A stretch of DNA of 64,000 bases from Stentor roeselii (lineage: Eukaryota; Ciliophora; Heterotrichea; Heterotrichida; Stentoridae): contig RSEH01000094.1 in assembly GCA_006503475.1 (NCBI GenBank), positions 1-64,000 on the forward strand, in the 5' to 3' direction. Below, one piece after another: positions 1 through 64,000 of the stretch (position 1 is the stretch's first letter; each line of letters starts with the position of its first letter). Position numbers and translations under genes: made by a program. A model generated the notes under the pieces. The model was not told the DNA's origin. It did no database searches and saw only the letters and a program-made list of their open reading frames with translations.

Positions 1-1448
1 CCTGCGAGGATCAGTCCAAAGTCTTGAATCGAGTGTTTCAAGATCCATCGAGCAGTCATGATTCCCCAGACAACAGCTAAAACACTGACAATAATAACCA
101 TGATCACACTGTAACTAATAAACTTCTTCACATTAGACCAAACAGGGTTAATCACTCTTCTTTTCATCTTGTTACTCACTGGGTCTCTTTCCATTTTTCC
201 TTTAAACTCTCCTCTCTGCTCTTCTTCCTCATAAAAATTATTCGTCCCCCATTCCCAAGCAAGGATTTTTTCCCTCCTTCCCCAGAGTTGATCAAATGCA
301 GAAGCCCAAAACGCAAGAAACAAGGCAAAAAAGACTTGAAAATACTGACTCGTTGATTTACTTACCTCCTGAGAATAGTTCAAGAAAAGAATGATCTGAA
401 CGACAAGTCCAACGACTCCAGCGATAATCATGAAAGTTTTGTAAACTTCCATCCAAGCGAAGTAAAGTCCGATCTTTTCCCCGAAGTAGTCCCGGATTTC
501 CTTGAGGGGCTGACGTGAGAAGACCTTTTTCGGATGTGCCCATTCAGCTTTCAGTTCTTCAAGTGGTTTATTGGAGTGGAGACAGAAATCTTCTAAGGAA
601 ATTCCGAATTCTTTCATTAAATGCAAGTCGAGCCTTGTGTTTAGTGATGAGCGGATCAGGCGGACTCGGTCATTGTAAGAGAAAATCGTTTTTTTCTCGT
701 CTTGATTTGTAGGGTCGTCGATGGGCTTCTCGTTATCGTCGTAGCAAACGAACAGGTTTTTAGTTTTATCTGTTTCTTTTGGGATTTCGTATTTCGCGTA
801 TGGAGAAACTCGTTTAAATGGGAATTTTTCGAAGTTTTTGACAATGACTTTTTCACTTGGATCGATTGTAAGCTGTAGTCGATAGCCCAGGTTATGAGCT
901 TTGCGCTTCAGCCACTCCTCTTCAGCCATGATTTCACAGAAGAGCTCATCTTTGTCTCTGCTCATGAGAAGACTATATTTCAGGCTTAACTCGTATTCGA
1001 TGGTAAAGACAATTGCACTTATCACTGCTTTAAGAAATTCTCTTCGAGAAATCAGACCTTCTTCCTCTTCCTTTGTTTTTTCCTCATTAACTTTAGGGAA
1101 AAGCCAAGCCACCTTATTTTTGACCATATCAGGAATAGCTTCACTTTGATTCTTGCTATTTATCTCACTTGTCTGTCTGTTGATAGAATTGTCCTCGATG
1201 TTTTTCATTTCCTTGCTTAACCTGTCAGATGAAAGTTCAATTGACAAAGATGTTTTAAAGACTTTGAAAAATTGCTTTCGGGCCTTTTTTAAAGGGATCT
1301 TTTCCTCAAGAAATTTTTCAGAATCTTTGTTATCATCATAAGGATTTGGAAACTGGATAACATAAACTTTCTTTTGTTTCAGCTCTTCTTCGTACTTTTT
1401 GCTAAGAAGTGGTTCTTTCTTCTCTTCCAATGGGTTGTTGTCAGCCAT
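1..1448 (-). CDS. Anoctamin (TMEM16) family channel/scramblase, 5' part, runs off left edge
   Basis: The minus strand reads openly from ATG at 1448 to the window edge (about 482 residues), so the C-terminal half is missing. The anoctamin signature lies in the second half: a segment reading DYFGEKIGLYFAWMEVYKTF, the classic join between cytoplasmic N-domain and first membrane helix. Three hydrophobic helices follow, at roughly 370-395, 400-425 and 455-480. The N-terminal third is charged and low-complexity. Anoctamins are Ca2+-activated chloride channels or lipid scramblases with about ten helices; which activity applies here cannot be told because the Ca2+ site lies in the missing part. It diverges from the next gene across 114 bp. 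No intron is needed in this part. Confidence 0.88.
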   Translation of the reverse strand, partial: MADNNPLEEKKEPLLSKKYEEELKQKKVYVIQFPNPYDDNKDSEKFLEEKIPLKKARKQFFKVFKTSLSIELSSDRLSKEMKNIEDNSINRQTSEINSKNQSEAIPDMVKNKVAWLFPKVNEEKTKEEEEGLISRREFLKAVISAIVFTIEYELSLKYSLLMSRDKDELFCEIMAEEEWLKRKAHNLGYRLQLTIDPSEKVIVKNFEKFPFKRVSPYAKYEIPKETDKTKNLFVCYDDNEKPIDDPTNQDEKKTIFSYNDRVRLIRSSLNTRLDLHLMKEFGISLEDFCLHSNKPLEELKAEWAHPKKVFSRQPLKEIRDYFGEKIGLYFAWMEVYKTFMIIAGVVGLVVQIILFLNYSQEVSKSTSQYFQVFFALFLAFWASAFDQLWGRREKILAWEWGTNNFYEEEEQRGEFKGKMERDPVSNKMKRRVINPVWSNVKKFISYSVIMVIIVSVLAVVWGIMTARWILKHSIQDFGLILA

Positions 1449-1562
1449 TTATAAGTGTTAGGTCTTAATTAAACTAACATCAACCCATCCCACTCAGGCC
1501 ATTCACAAGTAAAGTCCAGTGATAACAAGCCACTCATTATAAATATAAACAATCCTCACCAT

Positions 1563-4076
1563 ATGAACCCAAGAATTTTAAACAGGAAAGCGAAAAGTTA
1601 CGCAAGTTCTCCTCAGTACCTCTGTGATTATTTCAGGTCTCATCATTCAAGCCCTGTTCTCAAAGAATCTCCTCAAATCAAAAGACTGGTCAAAGATTCT
1701 CTGAAAAAGTTCAGAGATGAAAAGGTAGAACTTGAGAAAATCAAAGAAATAGCCTTGAGCTGGAAAAAAGCTAGAAAGAAAAAACTGGAAAAGTACAACA
1801 TCAAGACGAGACTTGAAAATAAAGCAAAAGTGAAGACTACCCGAGACCTGGACTGGAAATCTTCTGATTTGAAGGACTGGAATTTTTCTGAAAAAACGAA
1901 AATTATGAAGAAAAATCGATCTGTTGACCGAAGAGCTAATATTGGACTCGAGCATTTTCATATCAAATCTCCTAAAATGGCGAGTACGACGCAAGCAAAA
2001 CAAGAGAAAAAGGTTCAGATCTTCAAGAAATCTCATAAAAGTGAAATCGTTTCTTTCATGAAGAAAAAAAGGAAAGAAAGAATTTTTAAAGAAAAAAAAG
2101 AAAAAAGTGCTCAATTGGTTAACGAGGTAAAAAGACTCAAACGACTGATGAAAGTTGAAAAAGTCGCTAAAAAGGTCCTCAAGAAAAAACCTAAAACTCC
2201 TAAATTCAAAAATTTAATTCCTGAGAGTTTCGAGCGAATCCGAAGCAAGGTGAAGAGCATTTGTTACTCAGAAGACGAAGAAGTGATAAAGATCATCAAC
2301 GAAAAAAAAAACTTGAAAAGACTAGACGATTTCAAAGGTCGTGAATGTATGATGTTAAAGAACTACCCGAGTTACATGTCTCTTAAGTCTTCTCAGCTTT
2401 CATCTTCCCAGTTAAACCAAAAAAGAGTAAAAATCCCGAAACAACTCGAGTCGAACTCATCAATGCCAATCATTGAACTACGGTCAATAAGCCGTTCATC
2501 ATCTTCTGACCTGTCAGAGAAAAAAGAGTCAATTAAGAAAAAAATCCAAGACATAAAATTTCGTCTTCTTTTTATCAAAGACGATAAAAACCCTCGAACA
2601 TCTCTGTTAAAAGCTCAAAATCTTTTAGAAAAAGTGGTTTTTCAGTCATTATGTGAAAAGTTTCATATTATCAAACATTTTGACCTGGAAAAGGAAAGAA
2701 AAAGTTTGATTGAAAGTTCTTTACTTGCCTTTTCATCACGTCATTCAAGTGAAGACCTAGAAAAATTATGGGACCGGCTGGAAATCTTCAAACCGACTGA
2801 GTTTTTACAAGACAGGGACTCCCTTCCTTCACTCACACCCATCGAGGACTTCCGGAACAGCAAGCAACCATCAAAAAGACCCAGTGAAGAAATTCCTCAA
2901 TTTTTAATAGACCAGCTGAAAATCATCAACTCTTGCAAAGGATCTTTCGATATCAATGAAGTCTCTCAAGAATGCCTTGAATCTTCCTCAAAGATCTCTG
3001 AAAATGAAGAAGAAAGACTTCCAAGAATCAGTTTTCCATTCAAAAATCCTCCACTTTTTTACCCTCTTTATCAGTTTGAACCTGAACCTGCAGAGATGAA
3101 AAAGTCTGAAATGCTTATTGTTGATACTTCAGTCTCTGTTGTTGAGTTCTGTCCTGGATTTAAAGAAAACTCGTTAATTGAAAGTCCTGAAGCGGAAGAA
3201 GTTGAAGAGTTTAGCTCGGAAAAAATAGATAAAAAGTACGGGTTTTATGAGTTTTCTTTAGAAGAAATTCAAGTTATTGATGAAATTTTAGAAGTTTTGA
3301 TAGAAGATTTTCTTGATTTTCTTGTGGTTTTAGAGATTGAAATAGAATTCAAGGCTATTCAGGTGAAAATAGTTGAAAATTCTGCGAATTTTCAAAGGGT
3401 TTGTGTTAGGACTGGAGTTTCTTCTGTTTGTAAATTCGTGGATCTGATCTGGTTGAACATTGATCCTATTGACTTGATTCTCGCCCTTCAAAGCACAGTT
3501 AATTCAGTTTCTGTTCTAGGAAACTACCAAGAACGACCAGAAATCAGTTTATCCCCATTGTTATCATCAAAGACCCTAGACCTGGCGAATGCGGATTTAG
3601 AAGCTGGTCAAATTTTCTCAAAAATTCACAACCGGATGATTTTTGACTGTGTGAACGAGTTTTTATCAAATATTCATCGACAGTTAAGTCCACCCCTGTG
3701 GCAAAAAGGCTACATTCACAATAAAAATGTTGATCTTGATACTGTTTTTCGTCTTGTCAATCAAGATATTCGGAGAAACAGCCTTGTTTGTGCTGGTCGC
3801 ATCGCAAACTCTTCTTTGTTGAATCTTGATGGGTCAGTTGATGAAGTCCTTCTGCAGAGAATTAGGGAAAGTAGCTTGTCTGCTATGTTGACTGGCGAAA
3901 TCGAAGATATTGAAAAAGCTTGGGTCGACTATGAAGCGGATGAATTCAATGTCGCTTTTGAAATTAGCGACTTGATTTTAAATGATTTGTTTGCGGAACT
4001 GGCAGTAGTTTTGTTTGAACCTTTTATTACTTCGAGTTCTCAAGATTGGCAGATGATTTCAGAGTTTTCGAAGTAG
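1563..4076 (+). CDS. Lysine-rich protein with a DUF4378-like C-terminus
   Basis: Single open frame of 837 codons, ATG to TAG. Residues 1-380 are very rich in Lys, Glu and Ser with long helical basic stretches. The last 200 residues are a compact, less charged domain that includes FDCVNEFL and, near the end, WVDYEADEFNVAFEIS followed by an acidic helix. That pattern (Trp-acidic-acidic, then a helix with regularly spaced acids) resembles DUF4378, known from plant TRM proteins that act at cortical microtubules. The similarity is from memory of the motif and is tentative. Otherwise the protein is unrecognised. Confidence 0.7.
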   Translation: MNPRILNRKAKSYASSPQYLCDYFRSHHSSPVLKESPQIKRLVKDSLKKFRDEKVELEKIKEIALSWKKARKKKLEKYNIKTRLENKAKVKTTRDLDWKSSDLKDWNFSEKTKIMKKNRSVDRRANIGLEHFHIKSPKMASTTQAKQEKKVQIFKKSHKSEIVSFMKKKRKERIFKEKKEKSAQLVNEVKRLKRLMKVEKVAKKVLKKKPKTPKFKNLIPESFERIRSKVKSICYSEDEEVIKIINEKKNLKRLDDFKGRECMMLKNYPSYMSLKSSQLSSSQLNQKRVKIPKQLESNSSMPIIELRSISRSSSSDLSEKKESIKKKIQDIKFRLLFIKDDKNPRTSLLKAQNLLEKVVFQSLCEKFHIIKHFDLEKERKSLIESSLLAFSSRHSSEDLEKLWDRLEIFKPTEFLQDRDSLPSLTPIEDFRNSKQPSKRPSEEIPQFLIDQLKIINSCKGSFDINEVSQECLESSSKISENEEERLPRISFPFKNPPLFYPLYQFEPEPAEMKKSEMLIVDTSVSVVEFCPGFKENSLIESPEAEEVEEFSSEKIDKKYGFYEFSLEEIQVIDEILEVLIEDFLDFLVVLEIEIEFKAIQVKIVENSANFQRVCVRTGVSSVCKFVDLIWLNIDPIDLILALQSTVNSVSVLGNYQERPEISLSPLLSSKTLDLANADLEAGQIFSKIHNRMIFDCVNEFLSNIHRQLSPPLWQKGYIHNKNVDLDTVFRLVNQDIRRNSLVCAGRIANSSLLNLDGSVDEVLLQRIRESSLSAMLTGEIEDIEKAWVDYEADEFNVAFEISDLILNDLFAELAVVLFEPFITSSSQDWQMISEFSK

Positions 4077-5243
4077 TAGAAATACTTTAGAATTTATAGC
4101 TATGCAATTAAATAATAAATATGGATGGAGAATTGGATAAATAGGTTTTAGGGATTGTTTGAAAGTAATTGAAAAAATTTGGATTAATTTTAGATTAATT
4201 ATGAATTTTCATTTGGAATAATTGAGAGTTATGTTTGGATATTTTAAAATTAAATTTCATCGAAAATTAGAAGATTACTATATCCTGAGTGATTATCAAT
4301 AAGTGGTAATTAAAGGAAATTTTCTTAGTATGGAGGAGTATGCATAAAGCGAGAATAATTCATTGTGAATATATATTTTCGATATTTAAAGTCAAGCTTG
4401 AGTAATTAATGTTTTTTCTGGTAAAATAGCGCATTCTAAAAGTTTGGTCTACAATTTAAACTTTTACATTAGAATATAATGTATCTGAAGAGAATAGGCT
4501 AAGAATTTGATAATTTTATTTTTTTATATGATATGCTAATCTAGACTTATTTAAAATTCAGACTTTCAACAGTATTTGGCTATTTAAATAATATTATTTT
4601 CAAGTATGTTCTTGAAATATTATCATCAAATTTTAATTAATTATTGAAATACTACTATTTTTTTCATCATAATTAGTTGACTATTAATTTTATTAATATG
4701 AGGCTTTATATGTAGCTCAGTATTGGCATTATTCTATGGAATTTATATTTATGAGAAAGAGATTAGATTACAATTGTTCACATAGAAAGTTTCTACTGCA
4801 AAACTACATAAGAGAAGAAAAATAATATTGATGGAGTTTCAATATACCAAAACAAGTGAACTTTCCTTTAATTATTCATCATTTATATCAGTATCTATAG
4901 CTGATTAACGATAATAGTTTCATGATTGGTAAGTTTCGAATTTCCTTTCAACTTGAATATGACTAGGGGAGACCACTTCATTTATTAAATATTATGTGAC
5001 CTTCCGGTTACATGTAAATAAATCATGAAATTCAGAAAAATTTATTAGCAGTAAAAAGTGATTAAATTTTCAACTTATTTGAAAATCCATGAAAATACTT
5101 TTGATTAACTTTTTTTCATTTTAAATCGATTGATCAAAACTTATATTAAGCAACTCTCAAATTTTAATTCATTTCAACTACTTTCTGTGAATAGTTAATA
5201 TTTCATCTAATAAAGTTTAATAAAGAATAGTTTATAATTTATA
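4077..5243 (+). other. 1.17-kb AT-rich intergenic stretch with no supported gene
   Basis: No frame longer than about 60 codons on either strand, no recognisable tRNA boxes and no repeat array. Base composition is clearly more AT-rich than the flanking genes. Short frames near 4750-4900 have coding-like runs but no recognisable motif, so a decayed gene is possible but not supported. The last part must hold the promoter of the gene starting at 5244. Confidence 0.5.
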
Positions 5244-7766
5244 ATGAGCTCAATTCAAACTGAACTTCTTAGATTTTTTATTTCTTTTATAAGCAAGTCT
5301 GCTACTGATGTTGAAACTTCGAATTTACTAATAAGGAAAATGCTTAGAAATCGAAAAGTTCAGGAAATTATTGTTGATTGCTTGTTCAAACTGGAACCCA
5401 TTCTCGGTTATGAACTGGCCGCACTCAGATCTCCTGAATTTAAGAAAAATCTTGCATTGAAAAAGAAAGAATCTCAACTTCATGTGTTGGCCAAGGATAT
5501 TAAAGAGTTGATGACTAACTTTGAAAGTATTAAAATTAATCTTGGGTCACTTTCAGAAAAAGTTGAAGATTTCAGCATTCATTTAGACCAGAAGCCTATA
5601 ATCAACAAAGAGAGTCTCCAGCCGTCAGAAACTCCATTAGTCCAGTTTCTATCCTCCTTATCAACAGCAGAGCTAATAAACAACGATGAATTCGAAGACT
5701 TTCCTCGAGAAGCCTGGAACAAGCACACCGAGGTCGAAAAAATGCTTGAGGCAGAGCTATACCTCTACAGAATCCGTTGGAACTCAATGGAAAACAACAA
5801 TTTCTGCAAAATTTCTCATATAAAACAAAAATCCGGTTTAAAAATAGAAAGACTCGAAAAAGATCATAATTTAAAATATTTTCAGCTCATTCATGAACTT
5901 GCTCAAGTCGGGATGGAACTTGAAGAAAGACTCGGATTGGAAAACAGAAGAGCAGAGTTCGAAAAAAAAATACTTAAAGAAGAGGAAAACAACGTTTTTG
6001 TGCCTGATTTGTTATCAGCAGTTGAAAAAATTAGATCTTTAATCACTGTGAGACAAGTGCTAGAGTTTAATAGACATGAAGATGATAAAATCATACAGGT
6101 TTTAAATGAAAAAATACAAAATTTTGCTATTGACTATACAGAAACTCAAGAAAGTTTAAAAAATCATGCAAAGTTTATGCAAATTATGGCAAATTCTCTT
6201 GTTTTTATACTTCAAAATCATTACTGGAATAAAGATGAGCAGGATTTGATTGTTCAGGATATAAAAAGGATGAATTTTGATGGGTTAGAAGAAAAAGTGC
6301 AAAATTTGATCATGAGTCGCCATGCATTGGAAAATAAAGAAAAAATTTTGATTGAAAGTCCAAAAAGAGAAAAAAATCAAATCAAAAGAAAGAGCCCAAG
6401 AACCAAACTAAAAATCATTACTTCTCTTTTGCATAGTCCAGGAAGAGAAATGGAAGGGTCACTGAATTCAGTGAAAAAAATAATGAATGCTATTGACACC
6501 GAGATCAAAAACAGAAACAAAAAGTTAAATGAAAACCTTTCAGATATAGTTGCAAACTTGCACCACTCCCAAAAACCAAAGTTAAAAGAAATCTCAATAA
6601 AAACAAAAATCACAGAACCAAGACCAGAACCAAAAAAAATAACTAAAGAAGAGTCAATCCAGACAATAACTTCATTTAAACTATTCCAAAAAAAGGACAT
6701 TTCCATTCAAACACTAATAAAAAGTTTCTTTTCACAAGAAACAGAAACAGAACTATCATCTTTAGACATTGAAGTACTAGAAAACTCTAAAAATAACAAA
6801 GATGTTGTCAAAGAGTTTCAAAATTTCATGTCTGACAAGATGATCTCCCAAGAAACCCAAACTGAAAAAAGAGTAACTCATCAAGAATTTTCTGACTCTC
6901 GAGCTTTGGCGAGGAACATGATGCGGAAATACACAGTACCCGCCACTACTCGACCTTCACTCATCTCATCACGTCAAACTCCAAATGATGCCAGCAGTGT
7001 CAGCAGTAACGTCTTCAAGTCTATTGAAACAGGAGTCCCTATAACTCCTCATGAAACAGTCGAAGAAGAAGAAATCAAAGAAGCTGCTGAAGAATATTCA
7101 AAAGAATTCGGGATTTTTACTCAGTTCCTTGGGTATAAAAAACTTGATTTTAACTCGATTCAGAAACTTTGGGAAGAAGTTATTAATAGAAGATTGTCAG
7201 AAGGAGAAAAAGACAAAATAACTTCTTATTTAAAAGATTATGAAGGGACTTCGAATTACGAAATTGAAAAATTGAAAATTATTCATATGCTTATGATGAT
7301 AAAAAAACAAAAAATCGATGATAGCGCTTTTGATAAACTTGTAGGAGGATTTAAAAAGAAGATGAATATTCTTAACAGATGGAGGAAGTTTTTAATCACC
7401 TTTATTCAAAAAAATGTAAAAAAAATACTATCAGAGAATAAAACTGTAGGAAAGCCTTTAGATTTGTTTTCAATGTGTATCTTTTTGAAGATTATCAGGA
7501 AAAACATGACTGTGTTACTTGAAAAAAAACACATGATGAAAAAATCTGGGACTTCTGTACTTTTTAAAGATGAGGACTGGAACAAGGTCTCTAAATCCCC
7601 GACACTTGTAAGGAAAATAGTGGTGAAAAGTCGACTTTTCAGTACAAAGCACAATAAAACTTATGAAAAAATCCTTAGAATCAAGTCCCCTGCAGAGTTG
7701 AGATCATTTCGTGAAATTGGTAAATTACCAATAATACCTAACTTCCTTATCAACTCTTCTAAATAA
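5244..7766 (+). CDS. Large coiled-coil protein, unknown function
   Basis: Open frame of 840 codons, ATG to TAA. The protein is mainly helical and charged, with heptad-like stretches at roughly residues 80-130, 200-300 and 320-400. A Ser/Thr/Lys-rich linker holds repeated short Gln-Thr motifs (EESIQT, DISIQT, SQETQTE) around 470-550, and a more compact basic helical region follows from 640 to the end. I do not recognise a family. The Q-T motifs resemble short linear docking sites, but that is inference only. Its stop is 4 nt from the next ATG in the same direction. Confidence 0.75.
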   Translation: MSSIQTELLRFFISFISKSATDVETSNLLIRKMLRNRKVQEIIVDCLFKLEPILGYELAALRSPEFKKNLALKKKESQLHVLAKDIKELMTNFESIKINLGSLSEKVEDFSIHLDQKPIINKESLQPSETPLVQFLSSLSTAELINNDEFEDFPREAWNKHTEVEKMLEAELYLYRIRWNSMENNNFCKISHIKQKSGLKIERLEKDHNLKYFQLIHELAQVGMELEERLGLENRRAEFEKKILKEEENNVFVPDLLSAVEKIRSLITVRQVLEFNRHEDDKIIQVLNEKIQNFAIDYTETQESLKNHAKFMQIMANSLVFILQNHYWNKDEQDLIVQDIKRMNFDGLEEKVQNLIMSRHALENKEKILIESPKREKNQIKRKSPRTKLKIITSLLHSPGREMEGSLNSVKKIMNAIDTEIKNRNKKLNENLSDIVANLHHSQKPKLKEISIKTKITEPRPEPKKITKEESIQTITSFKLFQKKDISIQTLIKSFFSQETETELSSLDIEVLENSKNNKDVVKEFQNFMSDKMISQETQTEKRVTHQEFSDSRALARNMMRKYTVPATTRPSLISSRQTPNDASSVSSNVFKSIETGVPITPHETVEEEEIKEAAEEYSKEFGIFTQFLGYKKLDFNSIQKLWEEVINRRLSEGEKDKITSYLKDYEGTSNYEIEKLKIIHMLMMIKKQKIDDSAFDKLVGGFKKKMNILNRWRKFLITFIQKNVKKILSENKTVGKPLDLFSMCIFLKIIRKNMTVLLEKKHMMKKSGTSVLFKDEDWNKVSKSPTLVRKIVVKSRLFSTKHNKTYEKILRIKSPAELRSFREIGKLPIIPNFLINSSK

Positions 7767-7770
7767 TTAA

Positions 7771-8922
7771 ATGAAAGATGTCTCATTAGTAAATTATTTC
7801 CATGAAAAACTTTCAAGTTTAAAAATTTCTGATGATTTTGAGTCTTTACTTAGTTCAATCTTCTCTCGCATATCAAAGACGAGAGTACTTCAAATGAAAG
7901 AACCTAAATTCAAAATAATGACTCAAGAAGAAACTTTTAGGGTAAAATTAAAGACAATCAGCCAAATCAACGTCGATCCGAATGACATTCAATCTCTTGA
8001 GAAAGAAATCGAAAAAAAATACTCTTATATCAGGGAATTAGAAAAAAGAATTGAATCAGCAAGAGAAAAAATTGAAATTATTGACGAATACCAACAGTAT
8101 CTAGAAGATTATAGAAAACCTGGAATTATTGAGAAGGTTGAAACAATTAATTATTATCTAGACCAGAAAAAATCATCTATTTCTTATCTCAACTTGATTT
8201 TAGAAGAAAAAAATAACTTGAATTTAAATATTGGAGAAATAGTTTCAAAAATTCAAGACCTTTACAAAGAAATCGAAGACGATGATAAAATCATGAATAA
8301 AATGACTGAAGTTTTAGAGTCCTCACAAATAGAAGGTAAAAAACAATTAAAACTAAAACAAAATGATAGTTTTTGTTTTAGTAAATTTTTAGAGGAAAGT
8401 AACAACACGATTCTAGAAATTTCTGATGAAAATACAAAAAATGAAATTTCCAGTAAAATAGAAGTTAAAAACGAAATTTCAAGTAGCAGGTCTCAGGTGA
8501 TGATCATGAACTTGTTTTTTAATCCAGAGTCTTCATCTCCTAGTGAAATTTCTCATTCCTCAAAAAAGCACCTAAGTCTAAAAATTCATGACTTAAAAAA
8601 AATCCCTGTGGATAACCGAAAAACTTTCAGTAATAATCTACCAAATCCCACAAAAAGTCCAAAAATCAAGCTTCCCGAGCTTTCAAGAACTAATCAAGAG
8701 CGACTTGCAATCATAGAAGGAAGACTGAGATATGGAGAAGTTTTACATAATCATATATCTCCAACTCTAGAAAGAGTGAAAAGATTTGAAAAAGAAAAGA
8801 AAAATTACTTTTTGCCTAGTTCAAGAAACAACTATTCACATAGTCATGGAGGCTATAAAAGTATGTCTCCAAGACCTGGATTCAATAACTCAACTCACAT
8901 CATTGATTATTCTAAATTTTGA
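7771..8922 (+). CDS. Coiled-coil protein, unknown function
   Basis: Open frame of 383 codons ending in TGA. A strong coiled coil covers about residues 70-200, followed by a Ser/Asn-rich tail with basic proline motifs. The first ATG is only 4 nt after the upstream stop; the codon just before it in this frame is TAA and no GTAA...AG piece joins the two frames, so these are separate reading frames. The next ATG at 7894 would leave a more normal intergenic space of about 130 bp and is an alternative start. No family recognised. It converges on the channel gene, with 18 bp between the stops. Confidence 0.72.
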   Translation: MKDVSLVNYFHEKLSSLKISDDFESLLSSIFSRISKTRVLQMKEPKFKIMTQEETFRVKLKTISQINVDPNDIQSLEKEIEKKYSYIRELEKRIESAREKIEIIDEYQQYLEDYRKPGIIEKVETINYYLDQKKSSISYLNLILEEKNNLNLNIGEIVSKIQDLYKEIEDDDKIMNKMTEVLESSQIEGKKQLKLKQNDSFCFSKFLEESNNTILEISDENTKNEISSKIEVKNEISSSRSQVMIMNLFFNPESSSPSEISHSSKKHLSLKIHDLKKIPVDNRKTFSNNLPNPTKSPKIKLPELSRTNQERLAIIEGRLRYGEVLHNHISPTLERVKRFEKEKKNYFLPSSRNNYSHSHGGYKSMSPRPGFNNSTHIIDYSKF

Positions 8923-8940
8923 GGTATACTTAACATTTTA

Positions 8941-10896
8941 TCAATATTTCTCAGTTTTAATAAAAAAACACTTCTCATTATTTAAACTTTCAACCGAGTT
9001 TCTACTTTCATTCAAACTTTTTTCCTCTTCAATAATTTTTATAACTTTCGTAAGTTGTCTAGTTTGCAAGTCGCAAAACCTTGAAAATTCCTGAGATTTT
9101 TTAATTAAGTACTTGTTAGATGCAAACATCAACTCAGGTTGAGCTAAGTATCCAGTCGTATTATGAATACAGTGACTTGAATGAACTCTTGGAGTCCTTC
9201 TTACAGAAGACTTCGGAGAATTTTCTAAATTAACCAACTTTTTTTTCTTCTCAAGTCGTCTCAACACGACATTCGCTTTAAAAATAAACTTTTCACATCT
9301 TTTCGCTAAATGTCCTGAGTTTCCACAGAGGTAACAATTTATCTTCAAAAAAGCGACTCCATAATTCTTCAAATTTCTGACAATAGTTAAAAATAAATCA
9401 CAGTCTTTCGGAAACCTTTGAAGGACTTTATCGACGTCGAACCTGTTCAAAGAAAGAAGTTCAGAAAAATTTGAAGACTTTGCAGAAGAAGTCCTTCCAG
9501 TTCTCAATAAAAAAGTTAATTCGCCAAAATAAGAGTTTTTTTTCAGTTCTGTGAAAACTGTGGAAGAATCTTGATGAAATATCTGAACTGAACCTGAGTT
9601 GATGAAGAAAACTTCAGGAATGATTGAAGACTCAAGGAAAATCATGTCGTTTGGACCGAAAAGTTTAAGAGTTAGATGATAACTGATGGTTTTTGTGCAG
9701 GTTCTTGAAAGACCTTCGAAGAAAGGGACTGTTAGCAGTACGAAGCCTTTTGTGCAGAAAAAAATCTGTTGTTTTAATGGAGTTGAAAGTAAGTCGATGA
9801 TGTCTTCGTCTTTTAAAGAGTGGCTTTTGTATGCGTCGAGTAGGTGTCTCATGTAAGCAGTGACTCTGTTGTTCAGGTTTCTGTTCAGTTTGTATCTCTG
9901 TTGAAACAAGCGAAACCGATTTTTAATATTTCGAAAATAATTCGAAACTCTCTGAGACCTTTCAATGATTTCCTCAATTTCACCCACGAGGAACCCAAAA
10001 AACGCTGAAGAAAAAACCATGAAACATAAAAGAAAAATTCTTTCATGATGAGAAGCTACATTAAAATCGCCATATCCAACTGAAATCAAGGTTTGAACGA
10101 TCCTTTCAGCGAAAATCAAGTATCGGTCTTGGTTAGAATACCTGATATTTTTATTGTAATTGAAACTTGTTTCAACCTCGTAGGAATAAAGAGAGTTGAA
10201 CATGCAGTTGGCCCAGTGAAGAGGAATAAAAATCAGCATCATGTGAATGGAAATTTTAATCACCAAGAAAAACCAGTTGTCATTTCCCAGCATTGAAATC
10301 GTCTTCAAAAACACTCTAGCCTTGAAAATTTTCGATATTTTCAATAAAAAGAACAGCCTAGGGTAATGCTCGTAGATAAAAAAGGCCTTTGGAGAATTTT
10401 CTTTGAAGTTTAAAGGAAAAAAAAGCTCTATCGGAGTTGCAGCAAGAAGATCGATGAAAAGCCAGGAGTTTAAATATTTTTTCGCTATTTTCACATGGTC
10501 AGTTACAGTCTTTCCGGATTCTGAGTAGCTTGTGTTGAAGTTAATTATTATGTCTAATAAAAATATTGATGAAGCTGTCAGGTATAGTTCGTAAGGTAAA
10601 TCAGAAAAATAAGATATTGAATAGGGCACTGCTATTGCAAGGCAAATTGTCAGTAAATTGATAAATATATCAAAAAGGACCCTGATATTTGATTCTGATT
10701 GAAAAAGGTAATCTGAATATGAAGATAGCTTGCCTTTTGCTAAATCGCTTCCTGGAAAAAAAGTATGTTTTTCTTGAGGTAAACAAGATTCTTTTCTGAC
10801 TAACTGACTTGAATTCGCGAAAAGTAAAGAGTCTCTTTTTATAGCTCTTGATAGAGACTTTTGAGACCACCATGTTCCTGAATTTCTAAAAGACAT
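8941..10896 (-). CDS. Voltage/cyclic-nucleotide-gated cation channel (HCN/CNG/EAG superfamily) with a CCHC zinc knuckle
   Basis: 651 residues. Hydrophobic helices S1 to S6 fall at roughly 71-92, 103-121, 140-153, 180-200, 208-230 and 285-310. The pore reads SVGYGD at 272-277, a K+ selectivity filter type. S4 is Lys-rather than Arg-rich (KISKIFKARVFLK). After a C-linker, a cyclic-nucleotide-binding domain spans about 400-500; the phosphate-binding cassette keeps FGEL (457-460) and Arg468, so ligand binding is plausible. Directly after it lies C521-x2-C524-x4-H529-x4-C534, a CCHC zinc knuckle (see findings). The tail is basic. The start ATG at 10896 is followed by a Ser/Lys-rich cytoplasmic region. 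Confidence 0.92.
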   Translation of the reverse strand: MSFRNSGTWWSQKSLSRAIKRDSLLFANSSQLVRKESCLPQEKHTFFPGSDLAKGKLSSYSDYLFQSESNIRVLFDIFINLLTICLAIAVPYSISYFSDLPYELYLTASSIFLLDIIINFNTSYSESGKTVTDHVKIAKKYLNSWLFIDLLAATPIELFFPLNFKENSPKAFFIYEHYPRLFFLLKISKIFKARVFLKTISMLGNDNWFFLVIKISIHMMLIFIPLHWANCMFNSLYSYEVETSFNYNKNIRYSNQDRYLIFAERIVQTLISVGYGDFNVASHHERIFLLCFMVFSSAFFGFLVGEIEEIIERSQRVSNYFRNIKNRFRLFQQRYKLNRNLNNRVTAYMRHLLDAYKSHSLKDEDIIDLLSTPLKQQIFFCTKGFVLLTVPFFEGLSRTCTKTISYHLTLKLFGPNDMIFLESSIIPEVFFINSGSVQIFHQDSSTVFTELKKNSYFGELTFLLRTGRTSSAKSSNFSELLSLNRFDVDKVLQRFPKDCDLFLTIVRNLKNYGVAFLKINCYLCGNSGHLAKRCEKFIFKANVVLRRLEKKKKLVNLENSPKSSVRRTPRVHSSHCIHNTTGYLAQPELMFASNKYLIKKSQEFSRFCDLQTRQLTKVIKIIEEEKSLNESRNSVESLNNEKCFFIKTEKY

Positions 10897-11120
10897 TAAA
10901 CAAATCTCTTTATAATGATGCTTAGAATTAATTATTCTCTATAATGGAATGAACGAAGTCTTGATCATTGTTATAATCATGGACAAAGATATAAAAATTA
11001 GAAATTTAATGAGCTGAAGACTCAACTCACTCAAATTCAACAAAATCAAATCATCTAACTTCAGAATTCATTTAATTAAACTTTCAATTTATCCTTAATT
11101 TAATCGAATTTTAATAAAAT

Positions 11121-12095
11121 TCAGCCTTTGCTAAGGTACTTCGAAATGTTTTCACTTCTAGATCTTGAATGATCACCTTTTAATGGATTAATCAAAATCA
11201 TTTTATTAGTTTGCATGGTTTCTGATATTTGTTTATGCAACTTTGCAAGTCTTTCAGTCTGCAAATTAACATTTCTCAGTAAATTATCTCCTTCATGAGA
11301 AGTCTCAAAAATCATGTCAGGTTCTGTGAGGAAGTCTCCAGGATGTTCATGTTTAATAGGAGAGACTTTTTGAATTTCAACAAAACTCTCTCCAGATTTA
11401 GTTTGTGTGCTAACACTGATACTTTCAGTCTTATTAACCAGCAAGTCACAAACAAACTGAAGAATGTTCAACAAAGGAGCCCCCAAATTATGATTAGTAA
11501 CATTTTGCAAGAAAAACTTATAAGAAGGGACCCGATCATCAAAAAGAACTTTAAGTTTTTCATTATTTTTCACAGTTTTTATTAAAAACTTTGAATATTT
11601 CAAGAGTTTTTTCGAGTCACAATCAGGTAAAGTCCACTTTTTTTTCAATTCATTCTACTTTTCCTTTACAGTTAAAATCATATACTCATCAATAGCTCCT
11701 TGAAGTGACTTCGTAAGTGTCCGATTAAGAGAAATAAAGTTATTCCTGAATATTTTTTACTTTTCTTCTTCGTTTTTTTCCAGGATTTTCATCAAATTCT
11801 TATTTTTTTGTTGAAGTTCTGTTATTTTTTCCTTAGACTCTTGAAGTTCTTGCATTAATCGAGAGTTCTGGTCTTTCAAAGCTTCACAATTTCTATTGAG
11901 ATAACTGACTTGTCCTCTGAGATGAACGACCGATTCTTGTGAACTTTTTTCATTAATGCTTTCGAACTTCGGGGTACTTTCGCTGATCCCTGAAGAATCG
12001 ATTGAACTGACTGAGTCAACCAGGAGGTCGATCCAGTTGCCGAGGTTTTTATTTGAAGTTTTGCCAGTTAGGGTGGATTCCCATTTATCATTCAT
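11121..12095 (-). CDS. Small coiled-coil protein, three exons, unknown function
   Basis: Two minus-strand frames that look separate are one gene. Removing 15-nt pieces 11746-11760 (GTAAAAAATATTCAG) and 11655-11669 (GTAAAGGAAAAGTAG) gives one frame through exons 12095-11761, 11745-11670 and 11654-11121, about 314 residues. The first junction is phase 2 and keeps a lysine codon; the second is phase 0. A coiled coil covers about residues 60-130 and continues smoothly across the first junction. Upstream of 12095 the frame has only a TTG (12113), so ATG at 12095 is chosen. No family recognised. Confidence 0.75.
11655..11669 (-). other. 15-nt intron
   Basis: Coding strand GTAAAGGAAAAGTAG, phase 0. 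Its removal deletes an in-frame TAG and joins the coiled-coil gene to its C-terminal exon. Confidence 0.85.
11746..11760 (-). other. 15-nt intron
   Basis: Coding strand GTAAAAAATATTCAG, phase 2. The TAA inside GTAA would end the frame; removal restores AAG and a continuous helix. The 3' site is CAG rather than TAG. Confidence 0.82.
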
Positions 12096-12148
12096 CACTT
12101 TATATTCTTCCAAATAGAAAGAATTTAATTCTAATCGAATTATTGGCG

Positions 12149-12970
12149 ATGTCGAATTTAATAATTACTATGGGATCTGGAGTAATGAAGCAAGTTCGAG
12201 AAGTGAAAATCGTGCAAGTTAATTCAAATGCGGAAAACATGAACAAGACTTTGAGTCAATCACTGGAAACCTCGCTTAAAACACCTGTCAAGACAAAATG
12301 TTACAAAATTAAACTTGCTTGTGATGAAACTCCTATTTGCTATAATATTAACTTAGCTGGAACTTCTTTGTACAGAGATAGTTTTGAGTATGCGATTTAT
12401 TTCAATTATATCAAAGAAATGCATAATTCTTACGCTTCAGCTCGCGGGTATTTCGCGACAAGAGTTCATGAAATATGTTTCACTGACTCAAAAATCAGTA
12501 ATGGATTTAAAGTTTTAATGATCTCTCTTCATTCTAATCCTATTAAAAACTTCACATTCTTCACTTCTCACCCATTTATTACCGTTGAAAACGTCACCAA
12601 TCTAGAAACACAAGAAATTCTTAACTCTTTTCTTTCTCTTTCACAAGAAATCGAAAGAGTTTTACAAAAAAACTCGAAAAAAATCAAAAAATGCAACAGA
12701 AAAATGGAAAACTTCAGAAAAGACCTACAAAATTACTCTGCTCCTAAAAAGTTTCAAGGTTTGATTAAAAAAAACTTAAAACTTTGCAGTTATGCTTTTC
12801 ATGTTTCAGAAAATTTGTTGAATGAGGCGAGTCAGACACATGAAAGTTTTAAGAATTTGTTTGAAGGTTTAGAGAAAGATCTTGAAAAGTATCAGGATCT
12901 GGGAATGAAGGCGCTTGAATTAGGTTTTCATTCAGGAGAAGAGATTGTTCATGGACTTTTGATAAAGTAG
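12149..12970 (+). CDS. Unknown protein with C-terminal helical region
   Basis: Frame of 273 codons from ATG 12149 to TAG. The open frame extends upstream to 12053, but that part overlaps the divergent coiled-coil gene and is poor in coding character, so 12149 is preferred. The N-terminal half looks like a beta-rich globular domain (alternating hydrophobics such as KVLMISLHSNP). The C-terminal half is charged and helical, with a coiled-coil-like segment at about 165-260. No family recognised. The next gene converges on it, 6 bp between stops. Confidence 0.7.
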   Translation: MSNLIITMGSGVMKQVREVKIVQVNSNAENMNKTLSQSLETSLKTPVKTKCYKIKLACDETPICYNINLAGTSLYRDSFEYAIYFNYIKEMHNSYASARGYFATRVHEICFTDSKISNGFKVLMISLHSNPIKNFTFFTSHPFITVENVTNLETQEILNSFLSLSQEIERVLQKNSKKIKKCNRKMENFRKDLQNYSAPKKFQGLIKKNLKLCSYAFHVSENLLNEASQTHESFKNLFEGLEKDLEKYQDLGMKALELGFHSGEEIVHGLLIK

Positions 12971-12976
12971 GATTAA

Positions 12977-13570
12977 TTAAGTTACACTTGACCTTCTTCG
13001 TTTAAGCCATTCTTCTATTGACCCGTTGCGATAGTTTTCAAATGAAGGGCCATCCATTCCTGCTTCGATTTTTATCCAAAAGCACTTTGATCCTATGAAT
13101 ATCTGTCTGTCTGAATTAAAGAGCCACTGGTTTAATTCGTTTAAGATAGCTGCCATTGAAAGTTCAATTCCTTTCAACAATTTGATGAAAAGAATTCCCA
13201 GTATTCTTATGAAAACAATAGAAACTAGCCCAGAGAAAGTAAACAGTATCCCAATATTAATATTTCTTTTATAAAAGAAGTAGATTGAGCAAAAGACTGA
13301 AAGACATAACAGTACATATAAAAAACACTTAGCAATATCAATAAGACTTTTATTGATAGAAATTTTCTTTTCAATCATTTTCCTTAGTTTCAAAAAATCA
13401 TTCCTAGAAATTTTCGCCTGAATCCACTTCTCACTCTCTTCATTTAAATCATATTTCACTCTAAAAGCCTTGATATTCAAAACCGCAATCCCAGACAACT
13501 CATCACAATTCATCAAAGGCTCAACCGGAAGTTTCCAGAATTTCCAGCAAGGGTTTTTAACTTCACCCAT
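12977..13570 (-). CDS. Small membrane protein with two transmembrane helices
   Basis: 197 residues, ATG to TAA. A cytoplasmic-looking N-terminal 75 residues precede two hydrophobic helices at about 80-102 and 107-130, with a short polar turn between them (YKRNINIG). A C-terminal 65 residues end in basic residues. The hairpin topology with both ends on one side is inferred. No recognisable family. It diverges from the Alba gene across 75 bp. Confidence 0.7.
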   Translation of the reverse strand: MGEVKNPCWKFWKLPVEPLMNCDELSGIAVLNIKAFRVKYDLNEESEKWIQAKISRNDFLKLRKMIEKKISINKSLIDIAKCFLYVLLCLSVFCSIYFFYKRNINIGILFTFSGLVSIVFIRILGILFIKLLKGIELSMAAILNELNQWLFNSDRQIFIGSKCFWIKIEAGMDGPSFENYRNGSIEEWLKRRRSSVT

Positions 13571-13645
13571 AATAATAAATTCTATATTCCCAAATCTTTA
13601 AACGACTCTAAAGCGATCCTACTCTAAAACCACGAATAATAAATA

Positions 13646-13960
13646 ATGGAAGTCATCAAAATTAGCTCAAGATTCAATCCTGGCACTTACATCAACGAAG
13701 CCAAATCCAAGTTAGGATCATCAGGAAAAGTTGAACTCAGTGCTTTAGAGAATGGAATTTCAACCGCTATCAGAGTGGCATATTCGCTAACAAACCTCGG
13801 ATACGCCACAGTCAGCAAGTTCGAAACTTCTTTGCTTGAGAACGATGGAGACTCCAACAGCGCGAAAGGACTAGCCAAGGTGATGATTAGACTTGACAAA
13901 GCAGCTACTTTTGAAAAGGCTTCCAAAGACTTCGAAAGTTCAAGAGCTAAAAATAATTAG
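13646..13960 (+). CDS. Alba-domain nucleic-acid-binding protein
   Basis: 104 residues, the typical length of a single Alba domain. Recognisable segments are KISSRFNPGTYINEAKSKL, then VELSALENGISTAIRVAYSL and LGYATVSKFET, matching the beta-alpha-beta-alpha core of Alba, Rpp25 and Mdp2 proteins. These bind DNA or RNA as dimers; in eukaryotes they serve in RNase P/MRP, translation control or chromatin. Nothing in the sequence separates these roles. There is no RGG tail. Confidence 0.85.
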   Translation: MEVIKISSRFNPGTYINEAKSKLGSSGKVELSALENGISTAIRVAYSLTNLGYATVSKFETSLLENDGDSNSAKGLAKVMIRLDKAATFEKASKDFESSRAKNN

Positions 13961-13971
13961 AATATTTGGAT

Positions 13972-14217
13972 ATGTCTTGTTATTCTACTAAACGGAAGAG
14001 AATTCAAAGGAAAAGTGATGATTGGACCAAAAAAGATAGAACGAATAAAAGTGTTGACTCGGGATTTGGGTATTTTCAGAGAAAGATTTACTTGGATAGG
14101 CCTTGTGAATGCTCGTTTAGGAAAATTGGATGGAAACTTGACCTCCTGCCTCATGAAAAAAGACTTAGTCGACTTTTACATGATTTACACTTGAAGGATG
14201 ATAGAAGACTTAAATAA
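13972..14217 (+). CDS. Possible small basic protein (81 aa)
   Basis: A frame of 81 codons begins with ATG 11 nt after the Alba stop and ends in TAA. The product is basic, with four Cys and a Lys/Arg-rich start (STKRKRIQRK). No family is recognised. Competing frames on both strands are nearly as long, and the spacing from the upstream stop is very small, so this may be 3' untranslated sequence rather than a gene. Confidence 0.35.
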   Translation: MSCYSTKRKRIQRKSDDWTKKDRTNKSVDSGFGYFQRKIYLDRPCECSFRKIGWKLDLLPHEKRLSRLLHDLHLKDDRRLK

Positions 14218-14495
14218 TTTAATTTAATCGTTCATTTAGAGCTTTTTGGGATTTTTTGGATGGAGTATAAAATTTAAGCTGTTGTTAGAATAATTCAACA
14301 GAATTATGATGATCGATCTATTCGATTATCTTTAAAGTTTTTGGATTTTTGATGAAAGAAATGGAAATAAGTAGCTTTAACATCATGGATGGAAATGAAG
14401 TGAAAGGCTAGATCTAAAGTCGCTGGGGTTAGTATTAAATATTCTTAGACCATTTTGTGCTTAAAGCCATTTCAGATGTCCACGTGTAGTAAAAT

Positions 14496-15656
14496 ATGAA
14501 GTGTGTAGTGATAGCAGGACTTCTATCATTAAGTCTAGGAACAGTTTACTTTTCCGAAGAGTTCGATGATTCATGGTCAAGCCGTTGGGTACAGTCAAGC
14601 AAAGCGGACTTCGGCAAGTTCGAGTTATCAGCAGGAAACTGGTACGTGGACCCAGTAGAAGATCGTGGTATCCGAACACCGACCAACTCTCGTTCATACG
14701 CAATCTCTGCAGCATTCCCCGCCTTCAGCAACACAGGCAAAGACCTGGTGTTCCAATTCAGTGTAAAAAACGAGCAACACCTTGACTGTGGTGGAGGCTA
14801 CATTAAGATCCTTCCAGAAGGATTCGATCAAAGCAATTTTTCAGGAGAGACTCCTTATCTCATCATGTTTGGACCTGATCAGTGCGGATCGGAGAGAAGG
14901 ACTCATGTTTTGTTGCCTCATGGTGGAAAGAACTTTATCAATAATAAGAGAATTAGATGTGAAAGTGACAACTTTTCTCATCTTTATACTCTTATCTTGG
15001 CTTCGGATAATACTTTCAAGGTCTTGATTGATAATACTGAGGTTACTGCAGGAAAGATTGAAGAATATTTTGATATATTGCCTCCTAAAGAAATTGATGA
15101 CCCCAACTCTAAGAAACCTGAGGACTGGGTTGACACTCCAACTATCCCTGATGTAAATGATGTCAAGCCTGACGGATGGGACGACATCCCCGAGTTCATA
15201 ACCGACGACTCAGCATCCAAGCCAGAAGACTGGAACGAAGAAACTGACGGTGAATGGAAGGCTCCAAGAAGAAGAAATCCCGAATATAAAGGAGAATGGA
15301 GACAAAAGACCATTCCCAACCCTGACTACAAAGGACCTTGGGTAGCTCCTAAAGTGGCCAACCCTGATTACAAGGAAGATCCCAACTTATACCACATCGG
15401 AAACGCCGGAGGAGTCGGAATCGAAATTTGGCAAGTCACTGCCGGAACTATTTTCGATAATATTTACATCGGAGATAGCGTCGAAGAAGCCAAAGAATTC
15501 GCCCAACGAACCTTTGCTCAGAGGAAGGAAAAGGAAAGTGAAGTCAAGTCGAAGATCGACGCTGAAGAAGCTGCAAAGAGAGAAGCTGAGAGAGAGCCTG
15601 AAGAAGAGGAGGACTTGAGTGACTACGAAAATATTGAAGGAAAAGAGGATCTTTAG
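14496..15656 (+). CDS. Calreticulin, ER calcium-binding lectin chaperone
   Basis: 386 residues. A signal peptide (about 1-17) is followed by the globular lectin domain, with HLDCGGGYIKIL and PYLIMFGPDQCG, whose two cysteines form the family disulfide. The proline-rich arm at about 205-290 has the two repeat types: three KPEDW/KPDGW-type and three NPEYKG/NPDYKG-type units. A short acidic tail follows. The product folds glycoproteins and stores Ca2+ in the ER. The C-terminus is GKEDL followed by TAG, so the retrieval signal is KEDL rather than KDEL or HDEL (see findings). The acidic tail is short compared with animal calreticulin. The stop lies 49 bp from the convergent Vps37 gene. Confidence 0.96.
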   Translation: MKCVVIAGLLSLSLGTVYFSEEFDDSWSSRWVQSSKADFGKFELSAGNWYVDPVEDRGIRTPTNSRSYAISAAFPAFSNTGKDLVFQFSVKNEQHLDCGGGYIKILPEGFDQSNFSGETPYLIMFGPDQCGSERRTHVLLPHGGKNFINNKRIRCESDNFSHLYTLILASDNTFKVLIDNTEVTAGKIEEYFDILPPKEIDDPNSKKPEDWVDTPTIPDVNDVKPDGWDDIPEFITDDSASKPEDWNEETDGEWKAPRRRNPEYKGEWRQKTIPNPDYKGPWVAPKVANPDYKEDPNLYHIGNAGGVGIEIWQVTAGTIFDNIYIGDSVEEAKEFAQRTFAQRKEKESEVKSKIDAEEAAKREAEREPEEEEDLSDYENIEGKEDL

Positions 15657-15705
15657 AAGTAATTTAGATTTGTGATAGAGTCATTAAGTCGGCATCTATT
15701 ATCTA

Positions 15706-16494
15706 TTAAGTCTTCACCCCTTCCCTTGCGATTTGGATGAACTTAGCTTTTTTTAAAGGGACTTGGTATTGTTGAATAAACTCTTCAGTCCCGATTTCTT
15801 TTTTTAGAAAAGCCTTTTGCACCTCAGAAGCTTGTTTATTATACCCGATTTCCATTTCCTTTAACTTTTCAAGAACCTTTTCCTGTGAATACTGCTTGTT
15901 CACTGTATCAACCTGCTTCATCAGCCCTGCAAGTTGCCCTGTAAGACTTTCAATTTCATTGATTTCATCCTGATGTTCAGTTAAAAGTTCATCAAATTCT
16001 TTCTTTTTCCTCAGGTTTTCATTAACTTTTTCCAAATTCCCCTCTAAAAGTTCATCTCTCATTTTAGTTAACTTTGAAACTTCATCTAAAGTATTCACGA
16101 ATTCAATGATATCCTGCTCGTCATCAATGTTTTTATTCCAGTTCTGTAAAATTTCTTCAAAGTTTGGGTGGACTTCTGTGTCTGGAACTGGAGGATTCTG
16201 ACTAAATGATGAGTGAATGTTTTGGATTATTGAAAGTAAAGGTATCTTTGGTTGCCAGTTCTGTAGTTCAGGGCAAATGATGAATTTTTTGTCGTTTATT
16301 AAAGGGTGGATCACGTTTGATGCTACTTGGATTCTTGGAGGTATGCTGGGGAAGGACGGGTCGAACTTCACTCGGAGGTACAAAAGACCTCGGGGAAGGG
16401 GGAGGCCGATGTCGTATTCTAGGTTACTGATTGATTTTATGTTGTAGATTTTTCTGATAGCGTCCATTGAAGCGCTGATGTGAGGAGTTGCCAT
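15706..16494 (-). CDS. VPS37: Vps37A-like ESCRT-I subunit (UEV-like plus Mod(r) domain)
   Basis: 262 residues. The N-terminal 90 residues look like a catalytically inactive ubiquitin-conjugating fold: YDIGLPLPRGLLYLRVKFDP followed by PSIPPRIQV and VIHPLI, with no catalytic Cys. After a linker, residues 125-260 form a charged coiled-coil region with the Mod(r) pattern (KMRDELLEGNLEKVNENL). This layout matches Vps37A, a part of ESCRT-I that sorts ubiquitinated cargo into multivesicular endosomes. Start at ATG 16494; it diverges from the MFS gene by 141 bp. Confidence 0.82.
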   Translation of the reverse strand: MATPHISASMDAIRKIYNIKSISNLEYDIGLPLPRGLLYLRVKFDPSFPSIPPRIQVASNVIHPLINDKKFIICPELQNWQPKIPLLSIIQNIHSSFSQNPPVPDTEVHPNFEEILQNWNKNIDDEQDIIEFVNTLDEVSKLTKMRDELLEGNLEKVNENLRKKKEFDELLTEHQDEINEIESLTGQLAGLMKQVDTVNKQYSQEKVLEKLKEMEIGYNKQASEVQKAFLKKEIGTEEFIQQYQVPLKKAKFIQIAREGVKT

Positions 16495-16635
16495 TGAGAT
16501 TTATATGTTATCCGTGCAGAGGTATTCAAGATTTAGAGGAAGGTGGATTGGTAGATTAATAGTTATTTTATTTAGAATTTTTAATCGAAGTTTAGGTTTG
16601 ACATGGAAAAAACAGCTAGTTGTTCTTAAGTAATA

Positions 16636-17919
16636 ATGAACAAATCTGCCAACTCAATGCAAAAATTTTCTAATAGTTTTTCAGAACTTTTCAATAGTAA
16701 ATCAGATCTTTTTTACTTGTTTGGGGTAAGTTTTTTAGAGACTATCGGAATACTGACATTAATGACGGGTCTTTCAATTTACCTGACTCAAGTAAGGGAA
16801 TTGCAGGATATGACAGCTGGATTGATTATTTCGGGATTTGGACTTGCAGGTTTCGTGTATTCAATTTTTATTGGTAGTCTCATCGATAAATACGGTTTGA
16901 AAGCTTGTCTAGTATCAGGAAATCTGATAGCTTTGGCAGGTTTGATCCTAATAGTTTTTTTCAAGAGCGTAGTCCTTCAAGTCATATTCATGTTAACCTT
17001 CGTATCAATCGGTTCCAGTCTAGTCTTACCTTGTTTGAAAGTGGGTGTTAAGTACTACACTAATGAATCTGCCAGAAGTTTAGGCTACTCTCTGCTTTAC
17101 TTAATAATATTCACAGGCGGTGCAATCGCAGGTATCTTTGTCGACATATCATTAAGTACCGGGGGAAGAAACTATGAAACTTTTATGAAAATTTTATATG
17201 TTGGTATCGGTTTATTATCCGTTTCTTTCTGTTTCTCACTTTTTATAAGAGACACTCATCATTCCACTATTTCCAACAAAGGTGCCTTCGAGATCACAAA
17301 AGAAGTGATTTCCGATAAAGTCTTTTGGAAGTTCATAGTTTTAATCCTATTACTTGTTATAATCAAATCTCTTTTCAATCATTTGACAATAACTCTACCA
17401 ATCTACATGAATCGAGACGTTCAAAAAGGAGCTCATTTCGGGATAATGTTAGCAGTTCACAAAATAATCATCGTTATCTTCATTCCAATCATGACATCTC
17501 TGGTATATTTCACTTCAAGTTACAACCTTTTAATAATCGGAAGTATCATGTCAGCCTGTAGCGTTATTCCACTGATGTTCGCTTCAACTTACTTTACTGT
17601 TATTTTATTCGTGATAATTGTTTCTATTGGTGAAAGTATCTACGCCCCTCGACTCATTGACTACACCTTGTCAATCGCTCCGCCTGGCAAAGAAGGAACT
17701 TTCCTTGCAGTGGCCAGTTCTCCGTTGATGCTCGGAATGATACTCGCTGGACTCGTCGGAGGCTCTTTACTTCAGGAGTACTGCCCAAGTCATGGAGAAA
17801 GAAACTGCAATTATATGTGGGGAATTATTGGAGTCTCTTGTCTCTTCACACCAATCATGATGATTTTATTTAGAAGGTACTTAGAAGAAAGTCCTAAAGA
17901 AGTTATTAAAATAGTTTAA
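16636..17919 (+). CDS. Major facilitator superfamily transporter, 12 TM
   Basis: 427 residues with about twelve hydrophobic helices in two groups of six. The MFS motif A between helices 2 and 3 reads GSLIDKYGLK. A shorter cytoplasmic loop lies between helices 6 and 7 (about 205-225). The C-terminus carries a short charged tail. Substrate cannot be read from the sequence; there is no sugar-porter or peptide-porter signature that I can identify. Two in-frame GTAA...AG windows near the start (16725 and 16791) were judged to be coding because removing them would shorten the first helix or the 1-2 loop. Confidence 0.85.
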   Translation: MNKSANSMQKFSNSFSELFNSKSDLFYLFGVSFLETIGILTLMTGLSIYLTQVRELQDMTAGLIISGFGLAGFVYSIFIGSLIDKYGLKACLVSGNLIALAGLILIVFFKSVVLQVIFMLTFVSIGSSLVLPCLKVGVKYYTNESARSLGYSLLYLIIFTGGAIAGIFVDISLSTGGRNYETFMKILYVGIGLLSVSFCFSLFIRDTHHSTISNKGAFEITKEVISDKVFWKFIVLILLLVIIKSLFNHLTITLPIYMNRDVQKGAHFGIMLAVHKIIIVIFIPIMTSLVYFTSSYNLLIIGSIMSACSVIPLMFASTYFTVILFVIIVSIGESIYAPRLIDYTLSIAPPGKEGTFLAVASSPLMLGMILAGLVGGSLLQEYCPSHGERNCNYMWGIIGVSCLFTPIMMILFRRYLEESPKEVIKIV

Positions 17920-17951
17920 ATACTCCATTTTAATTTATATATATTTAACGG

Positions 17952-19874
17952 ATGTTTTTAAATTCCAACACTCGACTACCTTTCGAAAATCGAACTAACG
18001 GGGCGAAAAACTCGAAAGTCAAAACAGATAAAGAACCGAAAAGACCTGCAAGGCAAAGGACTTGGGATTCTAAAGAAATAAAAAAAACTGAAGAAGTCTC
18101 CCAAGCTCAGAAAGTCGCTTTTAAAGATTTCATGAAACCTGTCAAGGACCTTGAAAATAATGGACTTGTTGCTGTGTTGAATCATCTTCAGTCATCTCTT
18201 CATTCACTGCCGAGGTCTCTTCATTGGCAGGTTTTTATGGAATTGGCTGATGTTGCAAAAAGAGAAAATCGGGTTCAAGAAGCGAGAAAAATGCTGGAAA
18301 TATCTGTCAGGCTTCATCCTCATGCACATCAGGCATGGCTTGAATATAGCAAACTTGAAGAGGAATGTGGAAAAATGGCTGAATCGAGAAAACGATTGTT
18401 AGTAGGTATTCAGTTTTCTCCTTTTTGTGAACAACTTTTCATTAAGTTCCTGAAAATTGAGGAAAAAGTAGGAGATGTCTCGGTTTCGAGACAGATCTTG
18501 GGAAGTCTTGCTAGTTCTAATGTAGAAAAAAATTGGAAAATTGTTTTGGAAGGCGCCCTTCTCGAAGCTCGAGAAGGAAAAATAAATCTAGCTCGTCACA
18601 TCCTTCAAAACCTAGTCTTCATCTGCAGTACATTCGGAGCAGTATACCTAGAAGCAATAAAATTCGAAGAGCGTTGGGGAAAAGACCTTCAATTTGCTTT
18701 AGACTTATGCGAAAAGGGTTTAAGCCGTAACCAGCGTTACGGTCCTTTATGGTTTGCGATGCTAAGACTTCTCGAAAAATCTCTTCAAGCCGGAGGGAAC
18801 TCGAGCGAGATCCGAAGACGACAAGAGTCCCTTTTGCAAGACGCTGACCAGTACCTCAGCAAAGAACTTCTCTGGAAACTTTACCTGGACCAAGCGGTTT
18901 ACCTTGAAAAGTCGAACAAATTCGACGCCAGCAGAGGCTACCTGAAGGAAGCCATCTACACCGCCCCTGACAACCTCAGGTGGAAAGCTTGGGTCTCTGC
19001 AAGTCGCGTCGAGCTTAGAGCAGGCTTCAAGGAAAGAGCCATTAAACTGTTAAAGGCCGCCATGCAAGAAGTTCCTTCTAAACAAAGACCTTTGGTTCTT
19101 GTTGAAGTCAGTCAGGCTTATGAACTTATTGGAAATATTCATAGGGCTAGGGAGTTTATGAATGATGCTTGTGAAAAATCGAAAATGGATTGGAAGATTT
19201 ATCTTGAAAGGATCAATTTGGAAATGAGGGCTGGACAGTTCTTTGATGCACTTGATATTGTTAAGGAAGCAGTTTCGAAGTACTTTTCTACTGGAAGGCT
19301 TTGGGCTAGCTTTATACAGATCTTGCATACTGATCAGGGCGCTGTTGGGAAAGGAATACATTTTAAAGCGTTTTTACTTGCGGTCCAAGAAGTGCCGAAA
19401 TCGGGAGAAGTTTGGTGTGAAGGAGCGAGAATCCGAATGAATCCATTTTCGAATTATTTTGATCTAGACAAGGCAGAAGAGTATCTAAACTACGCAGTTC
19501 AATTCACTCCCCAATACGGAGACTCATTCATCGAGCTGATGCGAGTTCTTCTCCTAAAAGGCAAACTTCATAAAATCAAGCCTCTAAAGCGTCTTTGCGT
19601 AAACGCAGACCCTAACTACGGAACCCTCTGGTTTTACTGCAAAGCCAACTGTTTAGAAGGTCCAAGAGAAGTGTGGAAAAGAGCCAAAACGATGATTTTT
19701 AATGAAGTTGCCAGAACAAGAAGCATGTATCATCAAACCAAAGGAAAAGAATATATGTCAGGGCAACTCTGGATTGGTTTAGCTCAGAATGTCTGGAGCT
19801 TTACCAGGAACTACGTCTTGGACTTCAATGCGAAGGCCAAGTTGATATATGGTAGTGAGAGTTTAATTATTTAA
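17952..19874 (+). CDS. HAT/TPR-repeat protein (RNA-processing type)
   Basis: 640 residues. After a basic N-terminal 55 residues, the whole protein is a helical repeat solenoid of about 34-residue units with the half-a-TPR pattern: Trp/aromatic, then E, then a second helix (HAYQAWLEY-like HPHAHQAWLEYSKLEEECG, WKAWVSASRVELRAG, WKIYLERINLEMRAG). Such repeats occur in Prp6, Clf1, Utp6 and plant HCF107-type RNA-processing proteins. The best general call is an RNA-processing scaffold; I cannot assign it to Prp6 because the N-terminal PRP1 domain is absent. Confidence 0.75.
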   Translation: MFLNSNTRLPFENRTNGAKNSKVKTDKEPKRPARQRTWDSKEIKKTEEVSQAQKVAFKDFMKPVKDLENNGLVAVLNHLQSSLHSLPRSLHWQVFMELADVAKRENRVQEARKMLEISVRLHPHAHQAWLEYSKLEEECGKMAESRKRLLVGIQFSPFCEQLFIKFLKIEEKVGDVSVSRQILGSLASSNVEKNWKIVLEGALLEAREGKINLARHILQNLVFICSTFGAVYLEAIKFEERWGKDLQFALDLCEKGLSRNQRYGPLWFAMLRLLEKSLQAGGNSSEIRRRQESLLQDADQYLSKELLWKLYLDQAVYLEKSNKFDASRGYLKEAIYTAPDNLRWKAWVSASRVELRAGFKERAIKLLKAAMQEVPSKQRPLVLVEVSQAYELIGNIHRAREFMNDACEKSKMDWKIYLERINLEMRAGQFFDALDIVKEAVSKYFSTGRLWASFIQILHTDQGAVGKGIHFKAFLLAVQEVPKSGEVWCEGARIRMNPFSNYFDLDKAEEYLNYAVQFTPQYGDSFIELMRVLLLKGKLHKIKPLKRLCVNADPNYGTLWFYCKANCLEGPREVWKRAKTMIFNEVARTRSMYHQTKGKEYMSGQLWIGLAQNVWSFTRNYVLDFNAKAKLIYGSESLII

Positions 19875-19993
19875 GTAGTGTCATTTGGTTTAAATTTTAG
19901 GTTTTTAAAAATTAAGGTTTTTAGAAAATTTGTGGATTTATTTTTTATGATTGAAGATTTTTTATGTGTCATCGTCTGAAGTTTATATACATT

Positions 19994-21124
19994 ATGGCTT
20001 CTGTGAAATACGTTGAAATTCTTACAACTCAAACTAGGAAAAATTTGGATAACTGGAAATTTCATGGAGCTGTTATGATGACTTTTGATGAAAACACCAA
20101 AGGGTATGTGTTGGATTGTAATGGAGGGGCGATGGCCATTCCGAAATCTCATACGAAACCATTAAAGCTGATTCGACCTTTTCTACTTATGCAGATCTTT
20201 TTATATCCAGGGAAGTTACTGACACTTGAACTATCTGTGACTGATTCTCAAGGTTCTAAACGTAGGATCATGCTCACTCAATGTAAAACAGTCGTGAATC
20301 ATATGATGCATTCAAGACTTCCTAATAGTTTTATAGAAAAAAACTCTTGGACTCACCTTTATGTCAATGTTTTTTCTTTATTTTCGATGTGTTTTCCGAA
20401 TTCAACTTTTCGATCACTAGATGGACTATCCCTAAGCGCATTTTGCAAACTGCGTAGAATTTACTCCTTAAGCGAAATGGACATCGACTATCTACTCCCT
20501 TCAGGTTTCGAGCTTCCAAAATACATCCAAGTAAAGACCCAGCTGATAAACTCCGACTCTTACAACCAATTCAACCAACACAGTAAATCAATTCAAGAAG
20601 ATAATTCATTATCAAACCCTTCTCACAAGAGTCAAAAGGCGAGTTCCTTATCATTGCCAAAGATTGCGATAGGAAAGAAGCAAAATATTTTCTATGATAA
20701 AGACAACTTGAAAATTATTCGAAGCAGTATCGAAGACATGAAAAAAGAATACATGAAAGGAATTAATTTTGGTGCAAAACAGTATTTTCGTAAAGATGTT
20801 AAAGAACAGGATGAACCTTTGAGCATTAGATTGAAAGAAAAAATTAAAAAAATCACTCATGTTCATTATAAGGAAGGTAATGAGGGAGAAATTGAAGAAA
20901 GTATTGAAGTTGATGATAAATGTTTGGATGATGACCCTTTGGTTAAACAGATTCGAGGAATTTCTGATAATAGGCTTGACTTATATAAAACTCCGGATTA
21001 CTTTGAGGTTAAGATGAAGAATCAGTTAGAGCCTCGACATGTCACTCCTCCATTTACCAACCTAAAAGGCAGTCTAATCTACAATCCACGCGAGCGTTCA
21101 TACGAAAACTCTCCAAATATCTAA
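19994..21124 (+). CDS. CFAP20-domain protein (CFA20)
   Basis: About 376 residues from ATG 19994; an in-frame ATG at 19964 is possible but gives a short extension unlike the family. Residues 1-185 follow the CFA20 fold: LDNWKFHGAVMM, a hydrophobic PLKLIRPFLLMQIFLYPG, LTLELSVTDSQGSKRRIM, then WTHLYVNVFSL and FRSLDGLSLSAFCKLRRIYS. CFAP20 is an inner-junction protein of ciliary doublet microtubules; longer relatives (CFAP20DC, WDR90 N-terminus) keep the domain with other tails. Here the tail is a Ser/Lys-rich 190 residues, so it is a CFAP20DC-like rather than a minimal CFAP20. A ciliary or basal-body role is inferred. Confidence 0.78.
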   Translation: MASVKYVEILTTQTRKNLDNWKFHGAVMMTFDENTKGYVLDCNGGAMAIPKSHTKPLKLIRPFLLMQIFLYPGKLLTLELSVTDSQGSKRRIMLTQCKTVVNHMMHSRLPNSFIEKNSWTHLYVNVFSLFSMCFPNSTFRSLDGLSLSAFCKLRRIYSLSEMDIDYLLPSGFELPKYIQVKTQLINSDSYNQFNQHSKSIQEDNSLSNPSHKSQKASSLSLPKIAIGKKQNIFYDKDNLKIIRSSIEDMKKEYMKGINFGAKQYFRKDVKEQDEPLSIRLKEKIKKITHVHYKEGNEGEIEESIEVDDKCLDDDPLVKQIRGISDNRLDLYKTPDYFEVKMKNQLEPRHVTPPFTNLKGSLIYNPRERSYENSPNI

Positions 21125-21162
21125 CCTAATAATCCCACCTTCTTAACTTCTGATATTAAAAA

Positions 21163-21819
21163 ATGACATCTCATTCAATAACTCTGTTAAAACAAAAGTT
21201 TGACGAAATCAAAAGAAACATCAACACCATCGAGCTTAAACAACGAGAGTTCTTTTCTCATGGACTTGAAAACAAACCTCAAATGCCAGAAAGGCCAGAG
21301 AGTTTCCGTCACGAGCGTCCTCATCGCCCTGCAAGTGTCAGTCGTTTTTCAGAGACAAAGCCTTACGACTACGACCGAAACGACGATTTTCTCAGGAAAA
21401 TTCGAGAACTAGAGATAGAAAAACAGTCTTTATTTCGAAAACTCGAAGAAAAAACGAAAGAAAACGAAGATTTGAAAAGTTTAGCGAAAAATCAGGAAGT
21501 TAAAATCAAATCTCTTCAACAAGAAAATGAAGTTTTAAAAGGAAGAAAGGAAAACTTTCAAGAAAAAAGACCTCAATCTTGCATTAGAGATTCAAAAAGT
21601 CCTTCAAAGAAAAACCGAGTCGCTTTTTCGAAGGACTTGATAAGTGTTTACCCGATAGATGATAATGTTCCTCTTGTTAGAGCTTCTCCGCAGGTACCTC
21701 CTGCTGAAAGAGGGATATTTGGAGGTAATCACAGTACAAATCACAACCCATTTCACAGAAATGGCTTCAGTGACAAGTACTTCGCAGATGACTTGTATAG
21801 ATATAGAAGGATGGATTAG
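21163..21819 (+). CDS. Short coiled-coil protein, unknown function
   Basis: 218 residues, ATG to TAG. A coiled coil covers about residues 70-130 (RELEIEKQSLFRKLEEKTKE). Basic, Ser/Pro-rich regions lie on either side, including PQSCIRDSKSPSKK, which resembles a kinase target stretch. The C-terminus is Arg/Tyr-rich (YRYRRMD). No family recognised. Same strand as the CFAP20-domain gene, 38 bp downstream of its stop. Confidence 0.68.
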   Translation: MTSHSITLLKQKFDEIKRNINTIELKQREFFSHGLENKPQMPERPESFRHERPHRPASVSRFSETKPYDYDRNDDFLRKIRELEIEKQSLFRKLEEKTKENEDLKSLAKNQEVKIKSLQQENEVLKGRKENFQEKRPQSCIRDSKSPSKKNRVAFSKDLISVYPIDDNVPLVRASPQVPPAERGIFGGNHSTNHNPFHRNGFSDKYFADDLYRYRRMD

Positions 21820-21914
21820 TCTAAGATTATTTGTAAATGGTTCTTCAATGAAAATAGAGAAAATCAAAGAAAATTCTTGAAATGTTTCAATTAAGACTCT
21901 AAATTAATTTCGCA

Positions 21915-22295
21915 ATGATTAGAGTATGGCATATAATGAATAATCCGAAATGTCGCCCTCGTCATATCGCTACTCGAAGATCTCAGCATTTACCTCCTTT
22001 GCCTGATAATTATCGACTTATTCATGGAACTGAATTGGAAATTACTGATAATTGCGAGTTACTCAAAAGTGAATCGAAATTTATTCTTATGGTTAATCAC
22101 TCTCCTAAACTCATTGGTCTTCATCAGAGACTTCCTAAAATGGAATATTCACCTTTCGCTGTTAGGCGAAAATCTAATGAACAGAAAAAGCTTGTTATTG
22201 AAGTCCCTTTTCCCAAGGAAGTTTTTCAATGTGATGAGAAGCAGGTTTCAAAAACACCTGAAGTTCTTGATGTTACTTTTGGATTTAATTACTAG
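21915..22295 (+). CDS. Small unknown protein (126 aa)
   Basis: ATG to TAG, 126 codons, on the same strand as its neighbours. The product is basic and Pro-rich at the start (RRSQHLPPLPDNYRLIHG) with a central hydrophobic strand (ESKFILMVNHSPKL). No domain recognised. Codon use resembles the adjacent genes and the other frames are shorter or broken, which supports a real gene. Confidence 0.5.
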   Translation: MIRVWHIMNNPKCRPRHIATRRSQHLPPLPDNYRLIHGTELEITDNCELLKSESKFILMVNHSPKLIGLHQRLPKMEYSPFAVRRKSNEQKKLVIEVPFPKEVFQCDEKQVSKTPEVLDVTFGFNY

Positions 22296-22560
22296 AGCTA
22301 ATTTAAGTTTTTCACTTATCGGAATACATGAAAAATTAGAGATCTTTGATTTTTTCTTAATTTAATAAACTAATTTTCTAGATTTTGACTGGAAACTTCA
22401 GATTTATTACTTTTTCCTGTTTTCCTCAAAAATCTCATAAAAACTCTATCAAAAAAAATCCATCCAAAAACTCAAAATTTCCTTAACATTAAAATTTCTT
22501 AATCAAAAATCCCTGAAAACATTCCAAAAGCCATCCGAAACCCAAATCTTAAAAAAAATA

Positions 22561-23583
22561 ATGTCAAGACCAGACCAAATCCGAAAACTTCAGCCATTGC
22601 CCAGCATCCGTTTTTCCGGTTCAAACCGATTCAGTTTATCTCCAGTTCCCTCTCGAAATTCAAGCCTTTCCATCCAAGTGAGTTCTTTATACCACAAGCG
22701 GCACATAACATCAGTGTTGCCAAACAACTTCAAGCACAGTACATCTCTCCGTTCTCCATGCAACTACAGCTTCGAGTCTCAAAAAGGTTTCAACCCTTCG
22801 AACCCAAGCAAGGAAAACCAAGACACAGTCTTCATGCATCCTTACCTTTCAAGAGACTGTAAATTATTCGGTATCTGCGACGGTCACGGCACATTCGGCA
22901 AAGAAGCTTCTTTGCTGATCTCAAATTCGATTCCCACCCTTCTCAACACCAAGTCTCTATCAACGAAATCCCTCGAAGAGACTTTAAACAACTTGGACTT
23001 TTTATTTAAAAACTGTGGATTTGATGCAAGTTTCAGTGGAAGTACTTTATGCTTCTGCATCATTCAAAGAAATAAACTTTTCACTGTGAATGTCGGCGAC
23101 TCGAGAGCTATTTTAGGAAGAAAGGGATTTATTCGATGGGAAGCCCTTCAGTTAACTGTCGATCACAAGCCTGACCTTCCCGCTGAAGCCGCTCGGATAA
23201 GGGCCGCTGGGGGAAGACTTGCCCAGTCCGGGGGGACTGGGCCTGTGAGGGTCTGGATGCCTGAAAAGAACTCGCCGGGACTTGCCATGAGTCGCAGCTT
23301 GGGCGATTGCATGGTCCATGCTTTTGGAGTCGTTTCTTTACCTGATGTTTTTGAAAGGAACTTAGGAGATGAAGATGAATTTGTTGTTGTTGGAAGTGAT
23401 GGACTTTTTGAATTTCTTAGTAATCAGGATGTCGCTACTATTGCTGGAGATCATTTAGGAGATGCCAAAGCAGCTTGTGATGAACTCGTTGCTACTGCAA
23501 GGGCCAGATGGGCTAGGGTAAGGTTTAGATAGAATCAAGAAATGATTGATGATATTAGCTGTGTGGTTGTTTATTTAAGGTAG
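22561..23583 (+). CDS. PP2C-type Ser/Thr protein phosphatase
   Basis: Two exons, 22561-23517 and 23533-23583, giving 335 residues. Metal-binding and structural motifs appear in order: CDGHGTFG, FSGSTLCFCII, NVGDSRAILGR, LTVDHKPD, SPGLAMSRSLGD, VVGSDGLFEF and, in the second exon, DDISCVVVYLR. The first exon ends in an unrelated short reading frame if the 15-nt intron is not removed; splicing restores the final PP2C Asp and strand, so the enzyme is predicted active. The N-terminal 85 residues are basic and Ser-rich. PP2C enzymes are Mg2+/Mn2+-dependent monomeric phosphatases; the target is unknown. Confidence 0.94.
23518..23532 (+). other. 15-nt intron in PP2C gene
   Basis: GTAAGGTTTAGATAG, phase 0. 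It carries an in-frame TAG; removal joins the phosphatase body to the conserved final motif DDISCVVV. This is the clearest proof of 15-nt introns in the window. Confidence 0.95.
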
Positions 23584-23730
23584 GGGATTTTATTGAGTTA
23601 TTTAATTAAGATTGGGAGATTAGGGAGTTGATGGGGTTGAAAACCTCTTCTCTAAAAATCTTAAAACTTTCAAAATATTTTCTATGAAAAACCCCAAGTT
23701 ATAACTCCAATCCTTAAATTAAATCAAAAA

Positions 23731-24336
23731 CTACTCATCAGTTAAATTAGCTGAATCTTTAAACTTAGAAAAATCCTTAAACACGAAATCCTTCATAACC
23801 CCACTGATCCTAAGTTCCGGTTTTTTCCCTTGTCCAGCATTAACATTAATTCTAGTCCTCGGCACAAAAACCCTTTTCACATTTTTTTTCTTTTCACTTT
23901 TGATATTCAAGTTTTCCTGAAACACAAAACTTTCATTTCCCCAACAACTTTTAGACCTTAACTTTCCATGATTCCATTTGAATCTTCTAAAGTTTTTCGC
24001 TCCCAAGCAGCTCGCCTTTTGCGAGTTTTCATCGAAATTGACGAGATCCTTCAAAGAAGAAAGCATTACTTTTTGCCCTTCAAAAGCAAAAAACCCAGTC
24101 ATAGGTTTTATTCCATTTCGAGGATTCGAGTTTCGAAAGCCTTTACTAAGAACAGGTACTTGAATCAAAGGACTGTTCTGAGGACTTTGACCAATGTAAA
24201 AGCTTTTCGAGCGATCTTTTTCATAAGAGTTAAGAGAAAGTCCTAGTTTCAGATGGTTTTTCTTGATACTGACCCGAGGCTTGATGACGACGCGTTCATC
24301 GATTTCGTCAAAGTTGATCGAACTGGAAAAGTCCAT
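23731..24336 (-). CDS. Unknown basic protein (201 aa)
   Basis: ATG at 24336 to TAA. The product is basic and Ser/Asn/Phe-rich with no predicted helix bundle, membrane span or known domain. It starts only 10 nt after the TGA of the upstream gene on the same strand, and no GTAA...AG piece joins the two frames. The low complexity leaves room for doubt about the exact start. Confidence 0.6.
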   Translation of the reverse strand: MDFSSSINFDEIDERVVIKPRVSIKKNHLKLGLSLNSYEKDRSKSFYIGQSPQNSPLIQVPVLSKGFRNSNPRNGIKPMTGFFAFEGQKVMLSSLKDLVNFDENSQKASCLGAKNFRRFKWNHGKLRSKSCWGNESFVFQENLNIKSEKKKNVKRVFVPRTRINVNAGQGKKPELRISGVMKDFVFKDFSKFKDSANLTDE

Positions 24337-24346
24337 GATTAATTAT

Positions 24347-25678
24347 TCAAGGCGACTCATTCAGTTGCCGAAAGTTGTAAAAAGTTGAAATTGTCTGACG
24401 AGGACTGAGAGTCACTGAAAACGTTCTTTCTTTTAGAATTCCTTTCATCTTCTGGGTATGTCGAAAAATCAGTTCTTTTGCGTAGTTGTCTTTTCTTCTG
24501 CTGATAGACTCATCCCAAAGTGCCCTTCCTTTTTTGACTCTTTTGATATTTGAAGCTTCCATCAATGCCACAAATTTTTTCTTGTATTGAACGATTTGGT
24601 CCTTTAACTTCTTCGCGACTTCAGGGGAGGCAAGTCTTGGTTCGTTTAAAGAGAGGAAGTCTTTTATTTCTTTTTCGTTTAGGATCTCGTAGAAGTCTTT
24701 CTTGCTGAAGAGGAAAAGAACAGTGCGGTCTTGTCGAGCATAGGCTTTGGTTTCTCTGGCGATGTTTAAGATAAACTCACGTTCACCGAAGAAGTCTCCA
24801 GTTTTGAATTCTTTGACTTTCCTTGCATATCTTTCTTCTGTGAGAAGAGTTTCTTTTAAAAGCTTTCCTGCTGGCCAGTTGTTGATTTTTTGAAGGGTTA
24901 TTAAAAGGTCTACTACTACTGAACCTTTTTCGATGTAGTAGAGGAAGGACGATGGACTAAGCACGTCGAAAACTGACTCGTTTTGACTGAATTGAATGAT
25001 TTTTATGCTGTTGCAGAGTTGCTCGATTTTGCTTAGTTTTAAGTCTTTGAAACAGGTGCATTGTTTTAACTTTTCTTTGAAGATGTATTGCTCTTTTAAA
25101 CGGTTTTTAAAGGCTAGGATGTCGAAATCGTGCTTCGAGAGTGATACGCATTCTAAAGAGGTTTTTGATTGGATTGTTGAGGTGATTTCTGAGGATCTCA
25201 TTAATTCTCTTTCGCCTAGGAGGTTGTTTGGACCTAACTCGATTATTACTCCTTCGGTATCGATTGACACTCGGCCTTTTACGATGAAGTAGACTGTTTC
25301 TACTGTTGAACCTCGGGGTAGGATGATTGACCCTTCATTGAAATACTTCGCTTTAAGTCTTTCACAAATAGAAGTTCTAGTGTTTTTTCCCATGCCCTTA
25401 AAAAAGTAAATCTTATTTGACCAGTTCTCTAAAGCTTTTATTTCAACAGGAGACCTGACACTAGCAGGTTTCGAACAAATTTCACAGATATTAAGACTGC
25501 CCAGCAGGTCATATTCTTTGATAGTATCTTGGAAATCTCGGCGTTCTTGAAGCCAGACTGGGAAGATTTTATGTTCAGGTCGAGAACTTTGGCTATCAGA
25601 TGAGTGACTTTTGCCTCTATAATAAGAAGATGACGTGAACGGTTTTCTTGTTTGAGGAAAAATGAGAGACTCTTTCAT
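24347..25678 (-). CDS. Protein with two cyclic-nucleotide-binding domains
   Basis: 443 residues, ATG to TGA. Two cNMP-binding folds lie at about 95-200 and 205-335. The second phosphate-binding cassette reads FFGEREFILNIARETKAYA and keeps the Glu and an Arg, with a long insertion before it. The first reads LLGERELMRSSEITSTI and lacks the Arg that grips the phosphate, so it probably does not bind ligand. The order resembles a PKA regulatory subunit, but there is no dimerisation helix and no pseudosubstrate, and the tail is basic and helical. I call it a CNBD protein of unknown partner. Confidence 0.85.
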   Translation of the reverse strand: MKESLIFPQTRKPFTSSSYYRGKSHSSDSQSSRPEHKIFPVWLQERRDFQDTIKEYDLLGSLNICEICSKPASVRSPVEIKALENWSNKIYFFKGMGKNTRTSICERLKAKYFNEGSIILPRGSTVETVYFIVKGRVSIDTEGVIIELGPNNLLGERELMRSSEITSTIQSKTSLECVSLSKHDFDILAFKNRLKEQYIFKEKLKQCTCFKDLKLSKIEQLCNSIKIIQFSQNESVFDVLSPSSFLYYIEKGSVVVDLLITLQKINNWPAGKLLKETLLTEERYARKVKEFKTGDFFGEREFILNIARETKAYARQDRTVLFLFSKKDFYEILNEKEIKDFLSLNEPRLASPEVAKKLKDQIVQYKKKFVALMEASNIKRVKKGRALWDESISRRKDNYAKELIFRHTQKMKGILKERTFSVTLSPRQTISTFYNFRQLNESP

Positions 25679-25859
25679 AATATATTAGAAAGTTGTGAAA
25701 TGATTTAAATGATGAATAATGGACACAGTTTGGCACTTATTTGATGCAAGGTAGAAGAAATTATTGAAGAAGTGAAATTGGATAATTAGGTGAATTGAAA
25801 TAGAAAAGGAATCAGGGGAGAAGATATAATTTTTTGTGAATTTGTGGTTTTTTTGCTGT

Positions 25860-27790
25860 AATTTTTTATTAAAGGTATCGAGAAATTTCTCTTTCTTGTC
25901 CTGCTGATGATTTGCAAGTTTTTGGGATTGGAATCTACTTTTTATTGAAAAATTCAGTTCTTTAGTTTTATTGGTTTTGGAATTGCTTTTGTAGGGCTTC
26001 CTTGCTCTTTTAATAATCTGAGAGGGTCTGAAGGGTTGACTTATAATATCTTATCTTGGCCTGGAGAACTTTCGATTAAGAGAAAGAAATCTGCGGGATG
26101 GCAAGTGTTTACTACTTTATTAGTACTCTAATTGTCATTCTTTTCGTTAATATTTGAAGAAAATATGCTATCTCAAGAAGATTGACCTTCTTTTAATGAA
26201 ACCAAAATTTTTTAGTTTTAAGAAGTTGTCAAAACTTACAGAAAAGTCTGGATGCTCTAAACTTTCAGAAGTTCTTGAATCAATATTCAAACAGATATCA
26301 TTAAGAAGTTACTGAATCTGCCCTGTTTTAAAGTTAACTATTTGGTTTATGATTTTAAAAACTTGAAAAGATTATTAAGAGTTTCAGAATTAAGCATTCT
26401 GAGAGAAAGTTTTAAAGAGAGGAATTGAAACTTATAGAACTAGAATAGCATTATTTTTAAAAATAAACGTTTATAGAGATTTTAAAAAATTGATTTTACC
26501 AATAGTTAGCTGCTGTCCAAGATTAGCTATAAAGACAAAATTTTCTTACAAATCAAGTATAATTCATATAGATTCTGCACCAGAACCAGCAGATTTAATT
26601 TATCTCAAAACCATTAAAAACCTTACTTTTATGTCAAAACCATTAAAACCTTACTTTTATAATTCCTTTAACACTAATCATTACTTTTATTTTATATTTA
26701 GGCATCATATTTCTTATAGTTTTTATAAAGAGCAGTGATCATATGTAAATTCTAAAAATTCCTAAAACTTATTCCAGAAGTTAGCATCTCTAGTACTAAG
26801 TCTACTTAATTTTACTGTTTTTGGGATCTATAATAAAGTACCTTAACTAATTGCTGTTATCATCTTTTATTATTTTTTTTCGCTTTGGTATCTATAATGG
26901 ATAATATCTCATCTGATTATTGCAGCAAATTATATTAATCTTGATTAATTTAAATTATGAGGGTATTATTAATTCATATATTATTATTTGATCGCAATAA
27001 AAACTAATCTGTGTATAATTTAGTCTATCCTTACTATAGACATATCTATTCACCAGCCACCCTTGACTCAAAGAAATTAAAACTTATCAATCTTGAAATC
27101 CATTCAATAGTAACTATTCTAAATACATTGATTTTCTTATCAATAATTTATCAAAAGACTCAAAAATATACAAAACATTAAAAAGTTCCCTCTGAAAGTT
27201 TCAAATATATTTATTATCAATACTTTCCTTCACCCCTTTAAGATTTTTTTTCTTATCTTTACAAAAGTCTCTGAGATGAATATTTAAAAAAAATAAAATC
27301 AATGTAAATCAAGCAAAGCCAACCAGATTTGAACCAATCGTCAGTGGAAGTAGCTGAACAGCCAGAAAAATATCTGAATATATCCAGCTTAGCCTTTGTG
27401 GTCTCACCTGTTTATCCATTTGTCTTGATGGAGCCTTTCTCCATTTGACTGTCGATTATTGCTAGATAATTTTGTTTTTGAGATGACATGGTAAAAGTTT
27501 TGAAATTAATCAAAAAATGACTAAAGTTTTTATCAATAATATTAACTTTTCGTTGTATTTACTCCTGTGATTCATATATAGACTGTTGCTTCAGATGTGT
27601 TCTCGAGAGGAGTTGTGCAGAGGGAAACTGAAATTCTTTTCATCAATGTTATCGGTATTATTTGATTTTTTTATAGTTCCTTAACTTTGAAGACTTGGAC
27701 AAAAAGATGCTACTACAGAGTTGAATGTCGAGAGATATTTGAATTAGATTACTGGTAAATGATAAGAGTTTACTTAGGCTATTCAAAATA
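25860..27790 (+). pseudogene. Decayed CSC1/TMEM63 channel copy, inverted relative to intact paralogue
   Basis: No long frame exists, yet pieces of the CSC1 protein appear in order across three plus-strand frames: PADDLQVFGIGI near 25905, FQFFSFIGFGIAFVGLPC near 25955, FSYKSSIIHIDSAPEPADL near 26550 (intact gene: HAPEPTDIIW), a membrane-helix remnant near 26650-26720 in another frame, AFVVSPVYPFVLMEPF near 27395 and EELCRGKLKFFSSMLSVLFD near 27615. Stops and frameshifts lie between all of them. A 28-bp tandem duplication (26605-26632, 26634-26660) adds to the damage. The intact gene is on the other strand at 28034-30158, so the two are tail to tail. Confidence 0.82.
26605..26660 (+). repeat. 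Tandem duplication of about 28 bp in the pseudogene
   Basis: The unit beginning TCAAAACCATTAAAA and ending CCTTACTTTTAT occurs twice in direct tandem, separated by one base; the second copy lacks one A. It shifts the pseudogene frame and looks like a replication-slippage product. Confidence 0.8.
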
Positions 27791-28033
27791 AATCCACTTT
27801 TAACTATTATTTCCAAGAGGATTTAACTCAATTTCAATAAAAATATCTAATCAGATCACCAGAAATCATATTAATTTCCAATAAATTCTTGAAATTCTAA
27901 TTAACCTAACTAATATTTCTTTGCTTAAAAGAATGAGGTGAACCGTCGATTTCCATCATCTGGCCTATCAATATACTCACCAATAGTTCTCATTTGAACT
28001 TCTTGATAAATCTTCAAATCTTTAAATTGTTTG

Positions 28034-30158
28034 CTATTTCTTCCATTCTCCTCTAAATTTAGATTTACTTTTTATTTCAGTTAACATTTCCTTCCAAGAT
28101 TGTTTAGCAATGACTGGATTACTCCTGCAATAATCTGTTGGCATAAGTTTTTTTTCTTTCAAAAAAGAATCATCTTGTCTGTCAACTATTTTTTTTTTCA
28201 AGAATAAACATTTGAAGAAAATTTTATAAAATGCAAAGAATACCACAAAAAGTATCAAATTGTTTAAACTGTCTTCGAATTTAAAGTATTCTATTATTCT
28301 CAATTCATTCGCATCTTCGTGGACTGCTCGATAGTAAAAATAAATGGATATAGCCTATCTTTTCGTTACATTGTAAAGAAATAGACTGAAACTCATAAAA
28401 TTCAAAGTTGCTCGACTTAGCTTTTTTCCGAGTTCTGGTAATCTTGAATGTCTTCTGATGAAGAGGTATTTATCTGTCCAGTAATTTGTTATCAATGGGA
28501 AAATTGCATGAAATAGAACTAAAGGGTACAATCGGCAAGCAAATAATGCAAGGGCGAATACCCGAACATAAACAACTTGCCTGTCAGAAATATCCATGGG
28601 AGGGTTTACCCAAGCTTCATTGACCTCTTGTTGAGTTCCAATATTATCAGATCGTTTTATTCTCCATCTTTTGAACTTTTGTAATAAATACGGTAAATCA
28701 AAGAAAACTCCTAAAGGTGTTAAAAATGTTTCTAATATTATCACATTGAAAATTACCTGAGAAAACTTTGATTCATTTGTAAGGAATTTTTCATCATATC
28801 TTGTATAGAAGAAGATCAGAAAGATGGTGTTTAATGTCGTTGCCACTGCTTCTTTGTAGAAGATTGAAATGGTTCTAAGAGTATGAGTTGCTGGACACTC
28901 ATAATTGATTAATAAAAGTCTTATAATCAATGAAACAATCAAATTGGTGACGACTATAAAGATACTATAGATTATCGAGAAAGGGATGCCAATTATAGTT
29001 TGAGAGTCACCCGTTACACGTGAGATATCATCTCTACAAATAATAATAATGACCGAAGCAAAAGTAATAACAAATTTGCTAATTATCAAGATGATAATTT
29101 TTTTAAGCATCGCTTTCAGTTTATTGACACCAATATTGTGCCAAATGATATCAGTCGGCTCTGGCGCATGAGAGACCCTCAATATTTTCCCCTGAAAACT
29201 AAATCTAGTTGATTTATAAAAACAGGGAAAAACATAAGAAAACGAGTAAAAAATCTTCGTTAAAACACTTTTCCTCCAATACGCCAAAACCTCATCCCTC
29301 GATTTCCTATTTTCAAAAGTGACAAAAACGACAGATTTCTCCAGTTTTTCCAAATTTTCACTTTTAGAAAACATCATTTTCCATTCTTCAAGTTCTTCTT
29401 TTTCATTAATTAACTGAAAAGTTGATTTCTTCCAGCATTTAAACTTCGAAGGTTCTTTATTTCTCTTCGGCAACTCAGAGTTGATTTCCTGAAGTTTTTT
29501 CATATTCTTCATAAAGAGCGACATTGGATAAACATAAGAAATTTCCGCGATTTTCAAGTCTTTATTTTGAACTTTTGAGTTAAAAAAGGCTTCCAAGTCC
29601 TTTTTCGAAGTTTTTGGGATGTTTGAAATGACGACAGTGTATTGAGAAGCTGAATTTTTCATCATTTTTTGAAGTTGGTGCTCTTTGTATATGAGGACCT
29701 TCATGGAAATCAATGAAAAGCCGATGACGCCTGAGAATATCAAGACAATTGTTGACTGCAGCTCATGGTTCGAGCTTTTAACTGGGTACAACTTGTAGAA
29801 AAAGAAGATGTTTTCATCTTTGGACTGAAGGAAGTTATCGACGCTGTATGGAATACATACGCAAATCGCTGCAAGGAGAAGAAGAAAGCCGGTGAACTTG
29901 ATTATTTCGAAGAACTGAGGAATTCCTATTCCAAATATGATGAATCTACTTGATTCGCAGGTTATATTGAACTTTTGATCGATCTTAAGTAGAAATTACG
30001 ATGGGAAGGTGGCAGCATTCACATAATTCTTCGCCAGCTAGATCTTTGAATGAAAAGTCTCGGTTTTTAGAAGCTTTTCCGTGAGATCTTGCATTTTTTA
30101 TCATCGTTTTCTTCAATTCACAGGTGATTGTACTCTTTTCTAGTAGAGGTGACTCCAT
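28034..30158 (-). CDS. CSC1/TMEM63 (OSCA) mechanosensitive cation channel
   Basis: Three exons, 30158-30000, 29983-28370 and 28354-28034, give 697 residues. The chosen ATG at 30158 is reached by a 16-nt intron; the frame otherwise opens at a TTG after the first helix. The first exon ends in a Cys-rich stretch, and the second brings helix 1 (LLLLAAICVCIPYS). A cytoplasmic RNA-recognition-like domain starts YTVVISNIPK and ends with the family hallmark APEPTDIIW. About eight more helices form the pore region; NEAWVNPPMDISDR and YWTDKYLFIRRHSR are typical of the C-terminal half. The third exon adds the last helix and basic tail. The family forms osmo- or stretch-activated Ca2+-permeable channels. 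Confidence 0.92.
28355..28369 (-). other. 15-nt intron in CSC1/TMEM63 gene
   Basis: Coding strand GTAACGAAAAGATAG, phase 0. Its removal takes out an in-frame TAG and adds the last helix and 106 C-terminal residues. Confidence 0.93.
29984..29999 (-). other. 16-nt intron in CSC1/TMEM63 gene
   Basis: Coding strand GTAATTTCTACTTAAG. A 16-nt length is required to link the frame from ATG 30158 with that of helix 1; the 3' site is AAG. With 15 nt the frame does not join. Confidence 0.85.
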
Positions 30159-30445
30159 TTATATACCTTTATAAATTTAACCTCATGTGGGAGGAATGAC
30201 TTGAAGGGTGATATTATTATGTCTTTTTGGAGGAGATTTTAACAATTTTTGAAAAATATTTACTCATTTCGTTCATATTTTAGATTTTAATATGAAATCT
30301 GGATTTAGTTTAAATGCTCTATTGTTGTGAAATTCCTATACTTAATTGAAATGTATTTATATACTTATAGTCAATTTTTACTCATTTTCTTTCATCTCAA
30401 ACAAAACATAAATATAAACAAAAACTTGAAATTACCTAAAAACAC

Positions 30446-30949
30446 TTAAATTGTCATCGTGATCTCTAATCTAAAACTTATCAGCGCTGGCCCCATAAAG
30501 TTTATCACAACCACTTTTAAAGAATTAGATCCTCTATTAACAAAAGCCATCAAATCACAAGTTTTTACTCCATAAGCATACCAAGAATCAATAAAGCAAT
30601 TAGTATATCGATCATTTAAATAAAAGTAAGCTTGATCATCCGCATTAAAGTAAAGAGTTGCCGATTTTATACTTTGCGGTATGTTAAAAGTTTTAGTAAA
30701 AGTGATTTCTTTATAGTTTTGAGAGTCACTAGTGTAAGTAGTCTCCCAAATCTCCATTCCTCCTGTATAACTATTCGGGTTCAAATTACCATTCATTGCA
30801 GAAGCGAAAGCTCCATTTGGGTAGATCGGCCCAGTAACCTTAAAGGAAGTATCGCTGAATATGAAAAGTGTCAGTTCAGATTTTTGTATTACTGGGCACG
30901 TAAGACCTGGAACAAGTAAAAAGCAAACCAATGATATTAAGGTCATCAT
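30446..30949 (-). CDS. Small secreted beta-rich protein
   Basis: About 167 residues from ATG 30949; the open frame continues upstream but starts from TTG and lacks a signal. From 30949 (or 30946) the N-terminus is a signal peptide (MMTLISLVCFLLVPGLTC). The mature part alternates hydrophobic strands, with SATLYFNADDQAYFYLND and a Cys pair (TNCFIDSW, GVKTCDL). This is reminiscent of galactose-binding-like or PA14-like extracellular jelly rolls, but I cannot place it in a family. A secreted or surface role is inferred. Confidence 0.68.
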   Translation of the reverse strand: MMTLISLVCFLLVPGLTCPVIQKSELTLFIFSDTSFKVTGPIYPNGAFASAMNGNLNPNSYTGGMEIWETTYTSDSQNYKEITFTKTFNIPQSIKSATLYFNADDQAYFYLNDRYTNCFIDSWYAYGVKTCDLMAFVNRGSNSLKVVVINFMGPALISFRLEITMTI

Positions 30950-31389
30950 TTGATGATTGTTTATTTCTAATCTAATTATTTGATAAAAATCAATCATTAA
31001 ACTAACTCTAAATTTAGAAGATAGATCAAATTGACTCAAAGGTCGAAATTTCGAAATTCTTTATTCGGTTTCAATATTGAATCATTGATTATTGGGATAA
31101 AGAGAAGGTTTTTTATTGCTGGATTTAAGTTTTTAGTTTACTTTTGATTATTTGAAACTTTAAGTTTGGTATAAAATGATTAGAGATAGATTTATTTATG
31201 TATCAGAAATGGCAGCAAATATTACAATGATTACAATATCTATTAAAACTTAAGTTTATCTATGAATCTATTTATATTCCTTTCCTCTCTTAATATTTCA
31301 CTCATTCTAATTAACCAAATTAGAAAAAAAGTCAATTATTGAAACCTAAAACTTTCATTTTAATCTAACCTCGAATCCAATCCTCTATA
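30950..31389. other. 440-bp AT-rich divergent intergenic region
   Basis: Lies between the starts of the secreted protein (minus) and alpha-mannosidase (plus). There is no supported reading frame, repeat or RNA gene. It must hold both promoters; the last bases before the mannosidase ATG are CTATA. Confidence 0.5.
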
Positions 31390-34221
31390 ATGATAGCAAC
31401 TTTCTTATTGACCATTCTTGGCGCTTCATCAAAAGTCTTCTTTGTTCCTCATTCCCACATTGACGTTGGGTGGATTCACCAAGTAAACTACTACTACTCC
31501 GAGCACTGCAGTCAAATCTTATCAACCATCATCCAGCTTCTCGAAGAAGACCCAAGACGGAGATTTGCTTGGAGTGAGTCTTTCTGGCTATCAGAGTATC
31601 TTAAAGAAAACCCAGACTCAAAGCCAAAACTTTCAAAGCTTATTCATGAGGGAAGAATTGAAATTGTTGGAGGGGGCTGGGTTCAACATGATGAAGCACT
31701 TACAGATTTTGAGAGTGTTTCTCGTCAAATTGAAGAAGGTCACAGCTTTCTTAAAAGAGAATTTAACTTGACAGGTCTGAAAGTCGCTTGGCAACTTGAC
31801 CCTTTTGGTCATTCTAGTCTCACCCCAGCCTTGCTGGAAAAATTTGGGTTCCAGTTTTTGGTTATGGCGAGATTAGATGGGACTTATAAAGTAATGGAAA
31901 GATAGAATCAGCTGATCGACAACGGAGACCTGGAGTTTCTTTGGAAATCTGGAGCATTTGGCGCTGAGTCTGGTATTTTCACACATGTTTTGTATAACCA
32001 TTACAGTCTTCCTGAATTTCTCGACATGCGACAGTTTTCCAGATGTTTTAGATCATTAGAAAATATAAAAAAAGACGTTTATTTTTGTTTACTCGCTCTT
32101 CACATGTATGTTCAAATAGTAAAAACTGCTTATAGGACAGAAAATATCATGATTTTATTTGGAGATGACTTGTTTTTTAAAGACTTAAATATTGCAAGAA
32201 AGCAGTTCGAGCTAATTGAGATGATGAGGGATGTTTCAGATGATCTCGAAATTCAATTCGCGACACCTTCTGAATACTTTTCAGCAGTTTTGAATGATTT
32301 TCAGAAGTTTTCAGTTTTTGAAGGAGATTTTCTACCTTATGTGTCAGAACATTTGAGACAACGACCTATTGCTTGGACTGGGTTTTACTCTTCCAGACCT
32401 GCGTTAAAGAAAGAAACTTTTGAGGCCCAGGCTCTTTCCAGGGCTGCTGAACTTGCTTCTACTCTTGTGCTTCATCGAAAGTTGGACACTCAGCAGGTTA
32501 GTGTCATGATGCATCATGATGCTATAACGGGAACATGTGCACCTAAAACTTCAGATGATTATTTATTGAGGATACAATATGATAAAAATATTTCGATTTC
32601 AGTTATTAATTTAGCTTACTCTCATCTTCAAACCTGCAGATCTGAGCCCTTACAACTAATTATTCCTTATAAAATCTATCTCCTGTTTAATTCTTTGAAC
32701 TGGAATACAGTGAAACTTTTCAAATTTCCTGTATCCAACCCTACTGTAAAACTAACAAACAGTAATGGGGATTGTTTAGAATCTCAGACAATAGAAACAA
32801 ATGGACAACTTGAGGTTATTATAAATTTAGAATTAGAAGGCTTAAGTTTTTCAACAGTTTTTATCAGTGAAGTATCATATATCTGTGAATGTTGCAGTCA
32901 ATTTTCTGAAGTTGTAGAAACAGAGAATTTAAGTAATGACTTTTTCAATATTTCTTTTTTATTCGGCTTTTTGGACAGTATTACTTACAATGGAAAAATA
33001 ATGATAATTGAAAGTATCCTTATGAGATATGATGCAAGTCATGGAGGAGCCTATGAGTTTAGACCCAGGGTAAAGATTATGTAGAATAAACCAAAAGGAA
33101 TTGCTGATTTTCTCAGCTTTTCTGTCCAGTCAGGTCCAGTGGTTCACTTTATTCATAGCAAGTTCAACTGTTCAGGAGAGCCTTGCGAGCAGATAGTTTT
33201 ACTTCCAGTTAAAGGATTTTACTTTATACTGAAATTCGATCTAAAAGCTAAGTCTGGAGATGAGATATTTCTAAGATTTCACAACTGGAATAAAAATATT
33301 GAGTCAGTTTACACTTTTAATACAGCTGATATTATAAAAAGAAGTAGGTTTGATAAAAGAAAAAACTGCTTCGGCGAAAATGGTTATCCTGTTGTTGGAG
33401 GTCTTTTCATTGACTATGGCTCAGTTTTCATGCACATATACCCGAAGTTTCCACTAGGAGTCCAACTTCCAAAAAATGACTATTTCGAACTCCACCTTCA
33501 CAGAAACCCTCAAAATGATGATGTTCTGGGGCTCGGATATCCTTTAGAAGACAACCTCTTCGCCCAACATGAATTTTTTTTCACCTTCGGAGAGTTAAAC
33601 GCTACAAAAATCTGGCAGAATTACCTAAACCACAAAAACAGTCCTTTGGAATTCGCTGTATTCAATAAAACTACTTTGAAATCAAATTTATCTCAAGGAG
33701 ATGAAAGATTCGAAGACTGGGATTTCGAAACATTTTATAAAATCGGAGAAAATCATGACTGTTGTTATTTATCAAGAATGTTTTATAAAGATTCTCAAGT
33801 TTTTGCAAGCATTTTAAATATCTGCGGAAAAGGTCAGAACTTTCAACTAAATCATTCAGTGATCTTAGAAGAGGTTCTGATGAACGGAAATGAAATTGAA
33901 GAAAATCTGCTGGAAGTGGAAAATGACGGATTGATAAAATTTGATATCAATAAAAATACCAGGGATAGTCTTTTGAGGTACTACAAACACAAAGACTTGA
34001 AGAGGACGTTGATTCCTTCTTTCAACCTCAAGACCTTCAAGGTCTGGCATGACACATCAGCGAAGCACAGTCCTGTTCATAAGAAAAAACTAAGACCAAC
34101 AAGTTCTTATCAAATAGAAGAAATCAATGACATGACTTTGATTTTCTATCTTGTTATTAGTTTGCTTTGTATTTCATCTCTTTTACTTCTCTTACTACTA
34201 ATATCAAAACCAACTACTTAA
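31390..34221 (+). CDS. GH38 class II alpha-mannosidase, membrane-anchored
   Basis: Exons 31390-31890, 31906-33069 and 33085-34221 give 933 residues. A signal peptide precedes the zinc motif HSHIDVGW. The nucleophile motif appears as LDPFGHS, and further zinc or substrate segments as FGDD and HHDAITGT. Without splicing, TAG stops interrupt the frame twice; both lie exactly at the end of 15-nt GTAA...TAG pieces. The enzyme trims alpha-mannose from N-glycans in the lysosome/vacuole or secretory path. A hydrophobic helix at the C-terminus (about 905-928) would anchor it in the membrane with the catalytic part in the lumen, which is unusual for lysosomal forms. Its stop is 5 bp from the convergent kinase stop. 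Confidence 0.94.
31891..31905 (+). other. 15-nt intron in alpha-mannosidase
   Basis: GTAATGGAAAGATAG, phase 0, with an in-frame TAG. Removal joins DGTYK to NQLIDNGDLEFLW, matching the family. Confidence 0.93.
33070..33084 (+). other. 15-nt intron in alpha-mannosidase
   Basis: GTAAAGATTATGTAG, phase 0, with an in-frame TAG. Removal joins YEFRPR to NKPKGIADF. Confidence 0.93.
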
Positions 34222-34226
34222 AACTA

Positions 34227-36158
34227 TTACAAGTTATTTTGATAAACCGACCAGTTCTTCAACTGCATTTCTTCAGAACTGCATTCTTCAAGTTTTCCAA
34301 AAACTTTCTCAAAATCAAGTTTTTTTTCTATTCTCTGTATTTTTTTAAATACTGGAGGCGTAATTCGTTTTTCTAGGACCATGTTCCAATCAGTTCCATG
34401 GAAAAATCGATGTTCCATTATCTCCAAAGCTCCTTTTTTCCCTGATCCAAGTCGTTTTTTAGGGTTTCTAATAAGAAGTTTCGTGATAAGGTCTCTTATT
34501 TCTTCAGATAAATGATCACTGAACTCAAGTTTCGCTTTCTCAATATTCCGAAAAAGACTATTTCTATCAGGTGAATAATAAGGAGGCCTTCCTGAAACCA
34601 TTTCAAATAAAATAGCACCTAAGACATACCAGTCAATTGAATAAGTATGCCCTTCTCTTTTCACCATCTCAGGTGCGAAATAAGCAGCAGAGCCACAAAA
34701 AGACCGGGCAAGAGTCCTATGGTCAATATTTTCTTTAGAAAGGCCGAAATCAGTCAGTTTCAAATGACCTTCAGAGTCAATTAAAATATTATCCGGTTTC
34801 AAATCACGAAAAAGAATTTTATGAGAATGAAGTTCTTTCAATGCTAAAATCACTTCACAAATGTAAAACTTTGCCAATTCCTCAGTAAAAGACTTCTCTC
34901 TTAGAATCATCTGTCCAAGGTCTCCATTCGGGCAGTAGTCTAAAACCAGTGCAAGTTTCTCATAAGTCTGAAAGGCAAAATGAAGTCTAACAATAAAAGG
35001 ATGATTAATCCTCATCAATATATTTCTTTCAGTAAATGCATATTTTTCTATCTTTCTGTGGAAAATTATCGACTTGTCCAGAACTTTCATGGCAAATCTT
35101 TCTTTACTATCAATTTTTTCAACAAGATAAACGAATCCAAAGCTTCCTTTTCCGAGTTGAAGAATAAGTTTAAAGTCTTTAGGTCTTGTTTTGCTGAAGG
35201 GCATATCAATATGAAAGCGTTGATTTTTCAGTTGTGGGTCTAGTTTTGGCCTGTTTTCAAAAATAGATAAATCTGATTTGTTATGGCCCTTCGTTGCCCG
35301 AAGAAGTAGTTGACTGACATGATCTTCTCTTGAATTATGTCTCAGGCATTCATTGAAGACAGTCCGTGAGTAAGACTTGAACGACTGAGACACCTGCAAA
35401 GAACTGTTATAAGCTAAAAAGACATTAAGAGTATGAATATTCAATGACAACTCAACTGGTGTCCGTTGCAGGTAATTAAGACAGTCAACAGAAGCCTTTG
35501 CTTGCAGCAGAGCTTCAACAATATCCTCAAGTCCAAGACTAGCAGCGTGATGCAAGGCAGAGTTTCTTTCAAAGTCAAGGATATCAAGTAGACATCCCCT
35601 GTTAATCAGCATTAAAACAACATCTAAATGGTTGTGAATACTTGCGAGATGTAAAGGAGTCCTGCCTATCGATGTCCTTGCATTGATAGAAGCTCCGAAC
35701 CCTATCAAAACTCTACAAATCTCTTTGAAGCCTCTTGAAGAGGCAACGTGAAGAGAAGTCCATTCATTCAACCCTTGAGTATTCGGATCAGCAAAATTAT
35801 TTTTTTCCAATAAGTTAAAAAGTCCTTTAATATCATTCCTTTCTACGAAAAACATCAGATCTTCATTAACTTTTTTCATTTGCTGAAAAAGTGAATGAGT
35901 TTCATCAAGGTTTATTACCCTTGCAGTTCTTATTGAACCCTTTAAAATACTCAGGTCATCAAAACTTCTGCTTTCTTTTTCTATCGTTACTCGAGAATCT
36001 TGATAATCAATGCAAAAAGTCTCTGATCTCTTTGTTTTAGTTGAAATAAAACTGGACCCTGGTTCAGATTCTTCATCAATATCTGAAAGATCACTGGAAA
36101 AGTCATCTTTTCTCAAGATGTCTCTTATTTGTTCTCTAAGAGTTCTGAGATCCTCCAT
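34227..36158 (-). CDS. Ankyrin-repeat AGC-family protein kinase
   Basis: 643 residues, ATG to TAA. An acidic N-terminal 100 residues lead into about four ankyrin repeats (about 130-255; TSLHVASSRG, TPLHLASIHN, SALHHAASLG). The kinase domain begins near 330: GKGSFGFVYLV, catalytic Lys in FAMKVLDK, RDLKPDNILID, DFGLSKENI, and a typical AGC activation segment SFCGSAAYFAPEM. The catalytic loop reads FRD in place of HRD or YRD. A C-lobe extension with ITPPVFKK is typical of AGC tails, but a clear hydrophobic motif is not seen. The kinase is predicted active; the ankyrin repeats probably choose partners. Confidence 0.92.
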   Translation of the reverse strand: MEDLRTLREQIRDILRKDDFSSDLSDIDEESEPGSSFISTKTKRSETFCIDYQDSRVTIEKESRSFDDLSILKGSIRTARVINLDETHSLFQQMKKVNEDLMFFVERNDIKGLFNLLEKNNFADPNTQGLNEWTSLHVASSRGFKEICRVLIGFGASINARTSIGRTPLHLASIHNHLDVVLMLINRGCLLDILDFERNSALHHAASLGLEDIVEALLQAKASVDCLNYLQRTPVELSLNIHTLNVFLAYNSSLQVSQSFKSYSRTVFNECLRHNSREDHVSQLLLRATKGHNKSDLSIFENRPKLDPQLKNQRFHIDMPFSKTRPKDFKLILQLGKGSFGFVYLVEKIDSKERFAMKVLDKSIIFHRKIEKYAFTERNILMRINHPFIVRLHFAFQTYEKLALVLDYCPNGDLGQMILREKSFTEELAKFYICEVILALKELHSHKILFRDLKPDNILIDSEGHLKLTDFGLSKENIDHRTLARSFCGSAAYFAPEMVKREGHTYSIDWYVLGAILFEMVSGRPPYYSPDRNSLFRNIEKAKLEFSDHLSEEIRDLITKLLIRNPKKRLGSGKKGALEIMEHRFFHGTDWNMVLEKRITPPVFKKIQRIEKKLDFEKVFGKLEECSSEEMQLKNWSVYQNNL

Positions 36159-36163
36159 TATAA
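36159..36163. promoter_or_regulatory. Five-base shared space between divergent start codons
   Basis: The sequence CATTATAAATG holds the kinase ATG (reverse) and the USP ATG (forward) with TATAA between. Promoter elements of each gene must lie in the space itself or inside the other gene. Confidence 0.55.
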
Positions 36164-38262
36164 ATGGTTAATTGTGTTCATGAAGGTACTTTGGATATTG
36201 AAAAGTTGTGTTTGAAGCTGAATAACCAGAAGTTAATTGTAAATTTAAACAGGTTTCAGTTAATTCTTCAACGATTTTCTGTCAAAAGTGCCAGGTTGGA
36301 CTTCCAAATGTGTGGATTTGCTTGGATGTAATAAAAATAAAGGAAATTTGCAAGTTTGTAGGATGTGGAAGAATGCAAAATAAACATGCACAAGAGCATT
36401 ACTCGAACAACAGGCATTTTTTGTATTTTAATCCGAAAACTGGCCTTGTTTGGTGTCTGGAATGTGAAGTTGAGGTCCTCAACGAAAACTTTGCTTTGTT
36501 CAGAGCTATTTTCGGCATCAATGACAAGGAAAAGCCTGCAAAGGCAAAAGCGAAAGGAGCCGTAGGACTGAAAAACCTTGGAAACACCTGCTACCTCAAC
36601 GCAAGTCTTCAATGTCTCAGTCATAACCACGCATTCAGTCGTTTTTTCTCTAAAGTTCTCCAATTAGAAGAAATAAAATCACAAGAAACTGAAGATTTTC
36701 CTCTTCTCAGCTCTTTAAGTGTCCTTTTTTCTGAGATCTGGAAAGGTGAAACAAGTCAGATTAACCCGAAAGACTTTCTACAGGCTTTTCGAACAGCTTG
36801 TCCTTATTTCCAAGGAATGGCTCAACATGACTCTCAAGAGTTTCTTCGACTTTTCCTGGACAAACTTCATGAATCTTTGAAATTCGAATACGAAGAAGGA
36901 AAATTTCGTTCAATAGTTTCAGATATTTTTCGTTCTGAAATTCACTCGAAAATCACTTGCACGACCTGTGGAAACACAACGACTAAATCTGAAGACTATT
37001 ACGATGTCTCTCTTTCCATCCCCACAAGTAAAGAAATTGAAAGTTATAAAGTGTTCTCTGAAGAAGTGATCAGTCCTCAAGAGCGAGTTAGTTTTTACAA
37101 TGAAAAACAAACACTTTGGAATAAAATTCAGCAGGTTTTCGCTGAAGATAAAAATAATGTCAGTATTTATGACTGTCTTTTAAACTTCTGTCTTCCAGAA
37201 ATGATCAAATCAGAGTTCGCCTGTGAAAAATGCAACAATAAAACATTGAATAAAAAAGAAGTGAAAATAAACAAGCCAGCTAACACCCTTGTTTTCCTGA
37301 TAAAAAGATTTAAATATAATAAAGCTGGGGTAAAAATCTCTACCTTTGTGCAGTTCCCTGCAACGATTGACCTGAGATTTTTCCTGTCAAGGACAACTTC
37401 TTGTCAATATCAACTAACTGGCATGATCCAGCATTCAGGAGGTGTAAACGGAGGTCATTACATCTCTTATTGCAAGAATTTTAAAACGAATAAATGGTAC
37501 GAGTTCGACGATTCTCGTGTCACTGGAATGAGTCTCAACCAGATCCTTGAAAAAGAAGCGTATATCTTGTTTTATCAGAAAAAAATCGATGAACCTCGAG
37601 AAAAAATCAGGCCTGGTGAACAGACTGCACTGCTTCCTTCTTATTGGCTTAATCTTTATAAAACCTTGTCTGACCCGGGACCTATCTCAATAAATTATCT
37701 CATCTGTCCTCATAAATCTTTACGTCCTCAGTTTTCTTTGACACAGTTCACTAAGGTTTCACTTAATCAAGACATGGATATTAGGAAAAAATTCAAAACG
37801 GATTTTGATAGTTTGATGTTTTTGAATGAATGTGATACCTGTCTTATGGATTTTACTAGTGTTGCTGTTAGAGCTGAAATGGAACTTGAACTTATTGAGT
37901 CGCTGAATTCTCGACAGGTTTTTGAAGGGCCTTGGTTTATTATTAGTACTAGGTGGCTGGACAGTTGGAAGAGTTTCTGCCGACTCGACAGTTTCAAAAA
38001 CCTTCCAGGTCCAGTGACCAACCATCACCTACTAAAAAACGGAAAACCCAAAAAAACCCTCGAAAAAGTGAAAGACTACCGAGCAGTGAACCGTCACGTA
38101 TGGGAAGCCTTCATCCTTCTCTACGGAGGAGGTCCAGAGATCCTAAGACTGACATTCGACATATACTCTCCTCCAACAAACGAGTGGAACTACGAGTCTC
38201 CATCCTTATCCGATGACGAAAAAAGGAAAATTTCCATAATTTTGAACTTAAAAGTGAACTAG
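36164..38262 (+). CDS. Ubiquitin-specific protease with ZnF-UBP and DUSP domains (USP20/33-like)
   Basis: Proposed exons 36164-36238, 36253-36327 and 36343-38262, giving 689 residues. The unspliced frame has no ATG before the zinc finger. The first exon supplies the first zinc pair (NCVHEG), then CQKCQVGLPNVWICLD and, after the second intron, EICKFVGCG, then NKHAQEHY. Catalytic motifs follow: GLKNLGNTCYLNASLQCL (Cys box), HDSQEFLRLFLD, a CTTCGN/CEKCNN zinc ribbon, GGHYISYCKN and YEFDDSRV (His/Asp box). The last 170 residues contain a DUSP-like stretch (FIISTRWLDSWKSFC). All catalytic residues are present, so an active deubiquitinase is expected. Confidence 0.9.
36239..36252 (+). other. Candidate 14-nt intron in USP gene
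   Basis: GTAAATTTAAACAG. A deletion of length 2 modulo 3 is needed to link ATG 36164 with the zinc-finger frame. This is the only GTAA...AG piece that fits; 15 or 16 nt would not restore the frame. See findings. Confidence 0.6.
36328..36342 (+). other. Candidate stop-free 15-nt intron in USP zinc finger
   Basis: GTAATAAAAATAAAG, phase 0, readable as five extra residues (VIKIK). Without it the finger reads CLDEICKFVGCG, the normal spacing for ZnF-UBP domains. Confidence 0.72.
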
Positions 38263-38303
38263 CGCTCCATTTCTTCTTCAGATATCCAATAATAATTAAC
38301 GGC

Positions 38304-38741
38304 ATGTCCAAAAAACCATCAGCTCGTTCATCCCAAACCGCCAGACGAAAAATAGTCTCATCGCCAGTTTCTTCCGTCATTTCCAAGTCATTCGAAGTGC
38401 TTTCTCTTCAACAAGAAGTGAATGACCTTAAGTCCAGCTTGACTCAAGCCATGTCTGAAGTCGCATCAGTGAAAAAGCATCAAGAAGAAGAAACAAAGTC
38501 ACTGAAACTTGCTTATGCGGAACTGAAAAAAGAACTTGATACTTTAAAGTTCGAAAAAGAAGAAAATGAGATAAAACAAAGTAATGGGATTGAAGAGTAT
38601 AGTAAACTTACTTTGGAACTTATTAAATTGAGGACTGAAATTGATAGGCTGTGCAATTTGTATGAAAGGGAAAAAAGGCTGAACTTGTTGAGAAAGATGG
38701 AAAGTCAAATGGAGGAAAATCTTATTGAAGAGTTTAATTAA
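38304..38741 (+). CDS. Short coiled-coil protein, unknown function
   Basis: 145 residues, ATG to TAA. After a Ser/Lys-rich 30-residue start, nearly the whole protein is coiled coil (about 32-140). There is no known domain. It lies 41 bp downstream of the USP gene on the same strand, and its stop is 5 bp from the convergent GAF-domain gene. Confidence 0.7.
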   Translation: MSKKPSARSSQTARRKIVSSPVSSVISKSFEVLSLQQEVNDLKSSLTQAMSEVASVKKHQEEETKSLKLAYAELKKELDTLKFEKEENEIKQSNGIEEYSKLTLELIKLRTEIDRLCNLYEREKRLNLLRKMESQMEENLIEEFN

Positions 38742-38746
38742 AGTAA

Positions 38747-40630
38747 TCAAATTAAAGTCATTATCATTAGATATGATGGGCTTTCTTCTAAAGTCGTCAA
38801 TAGGAAAAACTTTAAAATTACATCGCATTTTCCTAGACTCAAAGATTCTTCATGTTTAGAACTCTTAGATTTAACGCAGGCCCAGAAACTTTGAATGATT
38901 TGCGGAAATTTAGAAAAAGCTTCAGTTAAACTCGCCCCAATCACCTGTTCCGCCTTGATTCCGAGGAACTCACAAGCGACAGGATTAAGTTTCTGAACAA
39001 CTGCTTGAACATTTAAATGAAAAACCGCTTGTTTTACATTTTGAATACAAAACTCATTGACATCAGCAGTATACAAAACTCCTGAAAGTCTATTAGCAGC
39101 TTCAAAGATTGACTTAAAAGTATCACAAAGAACTGTAATTTTTTTTTCATCACTTTTGCTGAATTTAGAGAAGTTTTTTTTGTTGAGACATTCGATAACA
39201 CCGAGATTTTTTATAGGAACAATCAGGACTTCACGACTGGCGAAGCCAGTCCTTTTGTCTGAGTTTTGTGAGAAAAGCTTGTGGCTTGAATCGGAGTTAA
39301 CGACGGAGTTTGTTGAAAAGGCCAGCCAGGGAAGTCCTTCATTCATCGGAAGTCGAACATGGTCCACTTTCCCAGTCGACGCGACATTTGCCAGTTCTTG
39401 ACTTGCAGGAAGATGCAGAAAAACATTGACTTTTTCACATGATAAGATTTCCATCAAGTTACTCGCCAAAGTGCTTAGAACAGGTACAATAAGTGACTCT
39501 TTCGAACTTTCAATCAAAGGATTTTTCCCTGACTGATGTAAATTCATCAATTTCTCACGAATCTCTATTCCCATCTGCGCCACTGCCAGTTGTTGTGCAA
39601 CATGTCCTAATAAAAAAAGATCCTCTCCAATAAAATCAGTCTTTTTATTGCAACATTCTAAAATCCCTACAGTTTTTTGATCTGTCGTCATCGGAACACA
39701 TGCCAAGTTTTTCGTTACAAAACTGCAAAGCTGGTCATATTGCTTGTCAAACCTCTCGTCATCGCAAGCTGAGTTGATTATCAGAAAATCTTCAACATGT
39801 GCGAAATGGCCAAAGTTTTTATCGATTGTTATGGCTTTAGGAAGCTCTGCTGTCACTGCCACTGAACAAAGTGAGTCCAGGTCATATACAAAAACTGTGA
39901 TTTTTTCAACTTCTAAGATATCTAAAAGCATTTCAAGAGCTCGAGGAAGGAAAATTTCAGGAGAGTTCAAAAATGCGACGTTTCTGAGACTTAGGAAAAG
40001 ACTTAGGGACTCGAATATTATTGTTCGGGTCTTGTACATGAAGAGGTCTTGACTTGTTTTGCCTAAGAGGAACTTCATTACTTTTTGCATCTCGTCTCTT
40101 GAGAGCTGGGAATCGATTATTGACTTCAGGAATTCTGACTCGTGGAAGTCTTGGAAAAGACTTCGCTGCATGCTTGGGTCGAAGATGTAGTTGTGGGTTG
40201 ATATTGATTGAGAGTTTACCTTTGATGAGTTTGAAATTGAGTTCATTAGGGATGTTATGTCTACACTTTGGGATTTTGCACGGAATGATGATTTTTTGTG
40301 GGTTGATAAAGGGGCTAGCTTTCTTGATTCATCTGGTAGTGATGGCAGAGGTGGTAAGGTTTCGTTTAAGTCTTCTGTGATATAACTCGAAAGTATTCCT
40401 ATTATTTGCTTCAAGATTGAGTTGTTTTTTTCAAGGTTGTCTATTTTTCTCTCATAAAGCTTAATTGTACTACGTTGAGATTTAATGAGCATATCTTTTT
40501 CAATCATGAGGTTTCTCGCATCAGCAGGAGATTTGAGGTTCTCATGAATAGGAATCTCTCTTTTTAAATCGAACTTGTTTGTTTTACTGATTCTTGAAGA
40601 AAACGGAAAGCCTTGACCTGAGTCTGACAT
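38747..40630 (-). CDS. Tandem GAF-domain protein with C-terminal PAS-like domain
   Basis: 627 residues. A coiled coil at about 40-75 precedes two GAF domains at about 205-350 and 375-510. The first has the GAF pattern VEKITVFVYDLDSL, ACDDERFDKQYDQL and TVGILECCNKK; the second CEKVNVFLHLP and LGVIECLNKKNF. The last 100 residues look like a PAS fold (VQAVVQKLNPVACEFLGIKA). No phosphodiesterase, cyclase or kinase domain follows, so the protein is a sensor or scaffold rather than an enzyme. GAF domains often bind cyclic nucleotides; whether these do is not evident. Confidence 0.8.
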   Translation of the reverse strand: MSDSGQGFPFSSRISKTNKFDLKREIPIHENLKSPADARNLMIEKDMLIKSQRSTIKLYERKIDNLEKNNSILKQIIGILSSYITEDLNETLPPLPSLPDESRKLAPLSTHKKSSFRAKSQSVDITSLMNSISNSSKVNSQSISTHNYIFDPSMQRSLFQDFHESEFLKSIIDSQLSRDEMQKVMKFLLGKTSQDLFMYKTRTIIFESLSLFLSLRNVAFLNSPEIFLPRALEMLLDILEVEKITVFVYDLDSLCSVAVTAELPKAITIDKNFGHFAHVEDFLIINSACDDERFDKQYDQLCSFVTKNLACVPMTTDQKTVGILECCNKKTDFIGEDLFLLGHVAQQLAVAQMGIEIREKLMNLHQSGKNPLIESSKESLIVPVLSTLASNLMEILSCEKVNVFLHLPASQELANVASTGKVDHVRLPMNEGLPWLAFSTNSVVNSDSSHKLFSQNSDKRTGFASREVLIVPIKNLGVIECLNKKNFSKFSKSDEKKITVLCDTFKSIFEAANRLSGVLYTADVNEFCIQNVKQAVFHLNVQAVVQKLNPVACEFLGIKAEQVIGASLTEAFSKFPQIIQSFWACVKSKSSKHEESLSLGKCDVILKFFLLTTLEESPSYLMIMTLI

Positions 40631-40660
40631 AATGTTAATGAAAATGAACTATAGCGATAT

Positions 40661-41500
40661 TTAGTTTATTAAGAAATTTAAGTAAGATTCAGTTGATTCT
40701 GACCTTTGTGGTTTCTTGCAACAGACCTTTTCTTTAATATCCTCCCTTGCCAATGTAATAATCATGACTATAATCCCTTGAAGATAAACATATATTGATC
40801 CTGCTAACCTGAAGCAACTTGTCCCTTTACTTTCATGGATATACTCCATAATCCTCACACTGAACAGCAAAAGAAAAAGAAATATGAAAAGAATGGAATA
40901 GAGAAGTCCTCTGTCTATCAAAAGTCCAGATAACTCAATCTCTCCTCCTCTTTTTTTAAAAAATCGATACATCCTTGCATAATAAACCAAAGTAGCAATA
41001 ATAATTGAAAAACAAGGCAAATAAACAATAGTATTCCTCCAAATTAACCCAATAAGATCATATTTTAAACCTCCACATACTTCAGAATCGTAACTGTTTG
41101 TGATAAAAGGTAGCAGTTCAATCGAAGGTACGATAACATAAGATAATAATAAAGTGAATAAAAAATATCTCGGGTTGTATTCACCTTGATTAGTCACAAC
41201 ATTATCAAGTGTTTTAGCAATGAAACCAGACCAAATAACATTAGATATTAAGAAAATATTCTTCGAATAAGAAATCGCAAGGCAGAGCGACCCATGTGCG
41301 TCCATAGCAATGATTTCCAAAGTACATCTCACAATACTATTAAGGGCAAGAAAAAATATCACTTTTTTTGTAGTCTTTTCTAGAAGTTTAGGCAGGAGAC
41401 AGAGAATAATAACAAAAATTCCAGCAGCTATTGAAACTGAGCAGACAATTAACCGAAGATATTCTTCATTTTCTCTATCCAGACAATTGTATTTAAGCAT
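40661..41500 (-). CDS. Seven-transmembrane receptor-like protein
   Basis: 279 residues with seven hydrophobic helices, at about 16-38, 46-66, 77-97, 112-133, 152-178, 194-218 and 228-250. A Cys at the start of helix 3 (GSLCLAIS) and another in the loop after helix 4 (SEVCGGLKY) could form the usual GPCR disulfide. The cytoplasmic tail is short and basic with a double Cys (KVCCKKPQR) that could be lipid-modified. The overall shape recalls the cAMP-receptor-like GPCR group, but no diagnostic motif is certain. It lies 30 bp upstream of the GAF gene start, same strand. Confidence 0.65.
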   Translation of the reverse strand: MLKYNCLDRENEEYLRLIVCSVSIAAGIFVIILCLLPKLLEKTTKKVIFFLALNSIVRCTLEIIAMDAHGSLCLAISYSKNIFLISNVIWSGFIAKTLDNVVTNQGEYNPRYFLFTLLLSYVIVPSIELLPFITNSYDSEVCGGLKYDLIGLIWRNTIVYLPCFSIIIATLVYYARMYRFFKKRGGEIELSGLLIDRGLLYSILFIFLFLLLFSVRIMEYIHESKGTSCFRLAGSIYVYLQGIIVMIITLAREDIKEKVCCKKPQRSESTESYLNFLIN

Positions 41501-41541
41501 AATAAAATTATTACAACAAAATAATTATATCATTAACTATC

Positions 41542-42858
41542 TTAAGTCTTTATCTGGTACATGTTATGTTTACTCAGAACAGTCTGATCCTCTTCAAACC
41601 TCCATCTTTCAATCACTCTAGGCGCAAGAAGACCAGCGAAGAACCCTATTCCAAAACTTATCGCAAGGACTATTACGATGAACTCTGCAACTAAAAACGA
41701 TCCAAAACCTTGAGAACATATCTGACTGTCTATGTCTTTACAAAGTTTTTTTATAAAAAAACCATTTCCTAGTTTTTCTAATTTTTTTTGAGAACCTTGA
41801 AGAATTACAAGACTGTTCAACCAAAGTGACTCTTCCAGGTCAGCAGTATTTTTTTTACTTGAACCCTGGTCTTCATAGTGACTTAAATATTTTTGAGTGG
41901 CTTCAGCCAAGTCTTGAATTTCATTTTGAGCCTGTTTAAAAGTTTTTTTGCTTTCTTGAGAAAAATCAAAAAAGTAGTACCCAAGTTCTTGACCCGCAAC
42001 TGGAATCGAGTTTTCAACGTCGCATTCAACGACCTGCTCACAAAAGTCCAGGTAAAGGACTCTTTGCGTCATATACGGCACAAGGACTAAAAAGTCCAGA
42101 GCCATTAAAATCCCGAGAGAAACTGCAAGGATGTACCCAAGAGACTCGATTTTAACTAGAAAGCTTAAAATTCCAATAAAGAAAATAATGAATCCAAAGC
42201 AAAAAACAACGAGAGTCACGATGACTCTTCTGTTATTCACTCTTTCTAAATCATCTTGAAAGTAATTAAATGATTTTTCCATGATTTTCAGTTCTTTTTT
42301 CGGTAACTTTAAGGTGTTAGTGTTAAATTGCAACCCGTCAGTCGAATGAACCATGTTAAAATTGATCAAATAGTCATTAATGAACTGAAAGCTTTCTGAT
42401 GTTTTCAATGAAAAGTCTTGACTTATCGAAAATAGTCTTTCTGATGATTCAGATATTTTCTGGCTTTCAATGAGAAGACTTGCTCCTGAGAGAAAAAAGA
42501 GGAGAAAACTTAAAGTCAATAAAAATCCTGGAGTCCATCGAACGAATTGAGTGAATTCAGAGTTTTTTAGCTTTTTACCACCGAAGTAGCCATAACGCAT
42601 TCTTAGATATACTACTACTGCCAGAGAAATAAAAGAAAGAATTGTTAGGAAGACTGCAAACCAGCTCTCCATTAATAAACCTGAAAAGTAATCTGGGTCT
42701 TCAGGGGTAAATCTTGATGGGATTTGCTCTAAATTAAAATTGAATCGCGGTTTTTTGTTTTTTTCTGAGATTATTTCTAGAAGAGTTGTGTTGATATTTG
42801 GCAGAAAAGTCACTGCTGAAATTTCTTGTAAAAAGAGAAGAGGAAAGATCAATGACAT
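41542..42858 (-). CDS. Five-TM membrane protein, prominin/tweety-like layout
   Basis: 438 residues. A signal peptide is followed by a first helix at about 66-86, a second at about 108-130, an extracellular-type region of about 80 residues, helices at about 212-235 and 243-263, a second outer region with four or more Cys (FCEQVVECDVEN, LCKDIDSQICSQG), and a last helix at about 390-415. This order (5 TM, two large outer loops) is that of prominin, TTYH and plant plasma-membrane fusion-like proteins. The call rests on topology, not on a sequence signature. Such proteins sit at membrane protrusions including cilia. Confidence 0.6.
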   Translation of the reverse strand: MSLIFPLLFLQEISAVTFLPNINTTLLEIISEKNKKPRFNFNLEQIPSRFTPEDPDYFSGLLMESWFAVFLTILSFISLAVVVYLRMRYGYFGGKKLKNSEFTQFVRWTPGFLLTLSFLLFFLSGASLLIESQKISESSERLFSISQDFSLKTSESFQFINDYLINFNMVHSTDGLQFNTNTLKLPKKELKIMEKSFNYFQDDLERVNNRRVIVTLVVFCFGFIIFFIGILSFLVKIESLGYILAVSLGILMALDFLVLVPYMTQRVLYLDFCEQVVECDVENSIPVAGQELGYYFFDFSQESKKTFKQAQNEIQDLAEATQKYLSHYEDQGSSKKNTADLEESLWLNSLVILQGSQKKLEKLGNGFFIKKLCKDIDSQICSQGFGSFLVAEFIVIVLAISFGIGFFAGLLAPRVIERWRFEEDQTVLSKHNMYQIKT

Positions 42859-43080
42859 ATTATCGTTAAAGTTTGAATTAGAAATAAGATGTTTTATTGA
42901 ACTTCAAATAAATTTGAAATGAATAATAAAATCTTAAGATATAGGAAATATCGATTTTGTAATACCTTAAACTAAGATAATATCTTTAACTTTTATATTC
43001 AATATTGATTATTAATTACTTATCTATTAGTATCACCTATCTTAATTATAATATTAATTTAAAAGCATAATTTTGAAATT

Positions 43081-43608
43081 TCACTGAAACTGTTCATCAA
43101 AATCGGAAATCCGTTTATTCATGATTAAAATTTGTTCCTGTATATCAAAGATCTGATCCCTGATATACCTTTTCACATCTCTACACCCAGTGCCATCACT
43201 TCTTCCTTGAAACAAAGAATAATTAAATCCTTTTAATCCTCTTCTAGCCCTTCTCACTCCTGACAGCGCCTCTTGAACTGAGTGTCTCATCCCTCCAAAC
43301 TCGCTTTTACATGATTCAATCTCTCTAAAGACCTTTTTCCTTGACTTAAGATGATGTTCTTTCGATAATCGATAAGTGAAAAGCCTGTCTTTAATCTGTT
43401 CAGCAAGTATTTCATTTTCCATTTCAAGTCCAAGAGTTTCTTGAAAAGATTCCGAGTCAGTTAGGTCAGATTCTTCAGTAGTTATCTGATTTTTCGAGAA
43501 ACTCGGACAAAGGCAGCTCTTTCGTTGGAAAGAAAAGTGACGAAACTGAGTTTCAGTCATTTGTTTTGGATCAAAATTTGAATTTCGAGTATTTGTTTTG
43601 CAGGACAT
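43081..43608 (-). CDS. Unknown charged helical protein (175 aa)
   Basis: ATG to TGA, 175 codons. The N-terminal 60 residues are Ser/Cys-rich, and residues 65-175 are charged and helical with a basic RRARRG centre. No family recognised. It diverges from the TTLL gene over 141 bp. Confidence 0.62.
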   Translation of the reverse strand: MSCKTNTRNSNFDPKQMTETQFRHFSFQRKSCLCPSFSKNQITTEESDLTDSESFQETLGLEMENEILAEQIKDRLFTYRLSKEHHLKSRKKVFREIESCKSEFGGMRHSVQEALSGVRRARRGLKGFNYSLFQGRSDGTGCRDVKRYIRDQIFDIQEQILIMNKRISDFDEQFQ

Positions 43609-43749
43609 GAATTAAATATGGGATACTTTTGATGTGATTCACTATCTTTGAATTCGACTGAAAATTCAACCAAAAACAAAGATTTTTTTAAATTTTTCAA
43701 ATTGAGGAGTTTAAATATTTTACTAAAATTCAATTTTAAAATCTTGAAC

Positions 43750-45495
43750 ATGGAGTCAGAGCAAAAAAGACCTCGTCCTCAGATAGTTTTTAACATCTTT
43801 GACACGAAATATGACATAATTCCTCATATAGTAGAAAAAGTATTTAATTGGAGTTTATCCCGAGATGAAGAAGACGAGTCCTGGGATGTTCTTTGGACAG
43901 ACAATGCAGTTTCCCCAGATCGTTTATCAAGAATGAAGCAATATCAAAAGATAAACCACTTTCCAGGGATGTACGCGATTTCTCGAAAAAATTACCTGGC
44001 CTACAACCTGAACAAGCTTCGAAAGTTATTCCCAGAGGACTACAACTTTTTTCCAAGGACCTGGGTACTTCCAAGTGATTTAGGAGAAATCAAGTCTTTT
44101 TTGATACTGAATAAGTCCTCGTATCTTATTGTTAAACCTGAAGCTTCTTGTCAGGGTCGAGGGATTTTTTTGACTCGAAGATTTGAAGACATTGACAATG
44201 GAGGAAAGTTTGTAGTTCAAGAATACATCAACAAGCCTTTTCTTATTGATTCGCTCAAATTTGACTTAAGGATTTATGTGTTGGTCACTGGATGCTGCCC
44301 TCTTCGCATTTTCGTTCATAAGGATGGGTTGGCGAGGTTTGCTACGGAAAAATACTCGAAGCCTAATCTAGGGAACTGTTATAATATGTGCATGCATCTC
44401 ACTAATTATGCGGTTAACAAGGCTAATCCTAATTTTATTCATAATGGAGATGCGAAAAAGGATTATCTTGGACATAAACGGTCTTTAAAAGCAGCTTTTC
44501 AATATATTGAAAAACTTGGAGTTAATGTTGATGGGTTATGGGCGAAAATTGAAGATATGATTGTTAAGACTATTTGTTCTGTTCAGCCGATTCTTGCACA
44601 TCATTATTTTTCCTGCCAACCTGACGACTACTCAAACTCAATGTGTTTCGAAATCCTCGGCTTCGACGTCCTTCTAGACTCCAACCTGACTCCATACATC
44701 CTCGAAGTAAACCACACCCCTTCCTTCACAACAGACTCCCCACTAGACCTATCCATAAAAAAATCAGTCATCACAGACACTTTGCATCTTTTAAACCTGC
44801 ACCCAAACCATCGAAAGCTTTTTCACCGAAAACAAAAACTTGAAGTGCTTCGAAGAAACCTTTCAGGAAAAATCGAAAAACCCACAAAAGAAGAAAAACT
44901 CCAAAAACGAGAAGCTTGCCAAGTTCAAAGAGACCTTTGGGAACTAAAAAGTTTAAACGGCTTTAAAAAGATATACCCTGGGCAGGAATGCGAAAAATAC
45001 GAAAAGTTCATCAAAGCCGCTGACGAGATCTGGCAGGAATGGACTGGAACGAAAAATGTAAAACTTGAAAAAAAGGGAAAAAACGAGAAGATTGTTCTTC
45101 CTTTAACCAAAAAAAAGGTGAAAGTGGAAAAATGCTCTGATGCTCTTAAGAAACTCGCTATGCCGAAGATAGTTTCTTCTCATGGCAACAACTCGCATAT
45201 TGTCTATAAAAACATCCCGAAGCCTGTGAATAAAACTCTTGGAAACTTGAGTTGTATTAATCTTTACCAGAGAACTATAGAATTACCTGAGAAACCTAAA
45301 CAACAAAAGAGGAAAATTAGTGCTGGACATGAGTTAAATAATAGTAAAACTGAAATACTTCAACCTCCTCAGCAGATTGAAAAGAAATTCAAAAGGATTT
45401 CGTTAAAAGAAATCCTTTCACTTGACTCTTTAGAACTTCGAGCGCATCGAATCAACTCCTTCAGTTTACTGAAAAGTGAAAACATGCAATATTAA
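43750..45495 (+). CDS. Tubulin tyrosine ligase-like (TTLL) enzyme
   Basis: 581 residues from ATG 43750; upstream the frame continues only to a TTG through AT-rich sequence. The TTL core spans about 30-370 with YLIVKPEASCQGRGIFLTRR (ATP-grasp Lys), VVQEYINKPFLIDSLKFDLR, LRIFVHKDGLARFATEKY, MHLTNYAVNKAN and FEILGFDVLLDSNLTPYILE followed by NHTPSF, the Mg-ATP-binding end. The set resembles TTLL6/TTLL13-type polyglutamylases. These add glutamate chains to tubulin in cilia and cortical microtubules. The C-terminal 200 residues are basic, as in glutamylases that bind the acidic tubulin tail. Confidence 0.93.
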   Translation: MESEQKRPRPQIVFNIFDTKYDIIPHIVEKVFNWSLSRDEEDESWDVLWTDNAVSPDRLSRMKQYQKINHFPGMYAISRKNYLAYNLNKLRKLFPEDYNFFPRTWVLPSDLGEIKSFLILNKSSYLIVKPEASCQGRGIFLTRRFEDIDNGGKFVVQEYINKPFLIDSLKFDLRIYVLVTGCCPLRIFVHKDGLARFATEKYSKPNLGNCYNMCMHLTNYAVNKANPNFIHNGDAKKDYLGHKRSLKAAFQYIEKLGVNVDGLWAKIEDMIVKTICSVQPILAHHYFSCQPDDYSNSMCFEILGFDVLLDSNLTPYILEVNHTPSFTTDSPLDLSIKKSVITDTLHLLNLHPNHRKLFHRKQKLEVLRRNLSGKIEKPTKEEKLQKREACQVQRDLWELKSLNGFKKIYPGQECEKYEKFIKAADEIWQEWTGTKNVKLEKKGKNEKIVLPLTKKKVKVEKCSDALKKLAMPKIVSSHGNNSHIVYKNIPKPVNKTLGNLSCINLYQRTIELPEKPKQQKRKISAGHELNNSKTEILQPPQQIEKKFKRISLKEILSLDSLELRAHRINSFSLLKSENMQY

Positions 45496-45612
45496 ATATT
45501 TAACGAAATCTAAGAATTAAAAGACAAAAATAATAAAATCTTTAGTTTACACGAAAAAGTTTATTTAAAATCCGAAGATTCATAATGACCCAAATCGAAT
45601 GAATATAAATAA

Positions 45613-46206
45613 ATGGGAGTTCTTGAAAAATGGAATCGATCTGTGGAAGAGAACTGGGATTATTGGGAGTATTACAGAGATCTTTACGATTATTCTTTAT
45701 CAAAAGGTGCGAATACAATGTTAACTAGTTTTTTATACCCTTTTTTCTACCAGGAAAGACTTGTGAAAAGGGAATTCGCGAAAAACATGCAGCTTCTAGG
45801 AGAACTTTCAAATGAAGAAATCGAAGAATATCAAAAACTTAGAAAGGTTCCTTACCTCAGCAATATCTACAGTTATCACCGTAAACCTTCAGGATCTCTG
45901 CCCCTTGTTTTGTTCCCACCTGCCTTGTACATTGCTCTGGGGTCAGTTCCTTTTGTTATAAGAGCTAATAAAAGTATTTCGTGGTACCTGATGGTTCCTG
46001 TGTTGACCTTGGTGACAACTCACATGTTCGGAGTCAATTATTATCGTCTCAAAATCACTGATTTAGTTGACTGCACTTGCTGGGCACTGCAAAAAAGAAA
46101 ATCTCAAGTTTGGCTTGAACAAAAACGACACCCGACAGCGAAAATTGCACCTTTACCTGAACTCAAGGCTCAGATCTTAGAGATAGTTAGGCAGCATAAA
46201 CCTTAA
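45613..46206 (+). CDS. Small membrane protein with two TM helices
   Basis: 197 residues, ATG to TAA. A cytoplasmic-type N-terminus rich in Trp/Tyr (NWDYWEYYRDLYDYSL) precedes two hydrophobic helices at about 99-117 and 122-145, and a basic tail rich in Lys/Arg. There is no family match I can name. It converges on the patatin gene, 56 bp between stops. Confidence 0.68.
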   Translation: MGVLEKWNRSVEENWDYWEYYRDLYDYSLSKGANTMLTSFLYPFFYQERLVKREFAKNMQLLGELSNEEIEEYQKLRKVPYLSNIYSYHRKPSGSLPLVLFPPALYIALGSVPFVIRANKSISWYLMVPVLTLVTTHMFGVNYYRLKITDLVDCTCWALQKRKSQVWLEQKRHPTAKIAPLPELKAQILEIVRQHKP

Positions 46207-46262
46207 TAAACAGGTTTAAAGATTTTTGGTTTTGTTTAACTTTTTAATAGTTAGAACCTAAT

Positions 46263-47201
46263 CTAGATCTCTTCAAGGCTTAGTGCTTGTTTCTTACCGT
46301 CGGCTATTCCAAGGCTGATCTGCTGCTGCAGTTGGGCAGCAGTGTATTCATAAGGATAACTCGCGCTCGGAAGTTGCTGAGAAGGGTAAATAATGCTTCT
46401 AACATTCAATCCTGCGAATTCATGTTTGGCATTGCTAACAACAGCCATAACATTATTATAAGAGCTGATCTGGAAGTACCTCATGAGTACCTGTAAGGTC
46501 TTATAATGACTAGCATCAACATTAGCAATAGTCTTACCAGCCCCCAAAACGACATCAACAGTAATATCACTAATAGCAGCCCCTTGGCTTTTACAGTAAT
46601 TGACAGCACTCACGATATCCGCAGAGTACAAAATAGACCCAGTCAACAACTGATAGCTGCTATACTTAACAATCGGAAACCAAGCATAATCACTAGCACT
46701 AGCATAAACACCCGTCTTCATAACAGTCGCAGTTTGCTGATTACTCTGAAAATAAACATACTTCGACGACACCAAGTCAGTAGTTCCAACTCCTAAAACT
46801 CTTCCAAAGTTTCCAGTTTGTAATCCATCTAAAGTTTTTTTCATAGGAGAAGAATCATAAAGTCCAGACATGATCAGCAAGCCAGTCACATATCCTCCGA
46901 CCCAGTCCTGATAAAAGCTTTGGTATTGAAAAGAAGTCCAAAAGTTGGTAAGCTTTGTCGCTGCTGCAGCTTCTTGACCTTTAGGATACATCGAAAGCAT
47001 CAAGGCGTTAGTCGCTCCGACGCCGACTCCAGTGACAATGTCCCATTGAGCTTCATCAAGAGGAAGACCCTGGATGAGTCCAGCAACAGCTCCAGCTTCA
47101 TAAGCTCCGAAGTCATTTCCTCCTCCAATGGCAAGTGCCCTGCACCTGGCAGCTTGCGAGTGTTGGACAAGGGTAAAGATCAAAATTCCAGCAATCCACA
47201 T
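46263..47201 (-). CDS. Patatin-like protein, probable secreted pseudo-lipase
   Basis: 312 residues. A signal peptide (1-18) leads to the patatin oxyanion loop GGGNDFGAYEAGA. The nucleophile elbow, normally G-x-S-x-G, reads GVGVG at 58-62, with Gly60 in place of the Ser. The second catalytic residue, normally Asp in DG(G/A), reads TGS at 187-189 in the correct context (ASDYAWFPIVKYSSY before it). Both catalytic residues are therefore replaced. The fold appears kept, with normal length and no frameshift. Patatins are acyl hydrolases; this copy is likely a non-catalytic relative. It is secreted or lies in the lumen. Confidence 0.88.
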   Translation of the reverse strand: MWIAGILIFTLVQHSQAARCRALAIGGGNDFGAYEAGAVAGLIQGLPLDEAQWDIVTGVGVGATNALMLSMYPKGQEAAAATKLTNFWTSFQYQSFYQDWVGGYVTGLLIMSGLYDSSPMKKTLDGLQTGNFGRVLGVGTTDLVSSKYVYFQSNQQTATVMKTGVYASASDYAWFPIVKYSSYQLLTGSILYSADIVSAVNYCKSQGAAISDITVDVVLGAGKTIANVDASHYKTLQVLMRYFQISSYNNVMAVVSNAKHEFAGLNVRSIIYPSQQLPSASYPYEYTAAQLQQQISLGIADGKKQALSLEEI

Positions 47202-47242
47202 TTATATTTTTTCACCAATAGCACTACAACATTATTAGATAG

Positions 47243-47443
47243 TTAAGAAGTTTTGTTGAACTTCTCTTTTCTTGACTGAAGCTCTGCCAGTCGACGAGCT
47301 TCTTCGAGGTCGCGTTCATGTTGTTCGAAAACCCAGTGATAAGGGCTTCTGTCCCATCCACAGAACTCTCCTAAGACCTCGACCCAGAAGACGAATTCAT
47401 CCCAAAGCCAGATGCCTGCTTTTTTAACTCTGCTGCAGTCCAT
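47243..47443 (-). CDS. Small Trp-rich protein (66 aa)
   Basis: ATG at 47443 to TAA. The 66 residues include six Trp (IWLWDEFVFWVEVLGEF) and end in a charged helix (RDLEEARRLAELQSRKEKF). No frame competes on the plus strand and codon choice resembles the neighbouring genes, so it is probably real. It starts 9 bp from the divergent cyclase ATG and lies upstream of the patatin on the same strand. Confidence 0.52.
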   Translation of the reverse strand: MDCSRVKKAGIWLWDEFVFWVEVLGEFCGWDRSPYHWVFEQHERDLEEARRLAELQSRKEKFNKTS

Positions 47444-47452
47444 TATTATAGA
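47444..47452. promoter_or_regulatory. Nine-base space between divergent start codons
   Basis: TATTATAGA separates the small Trp-rich gene from the adenylate cyclase. Core elements of at least one gene must lie inside the other or within the short spacer. Confidence 0.45.
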
Positions 47453-50128
47453 ATGGCTGAAGATCGCAGGGTAAGAGTTTCAATAACTGACGATAAGTCA
47501 AGTAGACCCAGCATTGAACATGGTTCTAACTCCCAGTCGCCGATAAACAACCTTCCTGAAATCACTGCTCAGGCTGAATGGAAAGTAAAGATGTTTAAAG
47601 TGATTGATCACTGGTCATACACGACACTGATGACTGTTCTTACAATTTACGCTTTGTTCGGTGATGATGTTCGCGTATCGGCCTTTGATAAAGACGCAGA
47701 TGTTTCCTTCTGGTCGATAACAGTCGTATGTCTCTTTTTCTTTACCCTAGAAATCATCCTAGGAAGTCTCTGCAAACAAGACTATTGGCTCGGATTCTTT
47801 TTCTGGCTTGACCTGGTCTCAACTATTTCCCTCATCACTGACATCGGCTGGGTCTGGAACCAAGTGACCAGCGGGTCAGAAGCTGGCGATAACGCCACAA
47901 AAGCAACTCAAATCGCTCGGGCGGGCAGAGCTTCACGAGCAGGGACCAGGGCAGCGCGAATAATTCGGATCATTCGAGTGATTCGACTCATTCGTATCGT
48001 AAAACTGTACAAAATGGCGAAAGACTCGAAAAAACAAGGAGAAGCAGGACTTTTAGTTCGAGGATCAACGAACTTCAGAGCTGGGGCTGTTAAAAAAGCA
48101 CCTGTCACTGTTGTTCCTGACAGGGCTTTTGTTAATGAAGAAAGTGCTGGGGTTTCACTCTCTGCTGACTTCAGCGGGTCGCAAATTGATGAAGAGGTTC
48201 AGGACGAACCGGTGAGAAACCCTAGTGCAAGTCATGCTGAAGCGTCGGTTGAAGCAGGGGATGGGGAAGTTAAGGAGATTGAAGAAGAAAAGGATGAAAA
48301 AGTGCATGAACAGAGTAAAGTTGGAAAGCAGTTGTCGGAACTTACTACAAGAAGAGTTATTATGCTTGTTTTGGGAGTTTTATTTGGGGTTCCGTTCTTT
48401 TTGAATACTCTTTATACTGATAATAATACCAGCTATGAGTATGGACTTGAAGTTATGGATAAGATGATTGGAAATAATACAAATTTTAGAAGGAGTTGGG
48501 ATAGTTATATTGAGGAACATAAAAACTTGAAAACTCCTTTGATTTATTTGGAGGTTTTGAAAATGGGATTGTGGGAAACTGATACTGATGTTAATGATCT
48601 TAGAGATTCTGAAAGGCAGTATGTCGTTCTTAATGGCAAAAGTAGTGACTACGATTATTATAGTGTAGCAATTTTTGACCTTCGATATTCTACTCGACTT
48701 GAAGCCCAGTTAAGCATATGCAAGACAATTTTCATTTGTATTATTTTAGCTGTCAGTTCAAGTGTTCTTACCCAAGATGCACAGGTATTGGTACTTACTC
48801 CAATTGAAAATATGATTGAAAAAGTAAAAAAAATATCAGAAAACCCTTTAGAAGCTGCCCAAGAGCAGGAAAGAAGAGAAGTTGCGGAAGAGACTGCAAG
48901 ACAAAAGAAAGAAATCATAACTACTAAGGGAAAAAAGAAAAAAGAAAAGGTTGAAGAAGAGCCAATGGAAACCGTAATCCTCGAAACAACTCTAAACAAA
49001 ATCGGAGCCTTACTCGCTCTCGGTTTCGGAGAAGCAGGTTCAGAAATCATCGCAACAAACATGCAAAAAGGTGGAGGTGAAGTAGACCCAATGATTCCAG
49101 GTAAAAAGACCCACTGCATTTTCGGTTTCTGCGACATTCGAGATTTTGCCGACGCAACAGAAGTCCTTCAACAAGAAGTTCTAATGTTTGTGAACGAAGT
49201 AGCTTACATAGTTCACAAAACAGTAGATTACTTTTCAGGAAGTGCAAATAAAAACATCGGCGACGCATTTTTGCTAGTCTGGAAATTTCCCGAATCCGTG
49301 CTTCAAGTGACAGAAGACGGTAAAGGTTTCACTCTATCCAAAGACAACTACGTCTGTCAACTGGCTGACATGTCAGTAATCAGTTTCTTGAAGATAATTG
49401 CAGAAATTCACAAAAATCCAAAAATTTTAAAATACCGAGATCACGAGGCTCTAACTCAAAGAATTCCTGGCTTTTCAGTGAAAATGGGCTTCGGTCTACA
49501 TCAAGGATGGGCGATTGAAGGAGCGATTGGAAGTGAGTTCAAGATTGACGCTTCTTATCTTTCTCCAAATGTGAACATGGCTTCTCGACTTGAAGCTGCT
49601 ACTAAACAATTTGGAGTCCATATATTGATAAGCAGCGTTCTTTATAACATCTGCAGCAAAGTCACTCAGGGCAATATGAGAAGGGTCGACAAGGTCACTG
49701 TCAAGGGAAGTAAGCAACCTATTGAGTTGTATACTTGCGAAATCTACCCAAGTGCCTTGAAACCTGCCCCTGAACCTGATAAAAAAATCGATATGAAAAA
49801 AACTAGAGTCCTCGGAAGAATCGCCAGGAAAAAACTCAATGAAAGGGCTTTAAAGGGAGAATACAATATTTATGAACTTTGGGATGAAGATGATGATTTG
49901 ATTAATATGAGAAGAGGAGTCTCTAAAGCTTTTATCAAAGAATTCGAAATTGCTTTGCAGGACTATCTTGATGGTAAATGGACTGAAGCTAAAGCTGGGT
50001 TTAAACGAGCTATGGACTTGAAAGGAGCACCTGATGGACCTTGTCAGGTTTTGATTGATTTTATTAACTCGGAAGGTGGAGTCGCTCCTTCTAACTGGCC
50101 TGGATACAGAGAACTTCATGATAAGTAA
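47453..50128 (+). CDS. Class III adenylate cyclase with N-terminal voltage-sensor domain
   Basis: 891 residues. S1-S4 helices lie at about 52-187; S4 carries regularly spaced arginines (RIIRIIRVIRLIRIVK). There is no selectivity filter. A linker of about 110 residues is followed by a fifth helix near 300, an extracellular-type region of about 110 residues and a sixth helix near 425, then a signalling helix and the catalytic domain from about 550. Metal-binding residues are in FCDIRDF and NIGDAFLLVW. The region NKNIGD and FKIDASYLSPNVNMASRLE keeps the Lys/Asp adenine-specificity pair and the Asn/Arg pair. Predicted product is cAMP made under voltage or ligand control. A tail has a TPR-like helix pair. 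Confidence 0.9.
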   Translation: MAEDRRVRVSITDDKSSRPSIEHGSNSQSPINNLPEITAQAEWKVKMFKVIDHWSYTTLMTVLTIYALFGDDVRVSAFDKDADVSFWSITVVCLFFFTLEIILGSLCKQDYWLGFFFWLDLVSTISLITDIGWVWNQVTSGSEAGDNATKATQIARAGRASRAGTRAARIIRIIRVIRLIRIVKLYKMAKDSKKQGEAGLLVRGSTNFRAGAVKKAPVTVVPDRAFVNEESAGVSLSADFSGSQIDEEVQDEPVRNPSASHAEASVEAGDGEVKEIEEEKDEKVHEQSKVGKQLSELTTRRVIMLVLGVLFGVPFFLNTLYTDNNTSYEYGLEVMDKMIGNNTNFRRSWDSYIEEHKNLKTPLIYLEVLKMGLWETDTDVNDLRDSERQYVVLNGKSSDYDYYSVAIFDLRYSTRLEAQLSICKTIFICIILAVSSSVLTQDAQVLVLTPIENMIEKVKKISENPLEAAQEQERREVAEETARQKKEIITTKGKKKKEKVEEEPMETVILETTLNKIGALLALGFGEAGSEIIATNMQKGGGEVDPMIPGKKTHCIFGFCDIRDFADATEVLQQEVLMFVNEVAYIVHKTVDYFSGSANKNIGDAFLLVWKFPESVLQVTEDGKGFTLSKDNYVCQLADMSVISFLKIIAEIHKNPKILKYRDHEALTQRIPGFSVKMGFGLHQGWAIEGAIGSEFKIDASYLSPNVNMASRLEAATKQFGVHILISSVLYNICSKVTQGNMRRVDKVTVKGSKQPIELYTCEIYPSALKPAPEPDKKIDMKKTRVLGRIARKKLNERALKGEYNIYELWDEDDDLINMRRGVSKAFIKEFEIALQDYLDGKWTEAKAGFKRAMDLKGAPDGPCQVLIDFINSEGGVAPSNWPGYRELHDK

Positions 50129-50189
50129 AAGTTAGAATGTTTTAATTAGAGGAATGTTTTAGTTGAGATAATTATGATTTTATTATAAT

Positions 50190-50852
50190 ATGATTCAAGC
50201 TACTACTACTGAAGCCATTCGAGCTGCTGTCTCACGATTCGGAGTCGCTCCCGGTGCTCAGGTCATGTTGAACTTAGAGAGACAAGCATTTGAATTTTCT
50301 GTTCAAAATGGATTGTATGTTACTTGGAGACTTCCTAGTTCGAATTCTGATTGTACTAGAGTAGGACCTGGAAGTAAATGCTTCTGTGGACATCATTTTG
50401 AAGGACATAATTTGAGGAAGAGGTCGAATCCTTGTGGAGAGTGTAAATGCAACTCATTTAAATTTATTCCTCAGAGACCAGAAGAGGTCGGTGAATGGTG
50501 GCTGGTGAGACGAAAGGAATTCGACATCAGAACCTACCGTGTAAAATGCAAATGTAATCATTCTCATGAAGAGCACGACCCTGTAAGTCTCTCTTGCAAG
50601 TTCTGCACATGTTATTCCTTTACCTCAAACTTTTTGTGCCTAGTTTGCGACAAGCATTGGGAAGAGCACGAAACAATATATGAAAGTGAAGAAGAACGAA
50701 GAAGAGCTGGAAGGACTTTCGGTCAAGAGTACATGCCTCTAGAGAGTCACAAAGACATTCAAGCCGTTGTTTTTAAACCACAGCCAGGAACTTACGTCAG
50801 AAAAGTCGCTGCTCCTAAGACCAAGAGTGTTGGACCTTCTAGACGGAAATAA
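50190..50852 (+). CDS. FAM221: FAM221-family Cys-rich protein
   Basis: 220 residues. The FAM221 pattern is clear: KCFCGHHFEGHN, CGECKCNSFKFIPQRPEEVG, EWWLVRRKEFD, VKCKCNHSHEEHDP, CKFCTCYSF and CLVCDKHWEEHETIYE, about fourteen Cys and several His that probably bind zinc. The basic Lys/Arg tail is typical. The molecular role of the family is unknown; relatives are found in ciliated organisms. The next gene starts 10 bp after its stop. Confidence 0.9.
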   Translation: MIQATTTEAIRAAVSRFGVAPGAQVMLNLERQAFEFSVQNGLYVTWRLPSSNSDCTRVGPGSKCFCGHHFEGHNLRKRSNPCGECKCNSFKFIPQRPEEVGEWWLVRRKEFDIRTYRVKCKCNHSHEEHDPVSLSCKFCTCYSFTSNFLCLVCDKHWEEHETIYESEEERRRAGRTFGQEYMPLESHKDIQAVVFKPQPGTYVRKVAAPKTKSVGPSRRK

Positions 50853-50862
50853 GGTAATAATA

Positions 50863-53800
50863 ATGAAATTCTTATCAGTTTACTCATCATCTTCTGCCTT
50901 AATCGATACCAAGGAAGCTGAATCTTCTGTTTCTGATGTTTCTTATCCTTATATCTTGACTCTCAACAGTATTGTCAATGTGGAGACTATGCTTAAAGTT
51001 CCTCTTGCTTGTGTTGAGAGTATTTCTGCTAACCAGTCAATTTGCATGGCAGTCACTAGTGCAGGGAAAGTCTTTGGATGGGGTGAAGACGACGAAGGTT
51101 TACTCTGCAACGGTAAATTAACAACATCAACCCCAATCGAGTTAAAATCATTATCAAGTATAATCCAGATCTCCCTCTCACAAGACCACGCAGCAGCCTT
51201 AACATCCTCAGGTTGTCTAATAACCTGGGGAAGTCGTTGCAGTGGTAAACTAGGAGACATCCAATTCGATAAAAACACTCCAAAGGCAGTTCCAAGTGCA
51301 AAAGCCTACGAAGCGACAAGTGTAATAACAGGATCTAACTACACAGGAATCCTAACATCAGGTGGCTACCTGATGCTTTACGGACAAGTGAGCCACAACC
51401 ACCTCCCGTCATCCCAAGCATCCCACGCATCACCCCGCAAGCCACAATCAAAAGAAAGCCTTCCCTACTCAAACCCTTCACTAGACTTGACACCAGTTGT
51501 CCAAGTGGCAGGTTCAAGTCACTTCATCCTTGCCTTGCTTGAAAGCCAAGACCTTGTCGTCTTCGACGGTTGCTTCAATTTAACAAAACTTCCTGTTCCT
51601 GAAGCAGGCTTCGAAAAAATCCTTGTCGCAGGTGGACTCGCTGTCGGGTACTCGATGACTGAAGTCGTTGTTTGGCAGAAAGTCGAACAATTGTCTTCGA
51701 AATTTGAATGTCCTGTCAAATTTTGGACACCTTCCAAGTCGAACGTTGCGGAAGACTTTCGTGTTTGGACCTGGGGCGATGGATTTGTTGTTGCTTCGGA
51801 AAGTTTAAAACCTTTGGAGGTGGATATGGACTGCTCTGAGTTTTTAGTGGTTCCTGAAAAGAAATTGAGGAAAAGTATCATGGAAAGTCCTTTGATGCCG
51901 AAAGGAATGGTCAGTCCTCAGTCTAGGAAAGAAAGCTTGATGAGGCTCTTTCCGGGAAATGAAGGAGAAAAAATAATTGCGAAGATCATGAAATGTCAGC
52001 AGGAGTTTTCAAATAAAACACTGCTTCAGGATACTTTTAAAAAATTTGTACATCCTTTGGTTAAGGGTGTTTTTTTTGTGATTAAGGAATATGCGAGGAA
52101 GAAGAGGATTTTTAATATTATGAAAAATACTGCAAAGGTTTTTTGTGTTTGTGAAAATTTGATTTATAAAAGGTTTTTGAAAAGGTTTTTTGAATGGAAG
52201 AGAATTACTGCTGTTGGAAAAGTTAGGAAGGTTCTTTATTCTCAGTTTGAAAATTGTTTGAGTAGAAGGAAACCCAGGAAAAACTTTAGAAAAATTAGGA
52301 TTTTTTTGAAAAAAATCGATTTTTTTATGAAGAAAATAGAAAATAAGATGAAAATTGAGATTTTTAAGGATTTTAATGAGATTTTCAATAGAGAAAAAGC
52401 ATTAAAGTTCATTTTAAAAACTCTTAAAAACAACTTGATCATTAATTATTATGAAAAATGGAGAAAAGTTTACATGTCAAAGTTGATTTTCGTTAAGAGC
52501 TTAGAAGAAAAGAGTTTTTTCTGCATTACAAGCTGGCTTAAGCAGATATTCACGATTTTACTCAAAGAGTATCAAAGAAAGGAGATCTATGTAATCAAGT
52601 CAGAAAGAGGTTTATCAAAACTTACAATCCTCTCCTCAATCTTCCAAAAAAAATCAGGAATGTCAAAGTTCAAGTCAGTTTTAATGATCGCAAAAGCAAA
52701 CAAGTTAAAAAAACACGTTCTTCTAAAACGTCTCTGCTCAACACTATTCATCCTCTTCAGAACTCACTTGAAATCCCAAGTGCTCCATTCCTTCCTTTCT
52801 CTAAAATCCCTAAAAAAGCAATCAACCCTCTCAACCAAGCAAGTTTCTAAAATCTCATTCAAGAAAAACCGAGTAATAAAATCACAATCAAGCCAAAAAA
52901 TTTCCCTTTTCCCACTTCTCAAGCTTCTCCACCGCCACCTGCGATCTTCAATAAACCATCTTCTCCAAATAAGCCAAGACCGAATCCGTTCATCATTTTA
53001 CAATTTCCTATTCACCCTAAACAAAATCCTAACATCTTTAAAACTAAAAAACAAGCAAAAAGCGATGTCAAGTCTAAAGCAATCATCAGGTTTCTGTGAA
53101 AGTTTCAATGAAATTTTCAATTCAGACTCAAACACTCAAGTTCTTTTAGAAGAAATTTCAAATTTCAAGCCTTGCAACAGCGGATCAGTGAATTTATCAT
53201 CATTTGATAATTCTCCTAGAATTCACGAAAGTTCTCCGAGGTCCATCGACATGAGTGACGGGCCGACTTCTTTTCGCACTGGGGAGTTGATGAAGTACCA
53301 AAAGTACCTGATCAACAAGAAAAAGCTAGAAATGATCAAAGAAGACTCTTTTTACGAAAGTGGAAAACTTTTCACAGTTCACAAACCGAAGAACAAGAAA
53401 AGTAAATCAAAAAACTTGAAACCGCCTTGGAAGCCATCAAGTATTTCTTCAAACTTCAGCTATCAGCCTAAGACTCACTCTGCAGTTGAAAAAGGAATCA
53501 AGTACTATGAAAGCCGAGTTCAAAAAACCTCGAAACATCTGTCAGTGTTCAGTGTAAGTAAATTAGATGATACTGCAATGCGAGTTTTCATGAAAAGAAA
53601 GCACAGTTCAAAAGATTCAGATGGTTTCGAACAGAAGTCCTCGGCTTCGCCTTTTTTGTATTCTTTGGATAATGGATCGCCGGGACTTGCCTTGGAGGGT
53701 CTCATGGATGTGGGACTTGCGGCTTTTATCTCTTCGGCAATACTGGCCAAGTCTCGTAGAAAGAAACTTTTAAGAGCTTTTGTCAGGTTGAAACCAGTTC

Positions 53801-53979
53801 CGATCATCCAGCAGGTCATTCCGAAGCCGAAACCAGTTGAAAAGGCAGTTCCGAAGACTCAGACCTTTTCATGGCAGGCAAGGATGGTCCACATCGGTTT
53901 AGAAAAGTTGAGATTTTTTGTGACAAGCAAGAAAAAAGCTTCTTTTCTTAGTTTTAAGAAACTGGTTAACAAGCAGTAA
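50863..53979 (+). CDS. RCC1-repeat protein with long basic helical tail
   Basis: 1038 residues from ATG 50863; the upstream frame overlaps FAM221 and is not used. Residues 1-330 contain RCC1-type blades (GKVFGWGEDDEG, GCLITWGSRCSGKLG, DFRVWTWGDG). From about 390 to 780 comes a basic helical region with spaced Trp/Phe (LKRFFEWKRI, NYYEKWRKVY, LFILFRTHL), similar to the repeat helices of Sfi1-type centrin-binding proteins, although the unit spacing is irregular. The remainder is Ser/Lys-rich. RCC1 blades often act as binding platforms or exchange factors; the target is not evident. Heterotrichs are rich in centrin/Sfi1 contractile fibres, so a cortical role is conceivable. Confidence 0.75.
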   Translation: MKFLSVYSSSSALIDTKEAESSVSDVSYPYILTLNSIVNVETMLKVPLACVESISANQSICMAVTSAGKVFGWGEDDEGLLCNGKLTTSTPIELKSLSSIIQISLSQDHAAALTSSGCLITWGSRCSGKLGDIQFDKNTPKAVPSAKAYEATSVITGSNYTGILTSGGYLMLYGQVSHNHLPSSQASHASPRKPQSKESLPYSNPSLDLTPVVQVAGSSHFILALLESQDLVVFDGCFNLTKLPVPEAGFEKILVAGGLAVGYSMTEVVVWQKVEQLSSKFECPVKFWTPSKSNVAEDFRVWTWGDGFVVASESLKPLEVDMDCSEFLVVPEKKLRKSIMESPLMPKGMVSPQSRKESLMRLFPGNEGEKIIAKIMKCQQEFSNKTLLQDTFKKFVHPLVKGVFFVIKEYARKKRIFNIMKNTAKVFCVCENLIYKRFLKRFFEWKRITAVGKVRKVLYSQFENCLSRRKPRKNFRKIRIFLKKIDFFMKKIENKMKIEIFKDFNEIFNREKALKFILKTLKNNLIINYYEKWRKVYMSKLIFVKSLEEKSFFCITSWLKQIFTILLKEYQRKEIYVIKSERGLSKLTILSSIFQKKSGMSKFKSVLMIAKANKLKKHVLLKRLCSTLFILFRTHLKSQVLHSFLSLKSLKKQSTLSTKQVSKISFKKNRVIKSQSSQKISLFPLLKLLHRHLRSSINHLLQISQDRIRSSFYNFLFTLNKILTSLKLKNKQKAMSSLKQSSGFCESFNEIFNSDSNTQVLLEEISNFKPCNSGSVNLSSFDNSPRIHESSPRSIDMSDGPTSFRTGELMKYQKYLINKKKLEMIKEDSFYESGKLFTVHKPKNKKSKSKNLKPPWKPSSISSNFSYQPKTHSAVEKGIKYYESRVQKTSKHLSVFSVSKLDDTAMRVFMKRKHSSKDSDGFEQKSSASPFLYSLDNGSPGLALEGLMDVGLAAFISSAILAKSRRKKLLRAFVRLKPVPIIQQVIPKPKPVEKAVPKTQTFSWQARMVHIGLEKLRFFVTSKKKASFLSFKKLVNKQ

Positions 53980-54016
53980 CTAAATGGTTCATGCTTTAAA
54001 TAATGGCTTAACAAAT

Positions 54017-57000
54017 ATGAACTCTGCTGTCGCAAATGTGCTCAATAAAGTCCTTGGAGACTTTGTTGATAACTTGAACCCTGCCCAGCTTAATCTTTCA
54101 GTGTTTAAAGGAAAGATCAACTTGAAAAATTTGAGTTTAAAGCCGAAAGTTATGGACTTGCTTGGACTGCCTTTTAAGCTGAAATATGGACTCATTGGAA
54201 AAATCGATGTTGATATTCCTTGGTCTTCTTTGGCAAGTTCTCCTCTTGTTGTTTGTATTGAGGATATCGTTGCTCTTGTTTCACCGAAACCTGATAAAAG
54301 ATGGTCTCAGGAAGAAATGAAAGAAAGTATACTGTTCGCTGGTCAAGAGGAACTTGATGCTTTTGATGCACTTAATCATCCTGAACTTACTGTCAGTGAT
54401 GAACCTGGATATTTTGCTAAATTGATTGAAAAGATTGTGGATAATGTTCAGGTGAATGTTAAGAGAATTTATGTCAGGTATGAGGATAGAATTACGGCGA
54501 ATAATCCTTTTTGCTTTGGGTTTAAGTTACTTGAAGTTAATGTTGTCACTTGTAATGAACAATGGAAACAGGATTTTGTTAGCGAGGCTAAGGTTTGTTA
54601 TAAGTATGTTTGTCTTAAGGAATTTGGAATATTTTTAGACTATGACTCTGGAGTAGTTTCCAGTAAAAATAGCTCTAAAGGGACTACGGGAGAAGTGGTT
54701 TATAGACTAATGAATGAAGATATTGCAAATAGACTAAAGCATAAGTATATACTCCACCCAGTAACAATCGAAGTTAAAATAATCATAAACAAAAAACCAG
54801 ACCCCGGCAAAGAAAAGTTAGTCATCGCTTTAAACCAAAACCAAGAAATAAAATTAGATATTCAACTCGAGCAAGTTTCTCACGTAATCCGGGTCCTTAA
54901 CTATTTAAAAGTCTTTGACATTTTCAAGGCAGGAGTAATGAAAACCCTTCAATTAAGCCCATTACCTGAAGACATAATAGACGTTTACAAAACCACTTAC
55001 CTGAACTATCGACAAGAGTACTTGAAAAGTCAAGATTCTAAAGCAACTGAAAAGGCAAAAATAGAACTTGTTAAACTCGAAAAAGGAGCTACTGTTGAAA
55101 GCATTCTAAAAGAAAGAAATTTCATTTTAAAGTCATTAAAAATAGACAAGGAAATCGAAAGAAAACAAAAAGAAATCGAAAATATCCAAAATGAAGGAAA
55201 AGGAACCATGTCTAAGATGTTCGGCTTCTTTTCAAGTAAGTCATCAAACGAAAAGTTGAAAGAACAAGAAGAAAAACAGCAAAGAATCAACAGAATCCAA
55301 TCCGATATTCAATCTTTCAATGAAAACCGAAAAGAACTCGAAGAACAAAAGAACAATTTAGAACAAAAGCAAGCTGAATCATCAAGAATAAAAATCCTTA
55401 TAACTTTTACTGAAATTTCCCTTCAAGTCCTCGAAGGCCCTGCGCTGGTATCATCAAAACTCTTAAATTTTTTACTATCAGTTGACATTTCTTCATCCCT
55501 CTACATTTTAACCACTCTAAAATCTCTTGAAGTGGTTCAAAGTGATTCACTAGACTCAACCCTTCCATATCTGGTGAAAGTCAAGCCATTTGAATTAGAT
55601 TTCACTGAAACTTCTCTGAAGTTTTCAAGCCAAGGTTCAGATATAAACGCGAATCTTCCAGTGATTCTTTCAATTGTCAACCGGATTGTGTTAAGACTTT
55701 CTGAAGCTAGTGACTTGGACAAGTTGATTTCAAAGACTACGACTTTTGTATCAAGTTATATCAATTCAGGCCAGCATTATATGAAGTCCATCATCAAAGA
55801 AGGAGCTTCAAATAGCATTTTACTTGATGTGAACCTCAAGGCTCCAGTTATTTATGTTCCTGGTAAGGACCCTAAAGACTTTCTTGTTCTTGATTTAGGC
55901 AAACTTATGCTGAAAACTGAGTCAAAACAAGGAAAATATCATAATTTTGAAAGCTATCTCTGTAACATCGAGAAAATTAAAGTAATCAGAGCAGAAAAAA
56001 ATGCAAAAAACAAGGAATTAACTAGTCGTGTCGATATCCTGCTACCCGCTGACATTCAAGTCAACCTTCGGATATACTCCAGGGCAGATGTTAAAACCAA
56101 GCCGAGTTTTAAACTAGAAGCAATTTTTTTTAAAGTTTTTTGGAAACTTTCAGTAAACGAACTGCGATTTGTCTTAGAACTTCTTGAAATGATTTCAAAA
56201 ACTCAAGAAAATCCTGAAAAACCTGTAAAAAAAATCGAAAATGACCCATCAAGTCACACTGAACCTGTGGAAGTTGAAAGTTTTTCTGATTCTATGAAAA
56301 ATTTCGGAGAGATACAACCTTGGGGGATTTGTGTTACTTTTAATTCTTTATCTCTTGCTTTGATTGACGATTTTTCTGACCAGTTTCAAGTGAGTCTTGA
56401 GAAAATTGACTTAATCTTGCATTTGGATTGTAAGGCCAGGACTCAGATTAAGCTCACAGCTGATGAGGTTAAGTTTATTGATAAAAAAGTGAAATGTTTT
56501 CAGGAGGTTTTGAGAAAATCTGATAGTTGTAAGACTCAACAGTTAAAATTTTTGCTTGATTATAATCCTGAATTATTGTTAACTGAACTTTCGGTTGCTT
56601 TGGGAAATTCAGATATTATTGTTAATAAGAAAACTGTTGATAATTCGATTATTTTTGTTAATGATTTGAGTTCTTTATTTCCTCCTGCTTTACCTGTTGA
56701 AAGGGTTCCTAAGACTTTTACTAGAGTTTATTCGAGATTTGTGGTTTCTGTTATTGTTCAAGGTCTTTCGATACAAATACCTTTGAATCCAGAACTGGCT
56801 CATTCTAATAAGACAGGAGTATCTTTAACTAGCTTTATTTCTTATTCTTCTATAACTTCTGTGAAGAACTTTTATGATCAGTCAGGAACCTTATGCACCT
56901 CAGAAACTATTGATCTCCAAGACGAAGCAACAATCCAACTATCGCACCTACAAATCTATCAAATATCTCCAAGTACATCAAGCAAGAACACAATATTAAA

Positions 57001-60000
57001 GCCTTCAAGAATAGGAGTCTCTTATTCAGGAGTAGTATCAAAAGAAGACATAAGACGTATTGATGTGAACACAGAGAGTATCCTTCTAAACTTTTCATTT
57101 TACGATCTTTTCGCAATCCAAAAACTTGTTTCTTTAATGATTCCCTCAAGTCCTTCAAAATCAGAACCACCTTCGAACTCATCAAAACAACAAGAAACCC
57201 TCGTTAAAAAGTTCATATTAAACCTTGACAACGATTCTCTCCAAGTAAACATAATCGACGACACAACAAAAAAACAAAAGCACATCCTTCACCTAAAGCT
57301 AAGTAACCTTTCCTTCCTAATGTCAACAGAACAAGAAGCCCAAGACCTTTCCTTTTCAACTCTTCTCTGCCTTAACTGTTTCAACCAGAAACTCGGTGAC
57401 TGGGAGCCGTTGATAGAAGACTGGAAATTAAACTTTATGATGGAGCAGAAGTCTTTATCAGACCCTTTAATCTTAAGTGTAAACAGCGAAAATCATTTAG
57501 AACTGAACCTAAACAGCAGCATTTTAGCCCAAATTTCAAATATCATAAAATGTTTCAGTTTTCAATTCACTGAAACCAACTCCTTGGCCAACTTAGAAAA
57601 ATCAGCAAGAAAGTCAGTGATTCAATATAAACTCATAAACGAACTTGACAGACCAGTAAAAATCTGGCTTCACTTCCCGAACAACAACGAAAAATGGGAA
57701 GTAAAACCGAATGAAACTCAAAATTTCACTCAAAGTTTAATAAACCAGTTATTTGTGAACAGCAACCCTTTCTTTAAATCGACTTCTTCTGTTGGACTTA
57801 CCCAGCCCCCAGCGACTTTGAATTTGGAAGTTTCAGGTTTTGAAAGAGTTTCTGGCCTTTGCTTTGAAGATGTAGGAATTCGTGGGTTTTCTTTGGTTTC
57901 TTCTGATTTTACCTCTAACTGCGCCTTGGTCACCAGCAGTGAAGGCCTGGTGAGGACAGTGAGACTGTTGAATGGCCTTCAAATATCAAATAATACTGGA
58001 ATCGACCTTCAGTTCTCTTATCATGGGTCCTTGTTTTCAGTGCCAAAGGAAAAAAGTAAAATATTGCCTGTGCTTTTTCAGAGAGATCTTGACTCTTTAC
58101 TGGTTAAAAACATTATTTTTGAATCTCTTATCACTGGAAGGGTGCTTATTTTAAATGATATGGCTTTAATTGTTGAGTCTTTCGAGTATCAGGTCCAAGG
58201 GTCTTGCAAGTTTTGCACTGTTGAGGTCAATCCTTCGTTTATTGTTCAGAACTTACTGCCTGGACCTCTTACTTTGACATGTCAGGAGCGAGTTGTGAGT
58301 TCTGTCGGGGTTGGAGAAAGTCTTCTTTCGAATCATCTGTCGCCAGGTCAAAAGCTCTTCCTTTTATGCGACACTAGTCAAGGAAAAATGGTGAGCCTTG
58401 AGTTTGAACTGAATGATGAACTTAAAATTGTGACTCTTCCAGGGAAAAAAACGGGCATCAATGTGGAAATCAAAGAACAGGACTTGAGGTTTAACTCAGT
58501 TGTTGATCTTAGTTTTAAAGAAAGAGCTAAACAGTCCCCTGGACTTTACTCTAGCAAAATTCTTGCTTTTTTTATTGAAACTATTGTTTTGAATAAAACA
58601 GATAAGGACCTGGATTTTGATGATCAGGTTTTGGATAAAAACTCTTGGATTGTTTATAATGGAGTCAAAGGAAAAGTGAAGATAAGAGACCCTGCAACTA
58701 AATTTTGTAAAGAGTTTAGTTTAGATACTGTTTCCTTATCAGGGATCCTTAACTGTGAAAATAAAGAAAATAATGATGTTTACAGCTTTGGAGTAATCAT
58801 CTCTTTAGCGTCTTCATCCATGAGTAACACGAAAATCATTAAAATAGTTCCAAGGTATCTTCTTTCAAATGACCTTCCTGATGATCTACAAGTTCAAGTT
58901 TATTCAACAACTCGAACTCAAATACTTAAAGCCAACTCGTCCTGCATGTTCGAGCCTCTTAAAACTGAACCTTCTATTCAAATATCAGAAAATGGGAAGG
59001 ACTGGTCAGGTCCTTTTAAAATTGAAGATCTCGGCGATTTTCAGATACGCTTTTTAAGTAACTATAACAAAAAGGCAGATAATTGGACTAAAGGCAAGTT
59101 CAGGTTTATTAGAGTAATTGTTTCAACTTTAGATGAAGCAACTATCAGAATTTCTTTTGTCAGTCCTCAAGAGCCGGAGTACTTAATTTGCAACAAAACT
59201 GATGAAAACTTGGTTGTCACTCAGCATAATTATAAAGGAAATGACGTGAAAATCAAGCCAGGATCACAAAAACCCTGGACTTTCGATAGTTTCTTGGAAG
59301 CTGAACCGAAAGTAAAAGTAAAAATCGGTTCTTTAGAAGGAAAATACTCTTTAGACAAAATAAAGGAATGTAAAAAGCTCGGAGATTTTTACCTTGAAGT
59401 TTACGTTAAAGACTCAACCCGTGTGTTAGAAGTAAGACACGAGGCGAAAGGAATCGGAATTATTTCAAAGGCGATTTCTTTCAAAGTGATGAAACTGGAA
59501 GTGAAGTTAACAAGATTAGGTCTTTCAATAAGCGACGCTGAAAACACAGAAATGCTTTACATTTCCTTATCAGATATCAAGGGAAAGATGAAAACAGTTG
59601 AAGGTTCATCAGACAACAAAATAAAAAAGAACTTAAAGTACGATCTTAAAGTGCAGAACTTCCAAATCGACAACATGTACACAAACACTTCTCTTTTCCC
59701 TGTGATCCTAAATAAACACATCTACAAGAAAGATGAAGAAGACCTGACACCTTTCCTCCAGATAAAGATTTACACAGAGTCAACTTCTTTCACTGATGAA
59801 ACGCCTTCCTTCGAGTATATTAAATGGTTCGAGTTCTGTGTACAGCCGATTTCGCTAAAAATCAACGAAGAAACCATCTACGCCCTTATTGGACTTAAAG
59901 ACTTTTTCTCTGTTTTTGAATCAAGCCCGAACCAGGCTGTTTCTCAAGACCTTGACCCTGTTTTTTGCTTGGATCACGGGAAATTCGGGTCAGTTCAGAG

Positions 60001-61195
60001 AAAGGCTTATTTTGAGTTCTTTAGAATTTGTGGAGTTAAACTTGAAGTCACTTTTCGTATGTCGCGTGAAGAAAATAAGAATACTTTTAGATCGGGTTTT
60101 CTTCCTTTATCGTTTTTAAAGTCTTTTGGAAAAGCTTTTACGAATATTTCTTCGGCACCGATATCTTTTAAAGAAATACTTATCACTCATGGGTTTCAAA
60201 CTACTAGTAGTATGACTAATGCCCTTGTTAAGAACTTGGTTCGACAGGCTGCTATGCAGGTTTTTACTATTTTAGGGTCTTCTGATTTGATTGGGAACCC
60301 TGTTGGACTTATTGATAAACTTGGAACTGGGGTCTTTGAATTCGTCAATGAACCTGCAAAGGGACTTCTCAAAGGGCCCAAAGCTTTCGCTCAAGGGGTC
60401 GGAAAAGGCGTCAGAAGTCTTGTAGGAAGCGTGGTAGCCGGTTCATTCGAAAGTGTATCTAAAATTTCAGGCTCCCTTTATAACGTTCTAAATGAAGTCG
60501 GTGGTGATGCAAGACTATCTTCAAATCAAGGTGAAAATGCAGGAGTAGTTCAAGGAATAAAAGGTGGAGTAATGGACGTGGCTTCAGGAATCACTGGAGT
60601 CTTCACGAAACCTTTTAAAGGTGCAAAAGAACAAGGTGCCAAAGGTTTCTTCAAAGGTGTCGGAACAGGTTTATTCGGTTTAGTTTCGACTCCATTCAAA
60701 ATCGTTTTAAAAATCGGATCATCTCTGACCTCTGGTATCGCGAAAGGCGCCACCTTGCTCGCAAAGGGCCAAGTGCAGACCTTTGGACGTGTAAGGTTTC
60801 CAAGGCAGACTGACAGTGATCTGGCACTTGAAGCTTATAACAACGAACTTGCCCAGGCTCAAGAACTTGTAAGAAAAGAAGGAGCTGATCATAGAATTGT
60901 GAATTATTCTCATCTTGTTGATCAGAGAGATGTCATTTTTATCATCACTGATCAGATGATTTGGGTCTTGAATGGAGATGAAATTTCAAAAATTCAGTTA
61001 AAACATCTTGAAAATATGCAGGTTGATTCTAATGGAGATGAATTTTTGTTGAGTCTTGGAGGGAAGGGGAAAGTTATTAGGGTAGCTGCTGAGAGCTTAG
61101 GTACTTTGGCTTCGCTTTATTATTCGATTGTTTCTATTGTTGGGAATGTTGAGCCTTGGAAGAAAAAGGTCCCAAAGTCAAGATTTTGTTCTTAG
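54017..61195 (+). CDS. VPS13: VPS13-family lipid-transfer protein
   Basis: 2392 residues from ATG 54017; an in-frame ATG at 53984 is 4 nt from the previous stop and adds 11 residues absent from the family. The start MNSAVANVLNKVLGDFVDNL then LNLSVFKGKINLKNLSLK matches the chorein N-terminal domain. A long beta-rich groove follows, with a coiled-coil insertion near 340-450, then VAB-like and ATG2_C-type regions (GPKAFAQGVGKGVRSLVG, GVFTKPFKGAKEQG) and a C-terminal PH-like part. These proteins bridge organelles and move bulk phospholipid. No intron is needed over 7 kb. The C-terminal domains (about 2060-2392) are well kept. Confidence 0.95.
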   Translation: MNSAVANVLNKVLGDFVDNLNPAQLNLSVFKGKINLKNLSLKPKVMDLLGLPFKLKYGLIGKIDVDIPWSSLASSPLVVCIEDIVALVSPKPDKRWSQEEMKESILFAGQEELDAFDALNHPELTVSDEPGYFAKLIEKIVDNVQVNVKRIYVRYEDRITANNPFCFGFKLLEVNVVTCNEQWKQDFVSEAKVCYKYVCLKEFGIFLDYDSGVVSSKNSSKGTTGEVVYRLMNEDIANRLKHKYILHPVTIEVKIIINKKPDPGKEKLVIALNQNQEIKLDIQLEQVSHVIRVLNYLKVFDIFKAGVMKTLQLSPLPEDIIDVYKTTYLNYRQEYLKSQDSKATEKAKIELVKLEKGATVESILKERNFILKSLKIDKEIERKQKEIENIQNEGKGTMSKMFGFFSSKSSNEKLKEQEEKQQRINRIQSDIQSFNENRKELEEQKNNLEQKQAESSRIKILITFTEISLQVLEGPALVSSKLLNFLLSVDISSSLYILTTLKSLEVVQSDSLDSTLPYLVKVKPFELDFTETSLKFSSQGSDINANLPVILSIVNRIVLRLSEASDLDKLISKTTTFVSSYINSGQHYMKSIIKEGASNSILLDVNLKAPVIYVPGKDPKDFLVLDLGKLMLKTESKQGKYHNFESYLCNIEKIKVIRAEKNAKNKELTSRVDILLPADIQVNLRIYSRADVKTKPSFKLEAIFFKVFWKLSVNELRFVLELLEMISKTQENPEKPVKKIENDPSSHTEPVEVESFSDSMKNFGEIQPWGICVTFNSLSLALIDDFSDQFQVSLEKIDLILHLDCKARTQIKLTADEVKFIDKKVKCFQEVLRKSDSCKTQQLKFLLDYNPELLLTELSVALGNSDIIVNKKTVDNSIIFVNDLSSLFPPALPVERVPKTFTRVYSRFVVSVIVQGLSIQIPLNPELAHSNKTGVSLTSFISYSSITSVKNFYDQSGTLCTSETIDLQDEATIQLSHLQIYQISPSTSSKNTILKPSRIGVSYSGVVSKEDIRRIDVNTESILLNFSFYDLFAIQKLVSLMIPSSPSKSEPPSNSSKQQETLVKKFILNLDNDSLQVNIIDDTTKKQKHILHLKLSNLSFLMSTEQEAQDLSFSTLLCLNCFNQKLGDWEPLIEDWKLNFMMEQKSLSDPLILSVNSENHLELNLNSSILAQISNIIKCFSFQFTETNSLANLEKSARKSVIQYKLINELDRPVKIWLHFPNNNEKWEVKPNETQNFTQSLINQLFVNSNPFFKSTSSVGLTQPPATLNLEVSGFERVSGLCFEDVGIRGFSLVSSDFTSNCALVTSSEGLVRTVRLLNGLQISNNTGIDLQFSYHGSLFSVPKEKSKILPVLFQRDLDSLLVKNIIFESLITGRVLILNDMALIVESFEYQVQGSCKFCTVEVNPSFIVQNLLPGPLTLTCQERVVSSVGVGESLLSNHLSPGQKLFLLCDTSQGKMVSLEFELNDELKIVTLPGKKTGINVEIKEQDLRFNSVVDLSFKERAKQSPGLYSSKILAFFIETIVLNKTDKDLDFDDQVLDKNSWIVYNGVKGKVKIRDPATKFCKEFSLDTVSLSGILNCENKENNDVYSFGVIISLASSSMSNTKIIKIVPRYLLSNDLPDDLQVQVYSTTRTQILKANSSCMFEPLKTEPSIQISENGKDWSGPFKIEDLGDFQIRFLSNYNKKADNWTKGKFRFIRVIVSTLDEATIRISFVSPQEPEYLICNKTDENLVVTQHNYKGNDVKIKPGSQKPWTFDSFLEAEPKVKVKIGSLEGKYSLDKIKECKKLGDFYLEVYVKDSTRVLEVRHEAKGIGIISKAISFKVMKLEVKLTRLGLSISDAENTEMLYISLSDIKGKMKTVEGSSDNKIKKNLKYDLKVQNFQIDNMYTNTSLFPVILNKHIYKKDEEDLTPFLQIKIYTESTSFTDETPSFEYIKWFEFCVQPISLKINEETIYALIGLKDFFSVFESSPNQAVSQDLDPVFCLDHGKFGSVQRKAYFEFFRICGVKLEVTFRMSREENKNTFRSGFLPLSFLKSFGKAFTNISSAPISFKEILITHGFQTTSSMTNALVKNLVRQAAMQVFTILGSSDLIGNPVGLIDKLGTGVFEFVNEPAKGLLKGPKAFAQGVGKGVRSLVGSVVAGSFESVSKISGSLYNVLNEVGGDARLSSNQGENAGVVQGIKGGVMDVASGITGVFTKPFKGAKEQGAKGFFKGVGTGLFGLVSTPFKIVLKIGSSLTSGIAKGATLLAKGQVQTFGRVRFPRQTDSDLALEAYNNELAQAQELVRKEGADHRIVNYSHLVDQRDVIFIITDQMIWVLNGDEISKIQLKHLENMQVDSNGDEFLLSLGGKGKVIRVAAESLGTLASLYYSIVSIVGNVEPWKKKVPKSRFCS

Positions 61196-61394
61196 AGATA
61201 GTTTTTAGTTAGAAGTTAAAAAGTTTTTTAGATTAGAGTTTTTTTCGAATGAATCAAGTAAAATAACTAAGATTAAACTGTCGAAGTAGTAATAAAATAA
61301 TTTTTTTATTTTTTATTCTGAAAGTTTTCATATCAAGTCTTAATTATCTAAATCATTCTAATCTAACCAATCTTCTAAATAATAAATTATTAAG

Positions 61395-62993
61395 TCATGC
61401 TCCAGCTGTTACTGAGAACATTTGTGTATTAATTACCGAGTCCAAAAAGTCTTTACCATAGGGTAAGTACTGTCCACTTTTCGCTGAGTCGAGTATTTCA
61501 GTAAATAAAAAAGAAACAACTGCTTTGATATCGATTGCTTTTTCAATTACTTCAGGTGTCACTTCAAGGTTGTCTTGCATTGTCGGATACAAAGTCTTAA
61601 CACGCCTAACTCCTTCAGGCCAAGCAGGAATAACGACTTCATCTTCCCCATTACTGAACTTTATGATCCTTTTTCCTATATTTTTTTCATCCAGCATCAC
61701 CCAAATGATGCTGTCAAGTTCATTTCTCTTATTAGGGTAAATGTAGTTAACACCTGCGAGTATTGGAATCGGAGCTTCAAGCAGCTCCATTAAGGAACTA
61801 GGCACCAGTGGTACCATAAGGTTTGGCCATTTTAGAGGTCTTAGCAAACAGTGCAATCCAAGAACACAAGCAGAAGCCGTTCCTGGATTACCTGAAACGA
61901 ACACAATCGATTTCTCTTGAGCTATCGCGAAAATAAGCCATAAGAAGTCATCACTGATCAGATGCTGTATCAAAATAGCAACTGCCCATCTTACATCTAC
62001 ATCTGAAAGTCTTTTAGGACAGAGATACCTGATGAAACCGCACTCTTCTAAGCCGAATTGAATCATTTTACTTGGGAAAAGATCCTCGCATTCTTTAAAT
62101 AGATCAATAAGAAGCTCTTCTTCTTTATTTAATTTTGCGAATTGACCTTTTTCGATTAACTTTATATTGAAGTCCTTGCTTGTTCTAAGGTAAACCAATC
62201 TTCTCAATACTGAAAAATGTAAGTCGAAAGCAGGGATGAAAGAGCAGATGCAGTAGCATTTAGGTACCCACCATGATCCTGAGGAATTTTCCATGATTTC
62301 CTCAAATTCAATGCACATGACATACAAAAGTTCATGATCCGAGTTGGGTAAATCCGTTAACCTATTCGACAAGTTCTCATTTTTTACAGTAACAACAAAT
62401 TCCCTAAATTTCTGAAGTGTCTTTTGTACCCTTTCCCTTGGAGAGTAAGTTTTTTTGCGATCTTCTAAAGATTCAATAAAGATATTGCAAGGAAAGCATA
62501 GAGTAGGAATAATCGACTTAATATTTTGACCAATGCTGATAGACCCAGGGTAATATTCATGCAAAATTTGCCCCATGAGTGGGTCACAAACTCCTACTTG
62601 AGCTTCAGAAGGTCCAACAATAAAAAAGCCCTGATAAACAAAGTTTTCATTTCCTTCCAATTGAACACTTTGATCAGGGTTGACCTGCTTGATTCTTCCC
62701 GACTCATAAATTTTCGACACTTTTGAAGGCTGTTTAAGTAAAAAATGACTGAACTGTTCATCATAGTCTGATTCCATCAAAGTTTCTCGAAGTTTTATCG
62801 ACTTTCCTTTATTCAAGCGCAAATGTTTAAGATTTTCATTTTCCCTTCGAAGAAGTTCAAGTTCTGCTAAGCAAGAATCATGAGATTCTTTAAGTTTTAG
62901 ATAAGAAGACCGAAGAGAGATGAAGTTTTTTTTTAGTTCTACGTATTTTTTTCGTTGATCGTTATACAAATGTCTGCAACCTTCGTGGTCCAT
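61395..62993 (-). CDS. DENN-domain protein (Rab GEF family)
   Basis: 532 residues, ATG to TAA. A coiled-coil N-terminus (about 8-62) precedes the DENN module: FFIVGPSEAQVG (upstream DENN), central DENN with WLIFAIAQEKSIVFVSGN and WPNLMVPLVPSSLMELLEAP then IPILAGVNYIYPN, and a downstream DENN helical tail to about 525. DENN proteins usually activate Rab GTPases. The Rab partner cannot be read. It is 103 bp from the sorting-nexin gene and in the same direction. Confidence 0.87.
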   Translation of the reverse strand: MDHEGCRHLYNDQRKKYVELKKNFISLRSSYLKLKESHDSCLAELELLRRENENLKHLRLNKGKSIKLRETLMESDYDEQFSHFLLKQPSKVSKIYESGRIKQVNPDQSVQLEGNENFVYQGFFIVGPSEAQVGVCDPLMGQILHEYYPGSISIGQNIKSIIPTLCFPCNIFIESLEDRKKTYSPRERVQKTLQKFREFVVTVKNENLSNRLTDLPNSDHELLYVMCIEFEEIMENSSGSWWVPKCYCICSFIPAFDLHFSVLRRLVYLRTSKDFNIKLIEKGQFAKLNKEEELLIDLFKECEDLFPSKMIQFGLEECGFIRYLCPKRLSDVDVRWAVAILIQHLISDDFLWLIFAIAQEKSIVFVSGNPGTASACVLGLHCLLRPLKWPNLMVPLVPSSLMELLEAPIPILAGVNYIYPNKRNELDSIIWVMLDEKNIGKRIIKFSNGEDEVVIPAWPEGVRRVKTLYPTMQDNLEVTPEVIEKAIDIKAVVSFLFTEILDSAKSGQYLPYGKDFLDSVINTQMFSVTAGA

Positions 62994-63096
62994 TGCTCTG
63001 GTTTAATAATGAATTTTAAATAATTAAGCTTCTTAAAGGACTAATGGATTTTTCTCAATTTTGATAGTTTTTAATATTCCTAGTATGATGGGTACT

Positions 63097-64000
63097 TTAA
63101 TTACTCTCTAATTCTACAACTTGACTTGCGATTGATCGGAACTCTTCAACACTGGCAGAGCTGAAAGTTCTCAAAATTACTTCGTGTTTATGGATCTTCT
63201 GCTGTTTGAATACTAGAAATTCCTTGTGAATCAATTGACAAGTAGAGATCTTGTAAATAACGTCAAGGGCTTTGAGCTCTTTTTCAATGTTCTCAACTAT
63301 TGCTTCCTGGTCTTTGCCTGGCTTGGCTTGTGGTAGCTTTCCTTTGGATTTCATGGAAGCGAGTTTTTTATGTTCAGTCTCAAATTTTCCTTTGAGTTGC
63401 TTTTTAAGTTTAATGATTTTTCCTCTTCTTTCAATAGCTTCTAGAATAGCTTTCAAGTCAAGTATTTCAGCCCTGCACCAGTCAAGAAGTATCAAATAAG
63501 GATTCGTGAAACACTCTCTTTTCTCTACTTCAAATCCCTTGCTCTCATAATATTCCTTGTAAAACTCATTAAGTCCTCTAATATTACTCATAAGATCCTC
63601 AATCCCGTTTTCATAATTATAAAAAAATTCCGCATTAATCTTGCAAATCAATTCAAAAGTTTCAAAACTTTTCAAAGCATACTGAAAATATTCAAGAGTT
63701 TTCAAAATTTCCTCATCATCCATGGCAGTGACTTTAACATAACTGAAATCACTAAAAGCATTAATAAATTCACCAGTCATCTCCTCATAACTCTTCTGTT
63801 TAAAGTCTCCAATCATCGACTCAAATTTCAAAGGACTTTTAATAAAAGCCTGAAAAGCCGGATAATTATAAAGATGAGGTAGAAGTGACATCTTATTAAC
63901 AAAAACATCTAATAGTTTCCTTCTCCTCTCCACAAAATTATTATCCAAATTTCCCTAAATCTTTCTTACAATCATTTGTTTAGGTGGAATCTGAGGAACA
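63097..64000 (-). CDS. Sorting nexin (PX-BAR type), C-terminal part, runs off right edge
   Basis: The minus strand shows VPQIPPKQMI at the very edge, then a 15-nt intron (63955-63969), then GNLDNNFVERRRKLLDVFVN, the second half of a PX domain. A helical region of about 240 residues follows, with a BAR-like pattern of long charged helices. The N-terminal half of the PX domain lies outside the window. Sorting nexins of this type bind PI3P membranes and form retromer tubules. The apparent start from TTG at 63948 is an artefact of the intron. Ends in TAA at 63097. Confidence 0.88.
63955..63969 (-). other. 15-nt intron in sorting nexin
   Basis: Coding strand GTAAGAAAGATTTAG, phase 0. Its removal links PPKQMI to GNLDNNFVERRR, the expected PX-domain order. 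Confidence 0.93.

Follow-up and report, generated by a model that had tools for sequence, protein, structure and literature searches.

Evidence for a probable 14-nt spliceosomal intron in a USP20/33-like deubiquitinase gene and for a small class of introns of this length

In heterotrich ciliates, about 95% of the introns are reported to be 15 bp long and the remainder 16 bp (PMC11441545). The cited part of the Stentor coeruleus study counts 8,806 annotated introns, of which 8,173 measure 15 nt and 633 measure 16 nt, with none of 14 nt among them, and places the branch adenosine at position 10 (A10) in 15-nt introns and at position 11 (A11) in those of 16 nt, in either case five nucleotides from the 3' end (PMC9505925). 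The introns of Blepharisma stoltei, in which TGA is a sense codon, are predominantly 15 and 16 bp (PMC9942806). Mikrocytos mackini has introns of 16 and 17 nt, and the same paper argues that a functional minimum bounds intron length (PMC10245619); elsewhere, a 23-nt intron was ranked against the shortest known, those of Stentor (15 nt) and Bigelowiella (18 nt) (PMC12316389). There is a limit to how short an intron can become, since the 5' splice site, the branch site and the 3' splice site have to be held by the spliceosome simultaneously. Among the papers listed in a search of open-licence literature, judged mostly by title and beginning of the abstract, no report of a 14-nt intron came to light; in the excerpt retrieved, the lone text that combined "intron", "14 nt" and "Stentor" used the length for a distance to telomeres. 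What we call new is a putative GT-AG intron of 14 nt, one base less than the published minimum.

The window, by which we mean the whole stretch of DNA analyzed, covers the opening 64 kb of a contig from the 44.4 Mb, 522-contig genome of Stentor roeselii. Translations were made with the standard genetic code. Among the matches listed for three gene families (85 USP, 135 protein kinase and 122 kinesin), the in-frame stops were TAA or TAG and never TGA, so TGA is apparently not a sense codon here. Spliced as described below, the plus-strand gene at 36164–38262 encodes a 694-residue protein in which a Pfam profile search matched, in order, a zf-UBP domain (PF02148; 36280–36489, residues 35–104, 56.4 bits), the UCH/USP catalytic domain (PF00443; 36562–37575, residues 129–466, 211 bits) and a DUSP domain (PF06337; 37927–38151, residues 584–658, 74.9 bits). 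This order is that of USP20/USP33. The protein is 72% identical along its length to a related protein, P0001, and its closest named relative is a protein from Stentor coeruleus (53% identity). A JGI metagenome protein (P0002) was reported as 100% identical over 58% of the deubiquitinase, covering the C-terminal 403 residues and not reaching the intron; the same or a very close species is therefore present in metagenome data. When genome fragments were searched with the N-terminus, two distant hits and no copy of the same gene were returned. Upstream, the deubiquitinase ATG at 36164 and the minus-strand ATG at 36158–36156 of an ankyrin-repeat protein kinase (domains named by eye) form a divergent pair of start codons within 36156–36166, separated by five bases (TATAA), which leaves hardly any space for separate promoters and 5' UTRs.

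The initial annotation had noted that the zinc-finger frame has no start of its own, that it is bounded upstream by TAA, and that a frame from ATG 36164 carries the first zinc pair in the wrong phase, all of which was borne out. The zinc-finger frame (36226–38262) is preceded by a TAA at 36223–36225, and its first ATG, at 36373, lies within the zinc finger. The frame from 36164 encodes MVNCVHEGTLDIEKLCLKLNNQKLI (MVNCVHEG..., with the C-x-H pair) and, unspliced, reaches a stop after 55 codons. Joining exon 1 (36164–36238, 25 open codons, first zinc-ligand pair C4-x-H6 at 36173–36181) to exon 2 (36253–38262, with the rest of the zinc finger, the USP catalytic domain, the DUSP domain and the stop TAG) produces a continuous frame that is open up to its terminal stop. 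Because the PF02148 match begins 3' of the joint, it does not test the joint.

Comparison with P0001 sets the exon 1 frame up to codon 36221–36223, where TLDIEKLCLKLN is common to both, and the exon 2 frame from 36256 onward (SVNSST). The interval so bounded contains two GT...AG pieces, one of 21 nt that leaves the wrong frame, and the 14-nt, phase-0 piece GTAAATTTAAACAG at 36239–36252, which leaves the right one; on the sequence as given, a 15- or 16-nt GT-AG intron is impossible there. The earlier statement that only removal of 14 nt joins the frames thus stands. Sites of the form GTA..A at −6..YAG with a length of 14 nt number 38 in 319 kb, counting both strands, and at that density about 0.001 would be expected by chance in the 19 start positions.

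The piece was compared to 21 introns of 15 nt that were called in a motif-free run of our gene finder. Its 5' splice site, GTAA (36239–36242), resembles that of the 15-nt introns, which have A at position 3 in 19/21 cases and at position 4 in 16/21, and its 3' splice site, CAG (36250–36252), agrees with the T or C that precedes AG in 21/21. The shape first described, GTAA with A at position 10 and a CAG end, was correct, and positions 9 and 11 are A as well. A9 and A10 (36247–36248) are both candidate branch adenosines: A9 stands five nucleotides from the 3' end, at the distance of the S. coeruleus branch adenosine and of A10 in 20 of the 21 introns of 15 nt. The piece departs from the dominant heterotrich class in length, at 14 nt rather than the published 15 or 16 nt, as had also been pointed out. 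With GT and AG ends, an adenosine at branch distance and a removal that restores one conserved frame, and with the length class supported at other loci, we consider 36239–36252 very probably a real 14-nt spliceosomal intron of a USP20/33-like deubiquitinase gene and a member of a small 14-nt class, its splicing being deduced from sequence.

Alternatively, the gene might be decaying and carry a true frameshift, or translation might begin at ATG 36373 and leave exon 1 unused. That ATG is present, and the motif-free gene finder run began there. However, such a start would truncate the zinc finger, and exon 1, which supplies the C-x-H pair, shares 16/25 residues with P0001, including 12/13 in GTLDIEKLCLKLN and an unbroken run of 12. 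Exon 2 is open across 669 codons, and the protein retains the 72% identity to P0001 given above. We give this explanation next to no credence.

Both P0001 and the S. coeruleus protein (P0005) have five extra residues, VILNQ and VISIK, exactly at the site of the 14-nt piece (P0001, ...KASLT-VILNQ-NSVNSS; S. coeruleus, ...PQIK-VISIK-DSIRIG; window gene, ...QKLI-VSVNSS). By codon decoding, both are consistent with a 15-nt intron in phase 0: A10 is certain, while A4 and an AG end are possible; in VISIK the 3' end would have to be AAG. These introns are deduced from proteins that were apparently called without introns. A pattern search found the motif in 16 proteins, and the 14 of these besides P0001 and S. 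coeruleus served as the outgroup for a zinc-finger profile. The spacing from C-x-H to C-x-x-C is 18–29 residues in these 14, 28 in the spliced window gene and 33 in the deposited P0001 and S. coeruleus proteins. All three proteins scored higher against the profile without the five residues than with them: 58.3 vs. 52.9 bits for the window gene (a gain of 5.4), 65.0 vs. 58.0 for P0001 (7.0) and 84.6 vs. 78.0 for S. coeruleus (6.6). We read this as an old 15-nt intron that would have gone unrecognized in the gene models of P0001 and S. coeruleus and that is 14 nt long in the window gene. Because the relatives look like 15-nt carriers there, the USP-site intron probably arose from a 15-nt intron by the loss of one base, the direction of change being deduced from this comparison. 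There is also counter-evidence: VILNQ shares 4/5 residues with VNLNQ, the read-through of the 14-nt piece, a match that a coding origin predicts better.

Such a coding origin would involve a −1 ribosomal frameshift at T_TTA_AAC, joining the frames through VNLNQV. The heptamer TTTAAAC is present at 36244–36250 in the correct register (read by hand), and the product would equal the VILNQN of P0001 in length, with the 4/5 identities to VILNQ already noted. A stimulatory structure downstream was not found, however: the RNA is not unusually stable (z +0.69), and 152 of 200 shuffled sequences matched or exceeded its stability in a calculation limited to pseudoknot-free structures. Furthermore, an in-register heptamer occurs at 0/12 other 14-nt sites examined, the match of the OXA1 gene to human OXA1L (below) needs 14 nt to be removed, and the outgroup zinc fingers prefer the version without the extra residues. 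Frameshifting is, in our judgment, highly improbable, and the intron remains the preferred explanation.

The strongest further case is an OXA1 membrane insertase gene, which contains the putative 14-nt intron GTAAAGGTAAATAG at 5408–5421 of locus L047 (C18:25408-25421). The spliced product (...ISANWPS/GVFCYWITN...) aligns without gaps to human OXA1L, and a protein from Tribonema (P0134) has a continuous PSGVFCYWIT, like the spliced sequence. Twelve related proteins, P0134 among them, made up the comparison set. They were subjected to a decoding test in which all codons were tried for a GT-AG intron of 8–30 nt followed by an in-frame G-V-F-x-Y-W-like motif. Two of them, P0123 (VKVIREFF... past the joint) and P0124 (VKVIRECF...), which are 75 and 74% identical to the OXA1 query over 70% of its length and 83% identical to each other, fitted an intron of 14 nt and none of the other lengths tried, while P0131 fitted 16 nt only. 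Seven relatives stop four residues past the joint, with the form V-x-x-x, as expected from reading into a 15-nt intron that ends in a stop; an A-initial codon stands at position 10 in all seven, and A at position 4 is impossible in five of them. P0132 ends one residue past the joint. Of 20,000 random peptides, three fitted some length in the 8–30 nt range and none fitted 14 nt. At this one position of one gene, the related proteins imply introns of 14, 15 and 16 nt.

P0123 and P0124 may come from two species or be two copies in one. In either case, since they decode only as 14 nt, this length would be common to at least one other organism, and base-calling error therefore does not explain it. 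Both certainly have A at position 10 but carry T instead of A at position 11; the TAAA motif seen in this genome is therefore not general. The genome also has a second OXA1-family gene (G000:C235:39892-40473), which matches PF02096 positions 2–161 in a single stop-free frame, so the intron present in the first copy appears to be absent here.

Homology pointed to 14-nt introns in two other genes. In a kinesin (L069, on contig C220 near 39663), GTAAAGGTAAACAG (14 nt) parts VSLRFRPL from the remaining motor domain, and in a Serinc gene (L071), spliced residues 1–55 of 59 match PF03348 positions 78–135 across the joint (E 2.1e-6). Together with OXA1 and the decoding of P0123 and P0124, these cases support the 14-nt intron first proposed at the USP site. 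The kinesin survey scored 122 motor matches from 167 candidates. The domain start was missing from 25, and 20 of those were read by eye, giving one 14-nt intron (L069), one of 15 nt (L064), one probably of 16 nt (L061) and 17 genes that need none. In-frame TAA or TAG occurs in 20 of the 122 matches, as 15-nt introns would give. The probable 16-nt intron (GTAAAAAATAGTTCAG, within C514:101353-101702) has A at position 10 and G at position 11, contrary to the position-11 rule of S. coeruleus. A protein-kinase scan, in which the best full-length 135 of 1,346 candidates were scored, and a myosin scan, with six matches, were uninformative.

Two other loci, L013 and L026, fit 14 nt by frame alone; the first has no Pfam match and the second has a PHD match of 17.8 bits, below the cut-off. 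A candidate from the site scan, minus-strand L045 8143 (GTAAGAAAAATTAG), was left undecided. Two minus-strand 14-nt calls were rejected by eye: at L035 8577 the unspliced frame continues into a RING-like cysteine pattern, and L005 3156 resembles a gap between two genes. The L035 gene itself (minus strand, about 7896–8800) has a 15-nt intron and carries this pattern at its C-terminus, where it presumably resembles a MUL1-type ubiquitin ligase. PDB searches with fragments of L085 and L072 gave no useful match across the joint.

The frequency of each intron length was assessed with the gene finder, a phased Markov model with motif-scored introns and an equal prior for lengths of 11–30 nt, the motif being taken from the 21 introns described above. 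The window, seventeen 10-kb slices and 24 loci surrounding USP-like genes together formed the 319 kb sample. With the looser setting, introns were called at 11 nt (1), 14 (5), 15 (27), 16 (1), 20 (1), 21 (2), 24 (1) and 28 (1), with zero calls at 12, 13, 17, 18 and 19 nt in the 319 kb. The stricter setting retained two 14-nt calls (L026 and L047) and 24 of 15 nt; the window intron was dropped, having been called at the looser setting only. The ratio between 14- and 15-nt introns is rough, because the finder is blind to 15-nt introns without an in-frame stop. Ordinary 15-nt introns were also called in the window, at 33070–33084 and 31891–31905 on the plus strand and at 11746–11760 and 11655–11669 on the minus strand; for the piece at 31891 the finder gave a length of 21 nt, but a 15-nt version ending in TAG preserves the frame.

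When every GTA..A..YAG site of the 319 kb sample was scanned, the 15-nt length stood out, with 27/72 sites passing, while 14 nt (3/38) was not separated from 13 nt (3/51) or 10 nt (3/43); both the window site and OXA1 failed this short-flank scan. Genome-wide, the pattern GTAA-Nx-TAAAYAG occurs 736 times for lengths of 13 to 16 nt combined, with 61 matches at 13 nt (N2) and 120 at 14 nt (N3), compared to 66 at 17 nt (N6). The 14-nt count exceeds the mean of the 13- and 17-nt counts (Poisson, 1.8e-10; binomial over the three spacings, 5e-7). The reversed pattern gave 148, 113 and 144 matches at 13, 14 and 17 nt, respectively, so that 120 is no excess over this control at 14 nt, and the claim of an excess rests on the comparison between spacings. 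Among the first 100 matches listed (contigs C1–C34), 17 were of 14 nt, one of them OXA1. Eight of the other 16 (GTAANNNTAAAYAG) fit introns (L071, L072, L073, L076, L079, L082, L085 and L086) and eight do not, by pass thresholds that were fixed after a first look at those sites. The correct shift scored best at seven of the eight, the exception being L071, which rests on its Serinc match. Since the flanks are short and wrong frame shifts passed as well, at 6 and 4 of the 16 sites, these sites are weak evidence taken alone. A 13-nt version passed at one of ten sites (L092); this was rejected, as the unspliced frame reads better by eye, leaving 0/10.

Position 10 was A in all 14-nt cases seen, relatives included. 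In the five found without the TAAA pattern (the window, L013, L026, L047 and L069), positions 9, 10 and 11 were all A, whereas the position matching A11 is A in 3/21 of the 15-nt introns. The 14-nt class of this genome may carry its own 3' module, TAAAYAG, which the introns of P0123 and P0124 would not keep. From these comparisons, 14 nt would appear to be a recurring minority class in this genome rather than a single oddity.

We considered the possibility that the intron is truly 15 nt and that the assembly lacks one base. The relatives appear to have 15 nt at the USP site, and short single-base runs are error-prone in some read types. However, across 272,840 coding bases the looser setting accounted for all but two insertions, one deletion and one in-frame stop, or about one break per 70 to 90 kb, which is too few even if undercounted. 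From the three frame breaks, an error within a given 15-nt intron would be expected about once in 6,000. The count may be too low, as breaks can hide in miscalled introns and at gene ends; when introns were disallowed, the finder had to assume 20 breaks over 269 kb. Moreover, several 14-nt introns are present in the sample, and related OXA1 proteins share one. A missing base is very unlikely, and we retain the 14-nt intron.

In the proposed mechanism, the spliceosome would recognize the 5' GUAA and the 3' CAG of 36239–36252, with adenosine 9 or 10 acting as the branch and giving a loop of 9 or 10 nucleotides. Phase-0 excision would join Ile25 to Val26 and complete the zinc finger, and RNA left unspliced would yield a 55-residue peptide. 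On a broader scale, we think it likely that 14 nt is a functional spliceosomal intron class in a group of heterotrichs, found at orthologous sites in more than one species, which would place the lower size limit below 15 nt and imply a lariat loop of only nine or ten nucleotides. If so, one further base is dispensable below 15 nt. The OXA1 site, with its implied lengths of 14, 15 and 16 nt, would be a natural series for finding which spacing is fixed, and in genomes of this kind, gene predictors restricted to 15 and 16 nt would produce broken gene models.

The putative introns are most like those of S. coeruleus, with which they share GT-AG ends, AT-richness, an A five nucleotides from the 3' end and narrow lengths, but the cited part of that annotation contains no 14-nt introns (PMC9505925). 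Blepharisma stoltei is likewise a heterotrich with ultra-short introns, but differs in that TGA is sense and that none of 14 bp appears in the sections cited (PMC9942806). The deubiquitinase follows USP20/USP33 in its zf-UBP, UCH and DUSP order and is unlike them in having one DUSP match and 28 residues between C-x-H and C-x-x-C. Mikrocytos mackini, a parasite from another lineage, also has extremely short and uniform introns, although these are two or three nucleotides longer than the one described here (PMC10245619).
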